A DNA stretch of 64,000 nt from Anaerocolumna sp. MB42-C2. Lineage in GTDB: Bacteria > Bacillota > Clostridia > Lachnospirales > Lachnospiraceae. Below, in pieces: positions 1 through 64,000 of the stretch. Position numbers and translations under genes: made by a program. The stretch lies in assembly GCF_030913705.1 (NCBI RefSeq), contig NZ_CP133190.1, positions 372,001 through 436,000 of the forward strand. The letters are read 5' to 3'. A model generated the notes under the pieces. It was not told the DNA's origin, did not search any database, and saw nothing but the letters and a program-made list of their open reading frames with translations. Numbering within the stretch: position 1 is the first letter of the stretch; every line of letters begins with the position of its first letter.

Positions 1-1330
1 AATGGTCCGGTCCACGCTCTGTTTTATTATTTACCTGAACTGTACCTACTTCCAGTCTGCTTGCTACATGAAATGCATCATGTAAATTCTCTGTAAATAC
101 GGAGCTCTGCAATCCATATTCGGATTGATTTGCCAGATTCACTGCTTCATCTATACTATTAACACGAAGAATCGGTAAAACCGGTCCAAATGGTTCTTCC
201 CAGGCAACTCGCATATCAGTAGTTACACAATCAAATAAGGTTGGATAAATAAGATTCTCTTCTCTCTTTCCTCCATATATTAACCGGGCACCTTTTGCTT
301 TCGCATCTTCAATTAAATCCCACACATAATCAGCTGCTTTCGTATTAATTAAAGGTACGATATCTACTTGTTTCTCTAGAGGGTTACCAACCTGTAATTT
401 TTCAATTTCATCTTTTAGATGGGAGATTAATAAATCTGCCACTTCATCTAACACCAGGATTCGTTTTACAGCGGTACAACGCTGCCCTGAATAAGAAAAA
501 GCTCCTGCAATTATATTTTTTGCGGCAAATGCTAAATCAGCATCCTTTAATACGATTGCAGCATCTTTACCGCCTAATTCCATTAGTAAAGGAACCATAT
601 GGGCTTTTTCTGAAATACCGATACCAACTTCTGTACTTCCGGTAAAATTTACAAAGTTTATGTCCGGATGAGTTACAACGTAATCACCGATTACACTTCC
701 TTTGCCGGTTATTATATTTAAAACTCCCTCCGGCAGTCCGGCAGCTTTAAATATGTTTACTAATTCAACTCCACATAAGCTTCCGGTTGTAGCCGGTTTA
801 AATACAACCGTATTACCTGCTATCAGTGCCGGTGCTATCTTTGAGGTTGCAAGATTAATGGGATAATTAAAAGGCGAAATGGCAAGAACAACTCCAACAG
901 GTTCTCTGGTAACCACAGCAAATTTTTCTTTATTAAACCCAGAAAAGGTATCTCCCTGAATACTTTCTCCATGTATACTTTTAGCTGTATCTGCAGTAAA
1001 CCGGATAAAATCTGCAGTTCTTGTTATTTCAGCACCCGCGCTTTTTCTATCTTTACCTACTTCTCTCACTAATAATTCTGTGAGTCTGTCTATATGTTCC
1101 ACCAGGATATCCGCAGCCTTATATAAAATTTCTGCTCTTTCATTTAGGGGTACATTTCTCCAGGAGGAAAATGCTGCTTTTGCCGATTGAATTGCCAAAT
1201 CAGCTTCCTCTTGTGTTAAAGCCGGCACTTTTCCTATTATAGAATTATCTAATGGTGAAGTAATCTGTATATATTGACGATTCTCATTTTTATCCGTTAA
1301 GTCATTAACGTTGTAACTGTGATTGCTCAT
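1..1330 (-). CDS. gapN: NADP-dependent glyceraldehyde-3-phosphate dehydrogenase-type aldehyde dehydrogenase (GapN), 3' end cut off by window
   Basis: A non-phosphorylating aldehyde dehydrogenase, most like GapN, which oxidises glyceraldehyde-3-phosphate directly to 3-phosphoglycerate and makes NADPH in the cytoplasm. I translated 443 residues from the ATG at 1330, which has a good AAAGGAG site just upstream; the family is about 480 residues, so only the C-terminal tail lies outside the window. Visible family marks are the cofactor-domain GSTEVG, the general base Glu251 in ELGGKDA, the catalytic Cys285 in SGQRCTAVKR, and the EEPFGPVLP stretch. The SGQRCTAVK context favours GapN over other aldehyde dehydrogenases. 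It stands alone; no operon partner is seen. Substrate is inferred from resemblance only. Confidence 0.85.
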   Translation of the reverse strand, partial: MSNHSYNVNDLTDKNENRQYIQITSPLDNSIIGKVPALTQEEADLAIQSAKAAFSSWRNVPLNERAEILYKAADILVEHIDRLTELLVREVGKDRKSAGAEITRTADFIRFTADTAKSIHGESIQGDTFSGFNKEKFAVVTREPVGVVLAISPFNYPINLATSKIAPALIAGNTVVFKPATTGSLCGVELVNIFKAAGLPEGVLNIITGKGSVIGDYVVTHPDINFVNFTGSTEVGIGISEKAHMVPLLMELGGKDAAIVLKDADLAFAAKNIIAGAFSYSGQRCTAVKRILVLDEVADLLISHLKDEIEKLQVGNPLEKQVDIVPLINTKAADYVWDLIEDAKAKGARLIYGGKREENLIYPTLFDCVTTDMRVAWEEPFGPVLPILRVNSIDEAVNLANQSEYGLQSSVFTENLHDAFHVASRLEVGTVQVNNKTERGPDH

Positions 1331-1847
1331 ATTGTGTCTCCTTTCTTTATGCAATACTTATATAGCCATTAATATTATATATTAAAATATACTTGCTATG
1401 AATAGTATTCAGATTTTCAAATAATTTATAAGTAATATGGTTTGTAAGAAGAAATATAATTTTTTGTGTTTAATATATCACAATGATAAAAATAATTGAA
1501 AAAAGTTTAATACTAAATTATTAATCGAAATAAATCTCTCTTACCGGTACTCTGTACTTATTATTAATTCTTATGATTCTTAACTGTTTTCTAAATCACA
1601 GATTTTGTTTGCTGTTAGGATTATCTTAATAAAAAAAAAGTGGTTTGTATGTGATTTTATCACTTTCAATCCACTCTTTTTCTTTTATGCAAGCTATTAT
1701 AAACTACTATAATCTGTTGCCGAAAGTATTTTTACCTTATATTTTTTATTTTCTCTAATTTTTATCCTTTTAAAATATAACCCCTTATATATTTTTACCT
1801 TATTAAAATTATTATCTTAAATCTTTCTTTTCTAACTTTTTGTCTCC
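1331..1847. other. Gene-free stretch between gapN and blaI
   Basis: About 517 AT-rich bases. They contain the gapN upstream region on the right-hand side of gapN and the blaI terminator at 1639-1675. I see no reading frame of note and no clear sigma-A promoter of standard spacing for gapN. Confidence 0.6.
1639..1675 (-). terminator. Rho-independent terminator of the BlaI-type gene
   Basis: Read on the minus strand, AGTGG and CCACT pair around an inner GTGAT/ATCAC hairpin, followed by a run of nine T. It sits about 170 bases past the blaI stop. The other strand also ends in a T-rich run, so it may work both ways. Confidence 0.65.
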
Positions 1848-2213
1848 TTATAATTTCTGCTCGCTTACAATTCTCTCCATCTCAAGCAGTTCTCCAGGTG
1901 ATAATTTTTGATATTTCAAATACTCGGATAGAAAAGTATTTAGAGAGCCATTATAAAATTTATTTAGTAATGCCTTGGTTTCAATGTTTTGAACGGTTCT
2001 CTTAGAAATCAATGCCTTGCATAAGAATCCGGGATCTTCCCGTTTAATAGCCCCTTTATCAATTAAACGTTTTATTACCGTGTATGTTGTATTTTTTTCC
2101 CACCCAATATATTCTTTTATTATTTTGGAGATATCTTTTGCTGCTAAAACTTTATTTGACCATAATAACTCCATAATATTTAATTCCCCCTCGTGTAGAC
2201 GTATTTCATTCAT
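1848..2213 (-). CDS. blaI: BlaI/MecI/CopY family transcriptional repressor
   Basis: A small winged-helix repressor of the BlaI/MecI/CopY family (121 residues). The N-terminal part shows the family pattern LHEGELNIMELLW, then a helix-turn-helix and TTYTVIKRLIDKGAI, the recognition helix region; the C-terminal half is the dimerisation domain. A longer frame opens at 2243, but the ATG at 2213 follows AGGAG by seven bases and starts the protein where the family does, so I chose it. In well-known systems the partner is the sensor protease BlaR1; none is next to this gene here. A BlaI-type operator (TACAATTGTA) lies about 107 bases upstream, suggesting autoregulation. The regulated genes are unknown; copper or cell-wall stress are the usual signals in the family. 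Confidence 0.85.
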   Translation of the reverse strand: MNEIRLHEGELNIMELLWSNKVLAAKDISKIIKEYIGWEKNTTYTVIKRLIDKGAIKREDPGFLCKALISKRTVQNIETKALLNKFYNGSLNTFLSEYLKYQKLSPGELLEMERIVSEQKL

Positions 2214-2318
2214 CCTTTCTCCTATCTGCACGTTTATGTACAAACCACTTGCGTGCTTTGATGATAAAAAATATCTATATAAAATTCATTTAAGAATATT
2301 AAGAAAAAAATATGTACA

Positions 2319-2330
2319 CTACAATTGTAG
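2319..2330. promoter_or_regulatory. Putative BlaI/MecI-type operator
   Basis: The perfect dyad CTACAATTGTAG contains TACAATTGTA, which fits the TACAnnTGTA operator core known for BlaI, MecI and CopY repressors. It lies upstream of the BlaI-type gene. Function is inferred from this match and position. Confidence 0.55.
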
Positions 2331-2546
2331 AACATTGGTCTGATTATAAAAACTCTATCCTGAAGTCTATAACATATCTATTAAGAAAGTTCTTATTATT
2401 ATATTAAACGTAATAAGCATAATATTTTTATGTAAATTATAATTATTGTGAAAATAAAATATTAACATAATTCTATATAATAACTATAATTTCTGCAAAG
2501 TCTTTGTTATCATCAGTCTACTATTGTCGAATGATGTTTATTAAAC

Positions 2547-2586
2547 TCAATGGTTGTAAACTACGCAAGTAGATTACAACCATTGA
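2547..2586. repeat. Long hairpin (18-bp arms, 4-base loop)
   Basis: The arms TCAATGGTTGTAA-CTAC pair around GCAA with a single A/A mismatch (2560 against 2573). No T-run follows, so it is not a classic terminator. Its centre CTACGCAAGTAG resembles the operator at 2319, so it could be a second, weaker repressor site or simply a palindromic element. Confidence 0.6.
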
Positions 2587-2703
2587 TTCAATTCTACCCA
2601 AATAGAATTCAATTGTCAATAACTTTTCATCTCATAATTTAAAAATTGGTATATTTTACATGTTTAATATTCTATATAATGGACACATAAGATAAAAATA
2701 AAA

Positions 2704-2785
2704 CCTAATCCAACTAATGAAGTGCCCCCCATTAGTTAGTCCTTATTAGCTAACATATGGGGGGCACTTCAAATATTGGAATAGG
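2704..2785. repeat. Inverted-repeat element, MITE-like, also a likely terminator
   Basis: The core is TGAAGTGCCCCCCAT (from 2718) against ATGGGGGGCACTTCA (to 2771), extended outward by imperfect pairing of CCTAATCCAA with TTGGAATAGG. The core ends resemble the terminal repeats of IS3/IS150-group elements, so this may be a miniature relic of one; that link is from memory and not tested. It lies just past the stop of the ATPase gene at 2823 and could end its transcription on the minus strand. Confidence 0.5.
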
Positions 2786-2822
2786 ATTTTCTTTTACGCT
2801 TTTATAACTTTCTTGCTATAGA

Positions 2823-4148
2823 TTAAATACAAAAAACTGCATAAATTGGAACATATTTTACATGATTGCAGTATTCAAAATTTCTAGTGGATATTTTAAT
2901 GGAATCTGATACCGATGTAAATTTACTGCGAAATATACTTACATTTCTGGAACGTGTCTGATCATTCGATCTGACTTCTATCGGTATGATTTTATTATCC
3001 TTTTTAATTATAAAATCAATTTTAGCCTGAGAATCAGATTCCCAGAAATATAGAGGATACCCTTGCGCAGTCAGACATTGAGCCACATAATTTTCTAAAA
3101 TCCCCGCCAAATACTGGTCTGAAATTTCAATGTATTGTTTCTTTAAAGCAGAGTATAAAATCCCTACGTCCAGCATATATAATTTAAAATTAAGATGCAG
3201 ATTCTTCTTATGAAATTGGATTGCTTCATCAAATGGATTAATAGTATCCTTGGTATTTAAACCCATAAGACTATCATCTCCCAGCTTATAACAGCCAATA
3301 CCATATCCGGTATCCTTTATGTATTGAAGTGCATCTGCATAGAAAGCCTGAGTTGCACCTTTACGAATTAATTTGTATTGGAACTTACGGTTATTTTTGA
3401 TAAGTTGCTTGTCAATGGTGTTAAATGTCTGACTTATCTTTAAGAATTCTCCTTCTGTATTGAACCGGTAACTATCCGATAAATAGGAGTTAACTATAAT
3501 TCTATGCTGCTCAGGTACATTAAAAGCAGAACCGGTATTGATATATTCATTTACAGCCATGGGCATTCCTCCTATTTGATAGTATAACTCAAATAAGGTA
3601 AGCAGTTCCTGATGAACAATATCAGGTATCTTTGTATCAGACGCAAAATGTACTGAAATTACTTCGATATACCATTCATTTCCGGTTGCAATCAGAAATT
3701 CTTCAAAATCCATAGGAAAAAGTTCAAGTTGATAAAACCCAGAATCAGTGAAAATTTGCTGTGATATATTACTGGTTATGGCAATAATATGATTCATATA
3801 TTCTGTTTTTAGGAATTTATAAATCATTATATTACTATCCGGGCATCTGGTTATTTCATCCAATATTACTAAAATAGGTGACGAAACCTCTGACAAATGA
3901 AAATAATCCCTCAAAACAGTCTCAATGGAGGGATTATTAAGAATTAATTCATAAAAGTGGGGGTCACTTTCAAAATTAATATAGATATATTCTGTATAAA
4001 AAGTTTTAGCAAAATCGTACACGAAATAAGTCTTACCAACACCACGGCCGCCGGTAAGCAAAATCGGCTTTTTATGAGTTTCTTCTTTCCATTCTAATAA
4101 TTTACTAAGCAGTTTTCTTTTCAAAGCTATACCCCTAAATATTCCCAT
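2823..4148 (-). CDS. AAA family ATPase with C-terminal DUF4143 domain
   Basis: A protein of the ATPase/DUF4143 family (COG1373-like), 441 residues, a typical length. The Walker A loop GGRGVGKT is at residues 33-40, and a Walker B-like ILVILDEITR follows near residue 90. The C-terminal part carries a nuclease-fold-like segment, YFWES then KIDFIIKKDNKIIPIEVRS. The family is common in anaerobes and has no settled function. The start is uncertain: the ATG at 4148 has a poor ribosome-binding site, whereas a TTG at codon 9 follows AGGGG and gives the common family start KRKLLSKLLEW. It stands alone between rluD and a palindromic element. Confidence 0.85.
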   Translation of the reverse strand: MGIFRGIALKRKLLSKLLEWKEETHKKPILLTGGRGVGKTYFVYDFAKTFYTEYIYINFESDPHFYELILNNPSIETVLRDYFHLSEVSSPILVILDEITRCPDSNIMIYKFLKTEYMNHIIAITSNISQQIFTDSGFYQLELFPMDFEEFLIATGNEWYIEVISVHFASDTKIPDIVHQELLTLFELYYQIGGMPMAVNEYINTGSAFNVPEQHRIIVNSYLSDSYRFNTEGEFLKISQTFNTIDKQLIKNNRKFQYKLIRKGATQAFYADALQYIKDTGYGIGCYKLGDDSLMGLNTKDTINPFDEAIQFHKKNLHLNFKLYMLDVGILYSALKKQYIEISDQYLAGILENYVAQCLTAQGYPLYFWESDSQAKIDFIIKKDNKIIPIEVRSNDQTRSRNVSIFRSKFTSVSDSIKISTRNFEYCNHVKYVPIYAVFCI

Positions 4149-4199
4149 CTTATAATAATACTTAAATAAAATATATAATTCGATTCAATGATAGTGTTA

Positions 4200-5120
4200 T
4201 TATTTTCTTAATTTTTCTAATAAGCTCATATAATAGTCCGGTAACGGAGCCTCAAATTCAATATAAGCTTTTGTAGTTGGATGTATAAAACCTAATACTC
4301 TCGCATGCAGCGCCTGACCTACCAAATGAAAACTATCCTTTGCAGGGCCATAAACAGTATCTCCCAATAAAGGATGTCCAATACTTGACATATGAACTCT
4401 GATTTGATGTGTCCTCCCTGTTTGTAAAGAACACTCAATGTGGGCATATCGATTAGAGAAGTTTTCCAATACTGTATAATTTGTTATAGCATTTTTTCCT
4501 TTTTTATTTATAGACATTTTTTTACGGTCAACCGGATGTCTGCCGATTGGTGCATCAATTGTACCTTTATCTGTTTTAAAAGAATTATATACAAGGGCAT
4601 TATACTTTCTTGTGATAGAATGAACCTTAAGCTGTTCTGCAATAAATTGGTGAGCTTTATCATTTTTACAGACTACAAGAACACCTGTAGTATCTCTGTC
4701 AATACGATGAACGATACCTGGCCTGTATACACCGTTAATTCCTGATAATTCTTCTTTACAATGATAAAGCAGACTGTTAACCAATGTACCGGAGTAATGA
4801 CCTGCTGCCGGATGTACCACCATACCTTTTTCTTTATTAACTACGATAATATCCTTATCCTCATATAAAATATCGATAGGTATATTCTCCGCATTAATCT
4901 GCAAATCAATCGGGGGCGGCACCTGAATAAGGATAGAATCTTCCGCAGTTACTTTATAATTTGCCTTGACCGTTTTATTATTAACCAATATCATTCCATC
5001 CTGAATCAATTTCTGAATGTATGATCTGGTCAGATCTTCTATGTTATCCGCAATATACTTATCGATTCTTATACCGCTCTCTTTGACATCTACAATTAAA
5101 TCGACAACCTCATTATTCAT
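4200..5120 (-). CDS. rluD: 23S rRNA pseudouridine synthase, RluD family
   Basis: A pseudouridine synthase of the RluA/RluD family (306 residues) that isomerises uridines in 23S rRNA. Residues 15-75 form an S4 RNA-binding domain (RIDKYIADN...YIQKLIQDG). The catalytic motif HRIDRDTTGVLVV places the catalytic aspartate at 141, and the later TGRTHQIRVH stretch is the other family signature. Its start overlaps the end of lspA by eight bases, so the two are translationally coupled, the usual lspA-rluD pairing in Firmicutes. The exact uridines modified cannot be told from sequence. Confidence 0.93.
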   Translation of the reverse strand: MNNEVVDLIVDVKESGIRIDKYIADNIEDLTRSYIQKLIQDGMILVNNKTVKANYKVTAEDSILIQVPPPIDLQINAENIPIDILYEDKDIIVVNKEKGMVVHPAAGHYSGTLVNSLLYHCKEELSGINGVYRPGIVHRIDRDTTGVLVVCKNDKAHQFIAEQLKVHSITRKYNALVYNSFKTDKGTIDAPIGRHPVDRKKMSINKKGKNAITNYTVLENFSNRYAHIECSLQTGRTHQIRVHMSSIGHPLLGDTVYGPAKDSFHLVGQALHARVLGFIHPTTKAYIEFEAPLPDYYMSLLEKLRK

Positions 5121-5616
5121 GTTTTTGTTCTTCTTTCCTGTTTAAGAAAGCAAAGTCCTCATCTTTATAATAAAATAAACATAAAATGATTAAGAAAGCC
5201 GCTGCGCCGGTCACATAACAGTCCGCTAGATTAAAAATAGGGAAGTCTATTAATTCAAAATATAGAAAATCCACAACATATTTATTAACGCTGCGGTCAA
5301 TCAGGTTACCTATTGCTCCGGCTGAAAGAAATACTAAAACAATACGCATATAATTATAACGTTTTCCGGCAGGAATCTTTAAGTAAAAGAGTACCATTCC
5401 AGTCATAATTATGATTGTAATAATTATTAAAAAGCTTATTTTGCCGCTCATAATACCCCAGACTGCTCCGTTATTTTCATGATAATATAAGCTAAATACT
5501 TTAGGTATGACCGGGAATGGTCCGTCAACTTTAAGTATTGTTGCTGCCAAATATTTTGTAAATTGATCTAATGCAATTAGAAGTACCACATAGATCAAAT
5601 GTATGATTTTTTTCAT
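5113..5616 (-). CDS. lspA: Lipoprotein signal peptidase (signal peptidase II)
   Basis: Membrane aspartyl protease that removes signal peptides from diacylglyceryl-modified lipoproteins. The protein has 167 residues and four hydrophobic segments. The two catalytic aspartates are visible as Asp116 in VVDF and Asp132 in FNLADCYV, with the family motifs NNGAVWG near residue 50 and GNLIDR near 105. It lies between aroB and rluD; a likely client in this window is the lipoprotein carboxypeptidase at 15523. Confidence 0.95.
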   Translation of the reverse strand: MKKIIHLIYVVLLIALDQFTKYLAATILKVDGPFPVIPKVFSLYYHENNGAVWGIMSGKISFLIIITIIIMTGMVLFYLKIPAGKRYNYMRIVLVFLSAGAIGNLIDRSVNKYVVDFLYFELIDFPIFNLADCYVTGAAAFLIILCLFYYKDEDFAFLNRKEEQKHE

Positions 5617-5641
5617 ATTTCCTCCAGTTATTATCTTTAGA

Positions 5642-6730
5642 TTATTTTATTATAAATTCAATTGCTTCTAACATATCAGCTTCAGTAACCGTTGTGTCGA
5701 TACATGCATCGCCAATTTTAGACAACAATATAAACTTAATTTTACCTGATTCCATTTTCTTATCATGTAAAGTTACCTTTAAAACATCCTCTGTGGCAAT
5801 ACCGGTTGCGGATACCGGAAGTTGATAGCTTTGAATAACATTAATAATATCCTGTAATTGTTCTTTCGTAATATGCTCTCTTTTATAGGATAAATAACTG
5901 GCAGCGGCCATACCTATTGCAACACATTCTCCATGTAATAATTTAAATTCCATAAGTTTCTCAACAGCATGTCCAATTGTATGACCGTAATTTAATAAAG
6001 CTCTCTCTCCTAATTCTTTCGGGTCTTTTTCAACTACTTCCCGTTTTATCAGACAGCTTTTGTAAATCATTTCCTTTAAAATATTCAAATCCCGTCTTTT
6101 AATTGCCTCGCTGTTATCTTTTAACCATATATAGTAGTCTGCATCCCTAATCAGACCATGTTTTATTATTTCACCTAATCCTGAAAAATATTGTTGGTCA
6201 TTGAGAGATAATAATGTTTTCAGATTCAAATATACAGATTTTGGCTGATGGAAAGCACCCACCATGTTTTTAAAGCTAAGAAAATCTACACCGGTTTTTC
6301 CTCCGATACTGCTGTCAACCATAGCAAGCAAGGAAGTAGGCATCTGTATAAAGTTAATTCCTCTTAGATAAGTTGCAGCCGCATAACCAGTCAAATCTCC
6401 AACAACTCCACCACCCAAAGCGATTAACAGATCTTTACGGTCGAAACCGGATCGAATTAATCTCTCATAAAGCTGATATACGGTATTCAGATTCTTACTT
6501 TCTTCTCCTGCAGGAAAAGTGAAAGTTTCTACCTCTCTGGCATAGTTTTTTACTATTTCCATAACTTCATTCAAATATAATTTGCTTATATTTGAATCCG
6601 TTACGATACATATCTTTTTATTTTTAGTATCCAATTTATTAAGTTCACGATAAATTGCACTATAATCCTGTTCCAGAACAATATCATAGACAGGCATCTC
6701 ATTATATTTTACCGTAATATTTGTATTCAT
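5642..6730 (-). CDS. aroB: 3-dehydroquinate synthase
   Basis: Second enzyme of the shikimate pathway, converting DAHP to 3-dehydroquinate using NAD and a divalent metal. Its 362 residues match the family. The NAD-binding GGGVVGDLTGYAA begins near residue 106, QMPTSLLAMVDSSIGGKTG follows, and the metal ligands lie in GLGEIIKHG and NYGHTIGHAVE. The gene is six bases from the divIVA stop, so it is in the same transcript. In Bacillus ileS sits between divIVA and lspA; here aroB takes that place. Confidence 0.95.
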   Translation of the reverse strand: MNTNITVKYNEMPVYDIVLEQDYSAIYRELNKLDTKNKKICIVTDSNISKLYLNEVMEIVKNYAREVETFTFPAGEESKNLNTVYQLYERLIRSGFDRKDLLIALGGGVVGDLTGYAAATYLRGINFIQMPTSLLAMVDSSIGGKTGVDFLSFKNMVGAFHQPKSVYLNLKTLLSLNDQQYFSGLGEIIKHGLIRDADYYIWLKDNSEAIKRRDLNILKEMIYKSCLIKREVVEKDPKELGERALLNYGHTIGHAVEKLMEFKLLHGECVAIGMAAASYLSYKREHITKEQLQDIINVIQSYQLPVSATGIATEDVLKVTLHDKKMESGKIKFILLSKIGDACIDTTVTEADMLEAIEFIIK

Positions 6731-6735
6731 TTAGG

Positions 6736-7353
6736 TTACTCCTGTTCATCCTCATTTAGATTATAAAATTCAAAATCTTCGTCCTCAGTTTCAGGTTTAA
6801 TCTGTTTTATTTTAACTTCTTTATTAAGGTCTAGTGATTTAGATTCGGGTACTTCTTTCGCTTTATTGGGTTCTTCTCTCTCAATAAATAAATTTAAATC
6901 AGCGATATGTATCTGGAAACTTTCACTTTCCAAAAGTTCACATTGGGAAGCGGCAAGGTGTTTAAACTGTGTTTTATATGCTTCGTATTGTCTGATCAGT
7001 TGTATCGTTTGCTGTTGTATTTTATTAAATTCATTCGAAGCATCAGAAAGGATTAATTGTGCTTTGCCTTTAGCTTCCTCTACGATAGCTTTTGCCTGTT
7101 TTCTTGCAGATTCTTTTGTATCTTCAGCAGTTTGTTCTGCAAGTACAAGAGCTTTTTGTAATGTTTTTTCAATTGTTTTATAATAATTTAATCCCTCATT
7201 TAAGGTATTAATTTTATCGCTTAATTCCATCTTTTCTTTATAAATAGTTTCATAACCTGACTGTAACTCATTTAGAAAATTATCTACATCTTTTTTATCG
7301 TATCCAATACCGTTTTTAAACGTTTTACTTTGAAGTTCAATTGGTGTAATCAT
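6736..7353 (-). CDS. divIVA: Cell division protein DivIVA
   Basis: Coiled-coil membrane-curvature protein that marks poles and septa. The N-terminal lipid-binding domain is recognisable as ITPIELQSKTF followed by GYDKKDVDNFLNEL; residues 30-140 are strongly coiled-coil, and the C-terminal third is acidic and low in complexity (ending EDEDFEFYNLNEDEQE). It has 205 residues, in the usual range. It closes the ylm division cluster, downstream of the ylmH-like gene, and in many rods works with MinCD, encoded at 18359-19869; MinE is also present here, so the division of labour is unclear. Confidence 0.92.
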   Translation of the reverse strand: MITPIELQSKTFKNGIGYDKKDVDNFLNELQSGYETIYKEKMELSDKINTLNEGLNYYKTIEKTLQKALVLAEQTAEDTKESARKQAKAIVEEAKGKAQLILSDASNEFNKIQQQTIQLIRQYEAYKTQFKHLAASQCELLESESFQIHIADLNLFIEREEPNKAKEVPESKSLDLNKEVKIKQIKPETEDEDFEFYNLNEDEQE

Positions 7354-7483
7354 TTCTTCTCCTCCTAAAATGCTTTTAGATAAAATCTTTTGTAATCAAC
7401 TACCATATACTGACTGAAAATAGATAAAGTATCTTTTAACCTTATGCATTTCTATTTTAAGTCATCTGGCTCTAACTTACCGA

Positions 7484-8245
7484 CTAGATATATTTTAATA
7501 ATGCCACAAAATATCTTCCTTTTTTGGACTGATTCTGTTTACCTTTATAAATAAATTTCCCCATCCCCCGTACAGATACCGTTTCCTCTTCTTTTAACAT
7601 ATAGCTGTTGGATTCTATTAACTTACCATCAACGAAAACTTTTCCTCCCGATATTAATCCCAATATACTGTTTCTGGAGGAATTAAACGCTAACGCAATA
7701 ACTGCATCTAATCTGGCTGATGATACAGAACCTCGTATTTCCTGAAAGTTTGGTTGTATATCCGGTGATTCATTCTCCATAACACTGCACTTTATATTAG
7801 TATGCTTTACTTTATCCAAATTATCTAGGATAAACCGGCTGATCGATGACTCGCAAAACACATAACCCTCTTTTTCCTTAACCAAAATATCTCCAATTTT
7901 ACTACGGTCAATTCCAAGGTTCATAAGTGAACCTAAAAAATCCCGATGATTTAAATCATCGCTAAATTTTTTATTTAAAGGAAGAATTCGAATACAAGTG
8001 ATATAATCTGAAAAAGCTTTTACAGAATTATCTCCGTAAAAGCACAATACTTTCCTTTCAGCACCATTATAGCCGCCGAACAGGTCATAATTCACATTCG
8101 GTATATCCTTTTTCATACTAAAGAATATACTGGCTTCATTCAGGTTCAGAAAGTCAGTATATGTACATATATCTTTATTATCAGCTGCTCGTGCTAAATC
8201 AAGAATCCTCTTTCGAAGAATCTGTTCCTCTTTATCACTATTCAT
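7484..8245 (-). CDS. ylmH: YlmH family S4-domain RNA-binding protein
   Basis: A 253-residue protein of the YlmH family, named for the gene next to divIVA in Bacillus. The N-terminal two thirds is the YlmH-specific domain (FGGYNGAERKVLCF near residues 56-71, LGIDRSKIGDILV near 110), and the C-terminal region is an S4 RNA-binding fold (SSARLDAVIALAFNSSRNSILGLISGGKVFVDG). Members have been linked to ribosome rescue and to division. The position between the yggT-type gene and divIVA is the conserved one. Confidence 0.88.
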   Translation of the reverse strand: MNSDKEEQILRKRILDLARAADNKDICTYTDFLNLNEASIFFSMKKDIPNVNYDLFGGYNGAERKVLCFYGDNSVKAFSDYITCIRILPLNKKFSDDLNHRDFLGSLMNLGIDRSKIGDILVKEKEGYVFCESSISRFILDNLDKVKHTNIKCSVMENESPDIQPNFQEIRGSVSSARLDAVIALAFNSSRNSILGLISGGKVFVDGKLIESNSYMLKEEETVSVRGMGKFIYKGKQNQSKKGRYFVALLKYI

Positions 8246-8298
8246 ACCTATCTCCTGTTTTTCATCGATTAAACCTTTCCTATTCTTAAATTGCTTAT

Positions 8299-8559
8299 TT
8301 ATTTAAGAACATAGAAAAATTCCTGCAAAAATAAAATTACAACAAAACCGATTACCGGTGATAAATCTGCAGTAGGTGTATTAAAAATTGAGTGTTTTAA
8401 TAAATATCGAACCGGTACTAAGATAGGATCAATTAGAAAACTTATAATACTTTTAAAACGATTATTAACCGGAAACCACGATGTTATTACATATAAAAAT
8501 AAAACTATCTCAAGTACAATAAAAAAAATATACAATGCATCATACATCCTATTAATCAT
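8299..8559 (-). CDS. ylmG: YggT/YlmG family membrane protein
   Basis: A short membrane protein of 86 residues with two hydrophobic segments (about residues 7-27 and 66-84) joined by the family motif WFPVNNRF and FLIDPILVPVRYLL. YggT family proteins are found beside sepF in most Gram-positives and in cyanobacteria and plastids, where they affect division or nucleoid/thylakoid organisation; molecular function is not known. It is five bases from sepF. Confidence 0.85.
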   Translation of the reverse strand: MINRMYDALYIFFIVLEIVLFLYVITSWFPVNNRFKSIISFLIDPILVPVRYLLKHSIFNTPTADLSPVIGFVVILFLQEFFYVLK

Positions 8560-8564
8560 ATCTG

Positions 8565-9131
8565 TTAAAATTCCTTATTAAGAGTTGGCACTTCAAATCC
8601 ATCACTGCGGATTAAGTCAAGATAATCTCCCGATATATCAACGGTTTCCGGTGAAATAATAAATATATAACTTGATATCTGATGAAGTTTTCCGTTCATG
8701 GCATATACTGCGCCAGAAATAAAATCCATAATCCTCTGAGCTAAGTCAACATCAAAACCCTCCAGATTAATAACAGCAGCTCTGCCGGATAAAAGCATAT
8801 CGCAAATATCCTGAGAATCTTCAAAAGTACCAGGTTTCATGATACATACTTCAAAACCTTTTGGTGTTGTACGAATAGGCACTACTTTATTAGTTGTAGT
8901 TCTCTCCATTTTTGTCACTTTATCTTTGCGTAGATCATTTGCCATGGAATTTAAAACAGACGTCGGTTCTTCTCTTTCGTAAATAGGACGGACCTGTTGT
9001 TTGGAAGCTTTACGTTCTATTCTTTCAATACGTTTTGCCTCTTTTTCTTCCTCTTCACTGACGTAATCATCATAATCATCATCTTCTGTCAATTTTAGTG
9101 AATCTAATATGTTTTTAAATATATTTGCCAT
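8565..9131 (-). CDS. sepF: Cell division protein SepF
   Basis: Cytoplasmic FtsZ-binding protein that bundles FtsZ and ties it to the membrane. The protein has 188 residues: a short N-terminal amphipathic helix (MANIFKNILDSLKL), a charged linker with many Glu and Lys, and the conserved C-terminal globular domain (VCIMKPGTFEDSQDICDML, then AVINLEGFDVDLAQRIMDF and GAVYAMNG). It lies between yggS and ylmG in the standard ylm order. Confidence 0.93.
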   Translation of the reverse strand: MANIFKNILDSLKLTEDDDYDDYVSEEEEKEAKRIERIERKASKQQVRPIYEREEPTSVLNSMANDLRKDKVTKMERTTTNKVVPIRTTPKGFEVCIMKPGTFEDSQDICDMLLSGRAAVINLEGFDVDLAQRIMDFISGAVYAMNGKLHQISSYIFIISPETVDISGDYLDLIRSDGFEVPTLNKEF

Positions 9132-9193
9132 ATGTCAAATCTCCTATCCAATATAATTCTACCTAACGAATTACTTTCTATTTTATATATTAG

Positions 9194-9886
9194 TTATATC
9201 GAATAATCACGCTCTCCGAAAATGCCTGTCCCAACTCGTATCATTGTTGCACCCTCTTCAATGGCAACTTCATAATCTCCTGTCATACCCATTGAAAGTA
9301 CATCTATATTAACATTATCAATGTTTTTCATTTTGATGTCAATCATTAATTGTCGCAAATTTCTAAAATGCTCCCTATTTTTCTCGGAATTATCTACAAA
9401 AGGTGCAATTGTCATAAGCCCTCTGACACAAATGTTTTTTAACTTTGCTATCTCTTTAATTACTGGATAAGTTTCCTCAGCAAATACACCGTATTTAGTT
9501 TCTTCTCTGGCAATATTTACTTCTATTAAAATATTGCTGATGATTCCCTTTTTGGCAGCTTCTTTATTGATCTGTTCCGCGAGTTTATAGGAATCAACAG
9601 AATGAATGAAAGCTGCTTTATCTACAACATATTTTACCTTATTTGTCTGCAAATGTCCAATTAAATGCCATCTTAAATTATTTGGCAGCACGTCAAATTT
9701 GGAAGTTAATTCCTGTACTTTATTTTCTCCAAAATCCAGTATTCCCTCCTCCAGAACTTCTTGAATCATAGAGACCGGTTTAGTTTTACTTACTGCTATT
9801 AAAGTGACCTCTTCTCTTTTTCGTCCAGCCCTTTTGCATGCTGCCTGTATCTTCTGCTCTACACTAAAAAGATTCTCTTTTATCAA
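9194..9886 (-). CDS. yggS: YggS family pyridoxal phosphate homeostasis protein
   Basis: A single-domain PLP-binding barrel protein of 230 residues (YggS/YlmE/PROSC family) that buffers pyridoxal phosphate. The PLP lysine is in LIAVSKTKP near residue 34, and FGENKVQEL, WHLIGHLQTNK and LSMGMTGDYEVAIEEGATMIRVGTGIFG are all family signatures. It starts the ylm cluster (yggS-sepF-ylmG-ylmH-divIVA). Confidence 0.94.
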   Translation of the reverse strand: MIKENLFSVEQKIQAACKRAGRKREEVTLIAVSKTKPVSMIQEVLEEGILDFGENKVQELTSKFDVLPNNLRWHLIGHLQTNKVKYVVDKAAFIHSVDSYKLAEQINKEAAKKGIISNILIEVNIAREETKYGVFAEETYPVIKEIAKLKNICVRGLMTIAPFVDNSEKNREHFRNLRQLMIDIKMKNIDNVNIDVLSMGMTGDYEVAIEEGATMIRVGTGIFGERDYSI

Positions 9887-9972
9887 AGTGATATCCCCCC
9901 TTCAATTAAACTTAATCTATAAGTTAAGTTAAAAACTATTCTATTATTATATCTACAACTATTATGTATCCA

Positions 9973-11358
9973 TCAATAAATAATTTTTTGTTCGACAGCT
10001 GTTCTTCCATCCAGTGCTATATGGTCATAAACTGACAAACCATATTCGGTGCCTTTTTTTATTATACAATATTCCTCATTTTCATATAAAACCTCAATAC
10101 GCCTGAAAACCGCATACCCTTTATTTACATTAAATACGCCCTCTAAAGTTTGTTTCTGACTTATGTTAAATTGCTTGTCTGTTTTCTCATTATGGATTCT
10201 ATCACCGGATTCGAATAGTCTTGCATCAATGTAACCATACTTTTCATCACGGTAATATATATCAGCCGGAACAAATACATAATCTACATCACCATTATCT
10301 TTGTAAGTTTCTTTTATTAAACCGTTACTTCCACTGTCTCCGCCAATGGTGAAGTATTCCAAAGGAATTTGATAAAACTCTTTTTCTACAATAGAAGAAA
10401 CCGGAATTTTAAGACCTTCTGCAGCATTTACTTCTATTTCAACATTGATAAATCTCTGATTAATATAACGAATCATAAATTTATCCAGATCCAGTTTTGC
10501 AAAATAATCAGTGCCTTTTTGGTAAACACTTATAGGTACCGTAGTTGACAAACCATCATCCGAAAAAATAATACGAACGGATTTCTTATCATTTAGTTTC
10601 TTGTATTGTTCTTTATCAAGCAATAATACAATACTCCAATTGTCATTTTTAACAATTTTGTAAACCGGCCTGCCCTTTTCAATCAGGTCCATAGTACGAA
10701 GCTGTGTCTTTTTATAAGAATCCGACTTAAAATTTTCTGCGGTTACGGAGTCAACGGCAAGGCCCTCCATACCATCTACACTATATGTAATTACGCCGCT
10801 TGTTTTTGATTTTACTACTTTAAATGTACTGCTTGTCCCATTATCTTTTAATACACTTTGCAACTTAGCCAGTTTACTGTTGTTTACGATTTCTAATACA
10901 GAATTTTCCATATTGTATTTAAAGTCATAAACGGACTTATAATTACTGTCCTCATAATTTTTTTGGAAACCGGTTATCTCATTCTTTAATTTAATGGTAT
11001 CTTCCGGAGATAAACTTACTGAATTTTCACTATTACCGATTAAGTCGTAGGAATCTTTATTTTCATCCACTGAATATATAGTTGAATTTTTTGATACTCT
11101 GTCACCATCTCCATGGTAATAGTTAATATATCCTGCTATACTTGTGTTAATAATTTCTTCATCACGAAAAATTATACCTGTATATAAACTATCATCAGAT
11201 GTTGATCCTTCTTTTACTTCGTAAATAGTTAAGTGGTCTTTTGTTAAGTATATAGATACACTTATTAAAACATAGACAAATATAATTAGGAATACCAAAA
11301 AACCAATGTTAATACTTTTGCGTTTCCGATATCTGGCGATTTTTTTACCCGAACTCAA
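9973..11358 (-). CDS. HlyD-like membrane-anchored protein of unknown role
   Basis: A 461-residue protein with one membrane span at about residues 18-38 after a basic N-terminus (KKIARYRKRK), then a large outside domain that resembles membrane-fusion (HlyD) adaptors: a lipoyl-like half (GYINYYHGDGDRVSKNSTIYSV), a helical hairpin, then a beta domain. A longer frame opens at 11409, but the TTG at 11358 sits seven bases after AAGGAGG, so I take that as the start. No ABC or RND partner is nearby, so a transport role is not supported; genes of this kind next to yggS/sepF suggest a link to the cell envelope or division. Function unknown. Confidence 0.7.
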   Translation of the reverse strand: MSSGKKIARYRKRKSINIGFLVFLIIFVYVLISVSIYLTKDHLTIYEVKEGSTSDDSLYTGIIFRDEEIINTSIAGYINYYHGDGDRVSKNSTIYSVDENKDSYDLIGNSENSVSLSPEDTIKLKNEITGFQKNYEDSNYKSVYDFKYNMENSVLEIVNNSKLAKLQSVLKDNGTSSTFKVVKSKTSGVITYSVDGMEGLAVDSVTAENFKSDSYKKTQLRTMDLIEKGRPVYKIVKNDNWSIVLLLDKEQYKKLNDKKSVRIIFSDDGLSTTVPISVYQKGTDYFAKLDLDKFMIRYINQRFINVEIEVNAAEGLKIPVSSIVEKEFYQIPLEYFTIGGDSGSNGLIKETYKDNGDVDYVFVPADIYYRDEKYGYIDARLFESGDRIHNEKTDKQFNISQKQTLEGVFNVNKGYAVFRRIEVLYENEEYCIIKKGTEYGLSVYDHIALDGRTAVEQKIIY

Positions 11359-11691
11359 ATAAATATCCTCCTTGCCATTTCCTAATATTATAGAAAAACA
11401 TATTCCCATAATAAGAATGTACGGCGCAAATACAGCGCCTTTTATCAGAAATTAAAAGGCAATTTCTGATAAGTTATACTATAGGAATAAAAATACATTC
11501 CTATAGTCGGATGTACGGCGCAAATACAGCGCCTTTTATCAGAAATTAAAAGGCAATTTCTGATAAGTTATATTATACTTTTATTTATCAAATAATTAAA
11601 GCCCTAAATGTACTTTTTTACAAATTCTCATTAGGAATATTAAGCATAAAAATGGTAACAATAATTAATGCAACAAAAAGGAGGTAATCAA
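11359..11691. other. Divergent intergenic region holding the repeat pair
   Basis: Apart from the palindromic repeats at 11417-11572 it holds only AT-rich DNA upstream of the DUF378 gene. No convincing promoter of standard form was found for either divergent gene. Confidence 0.5.
11417..11572 (+). repeat. Pair of identical 62-base palindromic repeats flanking a third hairpin
   Basis: The 62 bases at 11417-11478 are repeated without change at 11511-11572. Each copy holds two hairpins: GGCGC/GCGCC, then TTATCAGAAATT/AATTTCTGATAA (12-bp perfect arms). Between the copies is a third hairpin, CTATAGGAAT/ATTCCTATAG (11479-11506). Related copies occur at 60801-60894 (opposite strand) and, worn, at 28309-28372, so this is a dispersed family. 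It lies in the divergent space between the HlyD-like gene and the DUF378 gene. Confidence 0.85.
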
Positions 11692-11889
11692 TTGAAAACA
11701 GTAGATTATATAGCATTGTGTTTAGTTATTATCGGAGCCATCAACTGGGGCTTAATCGGATTCTTAGGATTCGACCTGGTAAGAGTAATATTTGGTGATA
11801 TGACATGGATATCAAGAGTTATCTATGCCATTGTAGGTATTGCCGGATTATATGCATTAAGTTATTTTGGAAGACTTCGTAACGAATAA
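11692..11889 (+). CDS. DUF378 family small membrane protein
   Basis: A 65-residue protein with two membrane segments and the family pattern DYIALCLVIIGAINWGLIG...VIYAIVGIAGLYAL, characteristic of DUF378 (YuzA-like). A frame with ATG opens at 11668, but that region is the ribosome-binding site itself: AAGGAGG is followed seven bases later by TTG at 11692, giving the usual start MKTVDYIAL. Family function is unknown. It is monocistronic and followed by several hairpins. Confidence 0.85.
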   Translation: MKTVDYIALCLVIIGAINWGLIGFLGFDLVRVIFGDMTWISRVIYAIVGIAGLYALSYFGRLRNE

Positions 11890-11930
11890 TTAAGCAAACC
11901 GAAAGTATTAATTTAAAAACCTAATGATTT

Positions 11931-12033
11931 GTTTGTAAAAAGTTTCAAAACTAATACTTTTTCAAACAATTTGACTTTGGAAAAACGCATATTAAATTAA
12001 GTTGAGTTTTTTTATTTATACTTTACGTTTTTC
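11931..12033 (+). terminator. Two nested hairpins downstream of the DUF378 gene
   Basis: GTTTGTAAAAAGT (11931) pairs with ACTTTTTCAAAC (ends 11967), and GAAAAACG (11980) pairs with CGTTTTTC (ends 12033). Both have A/T-rich stems. They may help end transcription or be part of a structured 3' end. Confidence 0.4.
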
Positions 12034-12047
12034 TAATGTCAAAATTT

Positions 12048-12074
12048 AAGACATCTGCTATTAGCGGATGTCTT
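12048..12074 (+). terminator. Rho-independent terminator
   Basis: AAGACATCTGC pairs with GCGGATGTCTT around TATTA, followed by TTTTATC. It faces the DUF378 gene. Confidence 0.65.
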
Positions 12075-12124
12075 TTATCATGTCAAAAAAAGTCATATAA
12101 GAACACCTGCATATGAGCCCGAAC

Positions 12125-12167
12125 AAAAACCACATCTGTTGGTTTTTGCCTAACAGACGTGGTTTTT
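12125..12167. terminator. Bidirectional terminator between convergent genes
   Basis: AAAAACCACATCTGTT pairs with AACAGACGTGGTTTTT (one mismatch), giving A-run/T-run flanks usable from both strands. It separates the DUF378 gene (+) from the PII-like gene (-). Confidence 0.7.
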
Positions 12168-12219
12168 GACTCTTACTAATACTTCTAATTTATAATATCA
12201 CCTAATCTGTAACTTCATA

Positions 12220-12888
12220 TTATTTATAAATACCATAAGCTTTATTTACATCCTGAACATAAATAATTCCTTTCCCAGGTTCATCTATCTTTAAATCTTC
12301 CCGAATACCGGTTACTATAGCTTCAGTCGCAGCTACTTCTGCAAGAATAATCACAATTTCTTTCTCAGGTTCAATATCCATAGAAAACAATTTACTGGTT
12401 TCATGAATTCCAGACCCTCTTCCGTTAACTATGGTTCCTCCCTTCGAACCTGACTTTACTGCTGCTTCTATAACATCCTCAGCTTTGCCTTTCTCAACAA
12501 TTATAGTTATTACCTGATACATCGTATTTTCTTCACCTCTTTCCAGTTTCACATTATCGCATTTACACATCCTGATTCCCATTGTGGCACTAATGGATGT
12601 TGTAAAGGCAATACCATGATTCGGTTTGTTTAACTTATATTCCGTATTTATTTTATCTAACACTTGGTCTGCTGCGTCCTTATTAGCAACCATATATAAG
12701 ATTTCTTTTCTTTCATCTGAAAGGCCCAAATAATCCCATACTCGGTTGTTTGCGGTACCTCTTGCCAACGTTATGGTTCCGCCGCAAATTCCATATTTTT
12801 TGGCAGACCTTAATATTTTGCTTCCCATACCGAAATTAGCGATAACACTAATAAGTTCAAAATCCCAAGCTTCCGTTTTAATTTCCAT
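12220..12888 (-). CDS. Tandem PII-like (GlnB-fold) regulator paired with DUF1538
   Basis: A 222-residue protein made of two PII-like domains. Domain 1 covers about residues 8-102 (LISVIANFGMGSKILRSAKKYGICGGTITLARG), domain 2 about 123-215 (YQVITIIVEKGKAEDVIEAAVKSGSKGGTIVNGRG), joined by a linker with CKCDN. Each has the GGTI-x-x-x-RG pattern of the PII nucleotide-binding region. True PII proteins sense ADP/ATP and 2-oxoglutarate and plug transporters; here the partner would be the overlapping DUF1538 membrane protein. I use the ATG at 12888; a TTG at 12897 is too close to the GGAGG. No PII uridylylation Tyr motif is evident. Role is inferred. Confidence 0.75.
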   Translation of the reverse strand: MEIKTEAWDFELISVIANFGMGSKILRSAKKYGICGGTITLARGTANNRVWDYLGLSDERKEILYMVANKDAADQVLDKINTEYKLNKPNHGIAFTTSISATMGIRMCKCDNVKLERGEENTMYQVITIIVEKGKAEDVIEAAVKSGSKGGTIVNGRGSGIHETSKLFSMDIEPEKEIVIILAEVAATEAIVTGIREDLKIDEPGKGIIYVQDVNKAYGIYK

Positions 12889-14368
12889 TATTATCAAGCC
12901 CTCCTTTCCTGGATTTAATCTTAAAAATCAATCCTAATATTTGCAACGCTATTAGTGGTGTCATAGCAACCATAGCAATTACTCCAAAACCATCCACCAG
13001 CACATTTGCTCCCTCTACTGCTTCTGCAGCACCTTGCGTATATGCCAATATAAACGTAGCCGTCATAGGACCTGATGCAACCCCACCGGAATCAAATGCA
13101 ATACCTACGAAAAGTTTAGGTGCTAAATAACTTAATGCTATGGATATTATATAGCCTGGCAGAAGATATTGCCATAACTGCAACTCCGGAATAAGGATAC
13201 GTATAACAGATAATGCAATAGCTATGCCGACACCAATTGCCAATGCAAACATAACAACACCTCTTTTTACATATCCACTGGTAACATCCTCTATTTGATG
13301 AGTTAATACATATACAGCCGGTTCTGCAAGTATTATGACAACTCCTAATATAAAACCAACAAGAATAACATACATCCTATTATCTAAAGACGCTATGCTA
13401 TATCCGATAGCACTCCCGACCTGCATAAACCCTGCATTTACGCCGACCAAGAATATTACCAGTCCTGTAAATGTAAACAGTACTCCAAATAGAATCTTTC
13501 TCACCTCTCTCTTAGAAAGTTTAAAAGAAATTTTTTGGGCTGCAAGAAATAATGCCAAAATAGGAAGCAATGCTACGATTACTTCTGGTACTGCTTTAAA
13601 AAATTCATGAACAAAGGGTAAAATAATGGAATTCGATAGACTTTCCGTTTCAAGCACGCCCGTAATTTTATCCGTTTTTGATATTATACTCATAATCATA
13701 ACCGATAAAATAGCGCCTGTTGATGCAATGGCTACTAATCCAAAACTGTCCTTCTCTGATGCTTTGCTATCCTTTTTCAATTTCGATACACCGATTGCCA
13801 GTGCCAGAATAAAAGGTACTGTCAGCGCTCCGGTTGTTGCACCCGAGGCATCAAATGATATTGCCAGAAATTCACGTGAAGTAATGCAGGCAAATATAAA
13901 AACAATTCCATAAATTAATGATAATAGTTTATACAACGGAAAATTGTAAACAATTCTGCCAAGACCTATTGAAAGCATAATTGCTATACCAATAGATACT
14001 ATCACTACAATACTTTCTTTTGATATTAACCCTGACGAAACAGTATCAACCTGTCCGGCTAAAATATGAAGATCCGGCTCCGCGACCGATATAAAAAAGC
14101 CAAGTATCAGGCCCGCAATTATAACAAACCACAGCTTATTGGTCTTAGCAAGCGCTCCCCCCATATTATTTCCAATTGGAGTAATTCCGATATCTACTCC
14201 GATCAGAAATATCGTTAGTCCGATTATTAGTAATACCGCCCCTATTAAAAATCTTATTAAAATAGGTGTCTCAAGAGGTGTTAGTGTGAAATTAAGTATT
14301 AATACAATTATTGTGATGGGAATAACGGATAACAAGACTTCTTTAAACTTAGTAATTATTACATTCAA
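12878..14368 (-). CDS. DUF1538 family membrane protein, duplicated
   Basis: A 496-residue polytopic membrane protein with about 12 or more hydrophobic segments. It is built of two related halves: both carry the pattern FLIGVDIG.../FLVGVNAG..., an acidic AEPDLHIL / AEPAVYVL, and a loop SFDASGATTGALTVPFILA / AFDSGGVASGPMTATFILA. This is the DUF1538 duplication. The two-fold repeat and small-residue loops look like a transporter, but no substrate is known. The start is a TTG at 14368 after AAAGGATGG. Its last codons overlap the start of the tandem-PII gene, which therefore has its ribosome-binding site inside this gene, a sign of coupled expression. Confidence 0.8.
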   Translation of the reverse strand: MNVIITKFKEVLLSVIPITIIVLILNFTLTPLETPILIRFLIGAVLLIIGLTIFLIGVDIGITPIGNNMGGALAKTNKLWFVIIAGLILGFFISVAEPDLHILAGQVDTVSSGLISKESIVVIVSIGIAIMLSIGLGRIVYNFPLYKLLSLIYGIVFIFACITSREFLAISFDASGATTGALTVPFILALAIGVSKLKKDSKASEKDSFGLVAIASTGAILSVMIMSIISKTDKITGVLETESLSNSIILPFVHEFFKAVPEVIVALLPILALFLAAQKISFKLSKREVRKILFGVLFTFTGLVIFLVGVNAGFMQVGSAIGYSIASLDNRMYVILVGFILGVVIILAEPAVYVLTHQIEDVTSGYVKRGVVMFALAIGVGIAIALSVIRILIPELQLWQYLLPGYIISIALSYLAPKLFVGIAFDSGGVASGPMTATFILAYTQGAAEAVEGANVLVDGFGVIAMVAMTPLIALQILGLIFKIKSRKGGLDNNGN

Positions 14369-14437
14369 ATATTTTCCATCCTTTCTTGCAATTTTTAGCC
14401 TGCGTATAAATCACCTATAGATTAAGAAGAGGATTCC

Positions 14438-14680
14438 TTATGTCTGACTTATTTTCTGATATAGCTGCTGATGAGATGATGTTTTTTCAATTGCGTACAT
14501 ATAACATTTACCTTGTTGAACATAATTTAAAAACAAGGTTCCTAATAAGAGTCTGTCTTTTACTGCAATCCTGTTCCAAACATACCCCTTAAACAAATCT
14601 TTCAATAAAAATATTTCTCCATCCATTAAATTATCAGTTTCACTTATAGCTTCTTCTAATAAATCATTTACATTAGACAT
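14438..14680 (-). CDS. DUF1413 domain-like small protein
   Basis: An 80-residue protein with LLEEAISETDNLMDGE, then FLLKDLFKGYVWNRI and KDRLLLGTLFLNYV, which fit the short DUF1413-type domain seen in single-gene and toxin/antitoxin-like contexts. The frame opens at 14713, but ATG 14680 follows AAAGGAG by eight bases and gives a normal start. No partner gene is visible; it lies between the DUF1538 gene and a P-loop gene. Function unknown. Confidence 0.6.
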   Translation of the reverse strand: MSNVNDLLEEAISETDNLMDGEIFLLKDLFKGYVWNRIAVKDRLLLGTLFLNYVQQGKCYMYAIEKTSSHQQLYQKISQT

Positions 14681-14986
14681 GCGAGTACTCCTTTTAACAT
14701 CATTGTTATGCACATTGTTAATACCATTGTAAATATTTTTATTTAAAATGTCAACTTTTACCCATAATTTATTCCTAAATATTAAATATCTTATGAACTG
14801 ATAAATAAAAATTGAAATCCAATGCTGGTTAAAGCAGATTCACACACAGCATAGAAAAACAATAAAAAAATGAAAAATGGAATAAGAAAAAAGCGGCACT
14901 AATGTGCCGCAGCTGTTTAAAACTAAACTTAAGGTAATTAAGATTTAAATTCTTAATTTTTCATTAAGGTTCATATTAATATTTAT
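14681..14986. other. Gene-free stretch
   Basis: About 300 AT-rich bases with the terminator at 14895-14913 and otherwise nothing I recognise. Confidence 0.5.
14895..14913 (-). terminator. Rho-independent terminator of the P-loop gene
   Basis: On the minus strand GCGGCAC pairs with GTGCCGC around a four-base loop and is followed by TTTTTTC. It lies about 75 bases past the stop of the gene at 14987. Confidence 0.75.
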
Positions 14987-15406
14987 TTATAAGGATACAA
15001 CAATATTATTTTTGACGTTTTCGGGAAAATCAGATTCATTCAAAGAGATACTAATTACAAAATCTATATTAAATTCTTTAGATATACGTTCTAATTTCTC
15101 AAGGATTAAGGAGATATTAGGGCCTTCTGAATATGCAATCTTCAAAAAACTATCCAGATAAATTGTTTCCAAGTCATGATCCTGTGAAATAAGTCCACAT
15201 ATAAAGCCAATAAATTCACTGTAATTTTCAATACAATAGTCTTTTACATTAATTAATCTTATCTTATTACTTAATTCGTACATATGCTTGTTGCTTTTGT
15301 CAAGATAAACAATACTACCTTTTGCTTCTTTTACTGCGGAATTTGCTTTTTCAATTAAGACTTTGGTCTTGCCTTTACCTTTTTCGCCTGCAATAATCTG
15401 TATCAT
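14987..15406 (-). CDS. Small P-loop protein, PilT/ATPase-like, function unknown
   Basis: A 139-residue protein whose N-terminus reads IIAGEKGKGKTKVLIE, a Walker A loop, followed by IVYLDKSNKHMYEL and, near the end, YLDSFLKIAY and FNIDFVISIS; it resembles the short P-loop proteins sometimes annotated as twitching motility (PilT-like) in clostridia, though a pilus role is not supported. The frame opens at 15493, but ATG 15406 follows AAGGAGGAG and starts just before the P-loop. It has its own terminator. Function is unknown. Confidence 0.65.
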   Translation of the reverse strand: MIQIIAGEKGKGKTKVLIEKANSAVKEAKGSIVYLDKSNKHMYELSNKIRLINVKDYCIENYSEFIGFICGLISQDHDLETIYLDSFLKIAYSEGPNISLILEKLERISKEFNIDFVISISLNESDFPENVKNNIVVSL

Positions 15407-15522
15407 TGTAATCTCCTCCTTAAGATGTGTACAAAATTTGGGTGATATGTATAAATAAATAATTAATATAAAATAATTATAGTATATTATCACTCAAAAA
15501 ACAACCAAAAAATAGAAATTGA

Positions 15523-16485
15523 TTAATTAATCTTATCTAACAAATGAGTCATTTGTGAAAATAAACTATTACCACCATCTGCTTGTAATATTAAAGAGAT
15601 ATAGGATTTTTTCTTGTTATCTTTACTATAAAGAATAAGGCAATTGCCTGCTTTACTGGTTGTACCAGTCTTACCTCCGACGACCGTAACACCATCCGGA
15701 GCTTTCTCCGTTCCTTTTAAATAACGGTTTGTAGTAGCAAATTCTTTCGTTATATCCTGGCCTTCTGCGTCTTTATAAGTAGTAGTATAACTTTCCTGAT
15801 TAATAATGGATACAAATTTATCATATTTTATCAGTTCATTAAAAATCAGATACAAATCGTAAGCTGTAGTATAATGATTATCATCATGTAATCCGTGGGG
15901 ATTAACGAAATTTGAATGTACCGCACCCACACTTTTTGCTGTTTCATTCATCTTTTTTGCAAAGCCTTCCAGGCTTCCACCTACATGCTCGGCAATAGCA
16001 ACACCGGCATCATTACCGGAATAAACTAATAGGCAATTTAATAAATCGTCTAAATTTATTTTATCCCCTTCCTTAAAACCGCATAATTTCGCACCACTTT
16101 CCGTTATATGGGAAGCATTATAACTTACCGCTACCGTATCTTTTAAATTAGCTTCTTTTAATACTACTAAAGCAGTCATTAATTTGGTTAGGCTGGCTGG
16201 ATACATACGTTCATAAACATTATTGGCATATAGTACTACATCATCACTGGTATTAACAATTAGTGCTGATGTAGCAGTTATACTGGAATCATCCATATGA
16301 TTAAGTTCATCAGGAATAATTGTCAGATCACTAGCAAAGAAATCTGATACTTCTTCCGTGCCAATATTATTTTCATGACTAATTAAATTATCTGTTTCAG
16401 AATAAGGTAATAAAACTTCGGTAGATCGTGAACACCCTGTTAAAATTGTGAGGGCTATAACAATACAGATTAACTTTTTCTTCAT
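15523..16485 (-). CDS. dacF: D-alanyl-D-alanine carboxypeptidase (S11 family), lipoprotein
   Basis: A penicillin-binding carboxypeptidase that trims the terminal D-Ala of peptidoglycan stem peptides outside the membrane. The active-site triads are visible: SLTK (Ser98, Lys101), SGN near residue 155, and GGKTGTT near 278. The N-terminus is a lipoprotein signal with a lipobox ending in LTGC (Cys18), so it is predicted to be lipid-anchored, not anchored by the C-terminal helix of classic PBP5. At 320 residues it is shorter than PBP5 and lacks most of the C-terminal domain. The gene symbol is a best guess within the S11 family. It sits at the tail of the rodA/min cluster. Confidence 0.85.
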   Translation of the reverse strand: MKKKLICIVIALTILTGCSRSTEVLLPYSETDNLISHENNIGTEEVSDFFASDLTIIPDELNHMDDSSITATSALIVNTSDDVVLYANNVYERMYPASLTKLMTALVVLKEANLKDTVAVSYNASHITESGAKLCGFKEGDKINLDDLLNCLLVYSGNDAGVAIAEHVGGSLEGFAKKMNETAKSVGAVHSNFVNPHGLHDDNHYTTAYDLYLIFNELIKYDKFVSIINQESYTTTYKDAEGQDITKEFATTNRYLKGTEKAPDGVTVVGGKTGTTSKAGNCLILYSKDNKKKSYISLILQADGGNSLFSQMTHLLDKIN

Positions 16486-16520
16486 GATTTACACCTATTC
16501 CACATTGCAGGCTGTACCTG

Positions 16521-16919
16521 TTATGCTTTAAATATTTCGCGCCAGTCCAGATCTCCACGGTCTAATGCTTTAATCAGTAATTCAGCAGTCGCTAGATTGG
16601 TGGCCAAAGGTATATTATGAGTATCACACAATTTAACTACATTATTCACATCCGGTTCATGAGATTTCGGTGAAAGCGGATCTCTTAAAAAAATGACAAG
16701 ATCTATTTGATTATGTTCAATTTGTGCTCCCATCTGCTGTTCACCGCCAAGATGTCCTGCAAGATATTTATGAACATTCAGATTTGTTACTTCTTCAATT
16801 AATCTTCCAGTAGTCCCTGTCGCATACAGCTCATGTTTATTCAGTATTCCACGATATGCTATACAAAAATTCTGCATTAATTTCTTTTTTGCATCATGTG
16901 CAATCATACCAATATTCAT
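16521..16919 (-). CDS. mgsA: Methylglyoxal synthase
   Basis: Converts dihydroxyacetone phosphate to methylglyoxal, a bypass of lower glycolysis. The 132 residues match the family, with IAHDAKK near the start, the phosphate-binding [10 protein letters not shown], the [12 protein letters not shown] loop and the catalytic-region [14 protein letters not shown]. It is seven bases from rodA and shares its transcript, a clostridial arrangement. Confidence 0.95.
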
Positions 16920-16925
16920 ATGGTT

Positions 16926-18053
16926 TTACCCCCTTTTATTTTTTCTTTGTAAACTAATATTCATAACTAATCCAATTGCAATCATACTGCTGACTATGGA
17001 ACTTAGTCCATAACTTACAAAAGGTAATGGAATTCCGGTATTAGGTATAAGTGCCGTAGCTACACCTACATTGACAAATACTTGAAACATAAACATAGAT
17101 GCAATACCTGTTGCTATTAACATACCTTTAGCGTCTGGTGCATGACGAGCAATACTGATACATTTGAATATAATTATAGATAATAATGCTATTATAACAC
17201 AACTTCCAATAAATCCAAGTGATTCTCCAATTACTGAAAAAATAAAATCACTTTCAGAAACTGGGATAGAATCACTTTGAAGAGTATCTTTTCCCTCTTC
17301 TAATAATTTTCCTGTTAATTTACCGGATCCAATCACTGAGATTGAATTGTGTTGCTGATACAAAATGTCTGTAGAGCTATCCGATTCCGGATTTAAAAAA
17401 GACATAATTCTGTTTTCCTGATAAGTGGTTAAGAAAAATACATCATAACCCTGCTCAACGCACCATAGAGTCCCAAATATCAGTGGAATTCCAATTAACA
17501 AGACCGGCAAAATAATTTTGTAGCTTAAGCCGCCTGCAAATATCATCATTGCAAATACAAACATAATTACTAAACTGGTAGATAAATTAGTCTGAATTAA
17601 TATTAAAAAAGTCGGAACTGCAATTAGGATACCCATGATCAACAATACATAAAATTTATTCATCTTATCTTTAAACATAACCAGTAGCTGAGCCAAAAAG
17701 ATAATTAAAATGATTTTAGTCAACTCTGACGGCTGAAACATAAAGATTTTCAAATTTAACCAGCGTGTGGAATTATTAATTGTTGTACCTGCAACTCTTA
17801 CAGCAATCAATAATATTAAATTAATAATATAAAGAACTATATAAAATTGGCTGATAAAATGATAATCTATCAAAGAAACTATAATAATAATAATTAGTCC
17901 CAAAATAACTCCTGCTATCTGTTTCGTTGATAAACCTTCTCCCTCTTTCTCAACAAGACGAATAAGAAAAACACCAATTCCACTTAATAGCATTACTATT
18001 AGAATCATCCATATGTCATAGTTTCTTATATTGTACTTCTTAAATTGAAACAT
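16926..18053 (-). CDS. rodA: RodA/FtsW/SpoVE family peptidoglycan glycosyltransferase
   Basis: A SEDS-family membrane glycosyltransferase of 375 residues that polymerises lipid II together with a class B PBP. About ten membrane spans are seen, with the conserved RWLNLKIFMFQPSELTKI and the C-terminal NTGIPLPFVSYGLSS. I start at the ATG at 18053 (AAGGATG then seven bases), three codons inside the frame. Being in one block with mreBCD, PBP2 and minCDE, RodA (elongation) is more likely than FtsW or SpoVE, but the fold alone cannot settle this. Confidence 0.9.
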   Translation of the reverse strand: MFQFKKYNIRNYDIWMILIVMLLSGIGVFLIRLVEKEGEGLSTKQIAGVILGLIIIIIVSLIDYHFISQFYIVLYIINLILLIAVRVAGTTINNSTRWLNLKIFMFQPSELTKIILIIFLAQLLVMFKDKMNKFYVLLIMGILIAVPTFLILIQTNLSTSLVIMFVFAMMIFAGGLSYKIILPVLLIGIPLIFGTLWCVEQGYDVFFLTTYQENRIMSFLNPESDSSTDILYQQHNSISVIGSGKLTGKLLEEGKDTLQSDSIPVSESDFIFSVIGESLGFIGSCVIIALLSIIIFKCISIARHAPDAKGMLIATGIASMFMFQVFVNVGVATALIPNTGIPLPFVSYGLSSIVSSMIAIGLVMNISLQRKNKRG

Positions 18054-18064
18054 GCAAATCATCC

Positions 18065-18358
18065 TTATTTTTTGTTGGTTTTAAGATCTTTTATCGGAAT
18101 ATTTGCAAACAGCGCCGGAACAACTCCGTTATTTCCTTCTGATTCAGTCTGGGTTATCTTAATATCTAATCCCTCTAAATCGATCTCAATATATCTTGAT
18201 ATTACTGTAATAATATCATTTTTTATCTGTTCCATAATCTCAGGAGAACAGCCGGCACGATCAGAAACAAGTACTAATTTCAATCGATCTTTAGCCACGT
18301 TACTGGACGTTTTTTTCTTGAAGAAATCCGCCAAACTCATCATACTATCTCCTCTCAA
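18065..18358 (-). CDS. minE: Cell division topological specificity factor MinE
   Basis: A 97-residue protein that drives MinCD off the membrane and so sets the pattern for mid-cell division. The N-terminal amphipathic MSLADFFKKK, the MinD-contact stretch RLKLVLVSDRAGCSPEIMEQIKNDI and the C-terminal dimer domain are visible. It follows minD directly with no gap. MinE is absent from Bacillus but common in clostridia. Confidence 0.93.
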   Translation of the reverse strand: MRGDSMMSLADFFKKKTSSNVAKDRLKLVLVSDRAGCSPEIMEQIKNDIITVISRYIEIDLEGLDIKITQTESEGNNGVVPALFANIPIKDLKTNKK

Positions 18359-19150
18359 TTAGTTTTTCTTTAGTAGATTAGCAAGCTTACCAAAAAATCC
18401 CTGTTTTTCGTTTAAATCCAAATACGGAATATCCTCTCCAAGTATTCTGCGGCATATATTTAAATATGCTTGTCCGGCTAAAGTATCGGAACCAACTAAA
18501 GGTTCACCTTGGTTCGTTGAAATAACAATATTCTCATCATCCGGAACAACTCCTATTAAATCTACAGCCAGAATTTCAACAACATCAGAACTTGACATCA
18601 TATCTCCTCTTTTTACCATATCCATTCTAAGTCTGTTTACGATTAAATGAGTCTGCTTCATTTCATTTGCTTCCAGTAAGCCTATAATACGATCCGCATC
18701 ACGTACTGCGGATACTTCAGGAGTAGTAACTACTAATGCTCTGTCTGCACCGGCAATTGCATTTTTAAAGCCTTGTTCAATACCTGCTGGACAGTCCATT
18801 AATATGTAATCAAATTCATCTCTTAATTCATCTGCTAATTTTTTCATCTGCTCCGGCGTTACGGCTGTTTTATCCCTAGTCTGTGCAGATGGCAATAAGT
18901 AAAGGTTTGGATACCGTTTATCTTTTATTAATGCCTGTTTGATTCTGCAATTTCCCTCGATAACATCTACAAGATTATAGACGATTCGATTTTCAAGTCC
19001 CATAACTACGTCAAGATTTCTTAATCCTATATCTGTATCAATTAATACTACCTTTTTATCTAGTTTCGCTAAACCGGTTCCAACATTTGCTGTTGTCGTT
19101 GTTTTGCCTACTCCACCCTTACCGGATGTTATTACGATTACTTCACCCAT
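18359..19150 (-). CDS. minD: Septum site-determining ATPase MinD
   Basis: A deviant Walker A ATPase (263 residues) with GKGGVGKTTTTANVG at residues 10-24, where the first Lys is the signature lysine, and a C-terminal amphipathic membrane-targeting helix (FFGKLANLLKKN). It binds MinC at the membrane to block FtsZ rings near poles. Order here is minC-minD-minE. Confidence 0.96.
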   Translation of the reverse strand: MGEVIVITSGKGGVGKTTTTANVGTGLAKLDKKVVLIDTDIGLRNLDVVMGLENRIVYNLVDVIEGNCRIKQALIKDKRYPNLYLLPSAQTRDKTAVTPEQMKKLADELRDEFDYILMDCPAGIEQGFKNAIAGADRALVVTTPEVSAVRDADRIIGLLEANEMKQTHLIVNRLRMDMVKRGDMMSSSDVVEILAVDLIGVVPDDENIVISTNQGEPLVGSDTLAGQAYLNICRRILGEDIPYLDLNEKQGFFGKLANLLKKN

Positions 19151-19203
19151 TACTGTTTTTCCTCCAAAAGATTTTTTAACCTAATTATATAATAAATGAA
19201 ATA

Positions 19204-19869
19204 CTATATATTGATATCATTTAAAACCTCTTTGCTTAAAGGCTCTATATAGATATTGCCATTCTCCAGAAACGCAATTTTAGTTTCTTTTAAGCCGTCT
19301 TTCGCAGGTTTATCCGGAGCTCTTGCAATCGTATCCGCGATTCTGATTTGAACCGGATTCATTGCAAGGGCCAGAACAAAAGAATTCGTATTACCGGTAG
19401 CACCGGCAAATACCGTTCCTTTTAATGATCCTAATACAATAATATTACCTTTTGACACAATACGGGCACCCGGGTTCACATCACCAATAACAATTATGCT
19501 GGTTTCTGATTCCAAAACCTGGCCCGATCTGAGATTTCCTTTATAAAATTGACCTGTCGTATTCGAAAGTTCCATCAATTTTTCATCAAGGGCTTTTTTA
19601 AATACTTCTTCTTTTTGCGGGTCATTCTCTATGACACATACAACATGAAGCTCTGTTTCATCGGCAATAATATTTAAAATATCCCGCTGTTCTTCATTGG
19701 TTAAGTTTCTTCCCTCAAAACTGATTGCCATCTGTGCTTTTTCAAAAAATTTTGAAGAATCACGAAACTTTTCCGCAATTTTTTCTTTTAGTTCTTCAAA
19801 TTCCATTTCAGCATCCAGTACTACAACGATGCCATATTTATTACCCTTTATAATGACTGGATTATTCAT
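19204..19869 (-). CDS. minC: Septum site-determining protein MinC
   Basis: Inhibitor of FtsZ ring formation, 221 residues. The N-terminal domain (about 1-95) is poorly conserved; the C-terminal beta-helical domain is clear in GQVLESETSIIVIGDVNPGARIVSKGNIIVLGSLKGTVFAGA. It starts at ATG 19869 preceded by GGGAGGT, and precedes minD by 53 bases. Confidence 0.95.
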   Translation of the reverse strand: MNNPVIIKGNKYGIVVVLDAEMEFEELKEKIAEKFRDSSKFFEKAQMAISFEGRNLTNEEQRDILNIIADETELHVVCVIENDPQKEEVFKKALDEKLMELSNTTGQFYKGNLRSGQVLESETSIIVIGDVNPGARIVSKGNIIVLGSLKGTVFAGATGNTNSFVLALAMNPVQIRIADTIARAPDKPAKDGLKETKIAFLENGNIYIEPLSKEVLNDINI

Positions 19870-19898
19870 GAATACCTCCCGGATGGATTACTTTATTG

Positions 19899-19966
19899 TA
19901 ACTATTCAGGCCGCCCGATACATTCTTATGTTCTTGTCTGTTAGAACAGCAGTGTCTGAATAGTTA
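19899..19966 (-). repeat. Nested inverted repeat in the PBP2-minC gap
   Basis: TAACTATTCAG (19899-19909) and CTGAATAGTTA (19956-19966) are perfect 11-bp arms; between them TGTTCT and AGAACA form an inner hairpin. It lies just upstream of the minC ribosome-binding site on the transcribed strand. It could be a transcript structure or a small palindromic element. Confidence 0.55.
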
Positions 19967-19989
19967 ACGATTTTATATAATGATTCACA

Positions 19990-22866
19990 TTAATCCGTAA
20001 AAGTCGGTGAATCAGATTCCGGTAATATTGCACCACCGTTAACTAATTTTTCTTTATCTTTTACATCAAAATAATAGCTATAAATATCACGTGCCAGTTC
20101 AACTGCATTGCTGGAAGCATAACCATTTGGAATTACTACAGCAACTGATATTTCAGGATTTTCATAAGGTCCATAAGACAAAAACAAAGCATGGTTTGCT
20201 CGTAAGGTGCTTTCCTGTGCAGTACCGGTTTTGCCGGCTACTTTATAAGGCAGATCCTTAAACACATAAGAAGAAGAACTCCGGCTGCCGTTGGCAACCT
20301 TATACATCCCCTCATGTAGTAAGTTCCATGTAGTATCACTTACTTGTTTTAATTTTTCTGATTTTGCTTTATTATCCAATATTACCGAACCATCTTTATC
20401 AACAACTTTGTCGATTAAAGTCAACTCATACAGTGTTCCGCTTGTTGCGACTGCTGTCAAATAACGTGCCAGCTGTACAGGAGTATAGTTATTTGTACCC
20501 TGTCCGATAGCTGAACGAATGGAATCCTTATCGGATATGTGCGGTTCCGCTTCTTCCAATTCAATTCCCGATTTTCTGTTTAACCCATATAGAGCGGCGT
20601 ATCGTGAAAGTTCTTTCAATCCATTCTGATCCCTGTTAGGTCCTGCACTGCCACCTCCCAGCCGCCAGCCCAACTCATAAAAGAAATAATTGCAGGAAAC
20701 TTCAAGCGCTGTAGTGACATCTATTTTACCATGACTGGTGGTGGACCAGCAATGTGGTCCATTGGAGATTTTATCAAATTCATACTGATCTAAGATTGTT
20801 TCCGTAGGTCCAAGTACACCCTCCTCCAACCCAGCCGTAGCGGTTACCATTTTAAATGTAGAACCTGGAGCTGTCCGTTGTTTCGTAGCTCGATTATAAG
20901 AAGGAACTGTTAAATCATTCATCACTTTGGTATAATAAGCAGGATCAATTTTATTAGCAAATTTATTATTGTCATAACTTGGATAAGATACCATTGCTAA
21001 TACATCACCTGTTTTTACATCTGTTACAACAATTGATGCACTGCAGGGATCTAATGCCAATTGGGCAGGTGTGATTTCAAGCTTTTTTATCTTACCAGTT
21101 ATAAATGAATATGCGGAAGTAGTCCCATTCTCTAGTTTTGAAATTTCTTCCTCATTATATTTTAACACACCTTGGTCAAATAATAAAAGACAAATTTCTC
21201 TTCCTGATAATTTGTACGAATATACCAAATCCTTGTATATTTTTTTATGAAAAATGTTGTCTTCTAATAAAAGATTTTTAATATAATCTAAGAGTTTTTC
21301 ATAAAGTTCATCTGTACTAAAATATGCATCTCCAATATTTAATTTTGTTAGATCAATCCAGTTTTTAGATATTGCGTATTGCAGGAATTTACTGAGACTG
21401 ATTTTATTCGCTTGATAATCTTTATACGTATTGTCATTCTGGTCTATGGCAGACACCAAAGTAGTATCATTATTTATTTGTTTCTTAGAAGTTATTAGTA
21501 CATCTGCATCTCCTAACTTGGTATAGATATAAGATAAATAATCCTGCATTTCCTCAGAAGCCGAACTGTTAACCGTTGTACTGTTTATATCCAGCAGATT
21601 GCCCAGCTCACCAAGGACTTCTTCCTGTTTCGTTAAAAATTTTTGATGTACCTGTTTCTCCAAGCTGGTTGCATCATCTTCCGTAAAGGCATTCACATCA
21701 ATTACATTATTGTTTATTAATGCATAGTACACATCATAAATTGGTATTCTGATATCTTTTGAAGAGGTGCCTCTGGTTCCGGCATCCGTACTGTTATTAA
21801 TTTTTGATAGAAGTATTCCTGCCAAATGTCTTTCTATAATCTTATAAAAAGCTTTTTGATACATGTCATCAATTGTCAGATAGACATCTCCGCCTGCAAT
21901 CGGATTCTTGCGCTCTAAAATGTTTAGAAACTTACCGGCTGAATTAACTGATATGGTTTCAAGACCTTTTTTTCCGGCTAAATAAGATTCATATACTTTT
22001 TCAATACCGGTCTTACCGATAATATCTGAATTATTATATTCAGAACCTTTCGGCTGAGCTTCCAATTCATCCGAGTTAATCAATCCTGTATATCCCAGGA
22101 TCTGCGAATTATAAATGCTGTCATTATAGACACGGTTTGTCTGCTGGGCAATTCCGACACCCGGAAGAGTGGAACTGTTTTCATATATTGCAGCTACTGT
22201 TTCATTACTTACATTGGAAGATATAATGATCTGATTATATTTCGGATAATTTGCAAAGATGGCATATCTTAAAGTCATAATTTTTAGCGCGTCTTCCAAA
22301 GAATATTTGTCAGAAATATTAAACCATGTATTATATTTCTTATCCCCGTAACGCAAATAATCGAACACATCTTCAGCTGTCGCAGCTTTTTGTTCTTCTG
22401 ATAGTTCATCTATAGATTTCTTTCCATAGACATCCCTCTTAAACCTTAGTTCTGCTTTTTCATCAACAGTAAAATATAACTTGCCATCTTTATCAATGGC
22501 TATGCCAAATTCATTTTCTATAGTATTGCCATACTTTTCTAATAATAATATTAAATGAGAAAGCATGTCATTTTTTTCTTCGTTAGTTGTAAGCTTAGTG
22601 CTTTCTTCCAATACCACGGAATAGCTCAATTTGTTATAAGCCAGTAAAATTCCGTTTCTGTCATAAATATTACCTCTGGTGCTTTTAATTTCTCTGGTTT
22701 TTGTGTATTTTAAAGAAAGTTCCGTAGAATGTTCTTCTCCCTCAACTATCTGAAGGGTAAAGATCCGGTTTACCAATAAACTGAATAAAAATATAAAAAT
22801 CAGTGAAATAGGAAGCAGTCTGGAAGAAAGTACCTGCTTCACTTTTTCCCAAATAATGTCAATCAA
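19990..22866 (-). CDS. mrdA: Penicillin-binding protein 2-type transpeptidase, very long
   Basis: A class B penicillin-binding protein, the cross-linking partner of RodA in elongation. It has an N-terminal membrane span (about residues 15-33), a pedestal with TRGNIYDRNGILLAYN, and a C-terminal transpeptidase domain with STFK (Ser669), SCN (near 714) and KTGTAQ (near 877). At 958 residues it is much longer than the usual 600-700: about 230 extra residues, rich in Lys, Glu and Asn, lie between the pedestal (about residue 350) and the transpeptidase domain (about 590). The gene is four bases from mreD. Confidence 0.93.
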   Translation of the reverse strand: MIDIIWEKVKQVLSSRLLPISLIFIFLFSLLVNRIFTLQIVEGEEHSTELSLKYTKTREIKSTRGNIYDRNGILLAYNKLSYSVVLEESTKLTTNEEKNDMLSHLILLLEKYGNTIENEFGIAIDKDGKLYFTVDEKAELRFKRDVYGKKSIDELSEEQKAATAEDVFDYLRYGDKKYNTWFNISDKYSLEDALKIMTLRYAIFANYPKYNQIIISSNVSNETVAAIYENSSTLPGVGIAQQTNRVYNDSIYNSQILGYTGLINSDELEAQPKGSEYNNSDIIGKTGIEKVYESYLAGKKGLETISVNSAGKFLNILERKNPIAGGDVYLTIDDMYQKAFYKIIERHLAGILLSKINNSTDAGTRGTSSKDIRIPIYDVYYALINNNVIDVNAFTEDDATSLEKQVHQKFLTKQEEVLGELGNLLDINSTTVNSSASEEMQDYLSYIYTKLGDADVLITSKKQINNDTTLVSAIDQNDNTYKDYQANKISLSKFLQYAISKNWIDLTKLNIGDAYFSTDELYEKLLDYIKNLLLEDNIFHKKIYKDLVYSYKLSGREICLLLFDQGVLKYNEEEISKLENGTTSAYSFITGKIKKLEITPAQLALDPCSASIVVTDVKTGDVLAMVSYPSYDNNKFANKIDPAYYTKVMNDLTVPSYNRATKQRTAPGSTFKMVTATAGLEEGVLGPTETILDQYEFDKISNGPHCWSTTSHGKIDVTTALEVSCNYFFYELGWRLGGGSAGPNRDQNGLKELSRYAALYGLNRKSGIELEEAEPHISDKDSIRSAIGQGTNNYTPVQLARYLTAVATSGTLYELTLIDKVVDKDGSVILDNKAKSEKLKQVSDTTWNLLHEGMYKVANGSRSSSSYVFKDLPYKVAGKTGTAQESTLRANHALFLSYGPYENPEISVAVVIPNGYASSNAVELARDIYSYYFDVKDKEKLVNGGAILPESDSPTFTD

Positions 22867-22870
22867 TTCG

Positions 22871-23377
22871 CTACACCTCCTCTTCCTCTTTACGGTCCAG
22901 CCGCGTATTGATTATGTTCAGTAACTTGTATAATACAATAGAAACAACTACCGTATAAATAATTCCCGGCAATCCAATACTAACAAGATAAAATAATATG
23001 TTCAATTTACCTTTTAATAAGAATTCAAAAATATAGAACAAAAAAAAGTATACAAACTGACTTACTCCTACCAAAAAAATCGGAATCGTTAAATCATCTT
23101 TCACAAATATCCTATGACTATAGCCGTTTAAATAACCAATTATCATGTAAATTAAGGCATATAAGCCGAGTATATCACCATAACAAAAATCAATCAATAA
23201 CCCGCATACAAATCCTACAATGAGGCCCTCGGTTCTTCCCCGCATCAAACCAACCGCTACCGTTAATATAAGCAGGAGGTTTGGAGTTACATGGGCAAGA
23301 GCTAACCATTGAAATACCGTTGTCTGCAATAAAAAGCATATTAAAATTTCAATTATTACTACTATAAACCGTTTCAC
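22871..23377 (-). CDS. mreD: Rod shape-determining protein MreD
   Basis: A 168-residue membrane protein with five to six hydrophobic segments, of the MreD family (RFIVVIIEILICFLLQ..., GLMRGRTEGLIVGFVCGLLIDFCYGDILGLYAL). It is part of the Rod complex with MreC, RodA and PBP2. It sits between mreC and the PBP2 gene in the standard order. Confidence 0.9.
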   Translation of the reverse strand: MKRFIVVIIEILICFLLQTTVFQWLALAHVTPNLLLILTVAVGLMRGRTEGLIVGFVCGLLIDFCYGDILGLYALIYMIIGYLNGYSHRIFVKDDLTIPIFLVGVSQFVYFFLFYIFEFLLKGKLNILFYLVSIGLPGIIYTVVVSIVLYKLLNIINTRLDRKEEEEV

Positions 23378-23406
23378 TAATAATTACACTCCTGCCTTTT
23401 ATGGTG

Positions 23407-24279
23407 TTATTTCTTTTTTGTATCATCTATATCTACCAATGGTTCCTTTAATTCAGTGATGATAAGCACTTCTTCTAATCGGTCAAAATCAACAGCAGGA
23501 GTCAAATGTGCTGTTTTGGTAAGATTATTCGGATCAACGGTTAAGTCACTGATATAACCGATAAGTATTCCCTGCAGATATTTATCACTGATTGGCGAGG
23601 TTACTACTTCATAACCGTCGGATACTTTTGCATCCTTACTGATTAATTCTACGCCGATTACTCCTGAATTATATAATTCCAAATCACCATTTACAATACA
23701 TTGATCTGATGTTTTTAAAAACATTCCGCTTACATTACTGGAATCATCAATTATAGATTTAACTCTTGCCCAGTTTTTACCTACTTCTTCAACAATTCCT
23801 ACCAGCCCGTTTCCGGCAATTACATTCATATTAACAGCGATACCATCATCCGCGCCTTTATCAATTCGAAAACTATTATACCAGCTATTCGGATCTGCAT
23901 CAATTACCCTTGCACCGACTTTTGGATAATCTGCATATTTCTTATCCAATTTATATAAATCGCGGAACCGGTCTAATTCATATTTATCCTGTAATAATAT
24001 TTTATTTTCGTAGGATAAGTTACCAACCTGATTCTTAAGAGTTGCATTCTCTTTTAATAATTTATTTAAACTGGATAATTTCTCAACCTGATCTGAAATT
24101 GCATGGCCTATGGAATTAATACCATTCTGCATCGGTGATATAACGTTTCCTGCCGCTGTTTTTACTGGTGATAATTGTTCTTTATATTGAAAGGAAACAA
24201 ATATTAATACAAAGCATAATAAAGCGCCTGATATAAATAAATGCTTTGGATTTATATTGAACTTTGTCCTTCTTCTCAT
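23407..24279 (-). CDS. mreC: Rod shape-determining protein MreC
   Basis: A 290-residue protein with a single N-terminal membrane span (about 11-27), a coiled coil at about 60-100 (EKLSSLNKLLKENATLKNQ), and the beta-barrel MreC domain (GARVIDADPNSWYNSFRIDKGADDGI). It links MreB filaments with PBP2 on the outer face. Encoded between mreB and mreD. Confidence 0.93.
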   Translation of the reverse strand: MRRRTKFNINPKHLFISGALLCFVLIFVSFQYKEQLSPVKTAAGNVISPMQNGINSIGHAISDQVEKLSSLNKLLKENATLKNQVGNLSYENKILLQDKYELDRFRDLYKLDKKYADYPKVGARVIDADPNSWYNSFRIDKGADDGIAVNMNVIAGNGLVGIVEEVGKNWARVKSIIDDSSNVSGMFLKTSDQCIVNGDLELYNSGVIGVELISKDAKVSDGYEVVTSPISDKYLQGILIGYISDLTVDPNNLTKTAHLTPAVDFDRLEEVLIITELKEPLVDIDDTKKK

Positions 24280-24367
24280 AGATACCTCTTTTCCTATAAT
24301 CCGAGTAACATTTTTATCAGATAAACTGTTGATGTCAGTAAATCAGATTATTAAATATTTAAAAATG

Positions 24368-24412
24368 TCCGACCTTGGTATATGTTTTAAAACAGCATAC
24401 CCTTAGGCCGGA
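24368..24412 (-). repeat. Imperfect hairpin between mreB and mreC
   Basis: TCCGACCT pairs with AGGCCGGA and an inner GTATATG pairs with CAGCATAC, around TTTTAAAA. It lies between mreB and mreC on their transcribed strand, without a clear T-run. It could temper read-through or mark mRNA processing so that mreB is made in larger amounts than mreC. Confidence 0.45.
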
Positions 24413-24435
24413 TTATTAATATACTAAATTAAGGA

Positions 24436-25461
24436 TTAACCGCTAAAATTTGTTTGTTTTAAGGAACAGGCCAGTGAAAAGAGTTTCTTATCTTCAATGA
24501 TTTTGCCAAGTCCATTTACTACCGTGTCAGTGGCATCTTTACAGATATTCACATTTAGTCCCGTTTCTTTGGCGATTAATTTATCCAGACCCGATATTGA
24601 TGCAGACCCGCCTGTTACAAAAATACCGGAATCTATAATATCCGATGAAATTTCAGGGGGAGTTCTTTCTAATATTATTCGGATAGCATCAACGATTGTA
24701 GACAGATATTCCGTTATGGATTCATATACACTGGCTGAATTTATCTCAACTTCTGCGGGAAGACCGGTAACAACATTACGTCCGTAAACTTTAATACTGT
24801 TATCTTCCATTGGTAAAGCAGATGCCAACTCCTTTTTAATACCCTCTGAAGTTTTATCTCCGATAACCAGGTTATAATTTTTCTTTACGTAAGATTTAAT
24901 GGATTCATCCAGACGGTTACCTCCAATAGGGATCAACTTACTAATAACTATCCCGCCCAGGGACATAATGGAAACTTCTGTTGTATCAGCACCGATATCC
25001 ACCACCATAACCCCTTTCGCATTAGTTACGTCAAGTCCGATTCCAATAGCATCTGCAATAGGTTTTTCAACTATTTTTATATTCTTAGCCTTGAAATTAG
25101 AACTTGCAACCAGATCAAAAAATGCTCTTTTCTCCACTTCTGTTATATCTGAGGGGGTTGCTACGATAACAGCCACTGCCGATAATTTTTTGCTTTTTTT
25201 ATTAATTTTACGTATCATATAATTTAATAATTCTAACATATTAGCTATATCAGCAATTACACCATTTTTTACCGGATAACTTACGTATATGTTAGAGGGT
25301 GCCTTTTCATACATTTCAAAAGCTTCATTACCAGCCGCTATCACCTGTTTACGATTTGCAACCGCTATCATATTTTTTTCATCTAAGATGATCCCATCAT
25401 TTTTATGATATATTTTAATGGTACTAGTTCCAAAATCAATACCATATACCTTTCCTGCCAT
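24436..25461 (-). CDS. mreB: Rod shape-determining actin homologue MreB
   Basis: Bacterial actin of 341 residues. Nucleotide-binding motifs are visible: YGIDFGTSTIKIY (phosphate 1), VVDIGADTTEVSIMSLGGI (phosphate 2), and FVTGGSASISGLD (adenosine). It forms membrane-bound filaments that guide the Rod complex. Located between radC and mreC, as usual. Slightly longer separation from mreC (156 bases) is occupied by a hairpin. Confidence 0.95.
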   Translation of the reverse strand: MAGKVYGIDFGTSTIKIYHKNDGIILDEKNMIAVANRKQVIAAGNEAFEMYEKAPSNIYVSYPVKNGVIADIANMLELLNYMIRKINKKSKKLSAVAVIVATPSDITEVEKRAFFDLVASSNFKAKNIKIVEKPIADAIGIGLDVTNAKGVMVVDIGADTTEVSIMSLGGIVISKLIPIGGNRLDESIKSYVKKNYNLVIGDKTSEGIKKELASALPMEDNSIKVYGRNVVTGLPAEVEINSASVYESITEYLSTIVDAIRIILERTPPEISSDIIDSGIFVTGGSASISGLDKLIAKETGLNVNICKDATDTVVNGLGKIIEDKKLFSLACSLKQTNFSG

Positions 25462-25631
25462 ACCTGTTGTCTCCTTCCAAACTTGTTAACCGACGTAAAA
25501 TACTACTTTTACACACAATTGCATGTATTGTTCATCAGAACCGAGTGGCTGACAGCCACAAAATTTATTATTTTACTCTACCACCCTAAAATATTATCAG
25601 ATTCAAGATAACTGTACTATATATAACCAGG

Positions 25632-26330
25632 TTAAATATAACCTTGCTCACTTAAGCTTATATATTTATTATCTCCAATAATAATATGATCCATAAGTTT
25701 AATTCCAATTAAATTTCCAGCTTCTTTCATTCTTTTTGTAATTTGAATGTCTTCCATACTGGGAGTAGGATCACCGCTTGGATGATTATGCAGTAAAATA
25801 ACAAATACCGCTTCATATTTTAAAGCATTCAAAAAAATTTCCCGGGGTGATAATAAGGAACTGTTTATCGTGCCGGTAGAAATTATCATATCTTTTAAAA
25901 TCTTACTTTTGGAGTCTAACATGATAAGCAGAACTCTTTCCCTTGATAAATGCCGCATGTCCTGCATATAATAATGAGCAACCGCTTCAGGAGTGTTCAT
26001 TTTCAATCTTCCCTCATTGGTTGCTTTCGCCATACGTTTTGTCAATTCGGCAATACATAACAACTGAATTGCTTTCACTCTTCCGATACCTTTTATTGAC
26101 TGCAATTCATTCATATTCATATGATTTAACCCAATTAACCCGGGATAACTTCCAGAATAACCCAAAACTCTGGTAGCTAAATCTACTGATCTTTCATTCC
26201 TTGAACCGGAACGAATGATAATAGCCAACAGCTCTGCATCTGACAAAGCAGACGGGCCTGATTTTTCATACTTTTCATAAGGTCTTTCAGAAACAGGCAA
26301 CTCTTTCACAGTATAATACTTTTCTATCAT
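25632..26330 (-). CDS. radC: RadC family JAB-domain protein
   Basis: A 232-residue protein with an N-terminal helix-hairpin-helix region (LQSIKGIGRVKAIQLLCIAEL) and a C-terminal JAMM/JAB metal-binding domain showing HNHPSGDPTPSMED. RadC was once linked to DNA repair; its role is unsettled. It lies upstream of mreB, a widely conserved neighbour. Confidence 0.93.
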   Translation of the reverse strand: MIEKYYTVKELPVSERPYEKYEKSGPSALSDAELLAIIIRSGSRNERSVDLATRVLGYSGSYPGLIGLNHMNMNELQSIKGIGRVKAIQLLCIAELTKRMAKATNEGRLKMNTPEAVAHYYMQDMRHLSRERVLLIMLDSKSKILKDMIISTGTINSSLLSPREIFLNALKYEAVFVILLHNHPSGDPTPSMEDIQITKRMKEAGNLIGIKLMDHIIIGDNKYISLSEQGYI

Positions 26331-26379
26331 ATAACCTCCCGTTTATTCTCTCTCCAAGAAAATAAATAGGAAATCTATT

Positions 26380-26655
26380 CTAAAGCTTGCGATATATTAT
26401 TATGGCTAAGACTACACCTATAATGCTGGCAATTGTAATCTTGATCGATAACCCGAAGCTAATAACCATAACTCCTAAATTTAACCGTATAATTCCGGCA
26501 CCATTCGTATCTCCGAGACTAAAGTTTTGTCCGTAGTTTAACCAGGATAATCCTGATACATCTTTAGCCAGATATCCGATAAATCCACCTAATACTATAC
26601 CAGCTAAAATCAACAGTAATAATGCCCATGAGTTCTTACCGCTTACTCTTGCCAT
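26380..26655 (-). CDS. DUF4321 family small membrane protein
   Basis: A 91-residue protein with two hydrophobic segments (NSWALLLLILAGIVLGGFIGY and ITIASIIGVVLAIIIYRKL) joined by a Gly/Asn-rich loop, the DUF4321 pattern found next to radC/maf in clostridia. A frame opens further up at 26733; the ATG at 26655 follows TTTGGAGG by eight bases and fits the family start. Function unknown; first gene of the radC-mre block. Confidence 0.75.
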   Translation of the reverse strand: MARVSGKNSWALLLLILAGIVLGGFIGYLAKDVSGLSWLNYGQNFSLGDTNGAGIIRLNLGVMVISFGLSIKITIASIIGVVLAIIIYRKL

Positions 26656-26907
26656 AACAATATTACCTCCAAATACCAGATTTCTATTGTCCATTCTAAC
26701 ATAATTCATCACGTTTGTATACAAAAATAGCATAAAATACCTAAGGTAACTTTGATTATATTAGCACATTACCTAATATTCTTGTATTAAAAAGTACTTC
26801 TACATTTCATTTATATGAAGATGTATAAAATCGTTTTAACTGTTATTCTACACCTTAATAGTATCAGCATATAGTTATCCTATTAGCATATAAAACATAT
26901 TATAGAA

Positions 26908-28272
26908 TCATCTATCTAAATGAATTAAATTCTCTTCATATAATTTCTGTACCGACATAAGAATACCGAATTTCGCATGATACCAGGTCAGCCCTCCCTG
27001 GAAATAAACCGCATAAGGAGGTTCAATTGGTGCATCCGCACTCAGTTCTATGGATGCGCCCTGAATAAATGCCCCGGCGGCCATAATAACATCGGAATGG
27101 TATCCCGGCATAGCCCATGGTTCCGGAGTTACAAAACTATCTACCGGCGCAGCAGCCTGAATTCCTTTGCAGAAAGCAACTACTCCCTCCGGAGTTCCTA
27201 AGGTTACTGCCTGTATAATATCATGTCGGGATTCCGTACCATTTGGTATAACGGGAAAACCTAGCTTTTCATAAATATTAGCCGCATAAATAGCGCCTTT
27301 TAACGCGCCGGAAACTACAACGGGTGCCAAAAATAATCCCTGGTATAATGAGCCGTTAATACCCAGTGTTGCTCCGACTTCTTTGCCAAGGCCGGGAGCT
27401 GTTAAACGATACGCCGCATTATCCACAAATTCCTCTTTCCCTACGATATAACCGCCGATTGGCGCTAAACCGCCTCCCGGGTTTTTAATCAGGGAACCTA
27501 CGCAGAGATCGGCACCTACATCCGTTGGTTCCGTAATTTCTACAAATTCACCATAGCAATTATCTACCATACAGATAACATTAGGATTTATTTCTTTTAT
27601 AAAATGAATTAATTCTCCAATTCGCTGTACTGACAGTGTCGGCCTGGTTTGATATCCTTTGGAACGCTGTATGGTAATTAACTTCGTGCGTTCATTCATT
27701 GCTCCCCGGATTCCGTCATAATCAAAACTTCCATCAGGCAGTAAATCAACCTGAGAATAGGTGATACCATATTCTGCGAGAGATCCGGTTAAACGCCCTG
27801 CTCTCTTGCCCTGCTCGGCTGTTACGGATTCATTCTTTCCATTGGCAGGCTCTTCTTCCGTATCCGTACTTATTCCAATTACTTTCTCTAACGTATCATA
27901 AGGTTTCCCGACTGGTGATAAAATCTCATCTCCGGGTCTTAAATTACCGGATAAAGCTATAGTCAAAGCGTGTGTCCCACTGATCAACTGTGGTCTTACC
28001 AGCGCGGATTCGGTGTGAAAAACATCTGCGTAAACTTTTTCCAAAGTATCACGTCCAAGATCATTGTAACCGTAACCGGTTGTTGCGGCAAAATGTATAT
28101 CGCTAACACGATTATCCTGCATTGCTTTTAAAACCTTCAGCTGATTGTACTCTGCTACTTTATCAATATCCTCAAACCGTTTTATTAATCCGTTTTCAAC
28201 AAAACTGCAGTAATTTAAAATAACTTCATCAATATGCAAATCTTTATACATTTGTTTATATAAATTATCCAT
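26908..28272 (-). CDS. Methionine gamma-lyase family PLP enzyme (COG4100)
   Basis: A PLP-dependent fold-type I enzyme of the cystathionine/methionine gamma-lyase-like family (often labelled aluminium resistance protein in older annotations), 454 residues. The PLP lysine lies in CVGSLIKNPGGGLAPIGGYIVG, and the family shows ATTGYGYNDLGRDTLEKVYADVF near the N-terminus. Substrate is not established; a role in thiol amino-acid breakdown is inferred. It follows miaA on the transcript, separated by a degenerate palindromic repeat. Confidence 0.88.
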   Translation of the reverse strand: MDNLYKQMYKDLHIDEVILNYCSFVENGLIKRFEDIDKVAEYNQLKVLKAMQDNRVSDIHFAATTGYGYNDLGRDTLEKVYADVFHTESALVRPQLISGTHALTIALSGNLRPGDEILSPVGKPYDTLEKVIGISTDTEEEPANGKNESVTAEQGKRAGRLTGSLAEYGITYSQVDLLPDGSFDYDGIRGAMNERTKLITIQRSKGYQTRPTLSVQRIGELIHFIKEINPNVICMVDNCYGEFVEITEPTDVGADLCVGSLIKNPGGGLAPIGGYIVGKEEFVDNAAYRLTAPGLGKEVGATLGINGSLYQGLFLAPVVVSGALKGAIYAANIYEKLGFPVIPNGTESRHDIIQAVTLGTPEGVVAFCKGIQAAAPVDSFVTPEPWAMPGYHSDVIMAAGAFIQGASIELSADAPIEPPYAVYFQGGLTWYHAKFGILMSVQKLYEENLIHLDR

Positions 28273-28308
28273 GTTTAACCTTTCTCTTATGAGATCATAT
28301 CAGTTTTT

Positions 28309-28372
28309 AAAGACGCAAGGAAAGCGTATTATATTAATAATTAGAAGTCTGCTTCTGATTAGTTATATGATG
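28309..28372 (+). repeat. Degenerate copy of the two-hairpin repeat family
   Basis: The order GACGC-N6/7-GCGT followed by TAATTAGAAG/CTTCTGATTA and then AGTTATAT matches the layout of the copies at 11417, 11511 and 60801 with sequence decay. It lies between miaA and the PLP-enzyme gene, and its end overlaps the last codons of miaA. Confidence 0.55.
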
Positions 28373-29307
28373 TTTTTTTTCTTGATTTCCTGTAGAAGTA
28401 CTTCCAATATTTTATTTTCATCATTGATATATTCCTGTTTATTTATCCAAATAACTTCCTTTTCCCGTTTGAACCAGGTAAGCTGTCGTTTTGCAAAGTG
28501 TCTGGTATCTCTTTTTAAGGTATATACCGCATCTTCCAGAGAAAATTTCCCTTCTAAATATGAGATAATTTCCTTATAACCTAAACCCTGCATAGAAACC
28601 ATATCTTTCGTACATCCCTTATCCAGTAAAGATTCTACCTCTTTTACCAGACCGTTTTCTATCATTAAATCAACCCGTTTGTTTATTCTTTCATACACAA
28701 TTTCACGTTCATTGTTTAATACGATATAACAGAAATTGTAAGGTGATTCATTCTGCCGCTGTTCTTCATTATGTTCTGATATCCTGCTGCCGGTCTGATA
28801 ATAATATTCCAATGCCCTGATAACTCGTTTCACATTATTCGGGTGAATCGCTTTTGCCGATCCAGGATCAACTTCATCCAGTTTTTGATGGAGAGAAGCT
28901 GCACCCTCCTTTACGTATAGTTCTTTCAATTGCTTTCGGTAAATCGTATCTTCACCGTTATCTTTAAAATCGATACCATAAAGGACTGCCTGGATATAAA
29001 AACCGGTGCCTCCCACTATAATAGGAATCTTACCTTTAGAATAAATTTCATTCATATACTTTACTGTAAGTTCTTTAAATTTAACTACATTAAATTCTTC
29101 TTCCGGCTCCAGTTCATCTATCAGATAATGTTTAATTCCCTGCATTTCATTGATAGTGATTTTCGCAGTACCAATATCCATATCTTTATATACCTGCATG
29201 GAGTCTGCAGAAATGATTTCTCCATCAATAGCTTTTGCGAGTTGAATGGATAATTCTGTTTTACCTACAGCTGTAGGTCCTGTTAGTATAATCAAAGGTT
29301 TCTTCAT
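28363..29307 (-). CDS. miaA: tRNA dimethylallyltransferase
   Basis: Adds a dimethylallyl group to adenine 37 of tRNAs that read codons starting with U. The protein has 314 residues with the P-loop GPTAVGKT at 10-17, then EIISADSMQVYKDMDIGTAK, PIIVGGTGFYIQAVLYG and, near the end, MSMQGLGYKEI. Located downstream of mutL, the common mutS-mutL-miaA order. Confidence 0.95.
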   Translation of the reverse strand: MKKPLIILTGPTAVGKTELSIQLAKAIDGEIISADSMQVYKDMDIGTAKITINEMQGIKHYLIDELEPEEEFNVVKFKELTVKYMNEIYSKGKIPIIVGGTGFYIQAVLYGIDFKDNGEDTIYRKQLKELYVKEGAASLHQKLDEVDPGSAKAIHPNNVKRVIRALEYYYQTGSRISEHNEEQRQNESPYNFCYIVLNNEREIVYERINKRVDLMIENGLVKEVESLLDKGCTKDMVSMQGLGYKEIISYLEGKFSLEDAVYTLKRDTRHFAKRQLTWFKREKEVIWINKQEYINDENKILEVLLQEIKKKNII

Positions 29308-29698
29308 GTTTTACACCCATTGCATATCGCAGGCCTGCCTGCGATACTGCCACAAATAAAAAGGAGTGAAAGAATCACACAGTGGTAACCTTTCCTTTTC
29401 AAAATTTTCTTTCACTCTTACCTCGCATTCCGTCGTTAACGGCAGCACAAAATCTGATGAAAAAAGTTCAAAATGAGTTTCAATGTGATTATTTTGAATA
29501 TCTTCAGAGTGATATGTTTTTCTTTCACTCTTTCCGTACACCGTTGTTTTCATCACACTACCAAACATGTTCTGCAAAGCATCATCTCAAATAATGGAGG
29601 AAGAAGTACAAAATGAAATTCCTAAAATTTCATTTTGGAGTTCTTCGAAAGAATTTTGGCCTTTTCAAAATTCTTATTCACACTTAAGTATCCGTTAT
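29308..29698. repeat. Hairpin-rich gap between mutL and miaA
   Basis: About 390 bases with several inverted repeats: CAAAATGAAAT/ATTTCATTTTG (29609-29637), AAGAATTTTG/CAAAATTCTT (29649-29675), and GAGTGAAAGAA (29364) against TTCTTTCACTC (29407), the latter string repeated at 29520. Such density suggests a repeat element inserted between two housekeeping genes. An open frame runs through it (see 29311-29577). Confidence 0.55.
29311..29577 (-). CDS. Uncertain small ORF in the mutL-miaA gap
   Basis: An open frame of 88 codons with normal amino-acid composition (for instance HFELFSSDFVLPLTTECE and DSFTPFYLWQYRRQACD). It ends four bases before the miaA start and would place the miaA ribosome-binding site (GGGTG) inside it. 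Its own ribosome-binding site is weak. Because the region is hairpin-rich, this may be a frame within a repeat element, not a gene. I know no matching family. Confidence 0.3.
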   Translation of the reverse strand: MQNMFGSVMKTTVYGKSERKTYHSEDIQNNHIETHFELFSSDFVLPLTTECEVRVKENFEKERLPLCDSFTPFYLWQYRRQACDMQWV

Positions 29699-31750
29699 TT
29701 ATACAATTCTTTTAAATTTTTTCTCCAATTCATATTTGCTCATGGAAATAATCGTCGGTCTCCCATGGGGACAGTGATAGGGATTATCTAAGGTTAATAA
29801 TTCCTCAATTAATGCCCCAGCCTCCTCACCTGACAGCCGGTGATTCCCTTTTACTGCCGCTTTACAGGACATGGACGCAATTTTTTCCAGAATCAGTTCC
29901 GGCGTATCATTATATACCTCCTGGGCGAATCCGTCAATAAGTTCTATTAATATTTCATACTGTGCCAAACCAAATAAGTCACTGGGTACAGCCCGGACAG
30001 CGTATTCTTTTCCGCCGAACGCTTCAATCTCAAAACCGATATTATTTAGAGAAATAATATGTTTTTTAAGTGCTTCCTCTTCCCGCATGGTCAGCGACAA
30101 AATAATCGGAGGTTCTAAAAATTGGGATGTATAAGTCTTTTCCTTTAAAGATTTCATAATCTTTTCATAAAGTACTTTCTCATGAGCTGCATGCTGATCT
30201 ATATAAAACAACTTGTCACCGAATTCAACAATCCAATAAGTTGAGAAAACCTGGCCGATGATACGGTGGCTTTTTATCGCTTCTTCCGATAGAAACGATA
30301 ATTGCTCTGCACTGTCTATAACTTGCGGCTCCTTATTATATTCCGGACTGTCCGTTAAAACTTCCGTTACCTCCTCTTTCTGAATCTTATTTTGTGAGGA
30401 AAGAATTTCTTCTTTTACATAAGCCGGCGCATCGCTTACCACTTCATTCAATTTGCCTATCTCTGTTTCTCTTATTAAAACCTTATCTTCTGCAGAATAT
30501 TTATTTTGAAATCCTGATTCTATTGTTGTAGAATAGTTTCCTTTTACATGATTTTCATTACTCTTAAAGTTTGCATTTCCATCGCTCCGGTTAGAATTGA
30601 TAGAATCTTTATTCTGATTTTTATAACTTTCCTGTCTGGACGGAGGATTATTTAATTCACCGTTATACTCCTGCCTGCGTTTTTCTTCAAAAGGTTCGGG
30701 AATTTTTTGATCAATTTTGATTTCCTGTTTTTCTTCCGTTAAATGTACGGCAGGAATCATTTCTTTTCCTTCCAGCGTACTTTTTATCGTATGGTAGAGA
30801 AGCTGATACAACTCCTCTCCGTTTTTAAAGCGTATTTCTAATTTGGCAGGATGTACGTTGACATCGATTAGTTCACTTTTGATTCGAATATGAAGAGAAG
30901 TAAAAGGATATCTGTGAAGCATGATAAAGGGTCTGTAAGCTTCTTCTATCGCCTTGCTGATTAAAGTGCTTTTTACGTATCTTCCGTTTATATAATAATT
31001 TTCATAGTTCCGATTACCCCTGGATACTAACGGCTTTGCAATATACCCTTCAACAGAGATCTGTTCATTACTGCTTTCTGCTAATAACAGGTTTGCCGTA
31101 ATATCACGGCCGTAAACATTATATATAATATCTTTTAGATTGTTATTTCCTGAAGTATGCAGCCTGATCTGTCCGTTGTTTATGAATTTAAAGGAGACAT
31201 CCGGATGAGATACCGCCAAGCGCTCCATTAAATCATTTATGTACCCCGCTTCGGTTACAGGGGATTTAAGGAATTTTTTTCTGGCCGGTGTATTATAAAA
31301 AAGATTGCGTATTATAAATGTCGTACCGTTAGGACAACCGATATGTTCCAGACTTTTTTCTTCTCCGCCGGCAATTAAATAACGCAGTCCGGTAAAACTC
31401 TCACTGGTTTTTGTGACTAATTCTACCTGGGATATAGCTGCTATACTTGATAAGGCCTCTCCTCTGAATCCCAAACTGGTTACCTTAAGTAAATCTTCTG
31501 CTGTCCGTATCTTACTGGTTGAATGACGCAGGAAAACCAGCGGCATATCCTCTTTTTCAATACCGGAACCGTTGTCTGTAATACGTATAAAACTAATACC
31601 GCCCTCTTTTATTTCCACCGTAACTGCATTAGCACCTGCATCAATTGCATTTTCCACTAATTCTTTCACTACAGCAGCAGGACGTTCGATTACCTCTCCG
31701 GCTGCAATCTGATTGATTGTATTTTCATCTAATACGGTTATCTTAGGCAT
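29699..31750 (-). CDS. mutL: DNA mismatch repair protein MutL
   Basis: GHKL ATPase and endonuclease of mismatch repair, 683 residues. The N-terminal ATPase shows VENAIDAGA, DNGSGI, TSKI and GFRGEALSSI. The C-terminal domain has DQHAAHEKVLYEKI, the metal-binding endonuclease motif, with CKAAVKGN and CPHGRPT, so it should nick DNA as in species lacking MutH. A polar linker (about residues 340-480) joins the parts. It is 16 bases past mutS. Confidence 0.96.
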   Translation of the reverse strand: MPKITVLDENTINQIAAGEVIERPAAVVKELVENAIDAGANAVTVEIKEGGISFIRITDNGSGIEKEDMPLVFLRHSTSKIRTAEDLLKVTSLGFRGEALSSIAAISQVELVTKTSESFTGLRYLIAGGEEKSLEHIGCPNGTTFIIRNLFYNTPARKKFLKSPVTEAGYINDLMERLAVSHPDVSFKFINNGQIRLHTSGNNNLKDIIYNVYGRDITANLLLAESSNEQISVEGYIAKPLVSRGNRNYENYYINGRYVKSTLISKAIEEAYRPFIMLHRYPFTSLHIRIKSELIDVNVHPAKLEIRFKNGEELYQLLYHTIKSTLEGKEMIPAVHLTEEKQEIKIDQKIPEPFEEKRRQEYNGELNNPPSRQESYKNQNKDSINSNRSDGNANFKSNENHVKGNYSTTIESGFQNKYSAEDKVLIRETEIGKLNEVVSDAPAYVKEEILSSQNKIQKEEVTEVLTDSPEYNKEPQVIDSAEQLSFLSEEAIKSHRIIGQVFSTYWIVEFGDKLFYIDQHAAHEKVLYEKIMKSLKEKTYTSQFLEPPIILSLTMREEEALKKHIISLNNIGFEIEAFGGKEYAVRAVPSDLFGLAQYEILIELIDGFAQEVYNDTPELILEKIASMSCKAAVKGNHRLSGEEAGALIEELLTLDNPYHCPHGRPTIISMSKYELEKKFKRIV

Positions 31751-31766
31751 AGCTTAACCTCCTGTC

Positions 31767-34463
31767 CTACAGACGACTTTTGATCTTTTGCTGTATCTGG
31801 TATAACTTATTCATAGCTTCCATAGGAGTTAACGTATTCATATCCATTTCTTTTAACTCCATAATAATATCATCGTTTGAACTCAAGTCAAATAAGGACA
31901 TCTGATCCGGAATTTCTCCATGCCGCTTTTTCATTTTGGCTGTGAGATCGGACATGTTTTGTTCTCTTAGGATAATTTCTTCTTTGTCTTTCACAGGAAC
32001 TTTTTTATCTATATTTATGGATCTGGCTTTTTCAGCAATATCATTTTTACTTAATTCATCAACGATTTCGTGGGCACGTTTTAATACACTATCCGGTACA
32101 CCGGCTAATTTTGCCACCTGAATACCATAACTTTTGTCCGCTCCGCCCTTAATGATTTTACGCAGAAAAATAATATCTTCACCATGTTCTTTTACAGCGA
32201 TACAATAATTGTTAACACTGTCAAGTTTCCCCTCTAATTCCGTCAATTCATGATAATGAGTAGCAAACAGCGTTTTAGCACCAAGCAATTTTGGATTACT
32301 GATATGTTCCACCACGGCCCATGCAATACTTAATCCGTCAAAAGTACTGGTACCTCTACCGATTTCATCTAAGATCAGGAGGCTGTTCTTGGTAGCATTA
32401 CGCAAAATATTTGCCACTTCTGTCATTTCAACCATAAAAGTACTTTGACCGGAAGCTAAATCGTCAGAAGCACCGACCCTGGTAAAGATTCGGTCTACAA
32501 TACCGATCTCGGCATGGGCCGCCGGTACAAAACTTCCAATCTGTGCCAATAATACGATTAAAGCAGTTTGACGCATATAGGTAGATTTACCCGCCATATT
32601 GGGACCGGTGATAATAGAAATACGATTTTCTTTATTATTTAGATAGGTATCATTGGTTACAAACATATCATTCGATAACATCTGTTCAACCACAGGATGC
32701 CTTCCGTCTTTAATATCAATCACACCGTTTTCATTGATGGATGGTCTGGTAAAATTATTCCGTTCTGCAACCAATGCCATGGAAGCAAATACGTCGACCT
32801 TAGCGATTGCTTTCGCCGTTTGTTGGATCCGGTGTACCTCGTTCCCAATCTTATCCCTGACTTCACAGAAAATATCATACTCAAGGGAATAAAGCTTATC
32901 CTCAGCCCCTAAGATGACATCTTCCAGTTCTTTTAATTCTGGTGTAGTGTATCTTTCTGCATTAGCCAGAGTCTGCTTTCTTATCCAGGTATCAGGTACC
33001 AGATTCTGGTAAGAATTCGTTACCTCCAGATAATAACCAAATACCCGGTTAAATTTAATTTTTAAATTTTTGATCCCTGTATTTTCTTTTTCCTTGGTTT
33101 CCAATTCGGCAAGCCATGTTTTTCCTTCCGTTTTGGCTTTCCGTAATTTATCTACTTCCTCATGATAGCCGTCCTTAATAATACCGCCTTCCTTAACGGC
33201 AAGAGGCGGCTCTTCCACGATAGACTGTTCTATTAAATTAAAAATATCTTCTAACGGATCTAATTCCGTATAGATTTGTTTTAATAATTGACTGGAAGTA
33301 TATTCAAGAAGTCCTTTAATATATGGCAACATGGATAAAGAAGATTTAAAAGATATTAAATCTCTGGGGCCTGCACTTTTATAACTGATACGGCCGATTA
33401 AGCGTTCCAGGTCATAAATGGGATTTAAATATTCTCGAATCTCTTCTCTGGTTATTACAGTATTATTTAATTCGGCAATCGCATCCAGTCTTTCATTAAT
33501 TTCACTCTTATCTATTAACGGCTGCTCCACATAACTTCTTAATAATCTGGCACCCATGGCAGTTTTGGTTTTGTCAAGTACCCATAACAGGGAACCTCGT
33601 TTCTGCTTTTCTCGTAAGGTTTCCACTAATTCCAGATTTCTTCTTGTTGAACTGTCTAATAACATATATTTACTGGTGCTATAAGGGGTTAGTCTGGTTA
33701 GGTGGCTTAAGGAGTTTTTCTGGGTTTCATATAAATACTGCATAACGGCTCCTGCCGCAATCACTCCAATAGTATAATCCTTTACTCCAAGCCCTGCAAG
33801 GGAGGATACTTTATAATGCTCTTTTAAAGAATTAACACATAAGTCATCATCAAAATACCAGGGTTCTAAATCAGATACCGATATCTGCATCCGGTTTTTT
33901 AGATCTTCTATATCAACTCCGCTTACCATAAATGTGCTGTTACATATAATTTCAGAGGGATTGAATTTATTAATTTCATCTAAAAGTTTCCGATCCGTAT
34001 CTACTTCCGTAACATAAAAATCTCCGGTAGTTACATCTACGGTTGCGATTCCATAAGCATTTATGGTATGTACGATTCCCATTAAATAATTATTTTTACT
34101 TTCATCCAGAGCCTGGGGATTTAAATTGGTTCCGGGCGTAACTATACGAATTACCTCTCTTTTTACAATCCCTTTAGCAGCTTTTGGATCCTCCACCTGT
34201 TCGCAGATTGCCACACGGAATCCCTTACTGATTAATTTATTCAAGTAACTTTCTACCGCATGATAAGGTATCCCGCACATGGGAGCACGTTCCTCTTGTC
34301 CGCAATTTTTGCCGGTTAAGGTGATTTCTAATTCTTTTGAGCAGGTTAATGCATCCTCAAAAAACATTTCATAAAAATCCCCAAGACGGTAAAAAAGAAT
34401 GCAATCTTTATATTGATTTTTAATTTCCATATACTGCTGCATCATAGGTGTTAATTCAGCCAT
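31767..34463 (-). CDS. mutS: DNA mismatch recognition protein MutS
   Basis: Mismatch-binding ATPase of 898 residues. The mismatch wedge motif FYEMF is near the N-terminus (in YRLGDFYEMFFED), the Walker A GPNMAGKSTYMRQ is in the C-terminal ATPase, followed by LILDEIGRGTSTFDG and the TLFATHYHEL switch. The frame opens at 34496, but ATG 34463 follows GGAAGGA and gives a usual MAELTPMMQQY start. First gene of a mutS-mutL-miaA transcript. Confidence 0.96.
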   Translation of the reverse strand: MAELTPMMQQYMEIKNQYKDCILFYRLGDFYEMFFEDALTCSKELEITLTGKNCGQEERAPMCGIPYHAVESYLNKLISKGFRVAICEQVEDPKAAKGIVKREVIRIVTPGTNLNPQALDESKNNYLMGIVHTINAYGIATVDVTTGDFYVTEVDTDRKLLDEINKFNPSEIICNSTFMVSGVDIEDLKNRMQISVSDLEPWYFDDDLCVNSLKEHYKVSSLAGLGVKDYTIGVIAAGAVMQYLYETQKNSLSHLTRLTPYSTSKYMLLDSSTRRNLELVETLREKQKRGSLLWVLDKTKTAMGARLLRSYVEQPLIDKSEINERLDAIAELNNTVITREEIREYLNPIYDLERLIGRISYKSAGPRDLISFKSSLSMLPYIKGLLEYTSSQLLKQIYTELDPLEDIFNLIEQSIVEEPPLAVKEGGIIKDGYHEEVDKLRKAKTEGKTWLAELETKEKENTGIKNLKIKFNRVFGYYLEVTNSYQNLVPDTWIRKQTLANAERYTTPELKELEDVILGAEDKLYSLEYDIFCEVRDKIGNEVHRIQQTAKAIAKVDVFASMALVAERNNFTRPSINENGVIDIKDGRHPVVEQMLSNDMFVTNDTYLNNKENRISIITGPNMAGKSTYMRQTALIVLLAQIGSFVPAAHAEIGIVDRIFTRVGASDDLASGQSTFMVEMTEVANILRNATKNSLLILDEIGRGTSTFDGLSIAWAVVEHISNPKLLGAKTLFATHYHELTELEGKLDSVNNYCIAVKEHGEDIIFLRKIIKGGADKSYGIQVAKLAGVPDSVLKRAHEIVDELSKNDIAEKARSINIDKKVPVKDKEEIILREQNMSDLTAKMKKRHGEIPDQMSLFDLSSNDDIIMELKEMDMNTLTPMEAMNKLYQIQQKIKSRL

Positions 34464-34665
34464 ATTTGTTCGTCCTTCCGTATCTTCCTGATTCATGTTT
34501 TATCTTCTAAGTTTATTCTAACCGGAAGAAACTTTTCTCTTGTTTCCTGCCGATTCTATTTGCGTGAAAAATTAGCAAATGTTTATGCCCTTAAGAAAAT
34601 GCACATCTCTTTTGCAGCTTCCTAAGCGATTGAACAACTCTCTTAATGTCCGCAAAAAATACAGC

Positions 34666-35139
34666 TTACCGGATAACATCGTCTGCTAAATTATCCCCGT
34701 CTGCTGCAGTAGTTGCTAATACATCGCATCTTTCATTCTGCGGATGTCCGTCATGGCCTTTCACCCATATAAACCGAACTTTATGAGGCTCTATGGCTTT
34801 TAAAAGTCTCTGCCACAGATCTACATTTTTCACCGGTTCATTTTTACCTCGTTTCCAGCCTTTTTTTATCCAGCTCTCAAGCCAATGCTCATTAAAAGCT
34901 TTGACTAAATATTGTGAATCAGAATATAAATCTACTTCACAAGGTTTTGTCAACGCTTCCAGTCCAATGATGGCTGCCATTAATTCCATTCTGTTATTCG
35001 TAGTTTTTTTGAAACCACCGGAATATTCTCTCATATGTTCCGTTCCATTCGAATCTATATATACTAATATAGTTCCATATCCGCCTGGTCCATCCGGATT
35101 ACCTCTTGCAGCTCCATCGGTATAAATTGTTACTTTCAT
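34666..35139 (-). CDS. rnhA: Ribonuclease HI
   Basis: Cuts the RNA strand of RNA-DNA hybrids. The 157 residues carry the catalytic acids in IYTDGAARGNPDGPGGYG, RMELMAAI (Glu), LYSDSQYL and the final GHDGHPQNERCD. It is alone between mutS and the unknown gene at 35303. RNase HII is encoded separately at 54848. Confidence 0.95.
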   Translation of the reverse strand: MKVTIYTDGAARGNPDGPGGYGTILVYIDSNGTEHMREYSGGFKKTTNNRMELMAAIIGLEALTKPCEVDLYSDSQYLVKAFNEHWLESWIKKGWKRGKNEPVKNVDLWQRLLKAIEPHKVRFIWVKGHDGHPQNERCDVLATTAADGDNLADDVIR

Positions 35140-35302
35140 TTACTTCCTCCAAAAAAATGCTTGCTTTTACTATAATCTATTCTGTTAACATTTCAAACTT
35201 CAGATTCATCTGGTCAAAATTCAAAGATATTATATCATAATTGCAAAAGTAATGCAAAAACTGTTCTGTTAATGAAAAATTATATACAATTATCGGTGAA
35301 AA

Positions 35303-35920
35303 TCACTCTCCAATAATTAAATCAGATGCATACGGAAGTGTATGTATCCAATCACATACAATATGCCACTCATTTAGCTTATGATTTTTCCTAGAGTGAT
35401 AGATATTCAAAAGGGTTTCATAATTTAAGGTACAGGTTCTTAGCTGGTTATAGCTGGACGGTAACAATTGAATCATATTATACCAAATAGTTTTATCTTT
35501 ATTTTCGATATATCTGATTCTTAATTCTTCTAAGTATTTAATTAAAACTAAGAATAGTTCTTTCGATTCTGTGTTTAGTTGATCGTAACTAAAATCATCC
35601 AATTCAAATGATTTACTATGTATTTTATGCATGGTGCTGGTGGAATTAGATACTGTTGCAACTTTATAAGTATCAAACTCCTTCCACCAATATAAGGGTG
35701 CGGTAATATCTACAGACACCAAAATCTGACGTATAAATTTCCGATGGTCACTTCCGGCACGACATAGTTTTTTAACCAGTGCTAAATCTTGTTCACCTAA
35801 TACATACGATCCATCTGCTGAATAATAACTGTCACTCTTCTCCCAGCTGTTCATAGGGTTTCTTGCACCCCGTATGGAATTGTCCAAATTCATTACACTC
35901 GTTTTATCAATTATTAACAT
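35303..35920 (-). CDS. Unknown protein, coupled with the gene at 35946
   Basis: A 205-residue soluble protein that I do not recognise with confidence. A longer frame opens at 36022, but ATG 35920 follows GGAGGG by five bases and I choose it. Readable stretches are SDHRKFIRQILVSVDITAPLYWWKEFDTYKV, STSTMHKI and LLPSSYNQLRTCTLNYETL, ending with NEWHIVCDWIHTLPYA. The spacing of H, R and S residues faintly recalls the ThyX fold, and similar short proteins occur in phages and mobile elements, but this is weak. It follows the unknown gene at 35946 by 25 bases, itself coupled to a phosphoesterase. Confidence 0.5.
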   Translation of the reverse strand: MLIIDKTSVMNLDNSIRGARNPMNSWEKSDSYYSADGSYVLGEQDLALVKKLCRAGSDHRKFIRQILVSVDITAPLYWWKEFDTYKVATVSNSTSTMHKIHSKSFELDDFSYDQLNTESKELFLVLIKYLEELRIRYIENKDKTIWYNMIQLLPSSYNQLRTCTLNYETLLNIYHSRKNHKLNEWHIVCDWIHTLPYASDLIIGE

Positions 35921-35945
35921 ATACCCTCCAATAATTTCGACATTT

Positions 35946-36404
35946 TTAACTCTTGATACGATTGCCATCTTTCGTAGTGGCCATTTCTGCCATGCCATAT
36001 ATAATGGTATGAAAAGGAACAAGTGAATCCCATATAAAACGGTTATTATCTACCGAAGATTCTCCGCAGTCTATAATCTTAGTATGTTCTCTTAGGTGCT
36101 CTAAAGTGTCAATAACCGGTTTTAATTTATCATGGGAAATAGAATCACTAAAATCACTGATATTCTCTAAGATAGTATCTACAAATACATGAGCTATGAT
36201 CTCTATAGCCAAAGAGTGGTTACTTATCTTTAGGGGTTTCTCGAATATAGTTTCATAGGTGTTTAAAATATGCTGAGATAAAAAATAAGAACCATGAGAT
36301 GGTAATTCCAGGAAATTCATCAGCATATCGTCAGCTTTAATACGAACCACACTATCCTCATATTGAATCGATATATTGCTAAAGTCTTTATTCCACATTT
36401 CCAT
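35946..36404 (-). CDS. Unknown protein, coupled to a metallophosphoesterase
   Basis: A 152-residue protein with no motif I can name. It is mixed alpha/beta and rather acidic, with a helical middle (LAIEIIAHVFVDTILENISDF). Its start ATG comes one base after the TAA of the phosphoesterase and uses a ribosome-binding site (AAAGGAG) inside that gene, so its expression is coupled to it. Role unknown. Confidence 0.5.
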   Translation of the reverse strand: MEMWNKDFSNISIQYEDSVVRIKADDMLMNFLELPSHGSYFLSQHILNTYETIFEKPLKISNHSLAIEIIAHVFVDTILENISDFSDSISHDKLKPVIDTLEHLREHTKIIDCGESSVDNNRFIWDSLVPFHTIIYGMAEMATTKDGNRIKS

Positions 36405-36405
36405 A

Positions 36406-37272
36406 TTAATGATTCTCCTTTGTATTACTTAGTGTTACGACAACCAATTCCGGCCTGTTAAAGATTCTTACAGGTATTACACTATTGCCAAGTCCCCTGC
36501 TCACAACCATAGAGGTACTTATTTTTAAGGTTAAGCCGCTTGTATATTTTGGTAAAAACCCTTGATTCGGAGCATAAATTCCGCCAACAAAAGGTATTCT
36601 GAACTGTCCGCCGTGGGCGTGACCGCAAAACACCAAATCAATCTTATTCGCAGCATAAATATCTATTAACTCAGGCCTATGGGATATTAAAATCTTAAAT
36701 GTATCAGCAACTTGATTTGATACCGAATCTGCCATTTTACTTAAGCATTCATTGATTTCTTCCTTTTGCGTTAATGGAAATGGATCGCCTAATCCCATAA
36801 GAACAATTGATTTCTTATTTCTGGTTAACAACATAGCTTGATTATCCATTATAACGGTACCGGCTTCAAGCAACTGTTTCTTTAATTCTGAATATTTATC
36901 AGACCATTTTTCATGATTACCGGTTACAAAATAGACAGGAGCAATTTTTAAAACCTGTCTTATATAATCCATGGAAATATTTATATTAGTATGGTGGCTA
37001 TCAATCATGTCACCGGTAATAACAATTATATCCGGTTTTATTTTTTTAGTCAGTTTCACTAATTTTGCCTGGTTCCGTCCAAATTCTTTATTATGCAAGT
37101 CAGAAACCTGTAAGATTTTAAACCCTTGAAAAGCCTCAGGTATTTTTTCATTTGAATACGGAATAGTGGTAATTGTTATGTCATTATTTTGCCAATAGAA
37201 AAACAGAATCAGTGAAACGAATGTAGAAATTAATAATAATCTATTCTTCTTAATATATAATCTTAATTTCAT
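36406..37272 (-). CDS. Membrane-anchored calcineurin-like metallophosphoesterase
   Basis: A 288-residue metallophosphoesterase, YkuE-like. After an N-terminal membrane span (about residues 9-25) the metal ligands are clear: LQVSDLHNKEF, ITGDMIDSHH, VTGNHEKW, LISHRPEL and FCGHAHGGQFRIP. Such proteins act on phosphoester substrates at the cell surface; lipid or nucleotide substrates are known for relatives, none can be assigned here. It starts a short cluster with the two unknown genes at 35303 and 35946. Confidence 0.88.
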   Translation of the reverse strand: MKLRLYIKKNRLLLISTFVSLILFFYWQNNDITITTIPYSNEKIPEAFQGFKILQVSDLHNKEFGRNQAKLVKLTKKIKPDIIVITGDMIDSHHTNINISMDYIRQVLKIAPVYFVTGNHEKWSDKYSELKKQLLEAGTVIMDNQAMLLTRNKKSIVLMGLGDPFPLTQKEEINECLSKMADSVSNQVADTFKILISHRPELIDIYAANKIDLVFCGHAHGGQFRIPFVGGIYAPNQGFLPKYTSGLTLKISTSMVVSRGLGNSVIPVRIFNRPELVVVTLSNTKENH

Positions 37273-37406
37273 CTACCTTTCCTTTCAGTATTACTAATTC
37301 AGATTCTTTATTATCTTATTACTAGCCCGTTTAAAACGAATTATCTATGCCGTTCTATGCATAACTCAACTAAATATACTAATAAAGTTATTTCTATTAA
37401 TTCAGT

Positions 37407-39080
37407 TTATCTTAATATATCCCAGGTACCCTCCTCTAAGAAATGATTGGCACTGCTGGCAGCATTATCTATGATATCTTGTGAATATCCCATAACACCA
37501 AGGAGTTTAATTGCATTTTTAGAGATGGCCCTTCCGGAAAATAATTTATAATCAAATAAAACATTATTATCAACCACCTGTTCCTGGAAATGGTAATTCG
37601 AATAATAATTTTCCAAAATATGCGTTAATTCAATATCATGTGTTGCCGCAAAACACATGGCATTTCCCTGCGATAAACTGTATAATATCTGAGAGGATGC
37701 CGCTATACGTTCCAAGGTATTCGTTCCTCTTAACACTTCATCAACAAAACATAAGGTAGGAACTTTGTCATTGAGACGGTCTAATATTCTTTTTAATGAT
37801 TTTATTTCAACTATATAATAACTTTCTTTGCTGAAAATGCTGTCCTGCAATGCCATGGAAGATGCTATCTGGAAAAAGCTCGCTTTATAACTTTTACTCA
37901 TGGAAGTGTAAATCGTTTGTGACAGGATTGCATTAATAGCAAGGGTTTTTATAAAAGTAGATTTACCGGATGCATTAGAACCGGTAATTAGTACACATCG
38001 GTTTTCGTTAATAGAATTCGTTACGGGATCTTCAATCATTGGATGAAATAAATCTGTTACGTTAAGAAACGGAACTGAATCCTTAGTAAATTCAGGAATA
38101 CAGTAGTAATCAAGCATGGTCCTAAAAGAGGCGACTGCAATCATACTGTCCAAAATTCCAATCTTAACATACATTTCATTTAACACAGCACGATTTTGCT
38201 TAAATGTGTTTAACATTGAATTAAACTTGATTAAATCTGTATGAAATAACATTCTTTCATAATCTAAAATCAGATCCAGCAAATCACCGTTGGGATTTTT
38301 ACCGGCAACTACTCTGGAACCTTTTTTAAATTTTGAAAACTGAGAACGTGCTTTCTCCAATTGTTCCGTATAAGTTTTAATTTCCGGTATTTCCAGTTTG
38401 GTTATATCCTTTACCGAATTTAACAAACGGATTATATAAGAACAAACACTGAAGTATGAGTCAATTTCTGCCTTACGTCTATAGTACTGAATTATGTTAT
38501 TGGCTACCATTACAAAAGTTAAAAAACCACCTGCTGCCGGATTAATGAAAATAAGCAAGATAGCTGCTATTAATCCGCCGGCCATAAAATAATGGGGAAG
38601 GCTGCTTTTTAATTTTAAATTATCTAATTGATTAATATATTCATAAACTGAAATATGCCTCAATTTACCCATTCCACGTAAAGCCACCTGTAACAGAATC
38701 CTTTTATCTTCATTTTTTTGAAAAAATTCAATCAGGCGGTTACGTTCTAATAAATCCTCTTCGTTAAATTCAATTTTTCGTAAAACAGAATATAGATACT
38801 CCTCACCCATTGCGCTTCCCGTATTGTTAATCAGCATAAAGATCTGATCCATATCAATATCGTTCCATGTAATATCATCAACATCCTGGCTATCTTCTTT
38901 AATGGATCGGTAATAACTGGATAGAGATTTTAAGGTCTCGTAAGTATACTCCTCTTCAGGTATCTGTCCCCATTCACTTTTAAATTTTTGTATTAATTTA
39001 ATTCTGTTGTTTTTCTTATCATAAATGCTTTTCCCTATAAAAGCTGCAATAACCGCAAATCCAATAATTATAAAATCCAT
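37407..39080 (-). CDS. Membrane-anchored MutS-family ATPase (MutS-related)
   Basis: A 557-residue MutS homologue that lacks the mismatch-recognition domain. The first residues form a membrane span (MDFIIIGFAVIAAF), a further hydrophobic stretch is near 165-190 (YFMAGGLIAAILLIFINPAAGGFLTFVM), and the C-terminal half is the MutS ATPase with ITGSNASGKSTFIKTLAINAIL and LCFVDEVLRGTNTLERIAAS. It starts at ATG 39080 after AAGGAG, ten codons inside a longer frame. Such proteins are common in clostridia; the function is unknown and mismatch repair is unlikely. Confidence 0.8.
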   Translation of the reverse strand: MDFIIIGFAVIAAFIGKSIYDKKNNRIKLIQKFKSEWGQIPEEEYTYETLKSLSSYYRSIKEDSQDVDDITWNDIDMDQIFMLINNTGSAMGEEYLYSVLRKIEFNEEDLLERNRLIEFFQKNEDKRILLQVALRGMGKLRHISVYEYINQLDNLKLKSSLPHYFMAGGLIAAILLIFINPAAGGFLTFVMVANNIIQYYRRKAEIDSYFSVCSYIIRLLNSVKDITKLEIPEIKTYTEQLEKARSQFSKFKKGSRVVAGKNPNGDLLDLILDYERMLFHTDLIKFNSMLNTFKQNRAVLNEMYVKIGILDSMIAVASFRTMLDYYCIPEFTKDSVPFLNVTDLFHPMIEDPVTNSINENRCVLITGSNASGKSTFIKTLAINAILSQTIYTSMSKSYKASFFQIASSMALQDSIFSKESYYIVEIKSLKRILDRLNDKVPTLCFVDEVLRGTNTLERIAASSQILYSLSQGNAMCFAATHDIELTHILENYYSNYHFQEQVVDNNVLFDYKLFSGRAISKNAIKLLGVMGYSQDIIDNAASSANHFLEEGTWDILR

Positions 39081-39381
39081 ATTTCTCCTTACCGTATGCT
39101 TTCGCATAACTCCCCTGACGGGTTTGTTTTTCTTATGTTTTATTCTGTATAAACATCATTCAAATTATTATAAATTTTACAGTTCATTATGTCAACGTTT
39201 TCTCATTTACATATATTATAATATTCTGATTTAAATTAAAACTAATTAACTATATTAGCGTGCATCCCATCGGTCGTGCTTCTAATTCATGGGGAAGTTT
39301 GCAGGACTTTCCTCGTATGAAATAAAGCAAGGATGGAATTCTAAGAATTCCATCCCGTAAAATAATTTTTTAAATTATTAC
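39081..39381. other. Gene-free stretch
   Basis: About 300 AT-rich bases. It holds the terminator at 39331 and no other sign I can support. Confidence 0.5.
39331..39355 (-). terminator. Terminator of the NlpC/P60 gene
   Basis: GGATGGAATTC and GAATTCCATCC form a perfect 11-bp hairpin with a three-base loop, followed on the minus strand by a T-rich run (TTGCTTTATTTC). It is 27 bases after the stop at 39382. Confidence 0.6.
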
Positions 39382-40434
39382 TTAATCATTAATAAATCTT
39401 ACTACTTTTATTGGAGATCTGTAATACATATTCGAAATCTTAATACCCGTTCTAGGGTTACTTGCATGAATAACCTGACCATTACCAATATACATGGCAA
39501 CATGACTGATATAACTTCCACTTCCATAAAAGACCAGGTCACCAGGTCTTACCTCTGATGAATTAATCGAGAATCCGGCAGTAGCCTGCCCTCTGGATAC
39601 TCTTGGGAGATAATAACCAAAATGCGAATATATTCCTCTGGTAAACCCGGAACAATCAACTCCGTTTGTTAGACTATCACCGCCCCAAACATACGGATTA
39701 CCTAAAAATTGTTTTGCGAATGCAACCATATCCGCTCTTACCCCGGATACTCCGGCCTGTAATTCTTCAACCGTAACAGCTTTTTGCAACGCATAGGACA
39801 AATCGATATACTGTCTGGCTACATACCCTTCGTCACTATCAATATTAACTTTAATCCAATCGGTACTTACTTCTTCCACTTCTAATTCTTCATCTATCGG
39901 TACGCTTGTGAGAACTTCAGATAATAGACTTTCATCTGTTCTGACATTCAATGTCTCCGTATTAACAGTAGCGATTAAACTTCCAACTTTCTTAGCAAGT
40001 TTGACTGCTTTATCTCCGGTAATCAAATAAGATTTCATTACATATCCGGTAACCTTACCGGATTTTATCTTAGCCCATCCATCCTTATCTACGTCTAAAA
40101 TAGTACATCCTGCATTCTTTGGTAACTTTCCAATTATCTTCTCATCTTCGCCCGGACCGCTTCTAATGTTCAAGTGATTTTCTACATCTGCAATACCTAA
40201 ATTACTATAATCATAAGCTGCAACACTGGATTCCAGGGTTGCTATCGTTATCTCAGAAGCAGCGGCAGTGTTGCCTGAATTATAATAATTGTCCAATGTA
40301 ACCGTTATTCCTGCAATAGGTTGCTCCCCATATACAGTTTCAGCACTTGAAGTTTTAGAATTTATTGCAATTAAAGCGGTTCCAGCGATACATAGGCATG
40401 AAATCTTCAGAAACTTTGCATTTACTTGGTTCAT
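39382..40434 (-). CDS. Secreted cell-wall hydrolase with two SH3 domains and NlpC/P60 peptidase
   Basis: A 350-residue secreted endopeptidase acting on peptidoglycan peptides. It has a hydrophobic N-terminal export signal (about residues 8-25), two SH3-type wall-binding domains (about 84-140 and 153-213), and a C-terminal NlpC/P60 domain with the catalytic Cys261 (NGVDCSGFTRG), His311 (ISHVAMYIG) and His323 (VIHASNP). It has its own sigma-A promoter (40523-40551) and terminator (39331), so it is a single-gene unit. Substrate bond is typical gamma-D-Glu-diamino acid, by family inference. Confidence 0.93.
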   Translation of the reverse strand: MNQVNAKFLKISCLCIAGTALIAINSKTSSAETVYGEQPIAGITVTLDNYYNSGNTAAASEITIATLESSVAAYDYSNLGIADVENHLNIRSGPGEDEKIIGKLPKNAGCTILDVDKDGWAKIKSGKVTGYVMKSYLITGDKAVKLAKKVGSLIATVNTETLNVRTDESLLSEVLTSVPIDEELEVEEVSTDWIKVNIDSDEGYVARQYIDLSYALQKAVTVEELQAGVSGVRADMVAFAKQFLGNPYVWGGDSLTNGVDCSGFTRGIYSHFGYYLPRVSRGQATAGFSINSSEVRPGDLVFYGSGSYISHVAMYIGNGQVIHASNPRTGIKISNMYYRSPIKVVRFIND

Positions 40435-40522
40435 CGGTTTCCTCCTTGGAACATTAATTTAATATGTACCTGTAACAGTTTTATCTAAGTTGTTACAAAT
40501 ATATTAAATTTATTTCTAACTT

Positions 40523-40551
40523 ATTATAGCAATAGTTCATAAATTTGTCAA
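40523..40551 (-). promoter_or_regulatory. Sigma-A promoter of the NlpC/P60 gene
   Basis: On the minus strand TTGACA is followed after 17 bases by TATAAT, a perfect consensus. It gives an untranslated leader of roughly 80 bases before the start at 40434. I looked for a ydaO-type c-di-AMP riboswitch, often present before such genes, and saw none. Confidence 0.75.
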
Positions 40552-40829
40552 CTATGTGTCAGAAATATTTTACAATTTTGTTAAATCGAATAATATTTTT
40601 GTAATACTGTAAATTATAGGTAAAAACAAATCATATCTTCTCACCTACCACCAAATACAATTTTTATTTACGACTTAGTTTATGTGCAGCAACTAGTAAG
40701 TCCTTTCATAGTAATATCATAATATCATAAGACCAGGGAATTTGGATAAGTTTAGAAAATCCATTGAAAGCATCCGTTTCCTATGATATAATCTCTAAAG
40801 TTATGACTACTAAGAAAGCTGGTAAACAA
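40552..40829. promoter_or_regulatory. Upstream region of the MFS gene with sigma-A promoter at 40764-40792
   Basis: TTGAAA (40764-40769) is followed after 17 bases by TATAAT (40787-40792). The longest open frame of the MFS gene begins at the TTG of this -35 box, so the true start must be later. Left of this the region is AT-rich and featureless. Confidence 0.65.
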
Positions 40830-41999
40830 ATGAAAATACTTACAAATTTCCATCATGAACGGGACTTTAACTTCTTTTTGCTTGCAGGACTATTCTCTGG
40901 AATTGGAGCAGGCATTAATACATCCATTTTCAATAATTATTTAAGTGATATCTTCAAACTATCCGAAGATACCAGAGGGTTCCTTGAAGTACCCAGAGAA
41001 ACACCGGGCTTTTTAATTATGATAGTTCTGGCAGTATTAAGTTCACTCGGCGATGTACGGATTGCGATGCTTGGTATGGCGGCCGCAGGAATGGGTATGC
41101 TTGGACTCGGTGTGCTCTCGCCCACCTTTGCAGTCATGATCATCTGGATGATGATGTACAGCCTGGGTACACATATGATCATGCCGGTTACTCCATCCAT
41201 TGGCATGTCCTTGTCCAATCAGGAATCCTTCGGAGCCAGACTTGGAACTGTCAGTGCTTTTGGCTTGTCCGGTAGTATTATTGCTTATGTCTATATTTTC
41301 TTGGGCTTTAATTTTTTACATATGACTTATCAGACTGCTTTTTTGACCGGCACTGTTTTCTATATGTTTGCTGCTTTTGCAGTGGCGATGATGAAAAAGG
41401 GCGGACCGGACGTCAGAAAAGTAAAATTTGTATTCAGAAAACGTTATTCTCTCTATTATGTACTGGCTGTCGTCAGCGGAGCAAGAAATCAAATATTTTT
41501 GACGTTTGCCCCCTGGGTACTGATTAAGGTGTTTGACGTTAAGCCTCAGATGTTTGCTATCTTAGGAATGGTGGTTGCCTTTATCAGTATAGGCTCACGG
41601 AAACTAATTGGTAAATTGATTGACAACCGTGGTGAGCGGTTCGTACTGACTTTGGAAGCGGTTCTGTTATTAGCCATTTGTCTCGGATATGCCTTCTCGG
41701 GCAGAATTTTCTCCGCCAGTGTCGCCGTGATAATTATCGCCGGCTGTTATGTCATTGACAATTCCATGTCTGCGGTAGAAATGGCGCGTTCAACTTATGT
41801 ACGTAAAATTGCCGTAGATCTTGCCGACGTGACTCCGACGTTGTCAACTGGTGTAAGTCTGCAGCACATCGCCTCAATGGTCATTCCTATTTTCGGCGGT
41901 CTTTTATGGATGGAAGTCGGATATCAGGCTGTATTTATGGCTGCTGCTGTTATCGCGCTCTTGAACCTGATTCTTTCCAGAAGAATTAAGATTGTATAA
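40830..41999 (+). CDS. Major facilitator superfamily transporter
   Basis: A 389-residue membrane transporter with about 12 spans, MFS type (LLAGLFSGIGAGINTSIFNNYL, then FLEVPRETPGFLIMIVLAVLSSLGDVRIAM, and ARSTYVRKIA in the second half). Substrate unknown. Start is uncertain: the open frame begins inside a promoter; the ATG at 40830 is the best choice, with ATG 40803 as the alternative, neither with a strong ribosome-binding site. Its codons are richer in G and C at third positions than the neighbours (e.g. CTC, GCC, GTC), which suggests it was acquired. It is a lone plus-strand gene in minus-strand surroundings. Confidence 0.85.
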   Translation: MKILTNFHHERDFNFFLLAGLFSGIGAGINTSIFNNYLSDIFKLSEDTRGFLEVPRETPGFLIMIVLAVLSSLGDVRIAMLGMAAAGMGMLGLGVLSPTFAVMIIWMMMYSLGTHMIMPVTPSIGMSLSNQESFGARLGTVSAFGLSGSIIAYVYIFLGFNFLHMTYQTAFLTGTVFYMFAAFAVAMMKKGGPDVRKVKFVFRKRYSLYYVLAVVSGARNQIFLTFAPWVLIKVFDVKPQMFAILGMVVAFISIGSRKLIGKLIDNRGERFVLTLEAVLLLAICLGYAFSGRIFSASVAVIIIAGCYVIDNSMSAVEMARSTYVRKIAVDLADVTPTLSTGVSLQHIASMVIPIFGGLLWMEVGYQAVFMAAAVIALLNLILSRRIKIV

Positions 42000-42121
42000 A
42001 ATACTTAAACCAGTATTCACTGCAGAAAGGTTTCAAATAATTCCAGTCGGTTCCTTCTCAAAGCTGTTATTCTTAAGCTTACGCTACACTGCCAGCCTCT
42101 AACCTACTGCTGAACAAAAAA

Positions 42122-42149
42122 TTCAGTCGAAGCATGAACTTCGACTGAA
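42122..42149. terminator. Bidirectional terminator between the MFS gene and spoIVA
   Basis: TTCAGTCGAAG and CTTCGACTGAA form perfect 11-bp arms with a six-base loop. On the minus strand six T follow, ending spoIVA; on the plus strand the T-run is weaker. Confidence 0.75.
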
Positions 42150-42209
42150 AAGTTAAGACCCAAACCTATTACTTAAGCGCCGTAAAGAAGCGGATACTCG
42201 CTTATAAGA

Positions 42210-43718
42210 TTAGATTATAATACAGATAATTCCTCCATTGCTGTCATTAATAATCTTCTGCATCGTTTCCTGAAGTTTTAACTGGCTTTCATCTGTCATC
42301 TTATTAATCTTAGTACTAATCCCCTCATCTACTAATTGCTGAATCGATTTTCCATAAATATTAGTTTCCCAAATACCATTCGCATTTTCTGCTGAATTCT
42401 TTTTAATATAAGCAATCAGATCATTTGCCTGCTCTTCACTGCCGACAATAGGAGCAATCTCCGTTTCGATATTTGCATTTATCATGTGTATGGATGGTGC
42501 CTTAGCTTTAATCTTTACACCGAACTTATTACCATGTTTCATAATCTCAGGTTCTTCGATGGTAATTTCATCCCTGGTTGGCGCAACTACTCCATACCCT
42601 CTGGAACGCACCTGGTTGCAGGCACTGCTTACTTTTTGATATTCATTTTTCATATCAGCAAGTTCCCTGATGGTACTGATTAACTGATATTCATCCGCAA
42701 TTGGAACACCGATTAAATCACTCAGTATTGTATAATAATAATTATCATCAAATTCTACATTGACTTTGACTTTACCGTTTTCCATTTCTATTTTATCGAT
42801 ATTAAATTTTTTAACATACTGGCTGTCTGTTGTTAAATTATCTGTTCTTGCATCACGGATTAAAGATATTTTCTTTAGCAGCTGCTTCACTGATTCTATT
42901 AAATCCATTTTCAGCCAATGATCATCGGGTAACATCTCAGCCCATTTTGGTATGTAAAAATTAATTTCGGATACTGGAAAAACAGATAATATGTTAGTCA
43001 TAATACGATGAATATCATCTTTTTTTAATTGCTCACAGTTAACCGGCATAACCGTCACATTATATTTCACCGCTATATCATTTGCTAAATTTAGTGTACT
43101 TTCGGAATAAGGCCTATTGGTATTGAGTAAAACAATAAACGGTTTTCTAAGTTTCTTTAATTCCGCAATGGTTTTTTCTTCCGCCGGAATATAATTATCT
43201 CTTGGAAGATCGCCGAAGCTTCCATCCGTTGTTACAACAATACCTATGGTTGAATGATCATTAATAACTTTCTGGGTTCCGATTTCTGCTGCCTGGGTAA
43301 AGGGTATTTCATAATCAAACCACGGCGTTTTTACCAAACGCTCCTGCTCATTTTCAATATGACCGGAAGCTCCCTCAACCATATAACCCACGCAATCGAT
43401 TAGACGAATGTTAACTTTTGTATTATCCCCCAATTGAATCTCCGCGGCTTCTTTGGGTATAAACTTTGGTTCAGTAGTCATTATGGTTTTACCGGCAGCA
43501 CTTTGGGGCAATTCATCTATTGCCCTTTCTTTGTTATGTATATCCTGAATATTTGGAATAACCAATAGATCCATGAATCTTTTGATAAAGGTAGATTTTC
43601 CCGTCCTAACCGGCCCCACCACACCTATGTATATGTCACCGCCTGTCCTAGCCTTAATATCATTATATACGTCGTATATCTGATTCGATAAGTCAAGTGA
43701 CGAAAATTGCTCTAACAT
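42210..43718 (-). CDS. spoIVA: Stage IV sporulation protein A, spore coat ATPase
   Basis: Morphogenetic ATPase that polymerises on the forespore surface and forms the basement layer of the coat. The 502 residues match the family, with the Walker A GPVRTGKSTFIKRFM near residue 35 and PNIQDIHNKERAIDELPQSAAGKTIMTTEPKF just after. It marks the organism as spore-forming. The start follows GAAAGGAGG. A sigma-E-like promoter is proposed just upstream. Confidence 0.96.
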   Translation of the reverse strand: MLEQFSSLDLSNQIYDVYNDIKARTGGDIYIGVVGPVRTGKSTFIKRFMDLLVIPNIQDIHNKERAIDELPQSAAGKTIMTTEPKFIPKEAAEIQLGDNTKVNIRLIDCVGYMVEGASGHIENEQERLVKTPWFDYEIPFTQAAEIGTQKVINDHSTIGIVVTTDGSFGDLPRDNYIPAEEKTIAELKKLRKPFIVLLNTNRPYSESTLNLANDIAVKYNVTVMPVNCEQLKKDDIHRIMTNILSVFPVSEINFYIPKWAEMLPDDHWLKMDLIESVKQLLKKISLIRDARTDNLTTDSQYVKKFNIDKIEMENGKVKVNVEFDDNYYYTILSDLIGVPIADEYQLISTIRELADMKNEYQKVSSACNQVRSRGYGVVAPTRDEITIEEPEIMKHGNKFGVKIKAKAPSIHMINANIETEIAPIVGSEEQANDLIAYIKKNSAENANGIWETNIYGKSIQQLVDEGISTKINKMTDESQLKLQETMQKIINDSNGGIICIII

Positions 43719-43745
43719 ATGCCATCCTCCTTTCGGTTCTAATTA

Positions 43746-43773
43746 AACATATGCTAGAGCAAACTTTTTTATT
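43746..43773 (-). promoter_or_regulatory. Possible sigma-E promoter of spoIVA
   Basis: On the minus strand AATA is followed after 16 bases by CATATGTT, close to the sigma-E pattern ATA-N16-18-CATACANT. SpoIVA is sigma-E controlled in other spore formers. The match is partial. Confidence 0.4.
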
Positions 43774-43894
43774 CTATAGTTGTATATTACATTTATATAA
43801 TTTTTTTCTTGAAATGAATTTAAGAGATATTATTTTATATTCAATTAAATTTCGACTATTATTTATATTCTACAATCAGTATAAAATATACCGC

Positions 43895-44908
43895 TTATTT
43901 ATTCCATTTTAATTCGCTATATTCTCTTCTTTTATCTCGAAGCAGTAAATCGGCAACTGCTTCTTCTGCAGATTTATTTTCAAACAGAACCAGATTAATC
44001 TGTTCTACAATAGGCATTTCTACATTATATTTCTTAGCCAGTGCAAGCGCTGCCTTTGCGGAATAAACACCTTCTACAACCTGCTTTACTTCTGCCATAG
44101 CTTCACTCATGGTATATCCTTTCCCAATGAGATAACCGGCATTACGATTACGGCTATGCTTACTTGTACAGGTTACAAATAAATCGCCGACTCCGGATAA
44201 ACCTGCAAAGGTTTCAATCTTCCCCCCCATGGCAACTCCAAGGCGACTAATTTCTGCAATACCTCTTGTCATAAGAGCAGCTTTTGTGTTATCGCCAAAG
44301 CCTAACCCATCTGCTACACCAGCGGCTAATGCAATGACATTTTTAATGGACCCTCCAAGTTCAATACCAATTACATCCGGACTGGTATATACCCGGAAAC
44401 GTTCACTCATAAATACATCCTGAATAAAATAAGCAGTGGCCTTAGAATCAGCTCCAACTACACAAGTTGTAGGAATTCCCCTGCTTACTTCTTCCGCATG
44501 ACTTGGCCCAGACATAACAGCCACATCCGCGTTATTTAATTCTTCTTTTAATATATCCGTTAGTGTATCAAGGGTTGTTTCTTCAATCCCTTTTCCGACA
44601 TTAACAACAATTTGAGTTTCTTTAATAAATGGTCTTGCCATTTTAGCTGTTTTCCTTACATATGGAGAGGCTACCGCAAATACAATTAAGTCTTTCTCCT
44701 TACAGGAACTTTCCAAATCATCGGAAATAGTTACAGAATCCGGAAGTTTTACGCCGGGAAGTTTATCTTTTAGTTCCCTTTCATTCTTTAAGAGTTCTAC
44801 TTCTGCCGGCAAAGCAGACCAAAGTGTAACCTCATGTTCATTATTTCCTAATAATATTGCTATAGCAGTTCCCCAAGCTCCAGCTCCTAAAATGCTTACC
44901 TTTGCCAT
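43895..44908 (-). CDS. gpsA: Glycerol-3-phosphate dehydrogenase [NAD(P)+]
   Basis: Reduces dihydroxyacetone phosphate to glycerol-3-phosphate for phospholipid synthesis. The 337 residues show the dinucleotide-binding GAGAWGTAIAILLG (residues 8-21), VNVGKGIE, SGPSHAEEV and the catalytic-region GSIKNVIALAAG. It is 12 bases after plsY, which uses the product, and after der. Confidence 0.96.
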   Translation of the reverse strand: MAKVSILGAGAWGTAIAILLGNNEHEVTLWSALPAEVELLKNERELKDKLPGVKLPDSVTISDDLESSCKEKDLIVFAVASPYVRKTAKMARPFIKETQIVVNVGKGIEETTLDTLTDILKEELNNADVAVMSGPSHAEEVSRGIPTTCVVGADSKATAYFIQDVFMSERFRVYTSPDVIGIELGGSIKNVIALAAGVADGLGFGDNTKAALMTRGIAEISRLGVAMGGKIETFAGLSGVGDLFVTCTSKHSRNRNAGYLIGKGYTMSEAMAEVKQVVEGVYSAKAALALAKKYNVEMPIVEQINLVLFENKSAEEAVADLLLRDKRREYSELKWNK

Positions 44909-44920
44909 TTATTTGCCTCC

Positions 44921-45541
44921 TTATTTTTCAATCTTTACCTTTTGTCCAATTTTATTTTCAGTTCCGTTTAAAAGCCTTGTTATATTGGAACGATGTTTAA
45001 TAAAAGCTGATATTGTAAATACCAAGCTGACAATAAGCATATGTAAGTTACCCGGATACAGAATTAATATCCAAACCGGAAAAAGAACGGATATCATTAA
45101 AGACCCAAGTGATACATATCTGGTTATAACTACAACAATGACAAATAAAATGAATGCAGCAACACCAAGGCGCCAGTCAAAAGCAAACATAACCCCTCCG
45201 GTTGCCGCAATTCCCTTTCCGCCTTTAAACTTAAGCCAAAACGGGAAATTATGTCCCAGTACAACCCCAAGTCCTGCATAAAGAGGCAGCAATTGTCCGT
45301 AATTGTCGTTCTTAATGATAAAACGAACCAGTAAGACAGGGATAATTGCTTTAACCGCATCACCTAAAAAAGTCAAAAATCCTGCCTTCCACCCCAGCGT
45401 TCTAAGGGCATTCGTCGTACCGGCATTTCCACTACCGTAATTTCTGATATCAATATTATTTGCCTTACCGATAACATAAGCGGTTGAGAAGCATCCGAAA
45501 CCATATCCAATGATTAAGCAAATCAATATTAAAAGTAGCAT
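44921..45541 (-). CDS. plsY: Acyl-phosphate:glycerol-3-phosphate acyltransferase
   Basis: Membrane enzyme putting the first acyl chain on glycerol-3-phosphate. The 206 residues have five or so spans with the loops GSGNAGTTNALRTLGWKAG and GHNFPFWLKFKGGKGIAATGG. It sits between der and gpsA, the source of its substrate. Confidence 0.94.
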   Translation of the reverse strand: MLLLILICLIIGYGFGCFSTAYVIGKANNIDIRNYGSGNAGTTNALRTLGWKAGFLTFLGDAVKAIIPVLLVRFIIKNDNYGQLLPLYAGLGVVLGHNFPFWLKFKGGKGIAATGGVMFAFDWRLGVAAFILFVIVVVITRYVSLGSLMISVLFPVWILILYPGNLHMLIVSLVFTISAFIKHRSNITRLLNGTENKIGQKVKIEK

Positions 45542-45542
45542 A

Positions 45543-46868
45543 TTATTCTTTTTCCTTTCGCTCCCTAATAAAAAACTTCAATGATGTACCTTTAAAACCA
45601 AAGGCTTCCCTGATTTTATTCTCTATATACCTGGTATAGGAAAAATGCATCAAGGATTTATCATTAACAAAAATAACAAAAGTCGGCGGTTTAACGGAAA
45701 CCTGCGTGATATAATAAAGTTTTAAACGTTTTCCTTTATCTGAGGGCGGCTGTTGAAGTGCAACTGCTTCCATCATAATTTCATTTAATACACCCGTTGC
45801 GACACGAAGATTCTGATTTTGAATTACCTGCTCTATTAAATCAAATAATTTAGGCAGTCTTTGACCGGTCAGTGCTGATATAAATATCATCTCTGCATAT
45901 GGCATGTAGGAAAGGGTTTCTTTTATCTTGGCCGTGTACTGATAAATAGTTTTATCATTTTTTTCAATAGCATCCCATTTATTGACTGTTATAATAACAC
46001 CCTTACCCCGTTCATGGGCAATACCGGCAATCTTAGCGTCCTGCTCCGTAACTCCTTCTTCCGCATCGATTACAATTACAACTACATCTGCACGTTCAAC
46101 GGCAGATACGGTTCTGACAATACTAAAGCGTTCAATATCTTCCTTAATTTTACTCTTTCTGCGAAGACCTGCCGTATCAATAAATACATACTCTTTTCCA
46201 TGATATTTCACTGTGGTATCGATTGCGTCTCTTGTAGTTCCTGCGATATCAGAAACAATAACCCGTTCCTCACCGATTAATTTATTAATGATGGAGGATT
46301 TACCTACATTGGGTTTACCAACGATGGCTATTCTCGGCCGTTCATCTTCCTCTTCTGTCATATCTTCCGGACGGAAATGTTTAATCACTTCATCCAGCAT
46401 GTCTCCCAAACCCAGTCTTGAGGCTGCGGAGATTGGCATAGGATCTCCAATTCCTAAATTATAGAATTCATATACATCCGGCATTAACTTTTCAAAACTA
46501 TCCACTTTATTTACGACTAAAACAATTGGTTTCGTAGAACGTCTTAACATATCTGCCACTTTAAAATCATCATCTACGAGACCTTGCCTTACATCTACAA
46601 TAAACATAATAACATCTGCGGTATCTATAGCAATTTCCGCTTGTTGTCTCATATAGGAAAGTAATACGTCATCACTCTCTGGTTCAATACCACCGGTATC
46701 TATCATGGTAAATTGCTTGTCCAGCCAGGTCACATCCGCATAGATACGGTCTCTTGTAACACCTGGAACATCCTGAACTATGGCAATTCTCTCTCCTGCA
46801 AGAACATTAAATAAAGTTGACTTTCCTACATTAGGCCTGCCAACAATTGCTACTATCGGTTTACTCAT
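45543..46868 (-). CDS. der: Ribosome assembly GTPase Der (EngA)
   Basis: A double-GTPase needed for 50S assembly. Two G domains are visible, with GRPNVGKST near residue 10 and GKPNVGKSS near residue 184, each with DTGG/DTAG switch II motifs, and NKVD/NKWD. A KH-like C-terminal domain follows, 441 residues in total. It is one base from plsY. Confidence 0.96.
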
Positions 46869-46887
46869 ATTATTTTCTCCTTATGTC

Positions 46888-48198
46888 TTAATTCACTACA
46901 GCATTGATTAAGGACTTTCCGTCTGATTGTACAATACGGATTTCAGTTTGTAAAGTATTTTTCAAATCATCAACCGTAATATCATCCAATAATACATTTT
47001 CACCGTTACGCAACAGTACGTCAGGTAGTATCAGATAATCCCCTAATTCTTTTTCTTTTAACTGGTCCATTATATCTTGACCTGTTAATAATCCCGCTAC
47101 TGTAATTTCTTCTCCAAAGAACTTATTAACTATAGTATATACGGTTATTTGAATATTAGGATATTTTTGATTTATTTGAGCCATTAAAGTTTTGAGAATA
47201 GGTGCAGCAAGTATACCAGTTGCCATAGATACAGTTTTTGTACGATTATCACCTTTCATTGTAGTGTAATAATCATCAAATTCGTCCATTAAAGAGCGGA
47301 CCATACCAACTCCATTTTCAATCTGTAAATATCCCTCATAATTATCTGCATCCGGAATCGGTAGTTCAGCCGTAATATACCACTCATCACTGGCATGTAT
47401 AAATCGTGTACCGTATTCATTATATAAAGTATTCTGCCAATAATGAATTATATTAAGTACTTCCAAGGCGTCCTCTTTATTGAATTTCTCAAGATGAGTT
47501 AAATTATCCCGGTATTTCGTTAAACCTACCGGAACAACAGATACGCTTTGCATATGAGGAATATATGCCGCTAAGTCATGTATGGAACGAACTAATTCTT
47601 TACCGTCATTTATTCCCTTGCAAAGTACAATCTGCCCATTCATGGTAATACCGGAATCAAAAAGCTTTTTTATTTTATCCAAAGCTTCACCTGCAAAGCG
47701 GTTATTTAACATCTCACAGCGCAGTTCTTTATTTGTAGTGTGAATGGATATATTGATTGGTGATAATTTATAAAATATAATACGGTTGATATCCTCCTCA
47801 GACATATTTGTTAACGTAATATAATTACCCTGTAAAAAGGATAATCTTGCATCATCATCTTTAAAATATAAAGTTTCTCTCATTCCGGGAGGCATTTGAT
47901 CGATAAAACAAAACATACATTTATTTCTGCAGGAACGATAGGAATCCATTAAACTTTCTTCAAATTCAATTCCCAAATCTTCCTCATACTCTTTTTCTAT
48001 TTCTAATTCCCATTCTTCACCATCAGGCTTTCTTATGAGTAAGACTAAATACTCGTCATTTACAGCATAATGATAATCAAAAACATCTTTTATTTCTTTC
48101 TCATTAACGTACAGCAGACGATCTCCGGGTTCAATTTCCATTTCTTCGGCAATACTTCCTGCTGCTACAGTTTTAATGAGATGACCTTTTTCATTCAT
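46888..48198 (-). CDS. DUF512 family radical SAM-like iron-sulfur protein with N-terminal PDZ-like domain
   Basis: A 436-residue protein with a PDZ-like start (IKTVAAGSIAEEMEIEPGDRLLYVNEKEI), then the three-cysteine cluster SCRNKCMFCFIDQ near residue 90 and the DUF512 C-terminal domain. The family is widespread in anaerobes and lies near der; a role in tRNA or ribosome-related chemistry has been guessed but is not known. Confidence 0.85.
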   Translation of the reverse strand: MNEKGHLIKTVAAGSIAEEMEIEPGDRLLYVNEKEIKDVFDYHYAVNDEYLVLLIRKPDGEEWELEIEKEYEEDLGIEFEESLMDSYRSCRNKCMFCFIDQMPPGMRETLYFKDDDARLSFLQGNYITLTNMSEEDINRIIFYKLSPINISIHTTNKELRCEMLNNRFAGEALDKIKKLFDSGITMNGQIVLCKGINDGKELVRSIHDLAAYIPHMQSVSVVPVGLTKYRDNLTHLEKFNKEDALEVLNIIHYWQNTLYNEYGTRFIHASDEWYITAELPIPDADNYEGYLQIENGVGMVRSLMDEFDDYYTTMKGDNRTKTVSMATGILAAPILKTLMAQINQKYPNIQITVYTIVNKFFGEEITVAGLLTGQDIMDQLKEKELGDYLILPDVLLRNGENVLLDDITVDDLKNTLQTEIRIVQSDGKSLINAVVN

Positions 48199-48686
48199 TG
48201 TAAATCTTGTCCTCTCTAATTTTTACCTTATTAGTATAGCAGTTGTACTAAAAATTATCAAATGAATTTTCTTTCGGATTAGGTAGTTTATACTATTTTG
48301 ATGGAGAATCAGACGGACACTTTGCCTGGAAGGTTATTGAAAGGGAGGAGGGATGGATTTCACATTTTCACATAGTTTTATGTTCTCAATACTTTGTATA
48401 GTTTATAATTCAGTTTCAAAGTTTCATTAATTTGTATTAAGTTATACTTTATGGTATTATGTGGTTATTGGTTTTGATATTAGTTTTTAGTATTAATAAT
48501 TGGTTCTTTAGTATTAATTGTTATTTATTATTTTTAATATTAATTATTTTTATGTTATTTAGTATTTATAATTGTAGGATTAATCTGATAAAAGCTTTCA
48601 TAAAATACGTATTGATTGAACTATCCAAAACCTAATTATTATTAAATCTTTATTACTTATTATATATTTATTCGGGAGGGTTATTT
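48199..48686. other. Gene-free AT-rich stretch upstream of a GNAT gene
   Basis: 488 bases. A short coding-like run (frame reading FGLGSLYYFDGESDGHF, near 48274-48325) may be a remnant. The stretch 48448-48584 contains a single C among 137 bases and is made up of variants of TTAGTATTAAT. No clear promoter was fixed. Confidence 0.6.
48448..48584. repeat. C-depleted, TTAGTATTAAT-like low-complexity tract
   Basis: Only one C (48506) in 137 bases on the plus strand, with G at normal frequency. Variants of TTAGTATTAAT and ATTAATTGTTATTTATTA recur. Such strand asymmetry is not explained by coding. Confidence 0.65.
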
Positions 48687-49112
48687 ATGAATATCACACT
48701 AAATCATACTATTTCAGTGAAAGATTATAATATGCTTCGTAAAGCGGTTAATTGGCTCACTTTGGAAGAAGAGCAGGCAAGGCGCGGAATTGATAATACT
48801 TATTATTCAGTGTGTGCCATAGACGGTGATAAAACGATTGGTATGGCAAGGGTTATCAGTGACGGCGGTTATGTTGTTTATATTGCGGATGTTATCGTTT
48901 TACCGGAATATCAAGGTAAAGGTGTTGGACAATTAATAATGGAAGATGTTATGAAATACATCTATGAGGTTATATCTGACGGAGCTCCGGTTATGGTAAA
49001 TCTTATGTCCGCTTTTAGTCGTGAAAGTTTCTATGAACAGTTTGGTTTTGTGAAACGACCGACCAAGGAAGTTGGCGCAGGTATGTTTCAATGGGTCAAT
49101 TTAAACAATTAA
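48687..49112 (+). CDS. GNAT family N-acetyltransferase
   Basis: A 141-residue acetyltransferase with the acetyl-CoA loop VLPEYQGKGVGQLIMEDV near residue 74 and the closing SRESFYEQFGF pattern typical of single-domain GNATs. Ribosome-binding site GGGAGGG. Substrate unknown. First of the plus-strand island 48687-53126. Confidence 0.85.
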   Translation: MNITLNHTISVKDYNMLRKAVNWLTLEEEQARRGIDNTYYSVCAIDGDKTIGMARVISDGGYVVYIADVIVLPEYQGKGVGQLIMEDVMKYIYEVISDGAPVMVNLMSAFSRESFYEQFGFVKRPTKEVGAGMFQWVNLNN

Positions 49113-49246
49113 TCCCTATAACTCTAGTCTAACCTGACTTTCATTTGAAAATCAAATAAATCAGTATTTTCAAATATTCTATTTATTCAAAAAATATTGT
49201 GAAATATTTTTAAATACAAATATTTTGATTATTTTGAAATTTCCTA

Positions 49247-49277
49247 TTGACCGTGACCTAACGTAATCCCATATAAT
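49247..49277 (+). promoter_or_regulatory. Promoter of rfbB with 19-bp spacer and inner dyad (MerR-type architecture)
   Basis: TTGACC (49247-49252) and TATAAT (49272-49277) are separated by 19 bases instead of 17, and the spacer holds CGTGACCTAACG, a dyad (CGT...ACG). This is the layout of promoters switched by MerR-family regulators. A MerR-type gene lies 1.2 kb downstream at 50461. Control by that protein is a guess. Confidence 0.5.
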
Positions 49278-49309
49278 TACATCACAAACCAATAAGGAGG
49301 ATGTAATTT

Positions 49310-50317
49310 ATGAAAACTTATCTAGTAACCGGAGGCGCGGGTTTTATCGGCTCAAATTTTATACTTTATTTATATCAGGTATATGGAAATGATATAGAGG
49401 TTATTAATCTGGACCTTCTAACTTATGCCGGAAATCTTTTTTACCTTAAAGCTATTGAGAACGATCCTGACTATCATTTTATTCAAGGGGATATTTGCAA
49501 TACAAAGCTGGTGGAAGATATTATGAAAACCTATGATATTGACTATGTGGTTCATTTTGCAGCAGAATCCCATGTAGACAAAAGTATCAAAGATACTGAT
49601 GTATTTGCTAAGACCAATATTATGGGGACATTAAATTTATTAAATTGTGCTAAGAAATCATGGGAAATTGACAATGGATTTAAAACCGGTAAAAAATTCT
49701 TATATATCTCCACAGATGAGGTATATGGTGAATTAGGCAAAGAAGGGTATTTTACGGAAACATCACCAATTTCACCAAGAAACCCTTATTCTGCAAGTAA
49801 AGCAAGCGGAGATATGATGACAAAAGCCTATTCCGAAACCTACGGTTTCCCAGCTGTTAGAACGAGATGCTCCAATAACTTCGGACCGCATCAATTTTAT
49901 GAAAAACTAATTCCCTTATATATTAAAAACTGCCTGCTAAATAAAAAGCTGCCTGTATACGGGGATGGCAGTGCTGTTCGTGACTGGATCTATGTTTCAG
50001 ATCATTGCAGCGCCATTGACTTAGTCCTTCAATCCGGTAAGCTGGGTGAGGTCTACAATATCGGCAGCCACAATGAAAAAACAACCTTGGAAATTGCAAA
50101 GACAGTTACTGAAATATTAAAGAATGAATATACTATTAAAATTCCCGAGGATAGGATTGCTTTTGTAAAAGACCGGAAAGGCCATGACCGCAGATATGCA
50201 ATTGATTCCTCCAAAATAGGCAGGGAATTAGGTTGGAAACCATGTAAAACCTTTGATGAGGGTATCAGGGAAACTATAAAATGGTATCTGAATCATATGG
50301 ATGCTATTAAAGATTGA
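49310..50317 (+). CDS. rfbB: dTDP-glucose 4,6-dehydratase
   Basis: Second enzyme of dTDP-deoxysugar synthesis, a SDR-family NAD enzyme of 335 residues. It shows the NAD loop TGGAGFIGSNF near residue 7, FAAESHVDKSI, the active-site STDEVYGE and YSASKASGD (Tyr-X3-Lys), and RCSNNFGPHQ. The start follows AAGGAGG. Unusually rfbA, rfbC and rfbD are not beside it, so dTDP-rhamnose genes must be elsewhere or the enzyme serves another sugar. Confidence 0.95.
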   Translation: MKTYLVTGGAGFIGSNFILYLYQVYGNDIEVINLDLLTYAGNLFYLKAIENDPDYHFIQGDICNTKLVEDIMKTYDIDYVVHFAAESHVDKSIKDTDVFAKTNIMGTLNLLNCAKKSWEIDNGFKTGKKFLYISTDEVYGELGKEGYFTETSPISPRNPYSASKASGDMMTKAYSETYGFPAVRTRCSNNFGPHQFYEKLIPLYIKNCLLNKKLPVYGDGSAVRDWIYVSDHCSAIDLVLQSGKLGEVYNIGSHNEKTTLEIAKTVTEILKNEYTIKIPEDRIAFVKDRKGHDRRYAIDSSKIGRELGWKPCKTFDEGIRETIKWYLNHMDAIKD

Positions 50318-50460
50318 TTTATTTGAAGTTTAATTATATATGAACAAGATTTGAGTGTCAAAAGACATATAGATAATTTACATTAGTCCTATGCCCCTCT
50401 ACACCGCTTTTGCCACTCAAAAATCTATACAGAAAGCTGTGAAAGGCCGGACGCCCCTAT

Positions 50461-51648
50461 ATGAAAGATAATATGTATTATTCTACCGGAGAGTTTGCAA
50501 AAAGAGCAAGGGTATCTATCCGTACAATTCGTTATTATGACAAACAAGGTATATTGAAACCCAGTTTTATAAATGAATCAGGGTATCGTTATTATACTGA
50601 TTCCGATTTTGGTAAACTGCAAAAAATATTGACATTAAAATATCTGGGGTTTTCCCTGGATGAGATTATGGATATTACAGGAAATAATAATGATCAGAAT
50701 TATGTTAAGCAATCATTTCAATTACAGCTTAAACTGGTACAGAAAAAAATCGATGAGCTTCAACTGATAGAACAATCCATAAAAGATACCTCAAAAATTT
50801 TTGATGAACACCAGACGATTGATTGGAATAAAGTAATAGATTTGATTCATATTACTAATATGGAAAAAGATTTAATCAAACAATATAGAAATTCTGTTAA
50901 TGTAGATATACGTATCAGTCTGCATAAAAATTACTCCAATAATCCCATTGGCTGGTTTCGATGGATTTTCTTAAATTTTCTTTTAAAACCGAATGAAGAT
51001 ATTCTGGAGATCGGCTGCGGAAATGGTGAACTATGGAGGGTTAATAAAGAGTTTCTTCCAAAAGGCTGTACTCTCCTGCTTTCAGATATTTCAGTCGGTA
51101 TGATAAACGATGCTAAAAAAAATCTTATAAACTTTGGAGATACTATAAACTTCCAGGTTTTTGACTGTCATGAGATTCCTGCACCGGATAAATCCTTCGA
51201 TCATGTCATCGGCAACCATATGTTATTTTATTTAAAAGACCGCGAGAAAGCGTTTCATGAAATCATACGAGTTTTAAAGGAGGATCGGTACTTTTACTGT
51301 AGTACATATGGTAAGGATCATATGAAAGAAATTGAACAGCTGGTCAAAGAATTTGATTCCAGAATTGCACTTTCCGATATAAATTTATATGAAATCTTTG
51401 GTCTGGAAAATGGAAAAGAAGAGCTTTTAAGATATTTTAGTGAAGTCGAAGAATTAAGATATAACGATTATCTAATTGTTGATAAGGAACAGGCTATTAT
51501 CGATTATATTTTATCCTGCCATGGAAATCAGCACGAATTTCTGAAAGACAGATATACCGAATTCAGTGATTTTATAAAGAAAAAGCTGCATAAAACAGGA
51601 ACTCTGAAAATTACAAAAAATGCAGGAATATTTCGCTGCAGAAAATAA
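50461..51648 (+). CDS. MerR-family regulator fused to a SAM-dependent methyltransferase
   Basis: A 395-residue two-domain protein. Residues 5-75 are a MerR winged helix (YYSTGEFAKRARVSIRTIRYYDKQGIL), 80-115 a coiled-coil that normally sets the spacer length, and 160-340 a class I methyltransferase (ILEIGCGNGE at 181-190, LLLSDISVGMINDA, FDHVIGNHMLFYL and VLKEDRYFYCSTYGKDH). The fusion suggests a regulator that senses or modifies a small molecule through methylation, for example a drug; that is an inference. The start is 50461 or the ATG at 50473, without a strong ribosome-binding site. Confidence 0.8.
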   Translation: MKDNMYYSTGEFAKRARVSIRTIRYYDKQGILKPSFINESGYRYYTDSDFGKLQKILTLKYLGFSLDEIMDITGNNNDQNYVKQSFQLQLKLVQKKIDELQLIEQSIKDTSKIFDEHQTIDWNKVIDLIHITNMEKDLIKQYRNSVNVDIRISLHKNYSNNPIGWFRWIFLNFLLKPNEDILEIGCGNGELWRVNKEFLPKGCTLLLSDISVGMINDAKKNLINFGDTINFQVFDCHEIPAPDKSFDHVIGNHMLFYLKDREKAFHEIIRVLKEDRYFYCSTYGKDHMKEIEQLVKEFDSRIALSDINLYEIFGLENGKEELLRYFSEVEELRYNDYLIVDKEQAIIDYILSCHGNQHEFLKDRYTEFSDFIKKKLHKTGTLKITKNAGIFRCRK

Positions 51649-51950
51649 TGGAATTATTTTACATAAGGGATCAGAAGTACATTTTTTGTTACTGTCTACA
51701 GGCAACATCACGACGTTTTTTTTGAGTTTAGCGAAGCGAAACAGAAAGCGGAGAATTGCAGCGTATGAACGCTGCCTCCTCGTTTTGTGTGCGTCGCGAA
51801 GTGTGTTATTATTCACGGAGCTGCTGCTTTTTGCAGGGGCAAAAATACAACCAGTTATAAAATTTATTTCACATATTACTTTGTTCTTTATTGACGAATG
51901 GATTTCGGAGTGTTATAAATAGTATGATAATGATTTCTTTGGAGGCTTTT
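51649..51950 (+). promoter_or_regulatory. Spacer between MerR-methyltransferase and prs: repeat element and prs promoter
   Basis: Holds one copy of a dispersed repeat (51688-51860) and, on the plus strand, a sigma-A promoter with TTGACG (51891-51896) and TATAAA (51914-51919), 17 bases apart. The promoter lies inside the longest open frame of prs, showing that the true start is 51951. Confidence 0.65.
51688..51860 (+). repeat. Dispersed repeat family 2, copy 1 (worn)
   Basis: Starts GTTACTGTCTACAGGCAAC and contains GAGAATTGCAGCGTA and CGTTTTGTGTGC, all shared with the copy at 58432-58593 in reverse orientation. In copy 2 the ends form imperfect inverted repeats (TTACTGTTCAC against TTACTGTTTAC); here the right end is degraded. 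No open frame of note; a MITE-like element is the best reading. Confidence 0.75.
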
Positions 51951-53126
51951 ATGACAACCACAAATAATAATATAGAAACAATTCCCGTAGCACCTTTAAA
52001 AATAATGTCCCTGGATAGCTTTCGTCCTCTGGCAGAAAAGATAAATTCCCTGATTGTCAAAGCAAGACATGACCAGGCTTTGGAATATACCAATTTTCCT
52101 GCTTTTTTAGGTTATGAAGCTGATACTTATTTGGTAGATGCTGATTGTCCCAGATTTAATTCCGGGGAAGCAAAAGGTATCATCCGTGAGTCCATTCATG
52201 GAACAGATTTATATATTTTAGCCGATGTAACAAATCACAGTATATATTATAGTTTAGATGGTATGAACAATATGATGTCACCGGATGATCATTTTCAGGA
52301 TTTAAAGCGTTTAATCGATGCTTGTAACGGAAAAGCACATCGTATCAATGTTATCATACCTTTTTTATACGAAGGCAGGCAGCATAAACGTACTCACTTG
52401 GAATCTCTTGATTGCGCAACTGCCCTTCAGGAATTAGCCAAAATGGGTGTAAAAAATATAATTACATTTGATGCCTTAGATCCCCGTGTACAAAATGCCA
52501 TTCCCATAAAAGGGTTTGATAACTTCTATACCTCATATCAGTTTATCCAGTCTTTATTGGCTACGGAAAAAGGATTAAAATTAGACAGCGAACATCTAAT
52601 GATTATCAGCCCGGATGAAAGCGTAATGGCGAAAGCAATTTTTTATACCAACATATTAGGTGTAGATTTAGGAATGTTTTATAAAAGGCATGATTATACA
52701 GATTCGGAAAATGATGTCAGTCCTGCAGCGGTATATGAGTTTTTAGGCTCCGACGTAGAAGGAAAAGATGTTTTAATTGTAGCAGATATGATTTTTACAG
52801 GAAAAAGTATTCTTGAAATCGCATTAGAATTAAAGAAAAGAAAAGCTTCCAAAATATTTATTGCTGCAACCTTTGGTTTATTTGCTGAGGGTTACGCTTC
52901 CTTTGATAAATTCTATGAAGATGGAATCATAAACCGTGTTTTTACTACAAATCTTACTTATTGCCCTCCCCAATTACTGGAGAAAGAATATTACACCAAT
53001 GTAGATTTAAGCAGATATCTCGCGCTTATCATCCACACCATCAATCACGACCAATCCGTTGATGGAATTCTAGACTCCAAGACCCGAATCCAGGATATCG
53101 TAGCAGATTATCAGAAAAACAATTAG
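51951..53126 (+). CDS. prs: Ribose-phosphate pyrophosphokinase-like protein, divergent
   Basis: A 391-residue Prs homologue, longer than the usual 310-330. It keeps the two-domain phosphoribosyltransferase layout but the key loop reads VLIVADMIFTGKS, where typical enzymes have VDDMIDTGGT, so the first Asp of the PRPP loop is Ala. The flexible loop (KRHDYTDSENDV) is also different from the common form. Start ATG 51951 follows TTTGGAGG. It may be a real Prs of a separate subfamily or a paralogue with altered function; Prs makes PRPP from ribose-5-phosphate and ATP. Confidence 0.75.
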   Translation: MTTTNNNIETIPVAPLKIMSLDSFRPLAEKINSLIVKARHDQALEYTNFPAFLGYEADTYLVDADCPRFNSGEAKGIIRESIHGTDLYILADVTNHSIYYSLDGMNNMMSPDDHFQDLKRLIDACNGKAHRINVIIPFLYEGRQHKRTHLESLDCATALQELAKMGVKNIITFDALDPRVQNAIPIKGFDNFYTSYQFIQSLLATEKGLKLDSEHLMIISPDESVMAKAIFYTNILGVDLGMFYKRHDYTDSENDVSPAAVYEFLGSDVEGKDVLIVADMIFTGKSILEIALELKKRKASKIFIAATFGLFAEGYASFDKFYEDGIINRVFTTNLTYCPPQLLEKEYYTNVDLSRYLALIIHTINHDQSVDGILDSKTRIQDIVADYQKNN

Positions 53127-53132
53127 AACAAT

Positions 53133-53189
53133 CCTCCGCCTAAGGTTACCGATTTATTACTTAATAATAATTGGCACCAGATGCGGAGG
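53133..53189 (+). terminator. Terminator of prs
   Basis: CCTCCGC (53133-53139) pairs with GCGGAGG (53183-53189) around a long loop, followed by CTATTTTT. It lies between the convergent prs and pgeF genes. Confidence 0.55.
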
Positions 53190-53240
53190 CTATTTTTCAC
53201 CTAAAAAAAATACCTATGAAAAGAACTTATGACACTCAAA

Positions 53241-54080
53241 TTATTCTTTTATCATTAAAAATGCGGCTAGCGTGCCGCGTTTACCTTTCGTTGCCCGGTG
53301 TGAAAACAATAAATCGCTGTTGCATGAGGTACATACGGAAGAAATATGAATGTTTGTATCCTTAACTCCGGCATCTATGAATATATGACGATTGGCCTGC
53401 CATAAGTTTAATTGATATTTATCATTTCCTTTATCAAGTAGAATATCTTTCATTTGCTCCGGATTAAATTCATTAACAAATGCCTCTGCTACATCTTTAC
53501 TAACCTCATAACAGTCCATACATATGGAGGGTCCTATTAATGTTATAACGTCTTCCGGTTTTGTATTAAAATTCTGCTGCATAACCTCAAGGGTAACCTT
53601 ACCCATTCTTTTTACAGTACCTCTCCATCCGGAATGACTTAATCCGATGGCCTTATTTTTCATATCTACCAAATATAAAGGAACACAATCAGCATAATAG
53701 GTAGCCAATGTAATACCGGGTTCATTTGTAATTAATCCATCAATTCCTTTATAGTCTCTCTTTTTAACTACTCCTTTTCCCTTATCTTTTGCTGTAATCA
53801 AACGTATCTCTGTATTATGTACCTGATCCGTCGTAACTATATTCTCCGTTGAAAAACCAATACTATCACTGATTCTTTTATAGTTTACCGTTACACTATC
53901 AGGATCATCTCCGTTACTGAATCCAAGATTCATAGATTCATAGATACCGGTACTAACCCCTCCAAGTCTGGTTGAAAAACCATGTTTGATAAAACCGATA
54001 TCGGATAGAATTGGGAATGTAATAAAAGGTGCAATTTTATCTGTATTCAGTACAGCCTGTTCATTATTTTTAAATTTCAT
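53241..54080 (-). CDS. pgeF: YfiH/LACC1-family purine nucleoside phosphorylase (laccase domain)
   Basis: A 279-residue protein of the YfiH/LACC1 family, known as copper-free purine-nucleoside phosphorylase/adenosine deaminase and, in some hosts, a peptidoglycan editing enzyme. The active-site residues are visible: DQVHNTEI (His), YADCVPLYLVD (Cys) and GLSHSGWRGTVKRM (His), with FSTRLGGVSTGIYESMNLG at the start. Located at the end of the rplS-lepB-rnhB transcript after yraN. Confidence 0.9.
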   Translation of the reverse strand: MKFKNNEQAVLNTDKIAPFITFPILSDIGFIKHGFSTRLGGVSTGIYESMNLGFSNGDDPDSVTVNYKRISDSIGFSTENIVTTDQVHNTEIRLITAKDKGKGVVKKRDYKGIDGLITNEPGITLATYYADCVPLYLVDMKNKAIGLSHSGWRGTVKRMGKVTLEVMQQNFNTKPEDVITLIGPSICMDCYEVSKDVAEAFVNEFNPEQMKDILLDKGNDKYQLNLWQANRHIFIDAGVKDTNIHISSVCTSCNSDLLFSHRATKGKRGTLAAFLMIKE

Positions 54081-54100
54081 AATAACCTCTTTCTCTATCC

Positions 54101-54457
54101 CTAATACACAGCTTCAAAAGCATTTTGAATTAAAGAGATCTCCTGATCTAATATATTCACCACATCAAATCGGCACGGAGTATCCGTTGGAATCCGTTTT
54201 ATCGTCATGTAATAAAGTGCGGTATGAGTAATTTTTTTCATTTTATAAAAATCTACTGCTTCCTGGGGAAATCCTTTTGCTGTGTCCTTGCGATATTTAA
54301 CTTCAACAAAAATAAGATAATTTTCTTCTTTTGCAATAATGTCTATTTCACCGGTTCTGCAGCTAAAATTCTGCTCCAGAATTATATAACCGCTTTTTTT
54401 AAGATAATCAGCGGCAAGCTGTTCTTTTTGTGTTCCGATAGTTCTTTTATTGTACAA
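54101..54457 (-). CDS. yraN: YraN family (UPF0102) endonuclease-fold protein
   Basis: A 118-residue protein with a PD-(D/E)XK nuclease fold. The signature GEIDIIAKEENYLIFVEVKYR carries the Asp and the Glu-x-Lys. Commonly next to rnhB. Function unknown. Confidence 0.85.
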   Translation of the reverse strand: MYNKRTIGTQKEQLAADYLKKSGYIILEQNFSCRTGEIDIIAKEENYLIFVEVKYRKDTAKGFPQEAVDFYKMKKITHTALYYMTIKRIPTDTPCRFDVVNILDQEISLIQNAFEAVY

Positions 54458-54459
54458 AA

Positions 54460-54783
54460 CTATTCCCCTTTCGGAAGTACCTTGGATTTAATGCGATCCA
54501 TATTATCAACAAATAATAAGATTTCAGATACAACATCATATAACTCAGGCGGAATATAATCTCCTATATCTAATTTAGAGAGCGTAGAAGCTAATTGTTC
54601 GTCTTTATGAACCGGAATTTTATTCTCATTTGCCTTTTTAAGGATTTTGTCCGCCAAGTATCCTTTCCCTGAAGCAATAATTCTGGGTGCAGCTTCATCC
54701 GGATTATATCCTAGTGCAATAGCAGTTTTATTTATTGGATTGGTATTTTTTTTATTCTGAAATCGATCATTGCTTTCAGCCAT
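54460..54783 (-). CDS. Free-standing FlhB C-terminal domain-like protein (YlqH type)
   Basis: A 107-residue protein that resembles only the cytoplasmic tail of FlhB (AIALGYNPDEAAPRIIASGKGYLADKILKKANENKIPVHKDEQLAS). The NPTH autocleavage motif is absent; the corresponding region lies just upstream in NPDEAAPR. Such solo proteins, YlqH, lie next to rnhB in many Firmicutes; function is unclear. Stop overlaps with yraN spacing of two bases. Confidence 0.8.
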   Translation of the reverse strand: MAESNDRFQNKKNTNPINKTAIALGYNPDEAAPRIIASGKGYLADKILKKANENKIPVHKDEQLASTLSKLDIGDYIPPELYDVVSEILLFVDNMDRIKSKVLPKGE

Positions 54784-54847
54784 TTACCTTGCTCCTTTGT
54801 CTATCCTATGAAACAGGAATATGTAAATATTACAGTATAGTTCCAAC

Positions 54848-55606
54848 CTAAAAGAAATTTTTAATAAAACTTAATCGATGAATAGGGGTAGGCCCTAACC
54901 TTTTTAATACCTCAATATGCTCTTTAGAACCATAACCTTTATTAGATGCGAAATCATACTGAGGAAATATACTGTCATAAGCCACCATGAGACGATCTCT
55001 TGTTACTTTCGCAATGATACTGGCCGCTGCAATCGATATACTTTTTGCATCCCCTTTAATGATTGGTACTTGCCTAATCGTTATTTCCGGTATAGTAACC
55101 GCATCAATAAGTAATATCTCCGGTTTCACTGACAGATTGGCAATCGCCTGACGCATAGCCTCATAAGTTGCCTGTAATATGTTAATTTCATCAATTTTTG
55201 AGGGCGGAATGCTGCCTACACCTACCGCTACTGCCTGCTCCATGATTAAGTCATATAATTCTTCCCTTTTTTTCTCTGATACTTGCTTGGAGTCATTGAT
55301 ATAAAGTATATTGCAATCTTTGGGTAATATTACCGCTGCCGCTACAACGGGGCCTGCCAAAGGCCCCCGTCCAACTTCATCAATACCACAAATGTATGTA
55401 TATTCATTGTATTTATTCTCATACACTTTCATCTGTTCGGATCTTTTTTGCTCCTTTATCAGTTTTTCTCTCTCTCTGTCAAATTTCTGAATTAATTTTA
55501 TAACACCGGTTCGGGTATCAGATCTATATTTATTAATAATATCGTCAAGTTTACTTGCATCCGTTAACTCTAATTCATTTTTAATATCACTAATTTTAAT
55601 ATCCAA
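54848..55606 (-). CDS. rnhB: Ribonuclease HII
   Basis: Cuts RNA in RNA-DNA hybrids, including single ribonucleotides in DNA. The catalytic core starts at ICGIDEVGRGPLAGPVVAAAV (Asp76, Glu77) and includes NDSKQVSEKKRE, SIAAASIIAKVTRD. There is an N-terminal extension of about 65 residues, rich in charge and helical, seen in several clostridial RNases HII. 252 residues in total. Confidence 0.95.
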   Translation of the reverse strand: MDIKISDIKNELELTDASKLDDIINKYRSDTRTGVIKLIQKFDREREKLIKEQKRSEQMKVYENKYNEYTYICGIDEVGRGPLAGPVVAAAVILPKDCNILYINDSKQVSEKKREELYDLIMEQAVAVGVGSIPPSKIDEINILQATYEAMRQAIANLSVKPEILLIDAVTIPEITIRQVPIIKGDAKSISIAAASIIAKVTRDRLMVAYDSIFPQYDFASNKGYGSKEHIEVLKRLGPTPIHRLSFIKNFF

Positions 55607-55623
55607 AATAATTCTCCTTTTCC

Positions 55624-56214
55624 TTAGTTACTTAAGAAACCAAACCGATTAAGCGGCCAGACGCGAACCCATGCTTTACCGATAATTGCTGATTTGGATA
55701 CATTACCGACCGCAGGATCCCTGCTATCCATACTATGATTACGATTATCCCCTAACACAAAATACTCATTATCTCCAAGCACAATTGGTCTTTCTGCTAT
55801 TCCTTCCCTGTCAAGAGAAATCTCTTCTTTGCCATAGTGTTCATCCAATAATTCATTGTTAATGTATATCTTTCCATCAAATATCTGTACTGTCTCTCCC
55901 GGCAGTCCGATGATTCTTTTAATATAAAAAATATCTTTAGTATCATCTTCCGGAAAAACAACGATATCAAAACGGTGAGGTTTCATAAAATGATAAGATA
56001 ACTTATCGACGATTAAGTTATCCTGATTGGAAAGCGTATTCTCCATAGACTGACCGAGGACCTGCGTCCTTTGGCCGACAAAATGTAAAATTAAGAAAGT
56101 AGAAAGAATAACTAATAGAATATAAAACAATATATGCAGGCTCTCTGAAGCAATTTTCTTTGCTTTCTCACTATTGCTTCCATCGTTTAATTCTAAATTT
56201 TGTTGTTCTGACAC
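55624..56214 (-). CDS. lepB: Signal peptidase I, copy 1
   Basis: Membrane serine/lysine protease cleaving export signal peptides. 196 residues with an N-terminal span (about 27-45), the catalytic Ser in LGQSMENTL and Lys in FYIKRIIGLPGE, plus VLGDNRNHSMDSRDP. A second signal peptidase I gene lies at 57163, with rbgA between them. Confidence 0.94.
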   Translation of the reverse strand: MSEQQNLELNDGSNSEKAKKIASESLHILFYILLVILSTFLILHFVGQRTQVLGQSMENTLSNQDNLIVDKLSYHFMKPHRFDIVVFPEDDTKDIFYIKRIIGLPGETVQIFDGKIYINNELLDEHYGKEEISLDREGIAERPIVLGDNEYFVLGDNRNHSMDSRDPAVGNVSKSAIIGKAWVRVWPLNRFGFLSN

Positions 56215-56238
56215 ATTACCACCGCTTTCTAATCAAAA

Positions 56239-57096
56239 TCAATTCGTTTCAGAAATCTCAGGAAACTCTAAAGTGATATTACCTAATCTTCCATTCCTGA
56301 AGTCATCCATAACAAAACCGGCTGCTTTATTTAAGTCTAATTCACCGCCCTTAATTCTGCAAGCCCTTTTTTCTGCAATACGGCTTAAAGTTTCTATGGC
56401 TGAATCATTCTCTTCAATTCCGTAACGTCCTGCCAGGTACCCATTGTAGTTGTTTAATAAAAAGTTTATTAACTCGATGGACAGTTCATAAATATTCAAT
56501 ATTTCTTCCCGAATAGATCCAATAAAAGCCAGTTTTAAACCAACTGCCTGATCTTCAAATTTAGGCCATAAAATTCCGGGAGTATCTAAAAGTTCTATGG
56601 TTTTATTTATTTTAATCCATTGTTTTCCTTTGGTTACACCAGGTTTATTACCAGTTTTTGTAGCCGCTTTGCCAGCTATACTATTAATGAAAGTTGATTT
56701 ACCAACGTTTGGTATCCCTACGACCATAGCACGAAGCGGGCGATTTAAAATACCTCTTTTTCTGTCTCTTTCAATTTTTTCCTTGCAGGCATTCTGAACA
56801 ACATCATTTACTTTTCTAACCCCGTTTCCGTTTTTAGAATTTACCAAGGTCACATAATATCCCTTACTTTCAAAATAAGCCTTCCAATTTTCTGTATGTT
56901 TTTCATCAGCTAAATCATATTTATTTAATAAAATAACTCTTGATTTATTTTTCGCCATTTCATCGATATCTGGATTTTTACTGCTAAGCGGAATCCTTGC
57001 ATCAACCAGTTCTATCACTACATCAATTAATTTCATATCTTCCTGCATCATACGTTTCGCTTTTGTCATATGACCGGGGTACCATTGAAAATGCAT
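56239..57096 (-). CDS. rbgA: Ribosome biogenesis GTPase RbgA (YlqF)
   Basis: A circularly permuted GTPase for late 50S assembly, 285 residues. The order is G4 (LLNKYDLAD) before G1 (VGIPNVGKSTFINSI) and then G3 (DTPGILWP), as in the family; the N-terminus MHFQWYPGHMTKAKRMM is also typical. It lies between the two lepB genes. Confidence 0.95.
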   Translation of the reverse strand: MHFQWYPGHMTKAKRMMQEDMKLIDVVIELVDARIPLSSKNPDIDEMAKNKSRVILLNKYDLADEKHTENWKAYFESKGYYVTLVNSKNGNGVRKVNDVVQNACKEKIERDRKRGILNRPLRAMVVGIPNVGKSTFINSIAGKAATKTGNKPGVTKGKQWIKINKTIELLDTPGILWPKFEDQAVGLKLAFIGSIREEILNIYELSIELINFLLNNYNGYLAGRYGIEENDSAIETLSRIAEKRACRIKGGELDLNKAAGFVMDDFRNGRLGNITLEFPEISETN

Positions 57097-57162
57097 TCTT
57101 TTTCCTCCCTTTTATTGTTATTGGAGTTTTTATATATCAATTAAAATTTTTATTGATTTTAA

Positions 57163-57795
57163 TTACTCTTGTACCGTTTCTTCAACTGTTTCTAAAGAGT
57201 TGTTTCCACCTGAACTATTTTTATTGTGTATATTATTTATAAAATCAAAATTATTAGTACGTATCCATGCCTTACCAACGATGTCATCAAATAATATATT
57301 ACTAATATTGGCAAATCGACTATCTTCACTGTTATTTCGATTATCACCTAATACAAAATATTCATTGTCATCGAGCTTAATTTCTTCAGCAGCAAGCCCA
57401 CTGTTTTTTATAGGTTCTGTAATAAAAGGTTCTGAAAGAATTTCTCCGTTAATACGAATATGACCATTTTCAATTTGAATCTTTTCTCCCGGAAGACCAA
57501 TAATTCTTTTAATATTAAAATAACTATGTTCTTTATTCGTTTGTTTAAATACAATTACATCAAAGCGTTTTGGTTTTGCAATCTTATAAGCAAATTTATT
57601 TATAATGATTTTATCCTGATCCTTTAAAGTTGTTTCCATTGACTCACCTAACATGGTAGTTTTTTCCAAAGCGTAATTCACTATGGTATATGCTATTGAA
57701 ACCACAATAACAATCTCAATAATCCAAATGATTATGCTGACAATAATTTTTTTAACGAAAGGTTTCTTACTATCTCTATCAAAATCAAATTCCAT
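57163..57795 (-). CDS. lepB: Signal peptidase I, copy 2
   Basis: A second type I signal peptidase, 210 residues, with Ser in LGESMETTL, Lys in NIKRIIGLPGE, and VLGDNRNNSEDSRFANIS. The N-terminal membrane span is around residues 18-40. It has a Ser/Asn-rich C-terminal tail (NKNSSGGNNSLETVEETVQE) not found in copy 1. Copies 1 and 2 are clearly paralogues. Confidence 0.93.
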   Translation of the reverse strand: MEFDFDRDSKKPFVKKIIVSIIIWIIEIVIVVSIAYTIVNYALEKTTMLGESMETTLKDQDKIIINKFAYKIAKPKRFDVIVFKQTNKEHSYFNIKRIIGLPGEKIQIENGHIRINGEILSEPFITEPIKNSGLAAEEIKLDDNEYFVLGDNRNNSEDSRFANISNILFDDIVGKAWIRTNNFDFINNIHNKNSSGGNNSLETVEETVQE

Positions 57796-57846
57796 ATCTA
57801 ACTCCTATAAAACCAACGGATTGGTCAGTTCACTTCCTATGTTAAA

Positions 57847-57875
57847 AAGGGACAATACCTAAGTAGTTGTCCCTT
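57847..57875 (-). terminator. Terminator after rplS
   Basis: AAGGGACAA pairs with TTGTCCCTT, followed on the minus strand by T5 (CCCTTTTT). It lies 30 bases past the rplS stop and before the second lepB. Read-through may still feed lepB. Confidence 0.7.
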
Positions 57876-57903
57876 CTCGTTTTTTTGTTCATTCTGTAAT
57901 GAA

Positions 57904-58251
57904 TTATTTTACGATTTCTTTAACTTTTGCTTTCTTACCTACTCTATTACGTAAATAAGTTAACTTAGCTCTTCTAACTTTACCATATCTGATAACTTCA
58001 ATCTTCTCTACACTTGGAGAATGTAATGGCCAAGTCTTTTCAACGCCAATGCCGTTAGATGACTTTCTTACTGTAAAAGTTTCTTTCGCGCCACCGTTTT
58101 GTCTTTTTAAAACAGTACCTTCAAATATCTGAGTTCTTTCACGGTTACCTTCTTTTACTTTAGCATATACCTTTACAGTATCGCCTACATTAAAACTAGT
58201 TACGTTTTCTTTGAGCTGAGCAGCTTCAATGTTCTTAATAATATCGTTCAT
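57904..58251 (-). CDS. rplS: 50S ribosomal protein L19
   Basis: A 115-residue ribosomal protein at the 30S/50S interface. Family stretches [23 protein letters not shown] and [10 protein letters not shown] are seen. It has its own promoter, a structured leader (58273-58367) and terminator (57847), so it can be controlled independently of trmD/lepB. Confidence 0.97.
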
Positions 58252-58272
58252 TTTGTGACCTCCTTAATATTT

Positions 58273-58367
58273 AGATGTTCTTAATACCTTGCCTGCCGGA
58301 TATGTAATACCCTGTCCCAAAATCAGAAAAGCGGTGTATCAGAGGACCATCCCATCTCACAACATCT
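58273..58367 (-). ncRNA. Structured rplS 5' leader, L19-leader-like
   Basis: On the minus strand AGATGTT (58367 to 58361) pairs with AACATCT (58279 to 58273), enclosing about 80 bases with further possible stems (GTCC with GGAC; GGTAT with ATATCC). Ribosomal-protein L19 leaders that bind the protein for autoregulation are known in Firmicutes. The pairing is visible; identity with the Rfam L19 leader is inferred. Confidence 0.5.
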
Positions 58368-58368
58368 T

Positions 58369-58397
58369 ACTTTAACATATTCATTTATCGATTGCAA
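58369..58397 (-). promoter_or_regulatory. Promoter of rplS
   Basis: On the minus strand TTGCAA is followed after 17 bases by TAAAGT, a moderate sigma-A match, upstream of the structured leader. Confidence 0.45.
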
Positions 58398-58431
58398 GTA
58401 TTTTATAATGTTCCAGGCATATTTTTATTAC

Positions 58432-58593
58432 TTACTGTTCACTCCTCTGGAAAAAGCTGCTGCTTCGCAAACAATAACAGACTTTGCGATGTACACAAAA
58501 CGCATGGGAAGCGTTCCTACACTGCAATTCTCCGGTTTTCTGTGACAATACACTCTCAAAAAACACGTCGCGTTGTTGCCTGTAAACAGTAAC
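58432..58593 (-). repeat. Dispersed repeat family 2, copy 2, with inverted ends
   Basis: A 162-base element that in the minus orientation matches the copy at 51688 along its length (about three quarters identical by eye). Its ends TTACTGTTCAC (58432) and TGTAAACAGTAA (58581) form an imperfect terminal inverted repeat, as expected for a non-autonomous transposon-like element. It lies between trmD and rplS. Confidence 0.75.
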
Positions 58594-58617
58594 TTTTATC
58601 TTGCACTAAATATTTCG

Positions 58618-58694
58618 CTTTTATACAATATATCCAGCTTTTATACAATTTATCCAGTCTTTATACAATAAACAGTCTTTATACAATCTATCAG
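58618..58694. repeat. Four tandem repeats of about 20 bases next to the trmD stop
   Basis: Units at 58618, 58638, 58658 and 58676 share CTTTTATACAATNTATCCAG, of length 20, 20, 18 and 19. The last unit ends at the base before the trmD stop. It may be a slippage-prone repeat or a transcription/RNA-processing site. Confidence 0.75.
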
Positions 58695-59519
58695 TTATTC
58701 GACCGGTTTATTCAGGTAATCAAATAAAAACTTCTTTTCTCTAACGGTAAGTACTGCCTTTTCCAGCAGATCAGGTCGTGTTTTCGCCGTCCGAAGAATC
58801 GATTGTTGTTTTCGCCATTCTTCTATTTTGGCATGATGTCCGGATAATAGAATATCTGGAACGGATTTTTCCATAAAAACCTCCGGTCTCGTATATTGGG
58901 GATATTCTAATAAATTATCCTGAAATGATTCAAATTCTGCAGATACATCATTATTTAATACTCCCGGTACTAATCTGGCAATGGCATCAATCATAACCAT
59001 AGAAGGTAATTCCCCTCCTGTCAGAACGTAATCTCCAATGGAAACATAATCAGTAACAATCATCTCGAGTATCCGTTCATCAATACCCTCGTAATGTCCA
59101 CACAAGAATATTAAATCTTCCTCTTTCGCAAATTCTTCTGCCATCGTTTGATTGAATACGCTCCCCTGAGGGGTTAGATAAATTACCCGGGTTTTTTTAG
59201 GGCATAGATTTATGGTATTTATATCATCATACTCCGTAGTATGATGATTTCCATTTGTAAATTCCGCTGAATTTTTCTCGGTTCGGATTAATTCTTCTAC
59301 ATATTGGTGGGCACGGTATACCGGCCCGGGTGCCATTACCATACCCGCACCTCCGCCGTAGGGATAATCATCCACCCTATTATGTTTATTTTCTGAAAAA
59401 TCACGGATATCTACCGCCTTAAGGGACAAAAGTCCTTTTTCCAAGGCTCGTCCAATAATACTTGTATTAAGCCCCTGCTCTACCATTTCAGGAAATAAAG
59501 TCAAAACATAAAAATTCAT
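58695..59519 (-). CDS. trmD: tRNA (guanine-37-N1)-methyltransferase
   Basis: Methylates G37 of tRNAs reading CNN and GGN codons. 274 residues of the SPOUT fold; IYLTPQGSVFNQ, LCGHYEGIDERI and SIGDYVLTGGELP are the binding-knot loops. It follows rimM by 12 bases, the standard pairing. Slightly longer than the usual 240-250 owing to a mid insertion (GNHHTTEYDDIN). Confidence 0.96.
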   Translation of the reverse strand: MNFYVLTLFPEMVEQGLNTSIIGRALEKGLLSLKAVDIRDFSENKHNRVDDYPYGGGAGMVMAPGPVYRAHQYVEELIRTEKNSAEFTNGNHHTTEYDDINTINLCPKKTRVIYLTPQGSVFNQTMAEEFAKEEDLIFLCGHYEGIDERILEMIVTDYVSIGDYVLTGGELPSMVMIDAIARLVPGVLNNDVSAEFESFQDNLLEYPQYTRPEVFMEKSVPDILLSGHHAKIEEWRKQQSILRTAKTRPDLLEKAVLTVREKKFLFDYLNKPVE

Positions 59520-59531
59520 GAAAACTCCTTC

Positions 59532-60038
59532 CTAAATTAAACCGGGCAAAACATGAACTTTAATTATTTTATTGGTAACATCAACATCTAAGATACATTC
59601 CTTGATAGACGGCAATAAAACTTCTTTGCCTTCTTTTGTTTTTACAATATACACATCGTTTGCACCTGTTGCCATTACTTCCGTTAATTCACCTAATTCA
59701 GTTCCCTCTTCCGTAATTACTTTTGAACCGATAATATCATATATAAAATATTCATCTTGTTCAAGTTTAACGGCATTTTCTCTGGTAACAAGCAGGTCTT
59801 TACCTTTATATTTTTCAATATCATTTATATTATCAATTCCCTTGAATTTAAGAATGGCCTGTTGTTTAAAAAACTTCACTCCCTCTACTTCAAGTTCTAA
59901 CTGTTCTTTTCCTGTATCTAATATAACATGCTTCAAAGTTTTAAATCGATTAATATCGTCAGTTGTAGGGAAAACTTTCACCTCTCCACGGATACCATGG
60001 GTAGAAGATATTACTCCAACTCTTATATACTCGTTCAT
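59532..60038 (-). CDS. rimM: Ribosome maturation factor RimM
   Basis: Protein for 30S head assembly, acting on the uS19 region. 168 residues with the N-terminal domain [26 protein letters not shown] and the C-terminal PRC-barrel ([22 protein letters not shown]). It is preceded by a hairpin-rich gap of about 180 bases and followed by trmD. Confidence 0.95.
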
Positions 60039-60078
60039 TACGGCTCCAATCTGTTCCTGGTTTTATTTATATGACAAA

Positions 60079-60197
60079 ACAAGAACCCATGCCAATAAGG
60101 CTAGTCCGATAAGACTGGGTTCTTGTAAAATATAACGGAATCTTTAAAAGGATTCCGTAATTAAACAAAGCTTCTGCTCTAGCATTCGACCTTTGTT
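60079..60197 (-). ncRNA. Three consecutive hairpins between khpA and rimM
   Basis: On the minus strand: AACAAAG/CTTTGTT (60164-60197); ACGGAATC/GATTCCGT (60135-60158); and ACAAGAACCCA/TGGGTTCTTGT (60079-60126, 11-bp perfect arms with two small hairpins, AGTC/GACT and GCC/GGC, inside). They lie between khpA and rimM within the transcript. The last could be a terminator or a compact three-way RNA element; the whole may be a regulatory RNA. I do not recognise it. Confidence 0.5.
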
Positions 60198-60215
60198 TTT
60201 TAGTTGGAAATTTAT

Positions 60216-60446
60216 TTATTGTAGTATCTCAACTACAACTTTTTTATCATCCTTTGTAGCTGCTGCTTTAACAACTGTACGAATGGACTTTGCAATACGG
60301 CCTTGTTTTCCAATGACTTTTCCCATATCTTCAGGGGCCACTTTCAATTCAACAATAATAGACTTATCGGTTTCCTTCTCAGTTACAACAACTTCTTCAG
60401 GGTGATCAACGAGTGATGTAGCAATTACTTTAACTAATTCTTTCAT
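60216..60446 (-). CDS. khpA: KH-domain RNA-binding protein KhpA (YlqC)
   Basis: A 76-residue KH protein, conserved between rpsP and rimM in Firmicutes. The signature GKVIGKQGRIAKSIRTVV holds the GXXG loop (GKQG). In Streptococcus KhpA pairs with KhpB to bind RNAs. Overlaps none of its neighbours. Confidence 0.9.
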   Translation of the reverse strand: MKELVKVIATSLVDHPEEVVVTEKETDKSIIVELKVAPEDMGKVIGKQGRIAKSIRTVVKAAATKDDKKVVVEILQ

Positions 60447-60522
60447 TACTCTTCACCTCCACTGGAATGTGAAATGCATAGTACAAAACTGTACGATCCT
60501 TGTAGCAACTAATCCGTAAACA

Positions 60523-60768
60523 TTATTTTGTAATGCCTGCTTTTTTAAATAAATTACCAACTGTTTCAGTAGGTTGAGCACCATTTGATAACCATTTTTT
60601 AGCTGCTTCTTCATTAACATTAAAAGCACTTGGTTCCTGAGTTGGATCATAAGTACCAATCTCTTCAATAAACTTACCATCTCTTGGTGATCTGGAATCA
60701 GAAACTATGATTCTATAGAAAGGAGCCTTTTTTTGTCCCATTCTCTTTAATCTAATTTTAACTGCCAT
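60523..60768 (-). CDS. rpsP: 30S ribosomal protein S16
   Basis: 81 residues starting [31 protein letters not shown], the classic S16 N-terminus. The start ATG 60768 has AAGGAGG eight bases upstream; the frame runs three codons further but lacks a better site. Part of the rpsP-khpA-rimM-trmD series. Confidence 0.97.
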
Positions 60769-60800
60769 TGTATTCACCTCCTTATATTAATATCTCTTAA

Positions 60801-60894
60801 TATAACTTATCAGAAGATGCCTTTTATCTTTCCATAAAAGACGCTGTGTTGCGCCGTGCATCCGATTATAGGAAATATGGTCTTATTCCTATAA
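60801..60894 (-). repeat. Two-hairpin repeat family 1, copy on minus strand between rpsP and ffh
   Basis: Reading on the minus strand: TTATAGGAAT-like hairpin (60866-60894), TCGG spacer, ACGGCGCAACACAGCG, then TTTTAT...ATAAAAGGCATCTTCTGATAAGTTAT, the same order as the copies at 11417-11572, with point changes. It separates ffh from rpsP and could reduce transcription flow between them. Confidence 0.75.
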
Positions 60895-60960
60895 TATAAA
60901 TTATATATTAAGTCTCTATTGTAAAAGTTATAACAAATAGTTTGTATAACATACAACCAA

Positions 60961-62310
60961 TTAAAACCCAAAGGGCAACTTAAATCTTCCTCGTTTTGCT
61001 CCCTTGCCGCCCATCATGCCGGAAAATTGTTTCATCATTTTTTTCATCTGTTCGAATTGTTTTACCAGCTTATTTACTTCACTGATATCAACTCCGGCAC
61101 CTTTTGCAATACGTTTTTTTCTGGATGGATTAATGATATCCGGATTAGCACGTTCTGCTTTGGTCATGGAATAAATAATTGCTTCAATACCGGAAAGAGC
61201 ATTTTCATCAATTTCCGTATCTTTTAATCCACCACCCATACCACCGGGCATCATCTTTAAAATATCACCGATGCCGCCCATTTTTTTAATTTGCTGCATC
61301 TGTTCCAGGAAATCATTAAAGTCGAATTCGGCTTTTTTGATTTTCTTCTCTAATTGCCTTGCTTTATCTTCATCAAAATCAATCTGTGCTTTATCTATTA
61401 AAGTCAGGATATCTCCCATGCCTAAAATTCTGGATGCCATACGGTCCGGGTAAAATTGCTCCAAATCGGATAATTTTTCACCCATACCAACATAAAGAAT
61501 AGGCTTCCCTGTTACGGCACGAATGGAAAGAGCAGCACCACCTCTGGTATCACCGTCTAATTTCGTTAAAATTACACCATCAATACCAATTTTATTATTA
61601 AACATCTCCGCAACATTCACGGCATCCTGCCCGGTCATGGAGTCAACTATTAATATAGTCTGATGTACATTAACATTCTCTTTAATCTCGATTAACTCAT
61701 TCATCATATCTTCATCTATATGAAGTCGGCCGGCTGTATCTAAAATAACAACATTATAATTATTTTTAGAAGCATGTTCAATCGCAGCTTTGGCTATATT
61801 AACGGGTTTGTGTTTATCACCCATAGTAAATACGGGAACACCCTGTTTATCTCCATTGATTTGGAGTTGCTCAATCGCAGCCGGTCTGTAAATATCACAG
61901 GCCGCTAAGAGCGGTTTTTTGCCTTTGGATTTAAATTTGCCAGCCAGTTTTGCTGTCGTAGTGGTTTTACCTGCCCCCTGAAGACCACACATCATAATAA
62001 CGGTGATTTCATTACCGGGTTTGAAAGATATTTCAGTGGTTTCTGAGCCCATCAGATTAACCATCTCTTCATTAACAATTTTAATTACCATCTGTCCCGG
62101 AGTTAAACTTGACATAACATCCTGACCAACTGCTCGCTCCTGAACGGATTTTATAAAATTCTTAACAACCTTAAAGTTAACATCTGCTTCCAGCAAAGCC
62201 ATCTTTACTTCTTTTAAAGCAGTAGCAACATCTGCTTCTGATAAACGTCCTTTGCCTCTCAGGTTCTTAAATACATTCTGTAATTTTTCGGATAGGCTAT
62301 CAAATGCCAT
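60961..62310 (-). CDS. ffh: Signal recognition particle protein Ffh
   Basis: GTPase that binds signal sequences and SRP RNA, 449 residues. NG domain with GLQGAGKTTTTAKLA near residue 104, TAGRLH and TKLDGDTRGGAALS, then the methionine-rich M domain (GGIGDILKMMPGGMGGG...MKKMMKQFSGMMGGKG). Start ATG 62310 follows CAGGAGG. Follows ylxM by about 90 bases. Confidence 0.97.
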   Translation of the reverse strand: MAFDSLSEKLQNVFKNLRGKGRLSEADVATALKEVKMALLEADVNFKVVKNFIKSVQERAVGQDVMSSLTPGQMVIKIVNEEMVNLMGSETTEISFKPGNEITVIMMCGLQGAGKTTTTAKLAGKFKSKGKKPLLAACDIYRPAAIEQLQINGDKQGVPVFTMGDKHKPVNIAKAAIEHASKNNYNVVILDTAGRLHIDEDMMNELIEIKENVNVHQTILIVDSMTGQDAVNVAEMFNNKIGIDGVILTKLDGDTRGGAALSIRAVTGKPILYVGMGEKLSDLEQFYPDRMASRILGMGDILTLIDKAQIDFDEDKARQLEKKIKKAEFDFNDFLEQMQQIKKMGGIGDILKMMPGGMGGGLKDTEIDENALSGIEAIIYSMTKAERANPDIINPSRKKRIAKGAGVDISEVNKLVKQFEQMKKMMKQFSGMMGGKGAKRGRFKLPFGF

Positions 62311-62400
62311 GCACAACCTCCTGATTATTATCACATCTCAAATCGAGAATACAACTGTATTAAAATTTACAATAGTTAGCTGGGTTAGTTTCCTTGTAAA

Positions 62401-62772
62401 CTATAAATCTTTTAATATTTTATCTGATATCATGATTATCTCTTCCAGGCAGTTATGATGATTTGTTTCCATCATTTGTTCAGATATTTCCTTAATCTGA
62501 TTTACTTTTGCTTTTGTCTCTTCAAACTTTTTCACCAGACAAAGCTTTTCTTCATAATCCTTTAACTGTCTGCTGCAACGTTTTACGATATCATATACTC
62601 CCTGCCTGCTGATGCCTTGATCTTCTGCTATCTCACTTAAGGACAAGTCATTCAGTATATAATCTTCAAATACGTGTTTATTATGGTTTTTTAACAATTC
62701 ACCGTAGAAATCAAATAAAATCGAAAGTTCCACTTTTTCTTTAAGTTTATCGTCCATAACCATATCTTTCAT
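62401..62772 (-). CDS. ylxM: YlxM family helix-turn-helix protein
   Basis: 123 residues, with a sigma-70 region 4-like helix-turn-helix (YILNDLSLSEIAEDQGISRQGVYDIVKRCSRQLKDYEEKL). YlxM precedes ffh across Firmicutes and is thought to regulate SRP synthesis. A dyad of 11-7-11 bases overlaps its transcription start, a candidate operator or leader structure. Confidence 0.9.
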   Translation of the reverse strand: MKDMVMDDKLKEKVELSILFDFYGELLKNHNKHVFEDYILNDLSLSEIAEDQGISRQGVYDIVKRCSRQLKDYEEKLCLVKKFEETKAKVNQIKEISEQMMETNHHNCLEEIIMISDKILKDL

Positions 62773-62780
62773 TTCAGCAC

Positions 62781-62809
62781 CACCTGTAAAGCATTTTTCT
62801 TTACAGGTG
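62781..62809. promoter_or_regulatory. Dyad overlapping the ylxM-ffh transcription start
   Basis: CACCTGTAAAG (62781-62791) and CTTTACAGGTG (62799-62809) are perfect 11-bp arms around seven bases, immediately after the -10 box. The arm nearer ylxM carries the AGGTGG that serves as its ribosome-binding site, so the hairpin could hide it, or a repressor could bind the dyad. Confidence 0.6.
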
Positions 62810-62811
62810 AT

Positions 62812-62840
62812 AGTATAACTTTTTTTAAATGGTTTGTCAA
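62812..62840 (-). promoter_or_regulatory. Sigma-A promoter of ylxM-ffh
   Basis: On the minus strand TTGACA (62840 to 62835) and TATACT (62817 to 62812), 17 bases apart. Confidence 0.8.
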
Positions 62841-62893
62841 GTTATTTTCTTGTCATTATTTTTTACTTTTTCTTTAAGTAATAGTATTGTTTT

Positions 62894-63487
62894 TCAATGA
62901 ATCTTATTAACAGCACTTTGATATTCATTTTTCAGGAATTTTTCGTCCATTTTATGTATAGGTATTACAGGGGTGGGTTCTCCTATAGTTTCTCTCAGTC
63001 TTTTCTCCATAACTAACAGATGCCGCCATTCACCGAATTTGTATGCAGTATTATAATAAGTCCCAACTTCGGTAAATCCATATTTTCTATGCAATGCGAC
63101 ACTGCTTTCATGGGGAACACAGATTAATGTGTAGATATTATATATTCCCTGCTTTTCTACAATATGAAATAGTGCTTCATATAATGCAGTTCCTATCCCT
63201 CTTCGGTGATATTTTTCATTTAAATAAACAGAACACTCACAATCCCATCCAAAAGCAGCTCTTTCCAAGTGAGGTGAACAATAGGCATATCCGGCAATCT
63301 CACCATCAATTAGACACACTAGCCATGGGAATTTATCCATAACTCTCTTCATACGTTCACGAAAAATTTCAACCGGAACTTTATCATATTCAAAAGTAAT
63401 AACTGTATTTAGGATATAAGGCTCATATATTTTATATATTTCCTTTGCATCTTCTAATTCTGCCATACGTATGACTACCTGACTCAT
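62894..63487 (-). CDS. GNAT family acetyltransferase, PAT/Bar-like
   Basis: 197 residues with GNAT motifs: EIYKIYEPYILNTVITFEYDKVPVEIF, then RRGIGTALYEALF (acetyl-CoA loop) and IYTLICVPHESSVALHRKYGFTEVGTYYNTAYKFGEWRHLLVMEKRL, the ending typical of phosphinothricin/methionine sulfone N-acetyltransferases. Ribosome-binding site AGAGGAG. The exact substrate is unknown. Confidence 0.88.
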   Translation of the reverse strand: MSQVVIRMAELEDAKEIYKIYEPYILNTVITFEYDKVPVEIFRERMKRVMDKFPWLVCLIDGEIAGYAYCSPHLERAAFGWDCECSVYLNEKYHRRGIGTALYEALFHIVEKQGIYNIYTLICVPHESSVALHRKYGFTEVGTYYNTAYKFGEWRHLLVMEKRLRETIGEPTPVIPIHKMDEKFLKNEYQSAVNKIH

Positions 63488-63895
63488 ATTAACTCCTCTT
63501 ATTAATATTTTATATAGATAATTGCGAAACTCAAAATTTGTATTAATATGACATGCGATTCATACAATTTTAGAGCTGAATCTTGCCCCTAAAGGCAACT
63601 GAAGCTATAAAATTCGTATGTATTGTATGGAATATTTAGATAACTATGTTGTTTCGCAATTACCTAATATGATTAGGGTGTCAAAAGGTTCTTCCCTAAA
63701 TTAATAATAATATTTGTACCTTGAAAATTTAACACAAACACAAATCAATCTCGATTATCTGGTATAATTGTATTATCAATTAACCATAGATGAGATATGA
63801 AAAAAGGCTTTTTCTCTAAAGGATTATAATCAATTTTCCATAGATAATAGTATATTTTCTTGTTTTGCATTTAGCATAAATATTTTCTTGTTTCC
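63488..63895. other. Gene-free stretch with a palindromic element
   Basis: About 400 bases holding the inverted-repeat element at 63519-63662 and a pair of short direct repeats (ATCAATTAACCATAGATGA near 63774, ATCAATTTTCCATAGATAA near 63829). An extended -10 sequence TGGTATAAT occurs near 63762 on the plus strand but leads into no gene. Confidence 0.5.
63519..63662. repeat. Inverted-repeat element, 144 bases, MITE-like
   Basis: TAATTGCGAAAC (63519-63530) and GTTTCGCAATTA (63651-63662) are perfect 12-bp ends. The inner part also folds: CATACAATTTTAGAGCT against AGCTATAAAATTCGTATG, and TTGCC/GGCAA at the tip. No open frame. No copy was noticed elsewhere in the window. Confidence 0.7.
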
Positions 63896-64000
63896 CTATT
63901 CTAATCCTTGATGCGTAAATATAAACGTTCCTATTCCTACTGCAATGGTTATATTTAATGAATCTACATCCGGAGATTGTGGGATACATATACTGGTTCC
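63896..64000 (-). CDS. C-terminal end of a probable SpoU/TrmH-type RNA methyltransferase
   Basis: Thirty-four codons read in from the right edge to a TAG at 63896-63898. The ending ICIPQSPDVDSLNITIAVGIG resembles motif 3 of SpoU-type methyltransferases (IP...SLNVSVAAGI), which carries the knot and SAM-binding residues. The identification rests on this short stretch only. Confidence 0.5.
   Translation of the reverse strand, partial: GTSICIPQSPDVDSLNITIAVGIGTFIFTHQGLE

Follow-up and report, generated by a model that had tools for sequence, protein, structure and literature searches.

Pairs of PII proteins and transporters are already known, namely GlnK with AmtB, SbtB with SbtA, and PII-NG beside CzcABC. 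Sequestration of GlnK at the membrane by AmtB is established. Canonical GlnB/GlnK proteins are marked by GDGK in the B-loop, RxRTGE in the C-loop and a full-length T-loop, and the canonical motifs provide the contacts with ATP and 2-oxoglutarate. Among small transporters with dual topology, SMR and Fluc illustrate a path from a solitary subunit with near-zero charge bias to an oppositely biased pair and then to a fusion. The E. coli laboratory strain KNabc is devoid of NhaA, NhaB and ChaA. SbtA, the partner of the PII-like protein SbtB, is a trimer of another transporter family according to the accessible parts of the literature on it. The accessible text of PMC7726332 describes PII-NG as clustered with CzcABC, an RND metal/proton antiporter. 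For the DUF1538 family, the accessible text of PMC5484666 reports that UmpA and UmpB of Halomonas zhaodongensis together constitute a Na+(Li+,K+)/H+ antiporter, whose co-expression gave E. coli KNabc tolerance to salt and alkali and whose two subunits behaved as a hetero-dimer. In the same text, E. coli owed the activity to a 4.2-kb clone, and no PII gene is among the ORFs 1-4 listed for it, so a PII of UmpAB's own, if there is one, would be dispensable for activity.

We analyzed a gene pair that joins these two families, found in a window of 64,000 nt (the whole stretch of DNA analyzed) from Anaerocolumna sp. MB42-C2. Both genes lie on the minus strand. The first (12878..14368) encodes, from a TTG start, a 496-aa membrane protein in which DUF1538 (PF07556) is the sole Pfam family, matched in two stretches with 453 bits (E = 1.3e-136, cut-off 22.6), and which is neither an Amt nor an SbtA protein. 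The second (12220..12897) encodes a 225-aa tandem PII-like protein when read from TTG at 12897, with an alternative ATG at 12888, and matches P-II (PF00543) with 62.6 bits (E = 4.7e-17, cut-off 25), likewise in two stretches. Genome-level Pfam matches, converted to window positions, place DUF1538 half 1 at 13682..14317 (233.5 bits) and half 2 at 12926..13561 (232.1 bits), with 27% identity between them (65/238 aligned positions), and PII domains 1 and 2 at 12571..12855 (28 bits) and 12229..12513 (39.5 bits), respectively. The earlier note, made from the letters of the window, had described both proteins as internally duplicated and their genes as overlapping, and both statements hold: each Pfam family is found in two stretches, and the PII frame begins within the DUF1538 frame, with an overlap of 11 nt (12878..12888) from the ATG or 20 nt from the TTG. 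A GGAGG motif lies 11 nt upstream of the PII ATG at 12888, inside the DUF1538 reading frame.

The closest known counterpart of the membrane protein is UmpAB. The NCBIfam model of UmpA matches the window protein with 163.5 bits, best over residues 4-229 (half 1), and that of UmpB with 133.6 bits, best over residues 260-476 (half 2), so that A-type and B-type units as in UmpAB follow one another in a single chain. These scores stay far below the equivalog thresholds of 490 and 500 bits (NF041627/NF041628). Because the positions fit the models and the scores do not reach the cut-offs, we regard the window protein as a natural UmpA-UmpB-like fusion with no assigned orthologue, and UmpAB is, as judged from these scores, a distant relative. 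The two share the DUF1538 family, and in Methylocystis and others separate-gene DUF1538 pairs also adjoin PII; they differ in that the window protein is one chain and in that the accessible text of PMC5484666 makes no mention of a PII protein, with 0 occurrences of "PII" or "P-II". The same publication makes the description of the substrate as unknown, given in the earlier note, outdated, since Na+(Li+,K+)/H+ antiport has been demonstrated for one DUF1538 pair. By analogy with UmpAB, the window protein would exchange a monovalent cation for H+. The substrate is nevertheless the main doubt in our interpretation, as one distant DUF1538 pair has been assayed, following a salt-tolerance screen.

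The PII partner departs from the canonical family. The window genome has canonical PII genes of its own, and three of these sequences served as the reference for a motif alignment. In this alignment, the DUF1538-linked PII proteins lack GDGK, with PGxGI or PNHGI (PNHGI/PGKGI) in its place, lack the C-terminal RxRTGE, and fall short of the canonical proteins of the same genome by about six residues in the T-loop; the window protein thus carries none of the canonical GlnB/GlnK marks. C-type and single PII domains instead share an RGxGxHE...EPEKE motif in the T-loop (RGSGIHE/EPEKE in domain 2 of the window), and the N-type domain 1 of the window has a diverged T-loop region. Since the canonical ATP/2-oxoglutarate signatures are missing, "nitrogen regulator" is probably a misnomer for this protein. 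Its effector would be non-canonical, for example another adenine nucleotide, a second messenger or an ion. The locus resembles GlnK-AmtB in that a PII gene is linked to a transporter gene and the regulator is cytosolic, but its transporter is DUF1538 rather than Amt and its PII is a tandem protein. The plugging or gating known from GlnK-AmtB, which the earlier note had proposed by analogy, is not transferable in detail because of the missing signatures and the shorter T-loop.

The fold of the PII protein is in line with its family assignment. An AlphaFold2 model (pLDDT 87.4) contains two similar alpha/beta domains, and fold comparisons, which mainly cover the C-domain (residues 124-225), gave a Foldseek match to GlnK1 (2j9d) with E = 1.2e-6 and VIA-align scores of Z about 9 to both canonical PII (1hwu: Z 9.5, rmsd 2.1, 84 aligned) and SbtB (6mmq: Z 8.8, rmsd 2.3, 81 aligned), the latter about as good as the former. 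When the whole model was compared by VIA-align, RND porter domains also matched (5enp: Z 9.6, rmsd 4.6, 157 aligned); this was read as a reflection of two ferredoxin-like domains in tandem, and kinship with the porter domains was set aside. A model of the single-domain partners scored a median of 107.7 bits on C-type domains versus 77.5 bits on N-type domains, and domain 2 of the window is of the type closest to these partners. Because the C-domain resembles them more, the N-domain has diverged, and its role is now perhaps structural.

Other PII-transporter pairs are comparable in part. In SbtB-SbtA, too, a secondary transporter has a PII-like protein dedicated to it, but SbtA is described as trimeric, whereas the two DUF1538 halves would form an inverted pseudo-dimer (see below). 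PII-NG and CzcABC are likewise a PII protein and a proton/cation antiporter found in one cluster, but the accessible text of PMC7726332 describes an RND pump of another family for divalent metals, and a PII-NG clade derived from GlnB/GlnK.

To see how general the pairing is, we surveyed DUF1538 loci in other genomes. DUF1538 was matched in 102/291 genomes of a class sample and 101/299 genomes of a phylum sample around the window genome (its own genome included in both), in 14/198 genomes of a Mobiluncus-centred sample and in 41/198 genomes of a sample centred on a Spirochaetales MAG; from a scan of named genomes, the best 80 of at least 554 relatives were taken and 78 kept. With own-genome copies of the window locus and duplicate loci removed, 290 non-redundant loci were obtained (84 from the class, 84 from the phylum, 78 from the best 80 of at least 554 in the scan, 28 from the sample around the Spirochaetales MAG, 13 from the Mobiluncus sample and 3 from plasmids), which form a non-random sample, as part of the positive genomes was read and some genomes contribute two loci. 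The proteobacterial evidence consists of two alphaproteobacterial plasmid loci and a near-identical Methylocystis record seen as a match row only.

PII lies beside DUF1538 in 284 of the 290 loci, as counted with HMMs built from a subset of the same loci. Among readable loci, defined as those with PII present or, if PII is absent, with at least 600 nt downstream, the proportion is 284/285. Five of the six loci without PII have less than 190 nt downstream, and one (L227) is a real exception, with no PII on its whole 13.8-kb contig. In all 284 loci the PII is on the same strand as DUF1538, at a distance of at most 500 nt in 283 and of 646 nt in one, and 168 of 287 DUF-PII junctions overlap (taking the first ATG as the PII start, without de-duplication). 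In the reverse direction, checked in 40 genomes taken in listing order rather than at random, the tandem-PII model reached at least 123 bits in 20/20 DUF1538-positive genomes; among 20 DUF1538-negative genomes, 17 had no match and three gave 23-26 bits. All 22 of the PII places with at least 70 bits adjoin a DUF1538 match, and one 55-bit place lies apart. The pairing of DUF1538 with PII is therefore near-obligate in both adjacency (284/285 loci) and co-occurrence (20/20 versus 0/20 genomes). Loci or genomes with just one of the two genes, which would have spoken against a functional pair if frequent, are not common, and the pairing in the window is no chance event because 284 loci elsewhere repeat it.

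No third gene recurs at these loci: the two largest other clusters occur in 14/151 loci each, at mixed positions. An Rfam scan of the window gave no match, and in 45 of the 80 genome-scan loci (themselves the best 80 of at least 554) the scan showed no riboswitch directly upstream on the same strand, whether for Na+, Li+ or another ligand. One locus (L088) has a c-di-AMP riboswitch on the opposite strand.

The arrangement of the domains varies widely among loci. The layout of the window, two DUF1538 halves in one chain followed by a tandem PII, is found in 177 loci. Other layouts are one DUF1538 gene with one single-domain PII gene (18 loci), two DUF1538 genes with a single PII (18 loci) or a tandem PII (15 loci), a fused DUF1538 protein with two separate PII genes (10 loci) and four separate genes (7 loci); three PII domains occur in one chain in 2 loci, and a further 18 loci encode a double DUF1538 protein that continues at its C-terminus into a PII domain. 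The remaining layouts are rarer or cut off. In these counts L301 is mis-sorted and really has the window layout, and the solitary DUF1538 locus L009 and several rows with one DUF1538 and a tandem PII are cut at contig ends. Pfam misses the PII domain of fusion L034 and the three PII domains of L326, which were recognized with the PII domains of the window and a purpose-built HMM. A tandem PII gene also lies upstream in 16 of the 18 fusion loci, and the other two start near the contig start. Whether single, split, fused or present in up to three domains (e.g., L109), PII is kept beside DUF1538 in these layouts. Covalent fusion and repeated re-wiring would be hard to explain unless the two proteins work together, and the pairing counts and the natural fusions support the view that PII is a dedicated regulator of the membrane protein, as the earlier note had suggested. 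Since the number of PII domains per locus varies (1, 2, 3 or more), no stoichiometry can be derived from it.

To investigate how these layouts are related, we constructed trees with FastTree, rooted at the midpoint, using, as also for the charge analysis below, loci with exactly two full DUF domains and unsplit HMM matches. In the tree of 245 loci, the fusion of the DUF1538 halves is explained by one change, and a single clade contains all 18 DUF1538-PII fusions (18/19 tips, support 0.999), with L116, which runs off the contig end, as its sole non-fusion. Half 1 of the fused proteins groups with the separate first genes and half 2 with the second ones, and the solitary DUF1538 proteins form a clade of their own (support 1.0). 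In the PII tree, based on an alignment of about 100 residues, the split-gene lineage has a clade of its own (57 tips, 0.946) that unites its N, C and single domains, with 13/14 of the N domains of that lineage inside this clade and 1/14 outside. Apart from it, the domains of the fused lineage form an N-type clade (172/184, 0.921; the other 12/184 fall outside) and a C-type clade (182/184, 0.934). The node uniting the C-type and split clades has a support of 0.0, and deeper nodes are weak. This clustering most likely means that tandem PII proteins arose at least twice.

We further analyzed the distribution of positive charges in the membrane protein, using helix limits from an AlphaFold2 model (pLDDT 93.7, pTM 0.91). 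Every second loop is enriched in K+R, and the resulting bias changes sign from half 1 to half 2: the window protein has +5 in the first and -8 in the second, and across the set the mean is +6.34 in half 1 (at least +3 in 206/209) and -6.70 in half 2 (-3 or lower in 205/209). The two sets of alternating loops were selected with the loop table already in view and are also the best of all 70 partitions. Separate first and second DUF1538 genes have the same signs, with values beyond 3 in 27/37 and 33/37, respectively. Solitary DUF1538 proteins (n = 17, with two edge-cut loci omitted) average +0.88, with an absolute bias of at most 2 in 14/17; the other three, at +3 or +4, argue against dual topology in their own case. 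Based on the sign flip, each unit probably has an odd number of membrane crossings. The two halves would thus have opposite orientations, half 1 with its N-terminus and half 2 with its C-terminus inside, making the window protein a putative antiparallel pseudo-dimer, and solitary members may insert in both orientations. The C-terminus of half 2 is rich in K/R (mean 4.05), which would put the fused PII on the cytosolic side. This series of biases matches the evolution of SMR and Fluc transporters from solitary subunit to pair to fusion, although those are other proteins with smaller units and no PII partner of the DUF1538 kind.

Several residues are kept in both halves, namely E97/E349 (followed by P), D173/D426, R(K)138/390 and a TG/SG motif, and solitary members and the pair from Methylocystis have the same set. 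Such repeated acidic sites would fit what is expected of a cation/proton exchanger. No solved relative of the DUF1538 protein was found by sequence, and searches with the model gave no clear one (Foldseek: best E = 9e-3, TM <0.2; VIA-align: Z <5, e.g., NCX_Mj with Z 4.7, rmsd 5.8, 191 aligned). We accordingly do not assign this predicted structure to a known fold, nor do we propose that its fold is new.

The explanation that we favor, with a probability of roughly 60%, is that the locus encodes a monovalent cation/proton antiporter of the UmpAB type gated by its own cytosolic PII-like regulator, in a self-contained module of two genes. The near-obligate pairing and the fusion in one lineage make a sensor-controlled ion transporter very likely. 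Under this explanation, the two DUF1538 halves, fused head to tail, would act as an antiparallel pseudo-dimeric antiporter, and the PII domains would dock at its cytosolic face to form a complex. A small effector bound by PII, probably not the canonical ATP/2-oxoglutarate, would toggle the antiporter on and off, and this switching would tie cation and pH balance to the state of the cell.

Among the alternatives, the one that survives best, although we consider it unlikely, is that another ion or solute is transported and that the antiport of UmpAB is a side activity picked up by the screen, with PII still acting as a gate. According to the accessible text of PMC5484666, the discovery of UmpAB started from a salt-tolerance screen, and the accessible parts of papers mentioning UmpAB report antiport for other, unrelated families as well; for these reasons, the main role may be something other than Na+/H+ antiport. 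UmpAB is also the one DUF1538 pair assayed in the literature that we found, the window protein lies far below its equivalog cut-offs, and the lack of upstream riboswitches in the 45 loci examined points in the same direction. The presence of DUF1538 in about one third of the sampled class and phylum genomes likewise favors this alternative and makes a halophile-specific role unlikely. On the other side, the acidic residues in the membrane part are retained in both halves, and the accessible text of PMC13255231, a machine-learning study, names DUF1538, beside MnhB, MrpF, KdpA and TrkH, as one of the 20 leading Pfam features for growth pH, which fits a cation/proton antiporter.

It is improbable that the PII protein senses no ligand and serves only in structure or assembly, as a subunit. 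UmpA and UmpB were active in E. coli from a clone with no PII of their own in its listed ORFs (accessible text of PMC5484666). The absence of canonical ligand signatures and the near-obligate pairing would both suit such a subunit, but the glycine-rich loops RGxG and PGxGI are strongly conserved, as would be expected of a ligand pocket. Least probable of all is a membrane protein that serves mainly as a sensor or anchor and releases PII to act elsewhere, as in the precedent of GlnK and AmtB: although PII is a separate protein in 266/284 loci, the transporter of 18 loci has one PII domain in its own chain, which is unable to leave (a separate tandem PII is also present in 16 of the 18), and no other conserved gene partner of this PII subtype emerged from the loci and genomes examined.

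Beyond the PII-gated antiporter itself, a wider scenario can be proposed tentatively, as possible rather than probable. An ancestral DUF1538 homodimer with dual topology and one PII would have given rise to a heterodimer and then to the fused antiparallel pseudo-dimer, while PII was independently duplicated and, in one lineage, fused to the transporter. The PII subfamily would stand outside nitrogen signalling and read another signal (e.g., c-di-AMP, an adenylate or an ion) that sets monovalent cation/proton exchange, and the whole would represent a widespread class of sensor-gated exchangers.

In the titles and abstract openings of the open-access literature, the scope of our search, we found no description of the DUF1538-PII pair. 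What is new compared with the known PII-transporter pairs is the near-obligate PII partner of DUF1538, the covalent fusions, the repeated duplication of PII and the proposed inverted or dual topology. The results suggest that the label "P-II family nitrogen regulator" is wrong for many of the genes that bear it, and they point to a testable layer of control over pH and cation balance in many anaerobes. PII may also be a missing partner of UmpAB, which was assayed from a clone without PII, as far as the accessible text of the paper describes it. The natural DUF1538-PII fusions should make the presumed complex easier to study. The 55-bit PII pair found apart from DUF1538 in the reverse check (G019:C13) proved to belong to another PII-like type, located beside a ZIP-like transporter frame.

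The split DUF1538-DUF1538-PII module was found to be plasmid-borne at two of the loci read for comparison, on a mobilizable plasmid in Methylocystis (L133) and on a conjugative plasmid in Chelativorans (L134), where the first DUF1538 gene has an annotated length of only 273 nt. The module is therefore probably able to pass from one genome to another. In the window itself, the pair is neighbored by genes for an HlyD/TIGR02828-type membrane fusion protein (9973-11409), which scored below the NCBIfam cut-off, and for a DUF1413 protein (14438-14713). Neither was among the commonest neighbors elsewhere, based on the neighbor clusters of 151 loci.

At locus L055, a single DUF1538x2 gene is followed by two consecutive tandem-PII genes (5484-7001), giving one transporter to four PII domains. 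In the sample around a Spirochaetales MAG, the DUF1538x2 proteins of loci L321 and L326 were enlarged (636-712 aa) and carried extra sequence, and the partner of each was a protein containing three divergent PII domains. In the L321 partner one of these domains was weak, and Pfam returned no PII match for the L326 three-PII protein.

The genome of the window also encodes canonical PII. One such domain (locus L138, G000:C1:1070030-1070344) forms the terminal part of a 586-aa frame, which is probably a fusion of a putative ammonium transporter (Amt) with PII, and several more canonical PII genes are present. On contig G019:C13, two adjacent PII-like genes of a different type (L328, 2953-3780 and 3860-4606) were identified, one containing GATIMDSIGAGQ and the second a variant of it. 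Directly downstream of both lies a membrane-protein frame with an HNFPEGLA motif, which we take to resemble a ZIP metal transporter; these genes may represent another PII-transporter pair.
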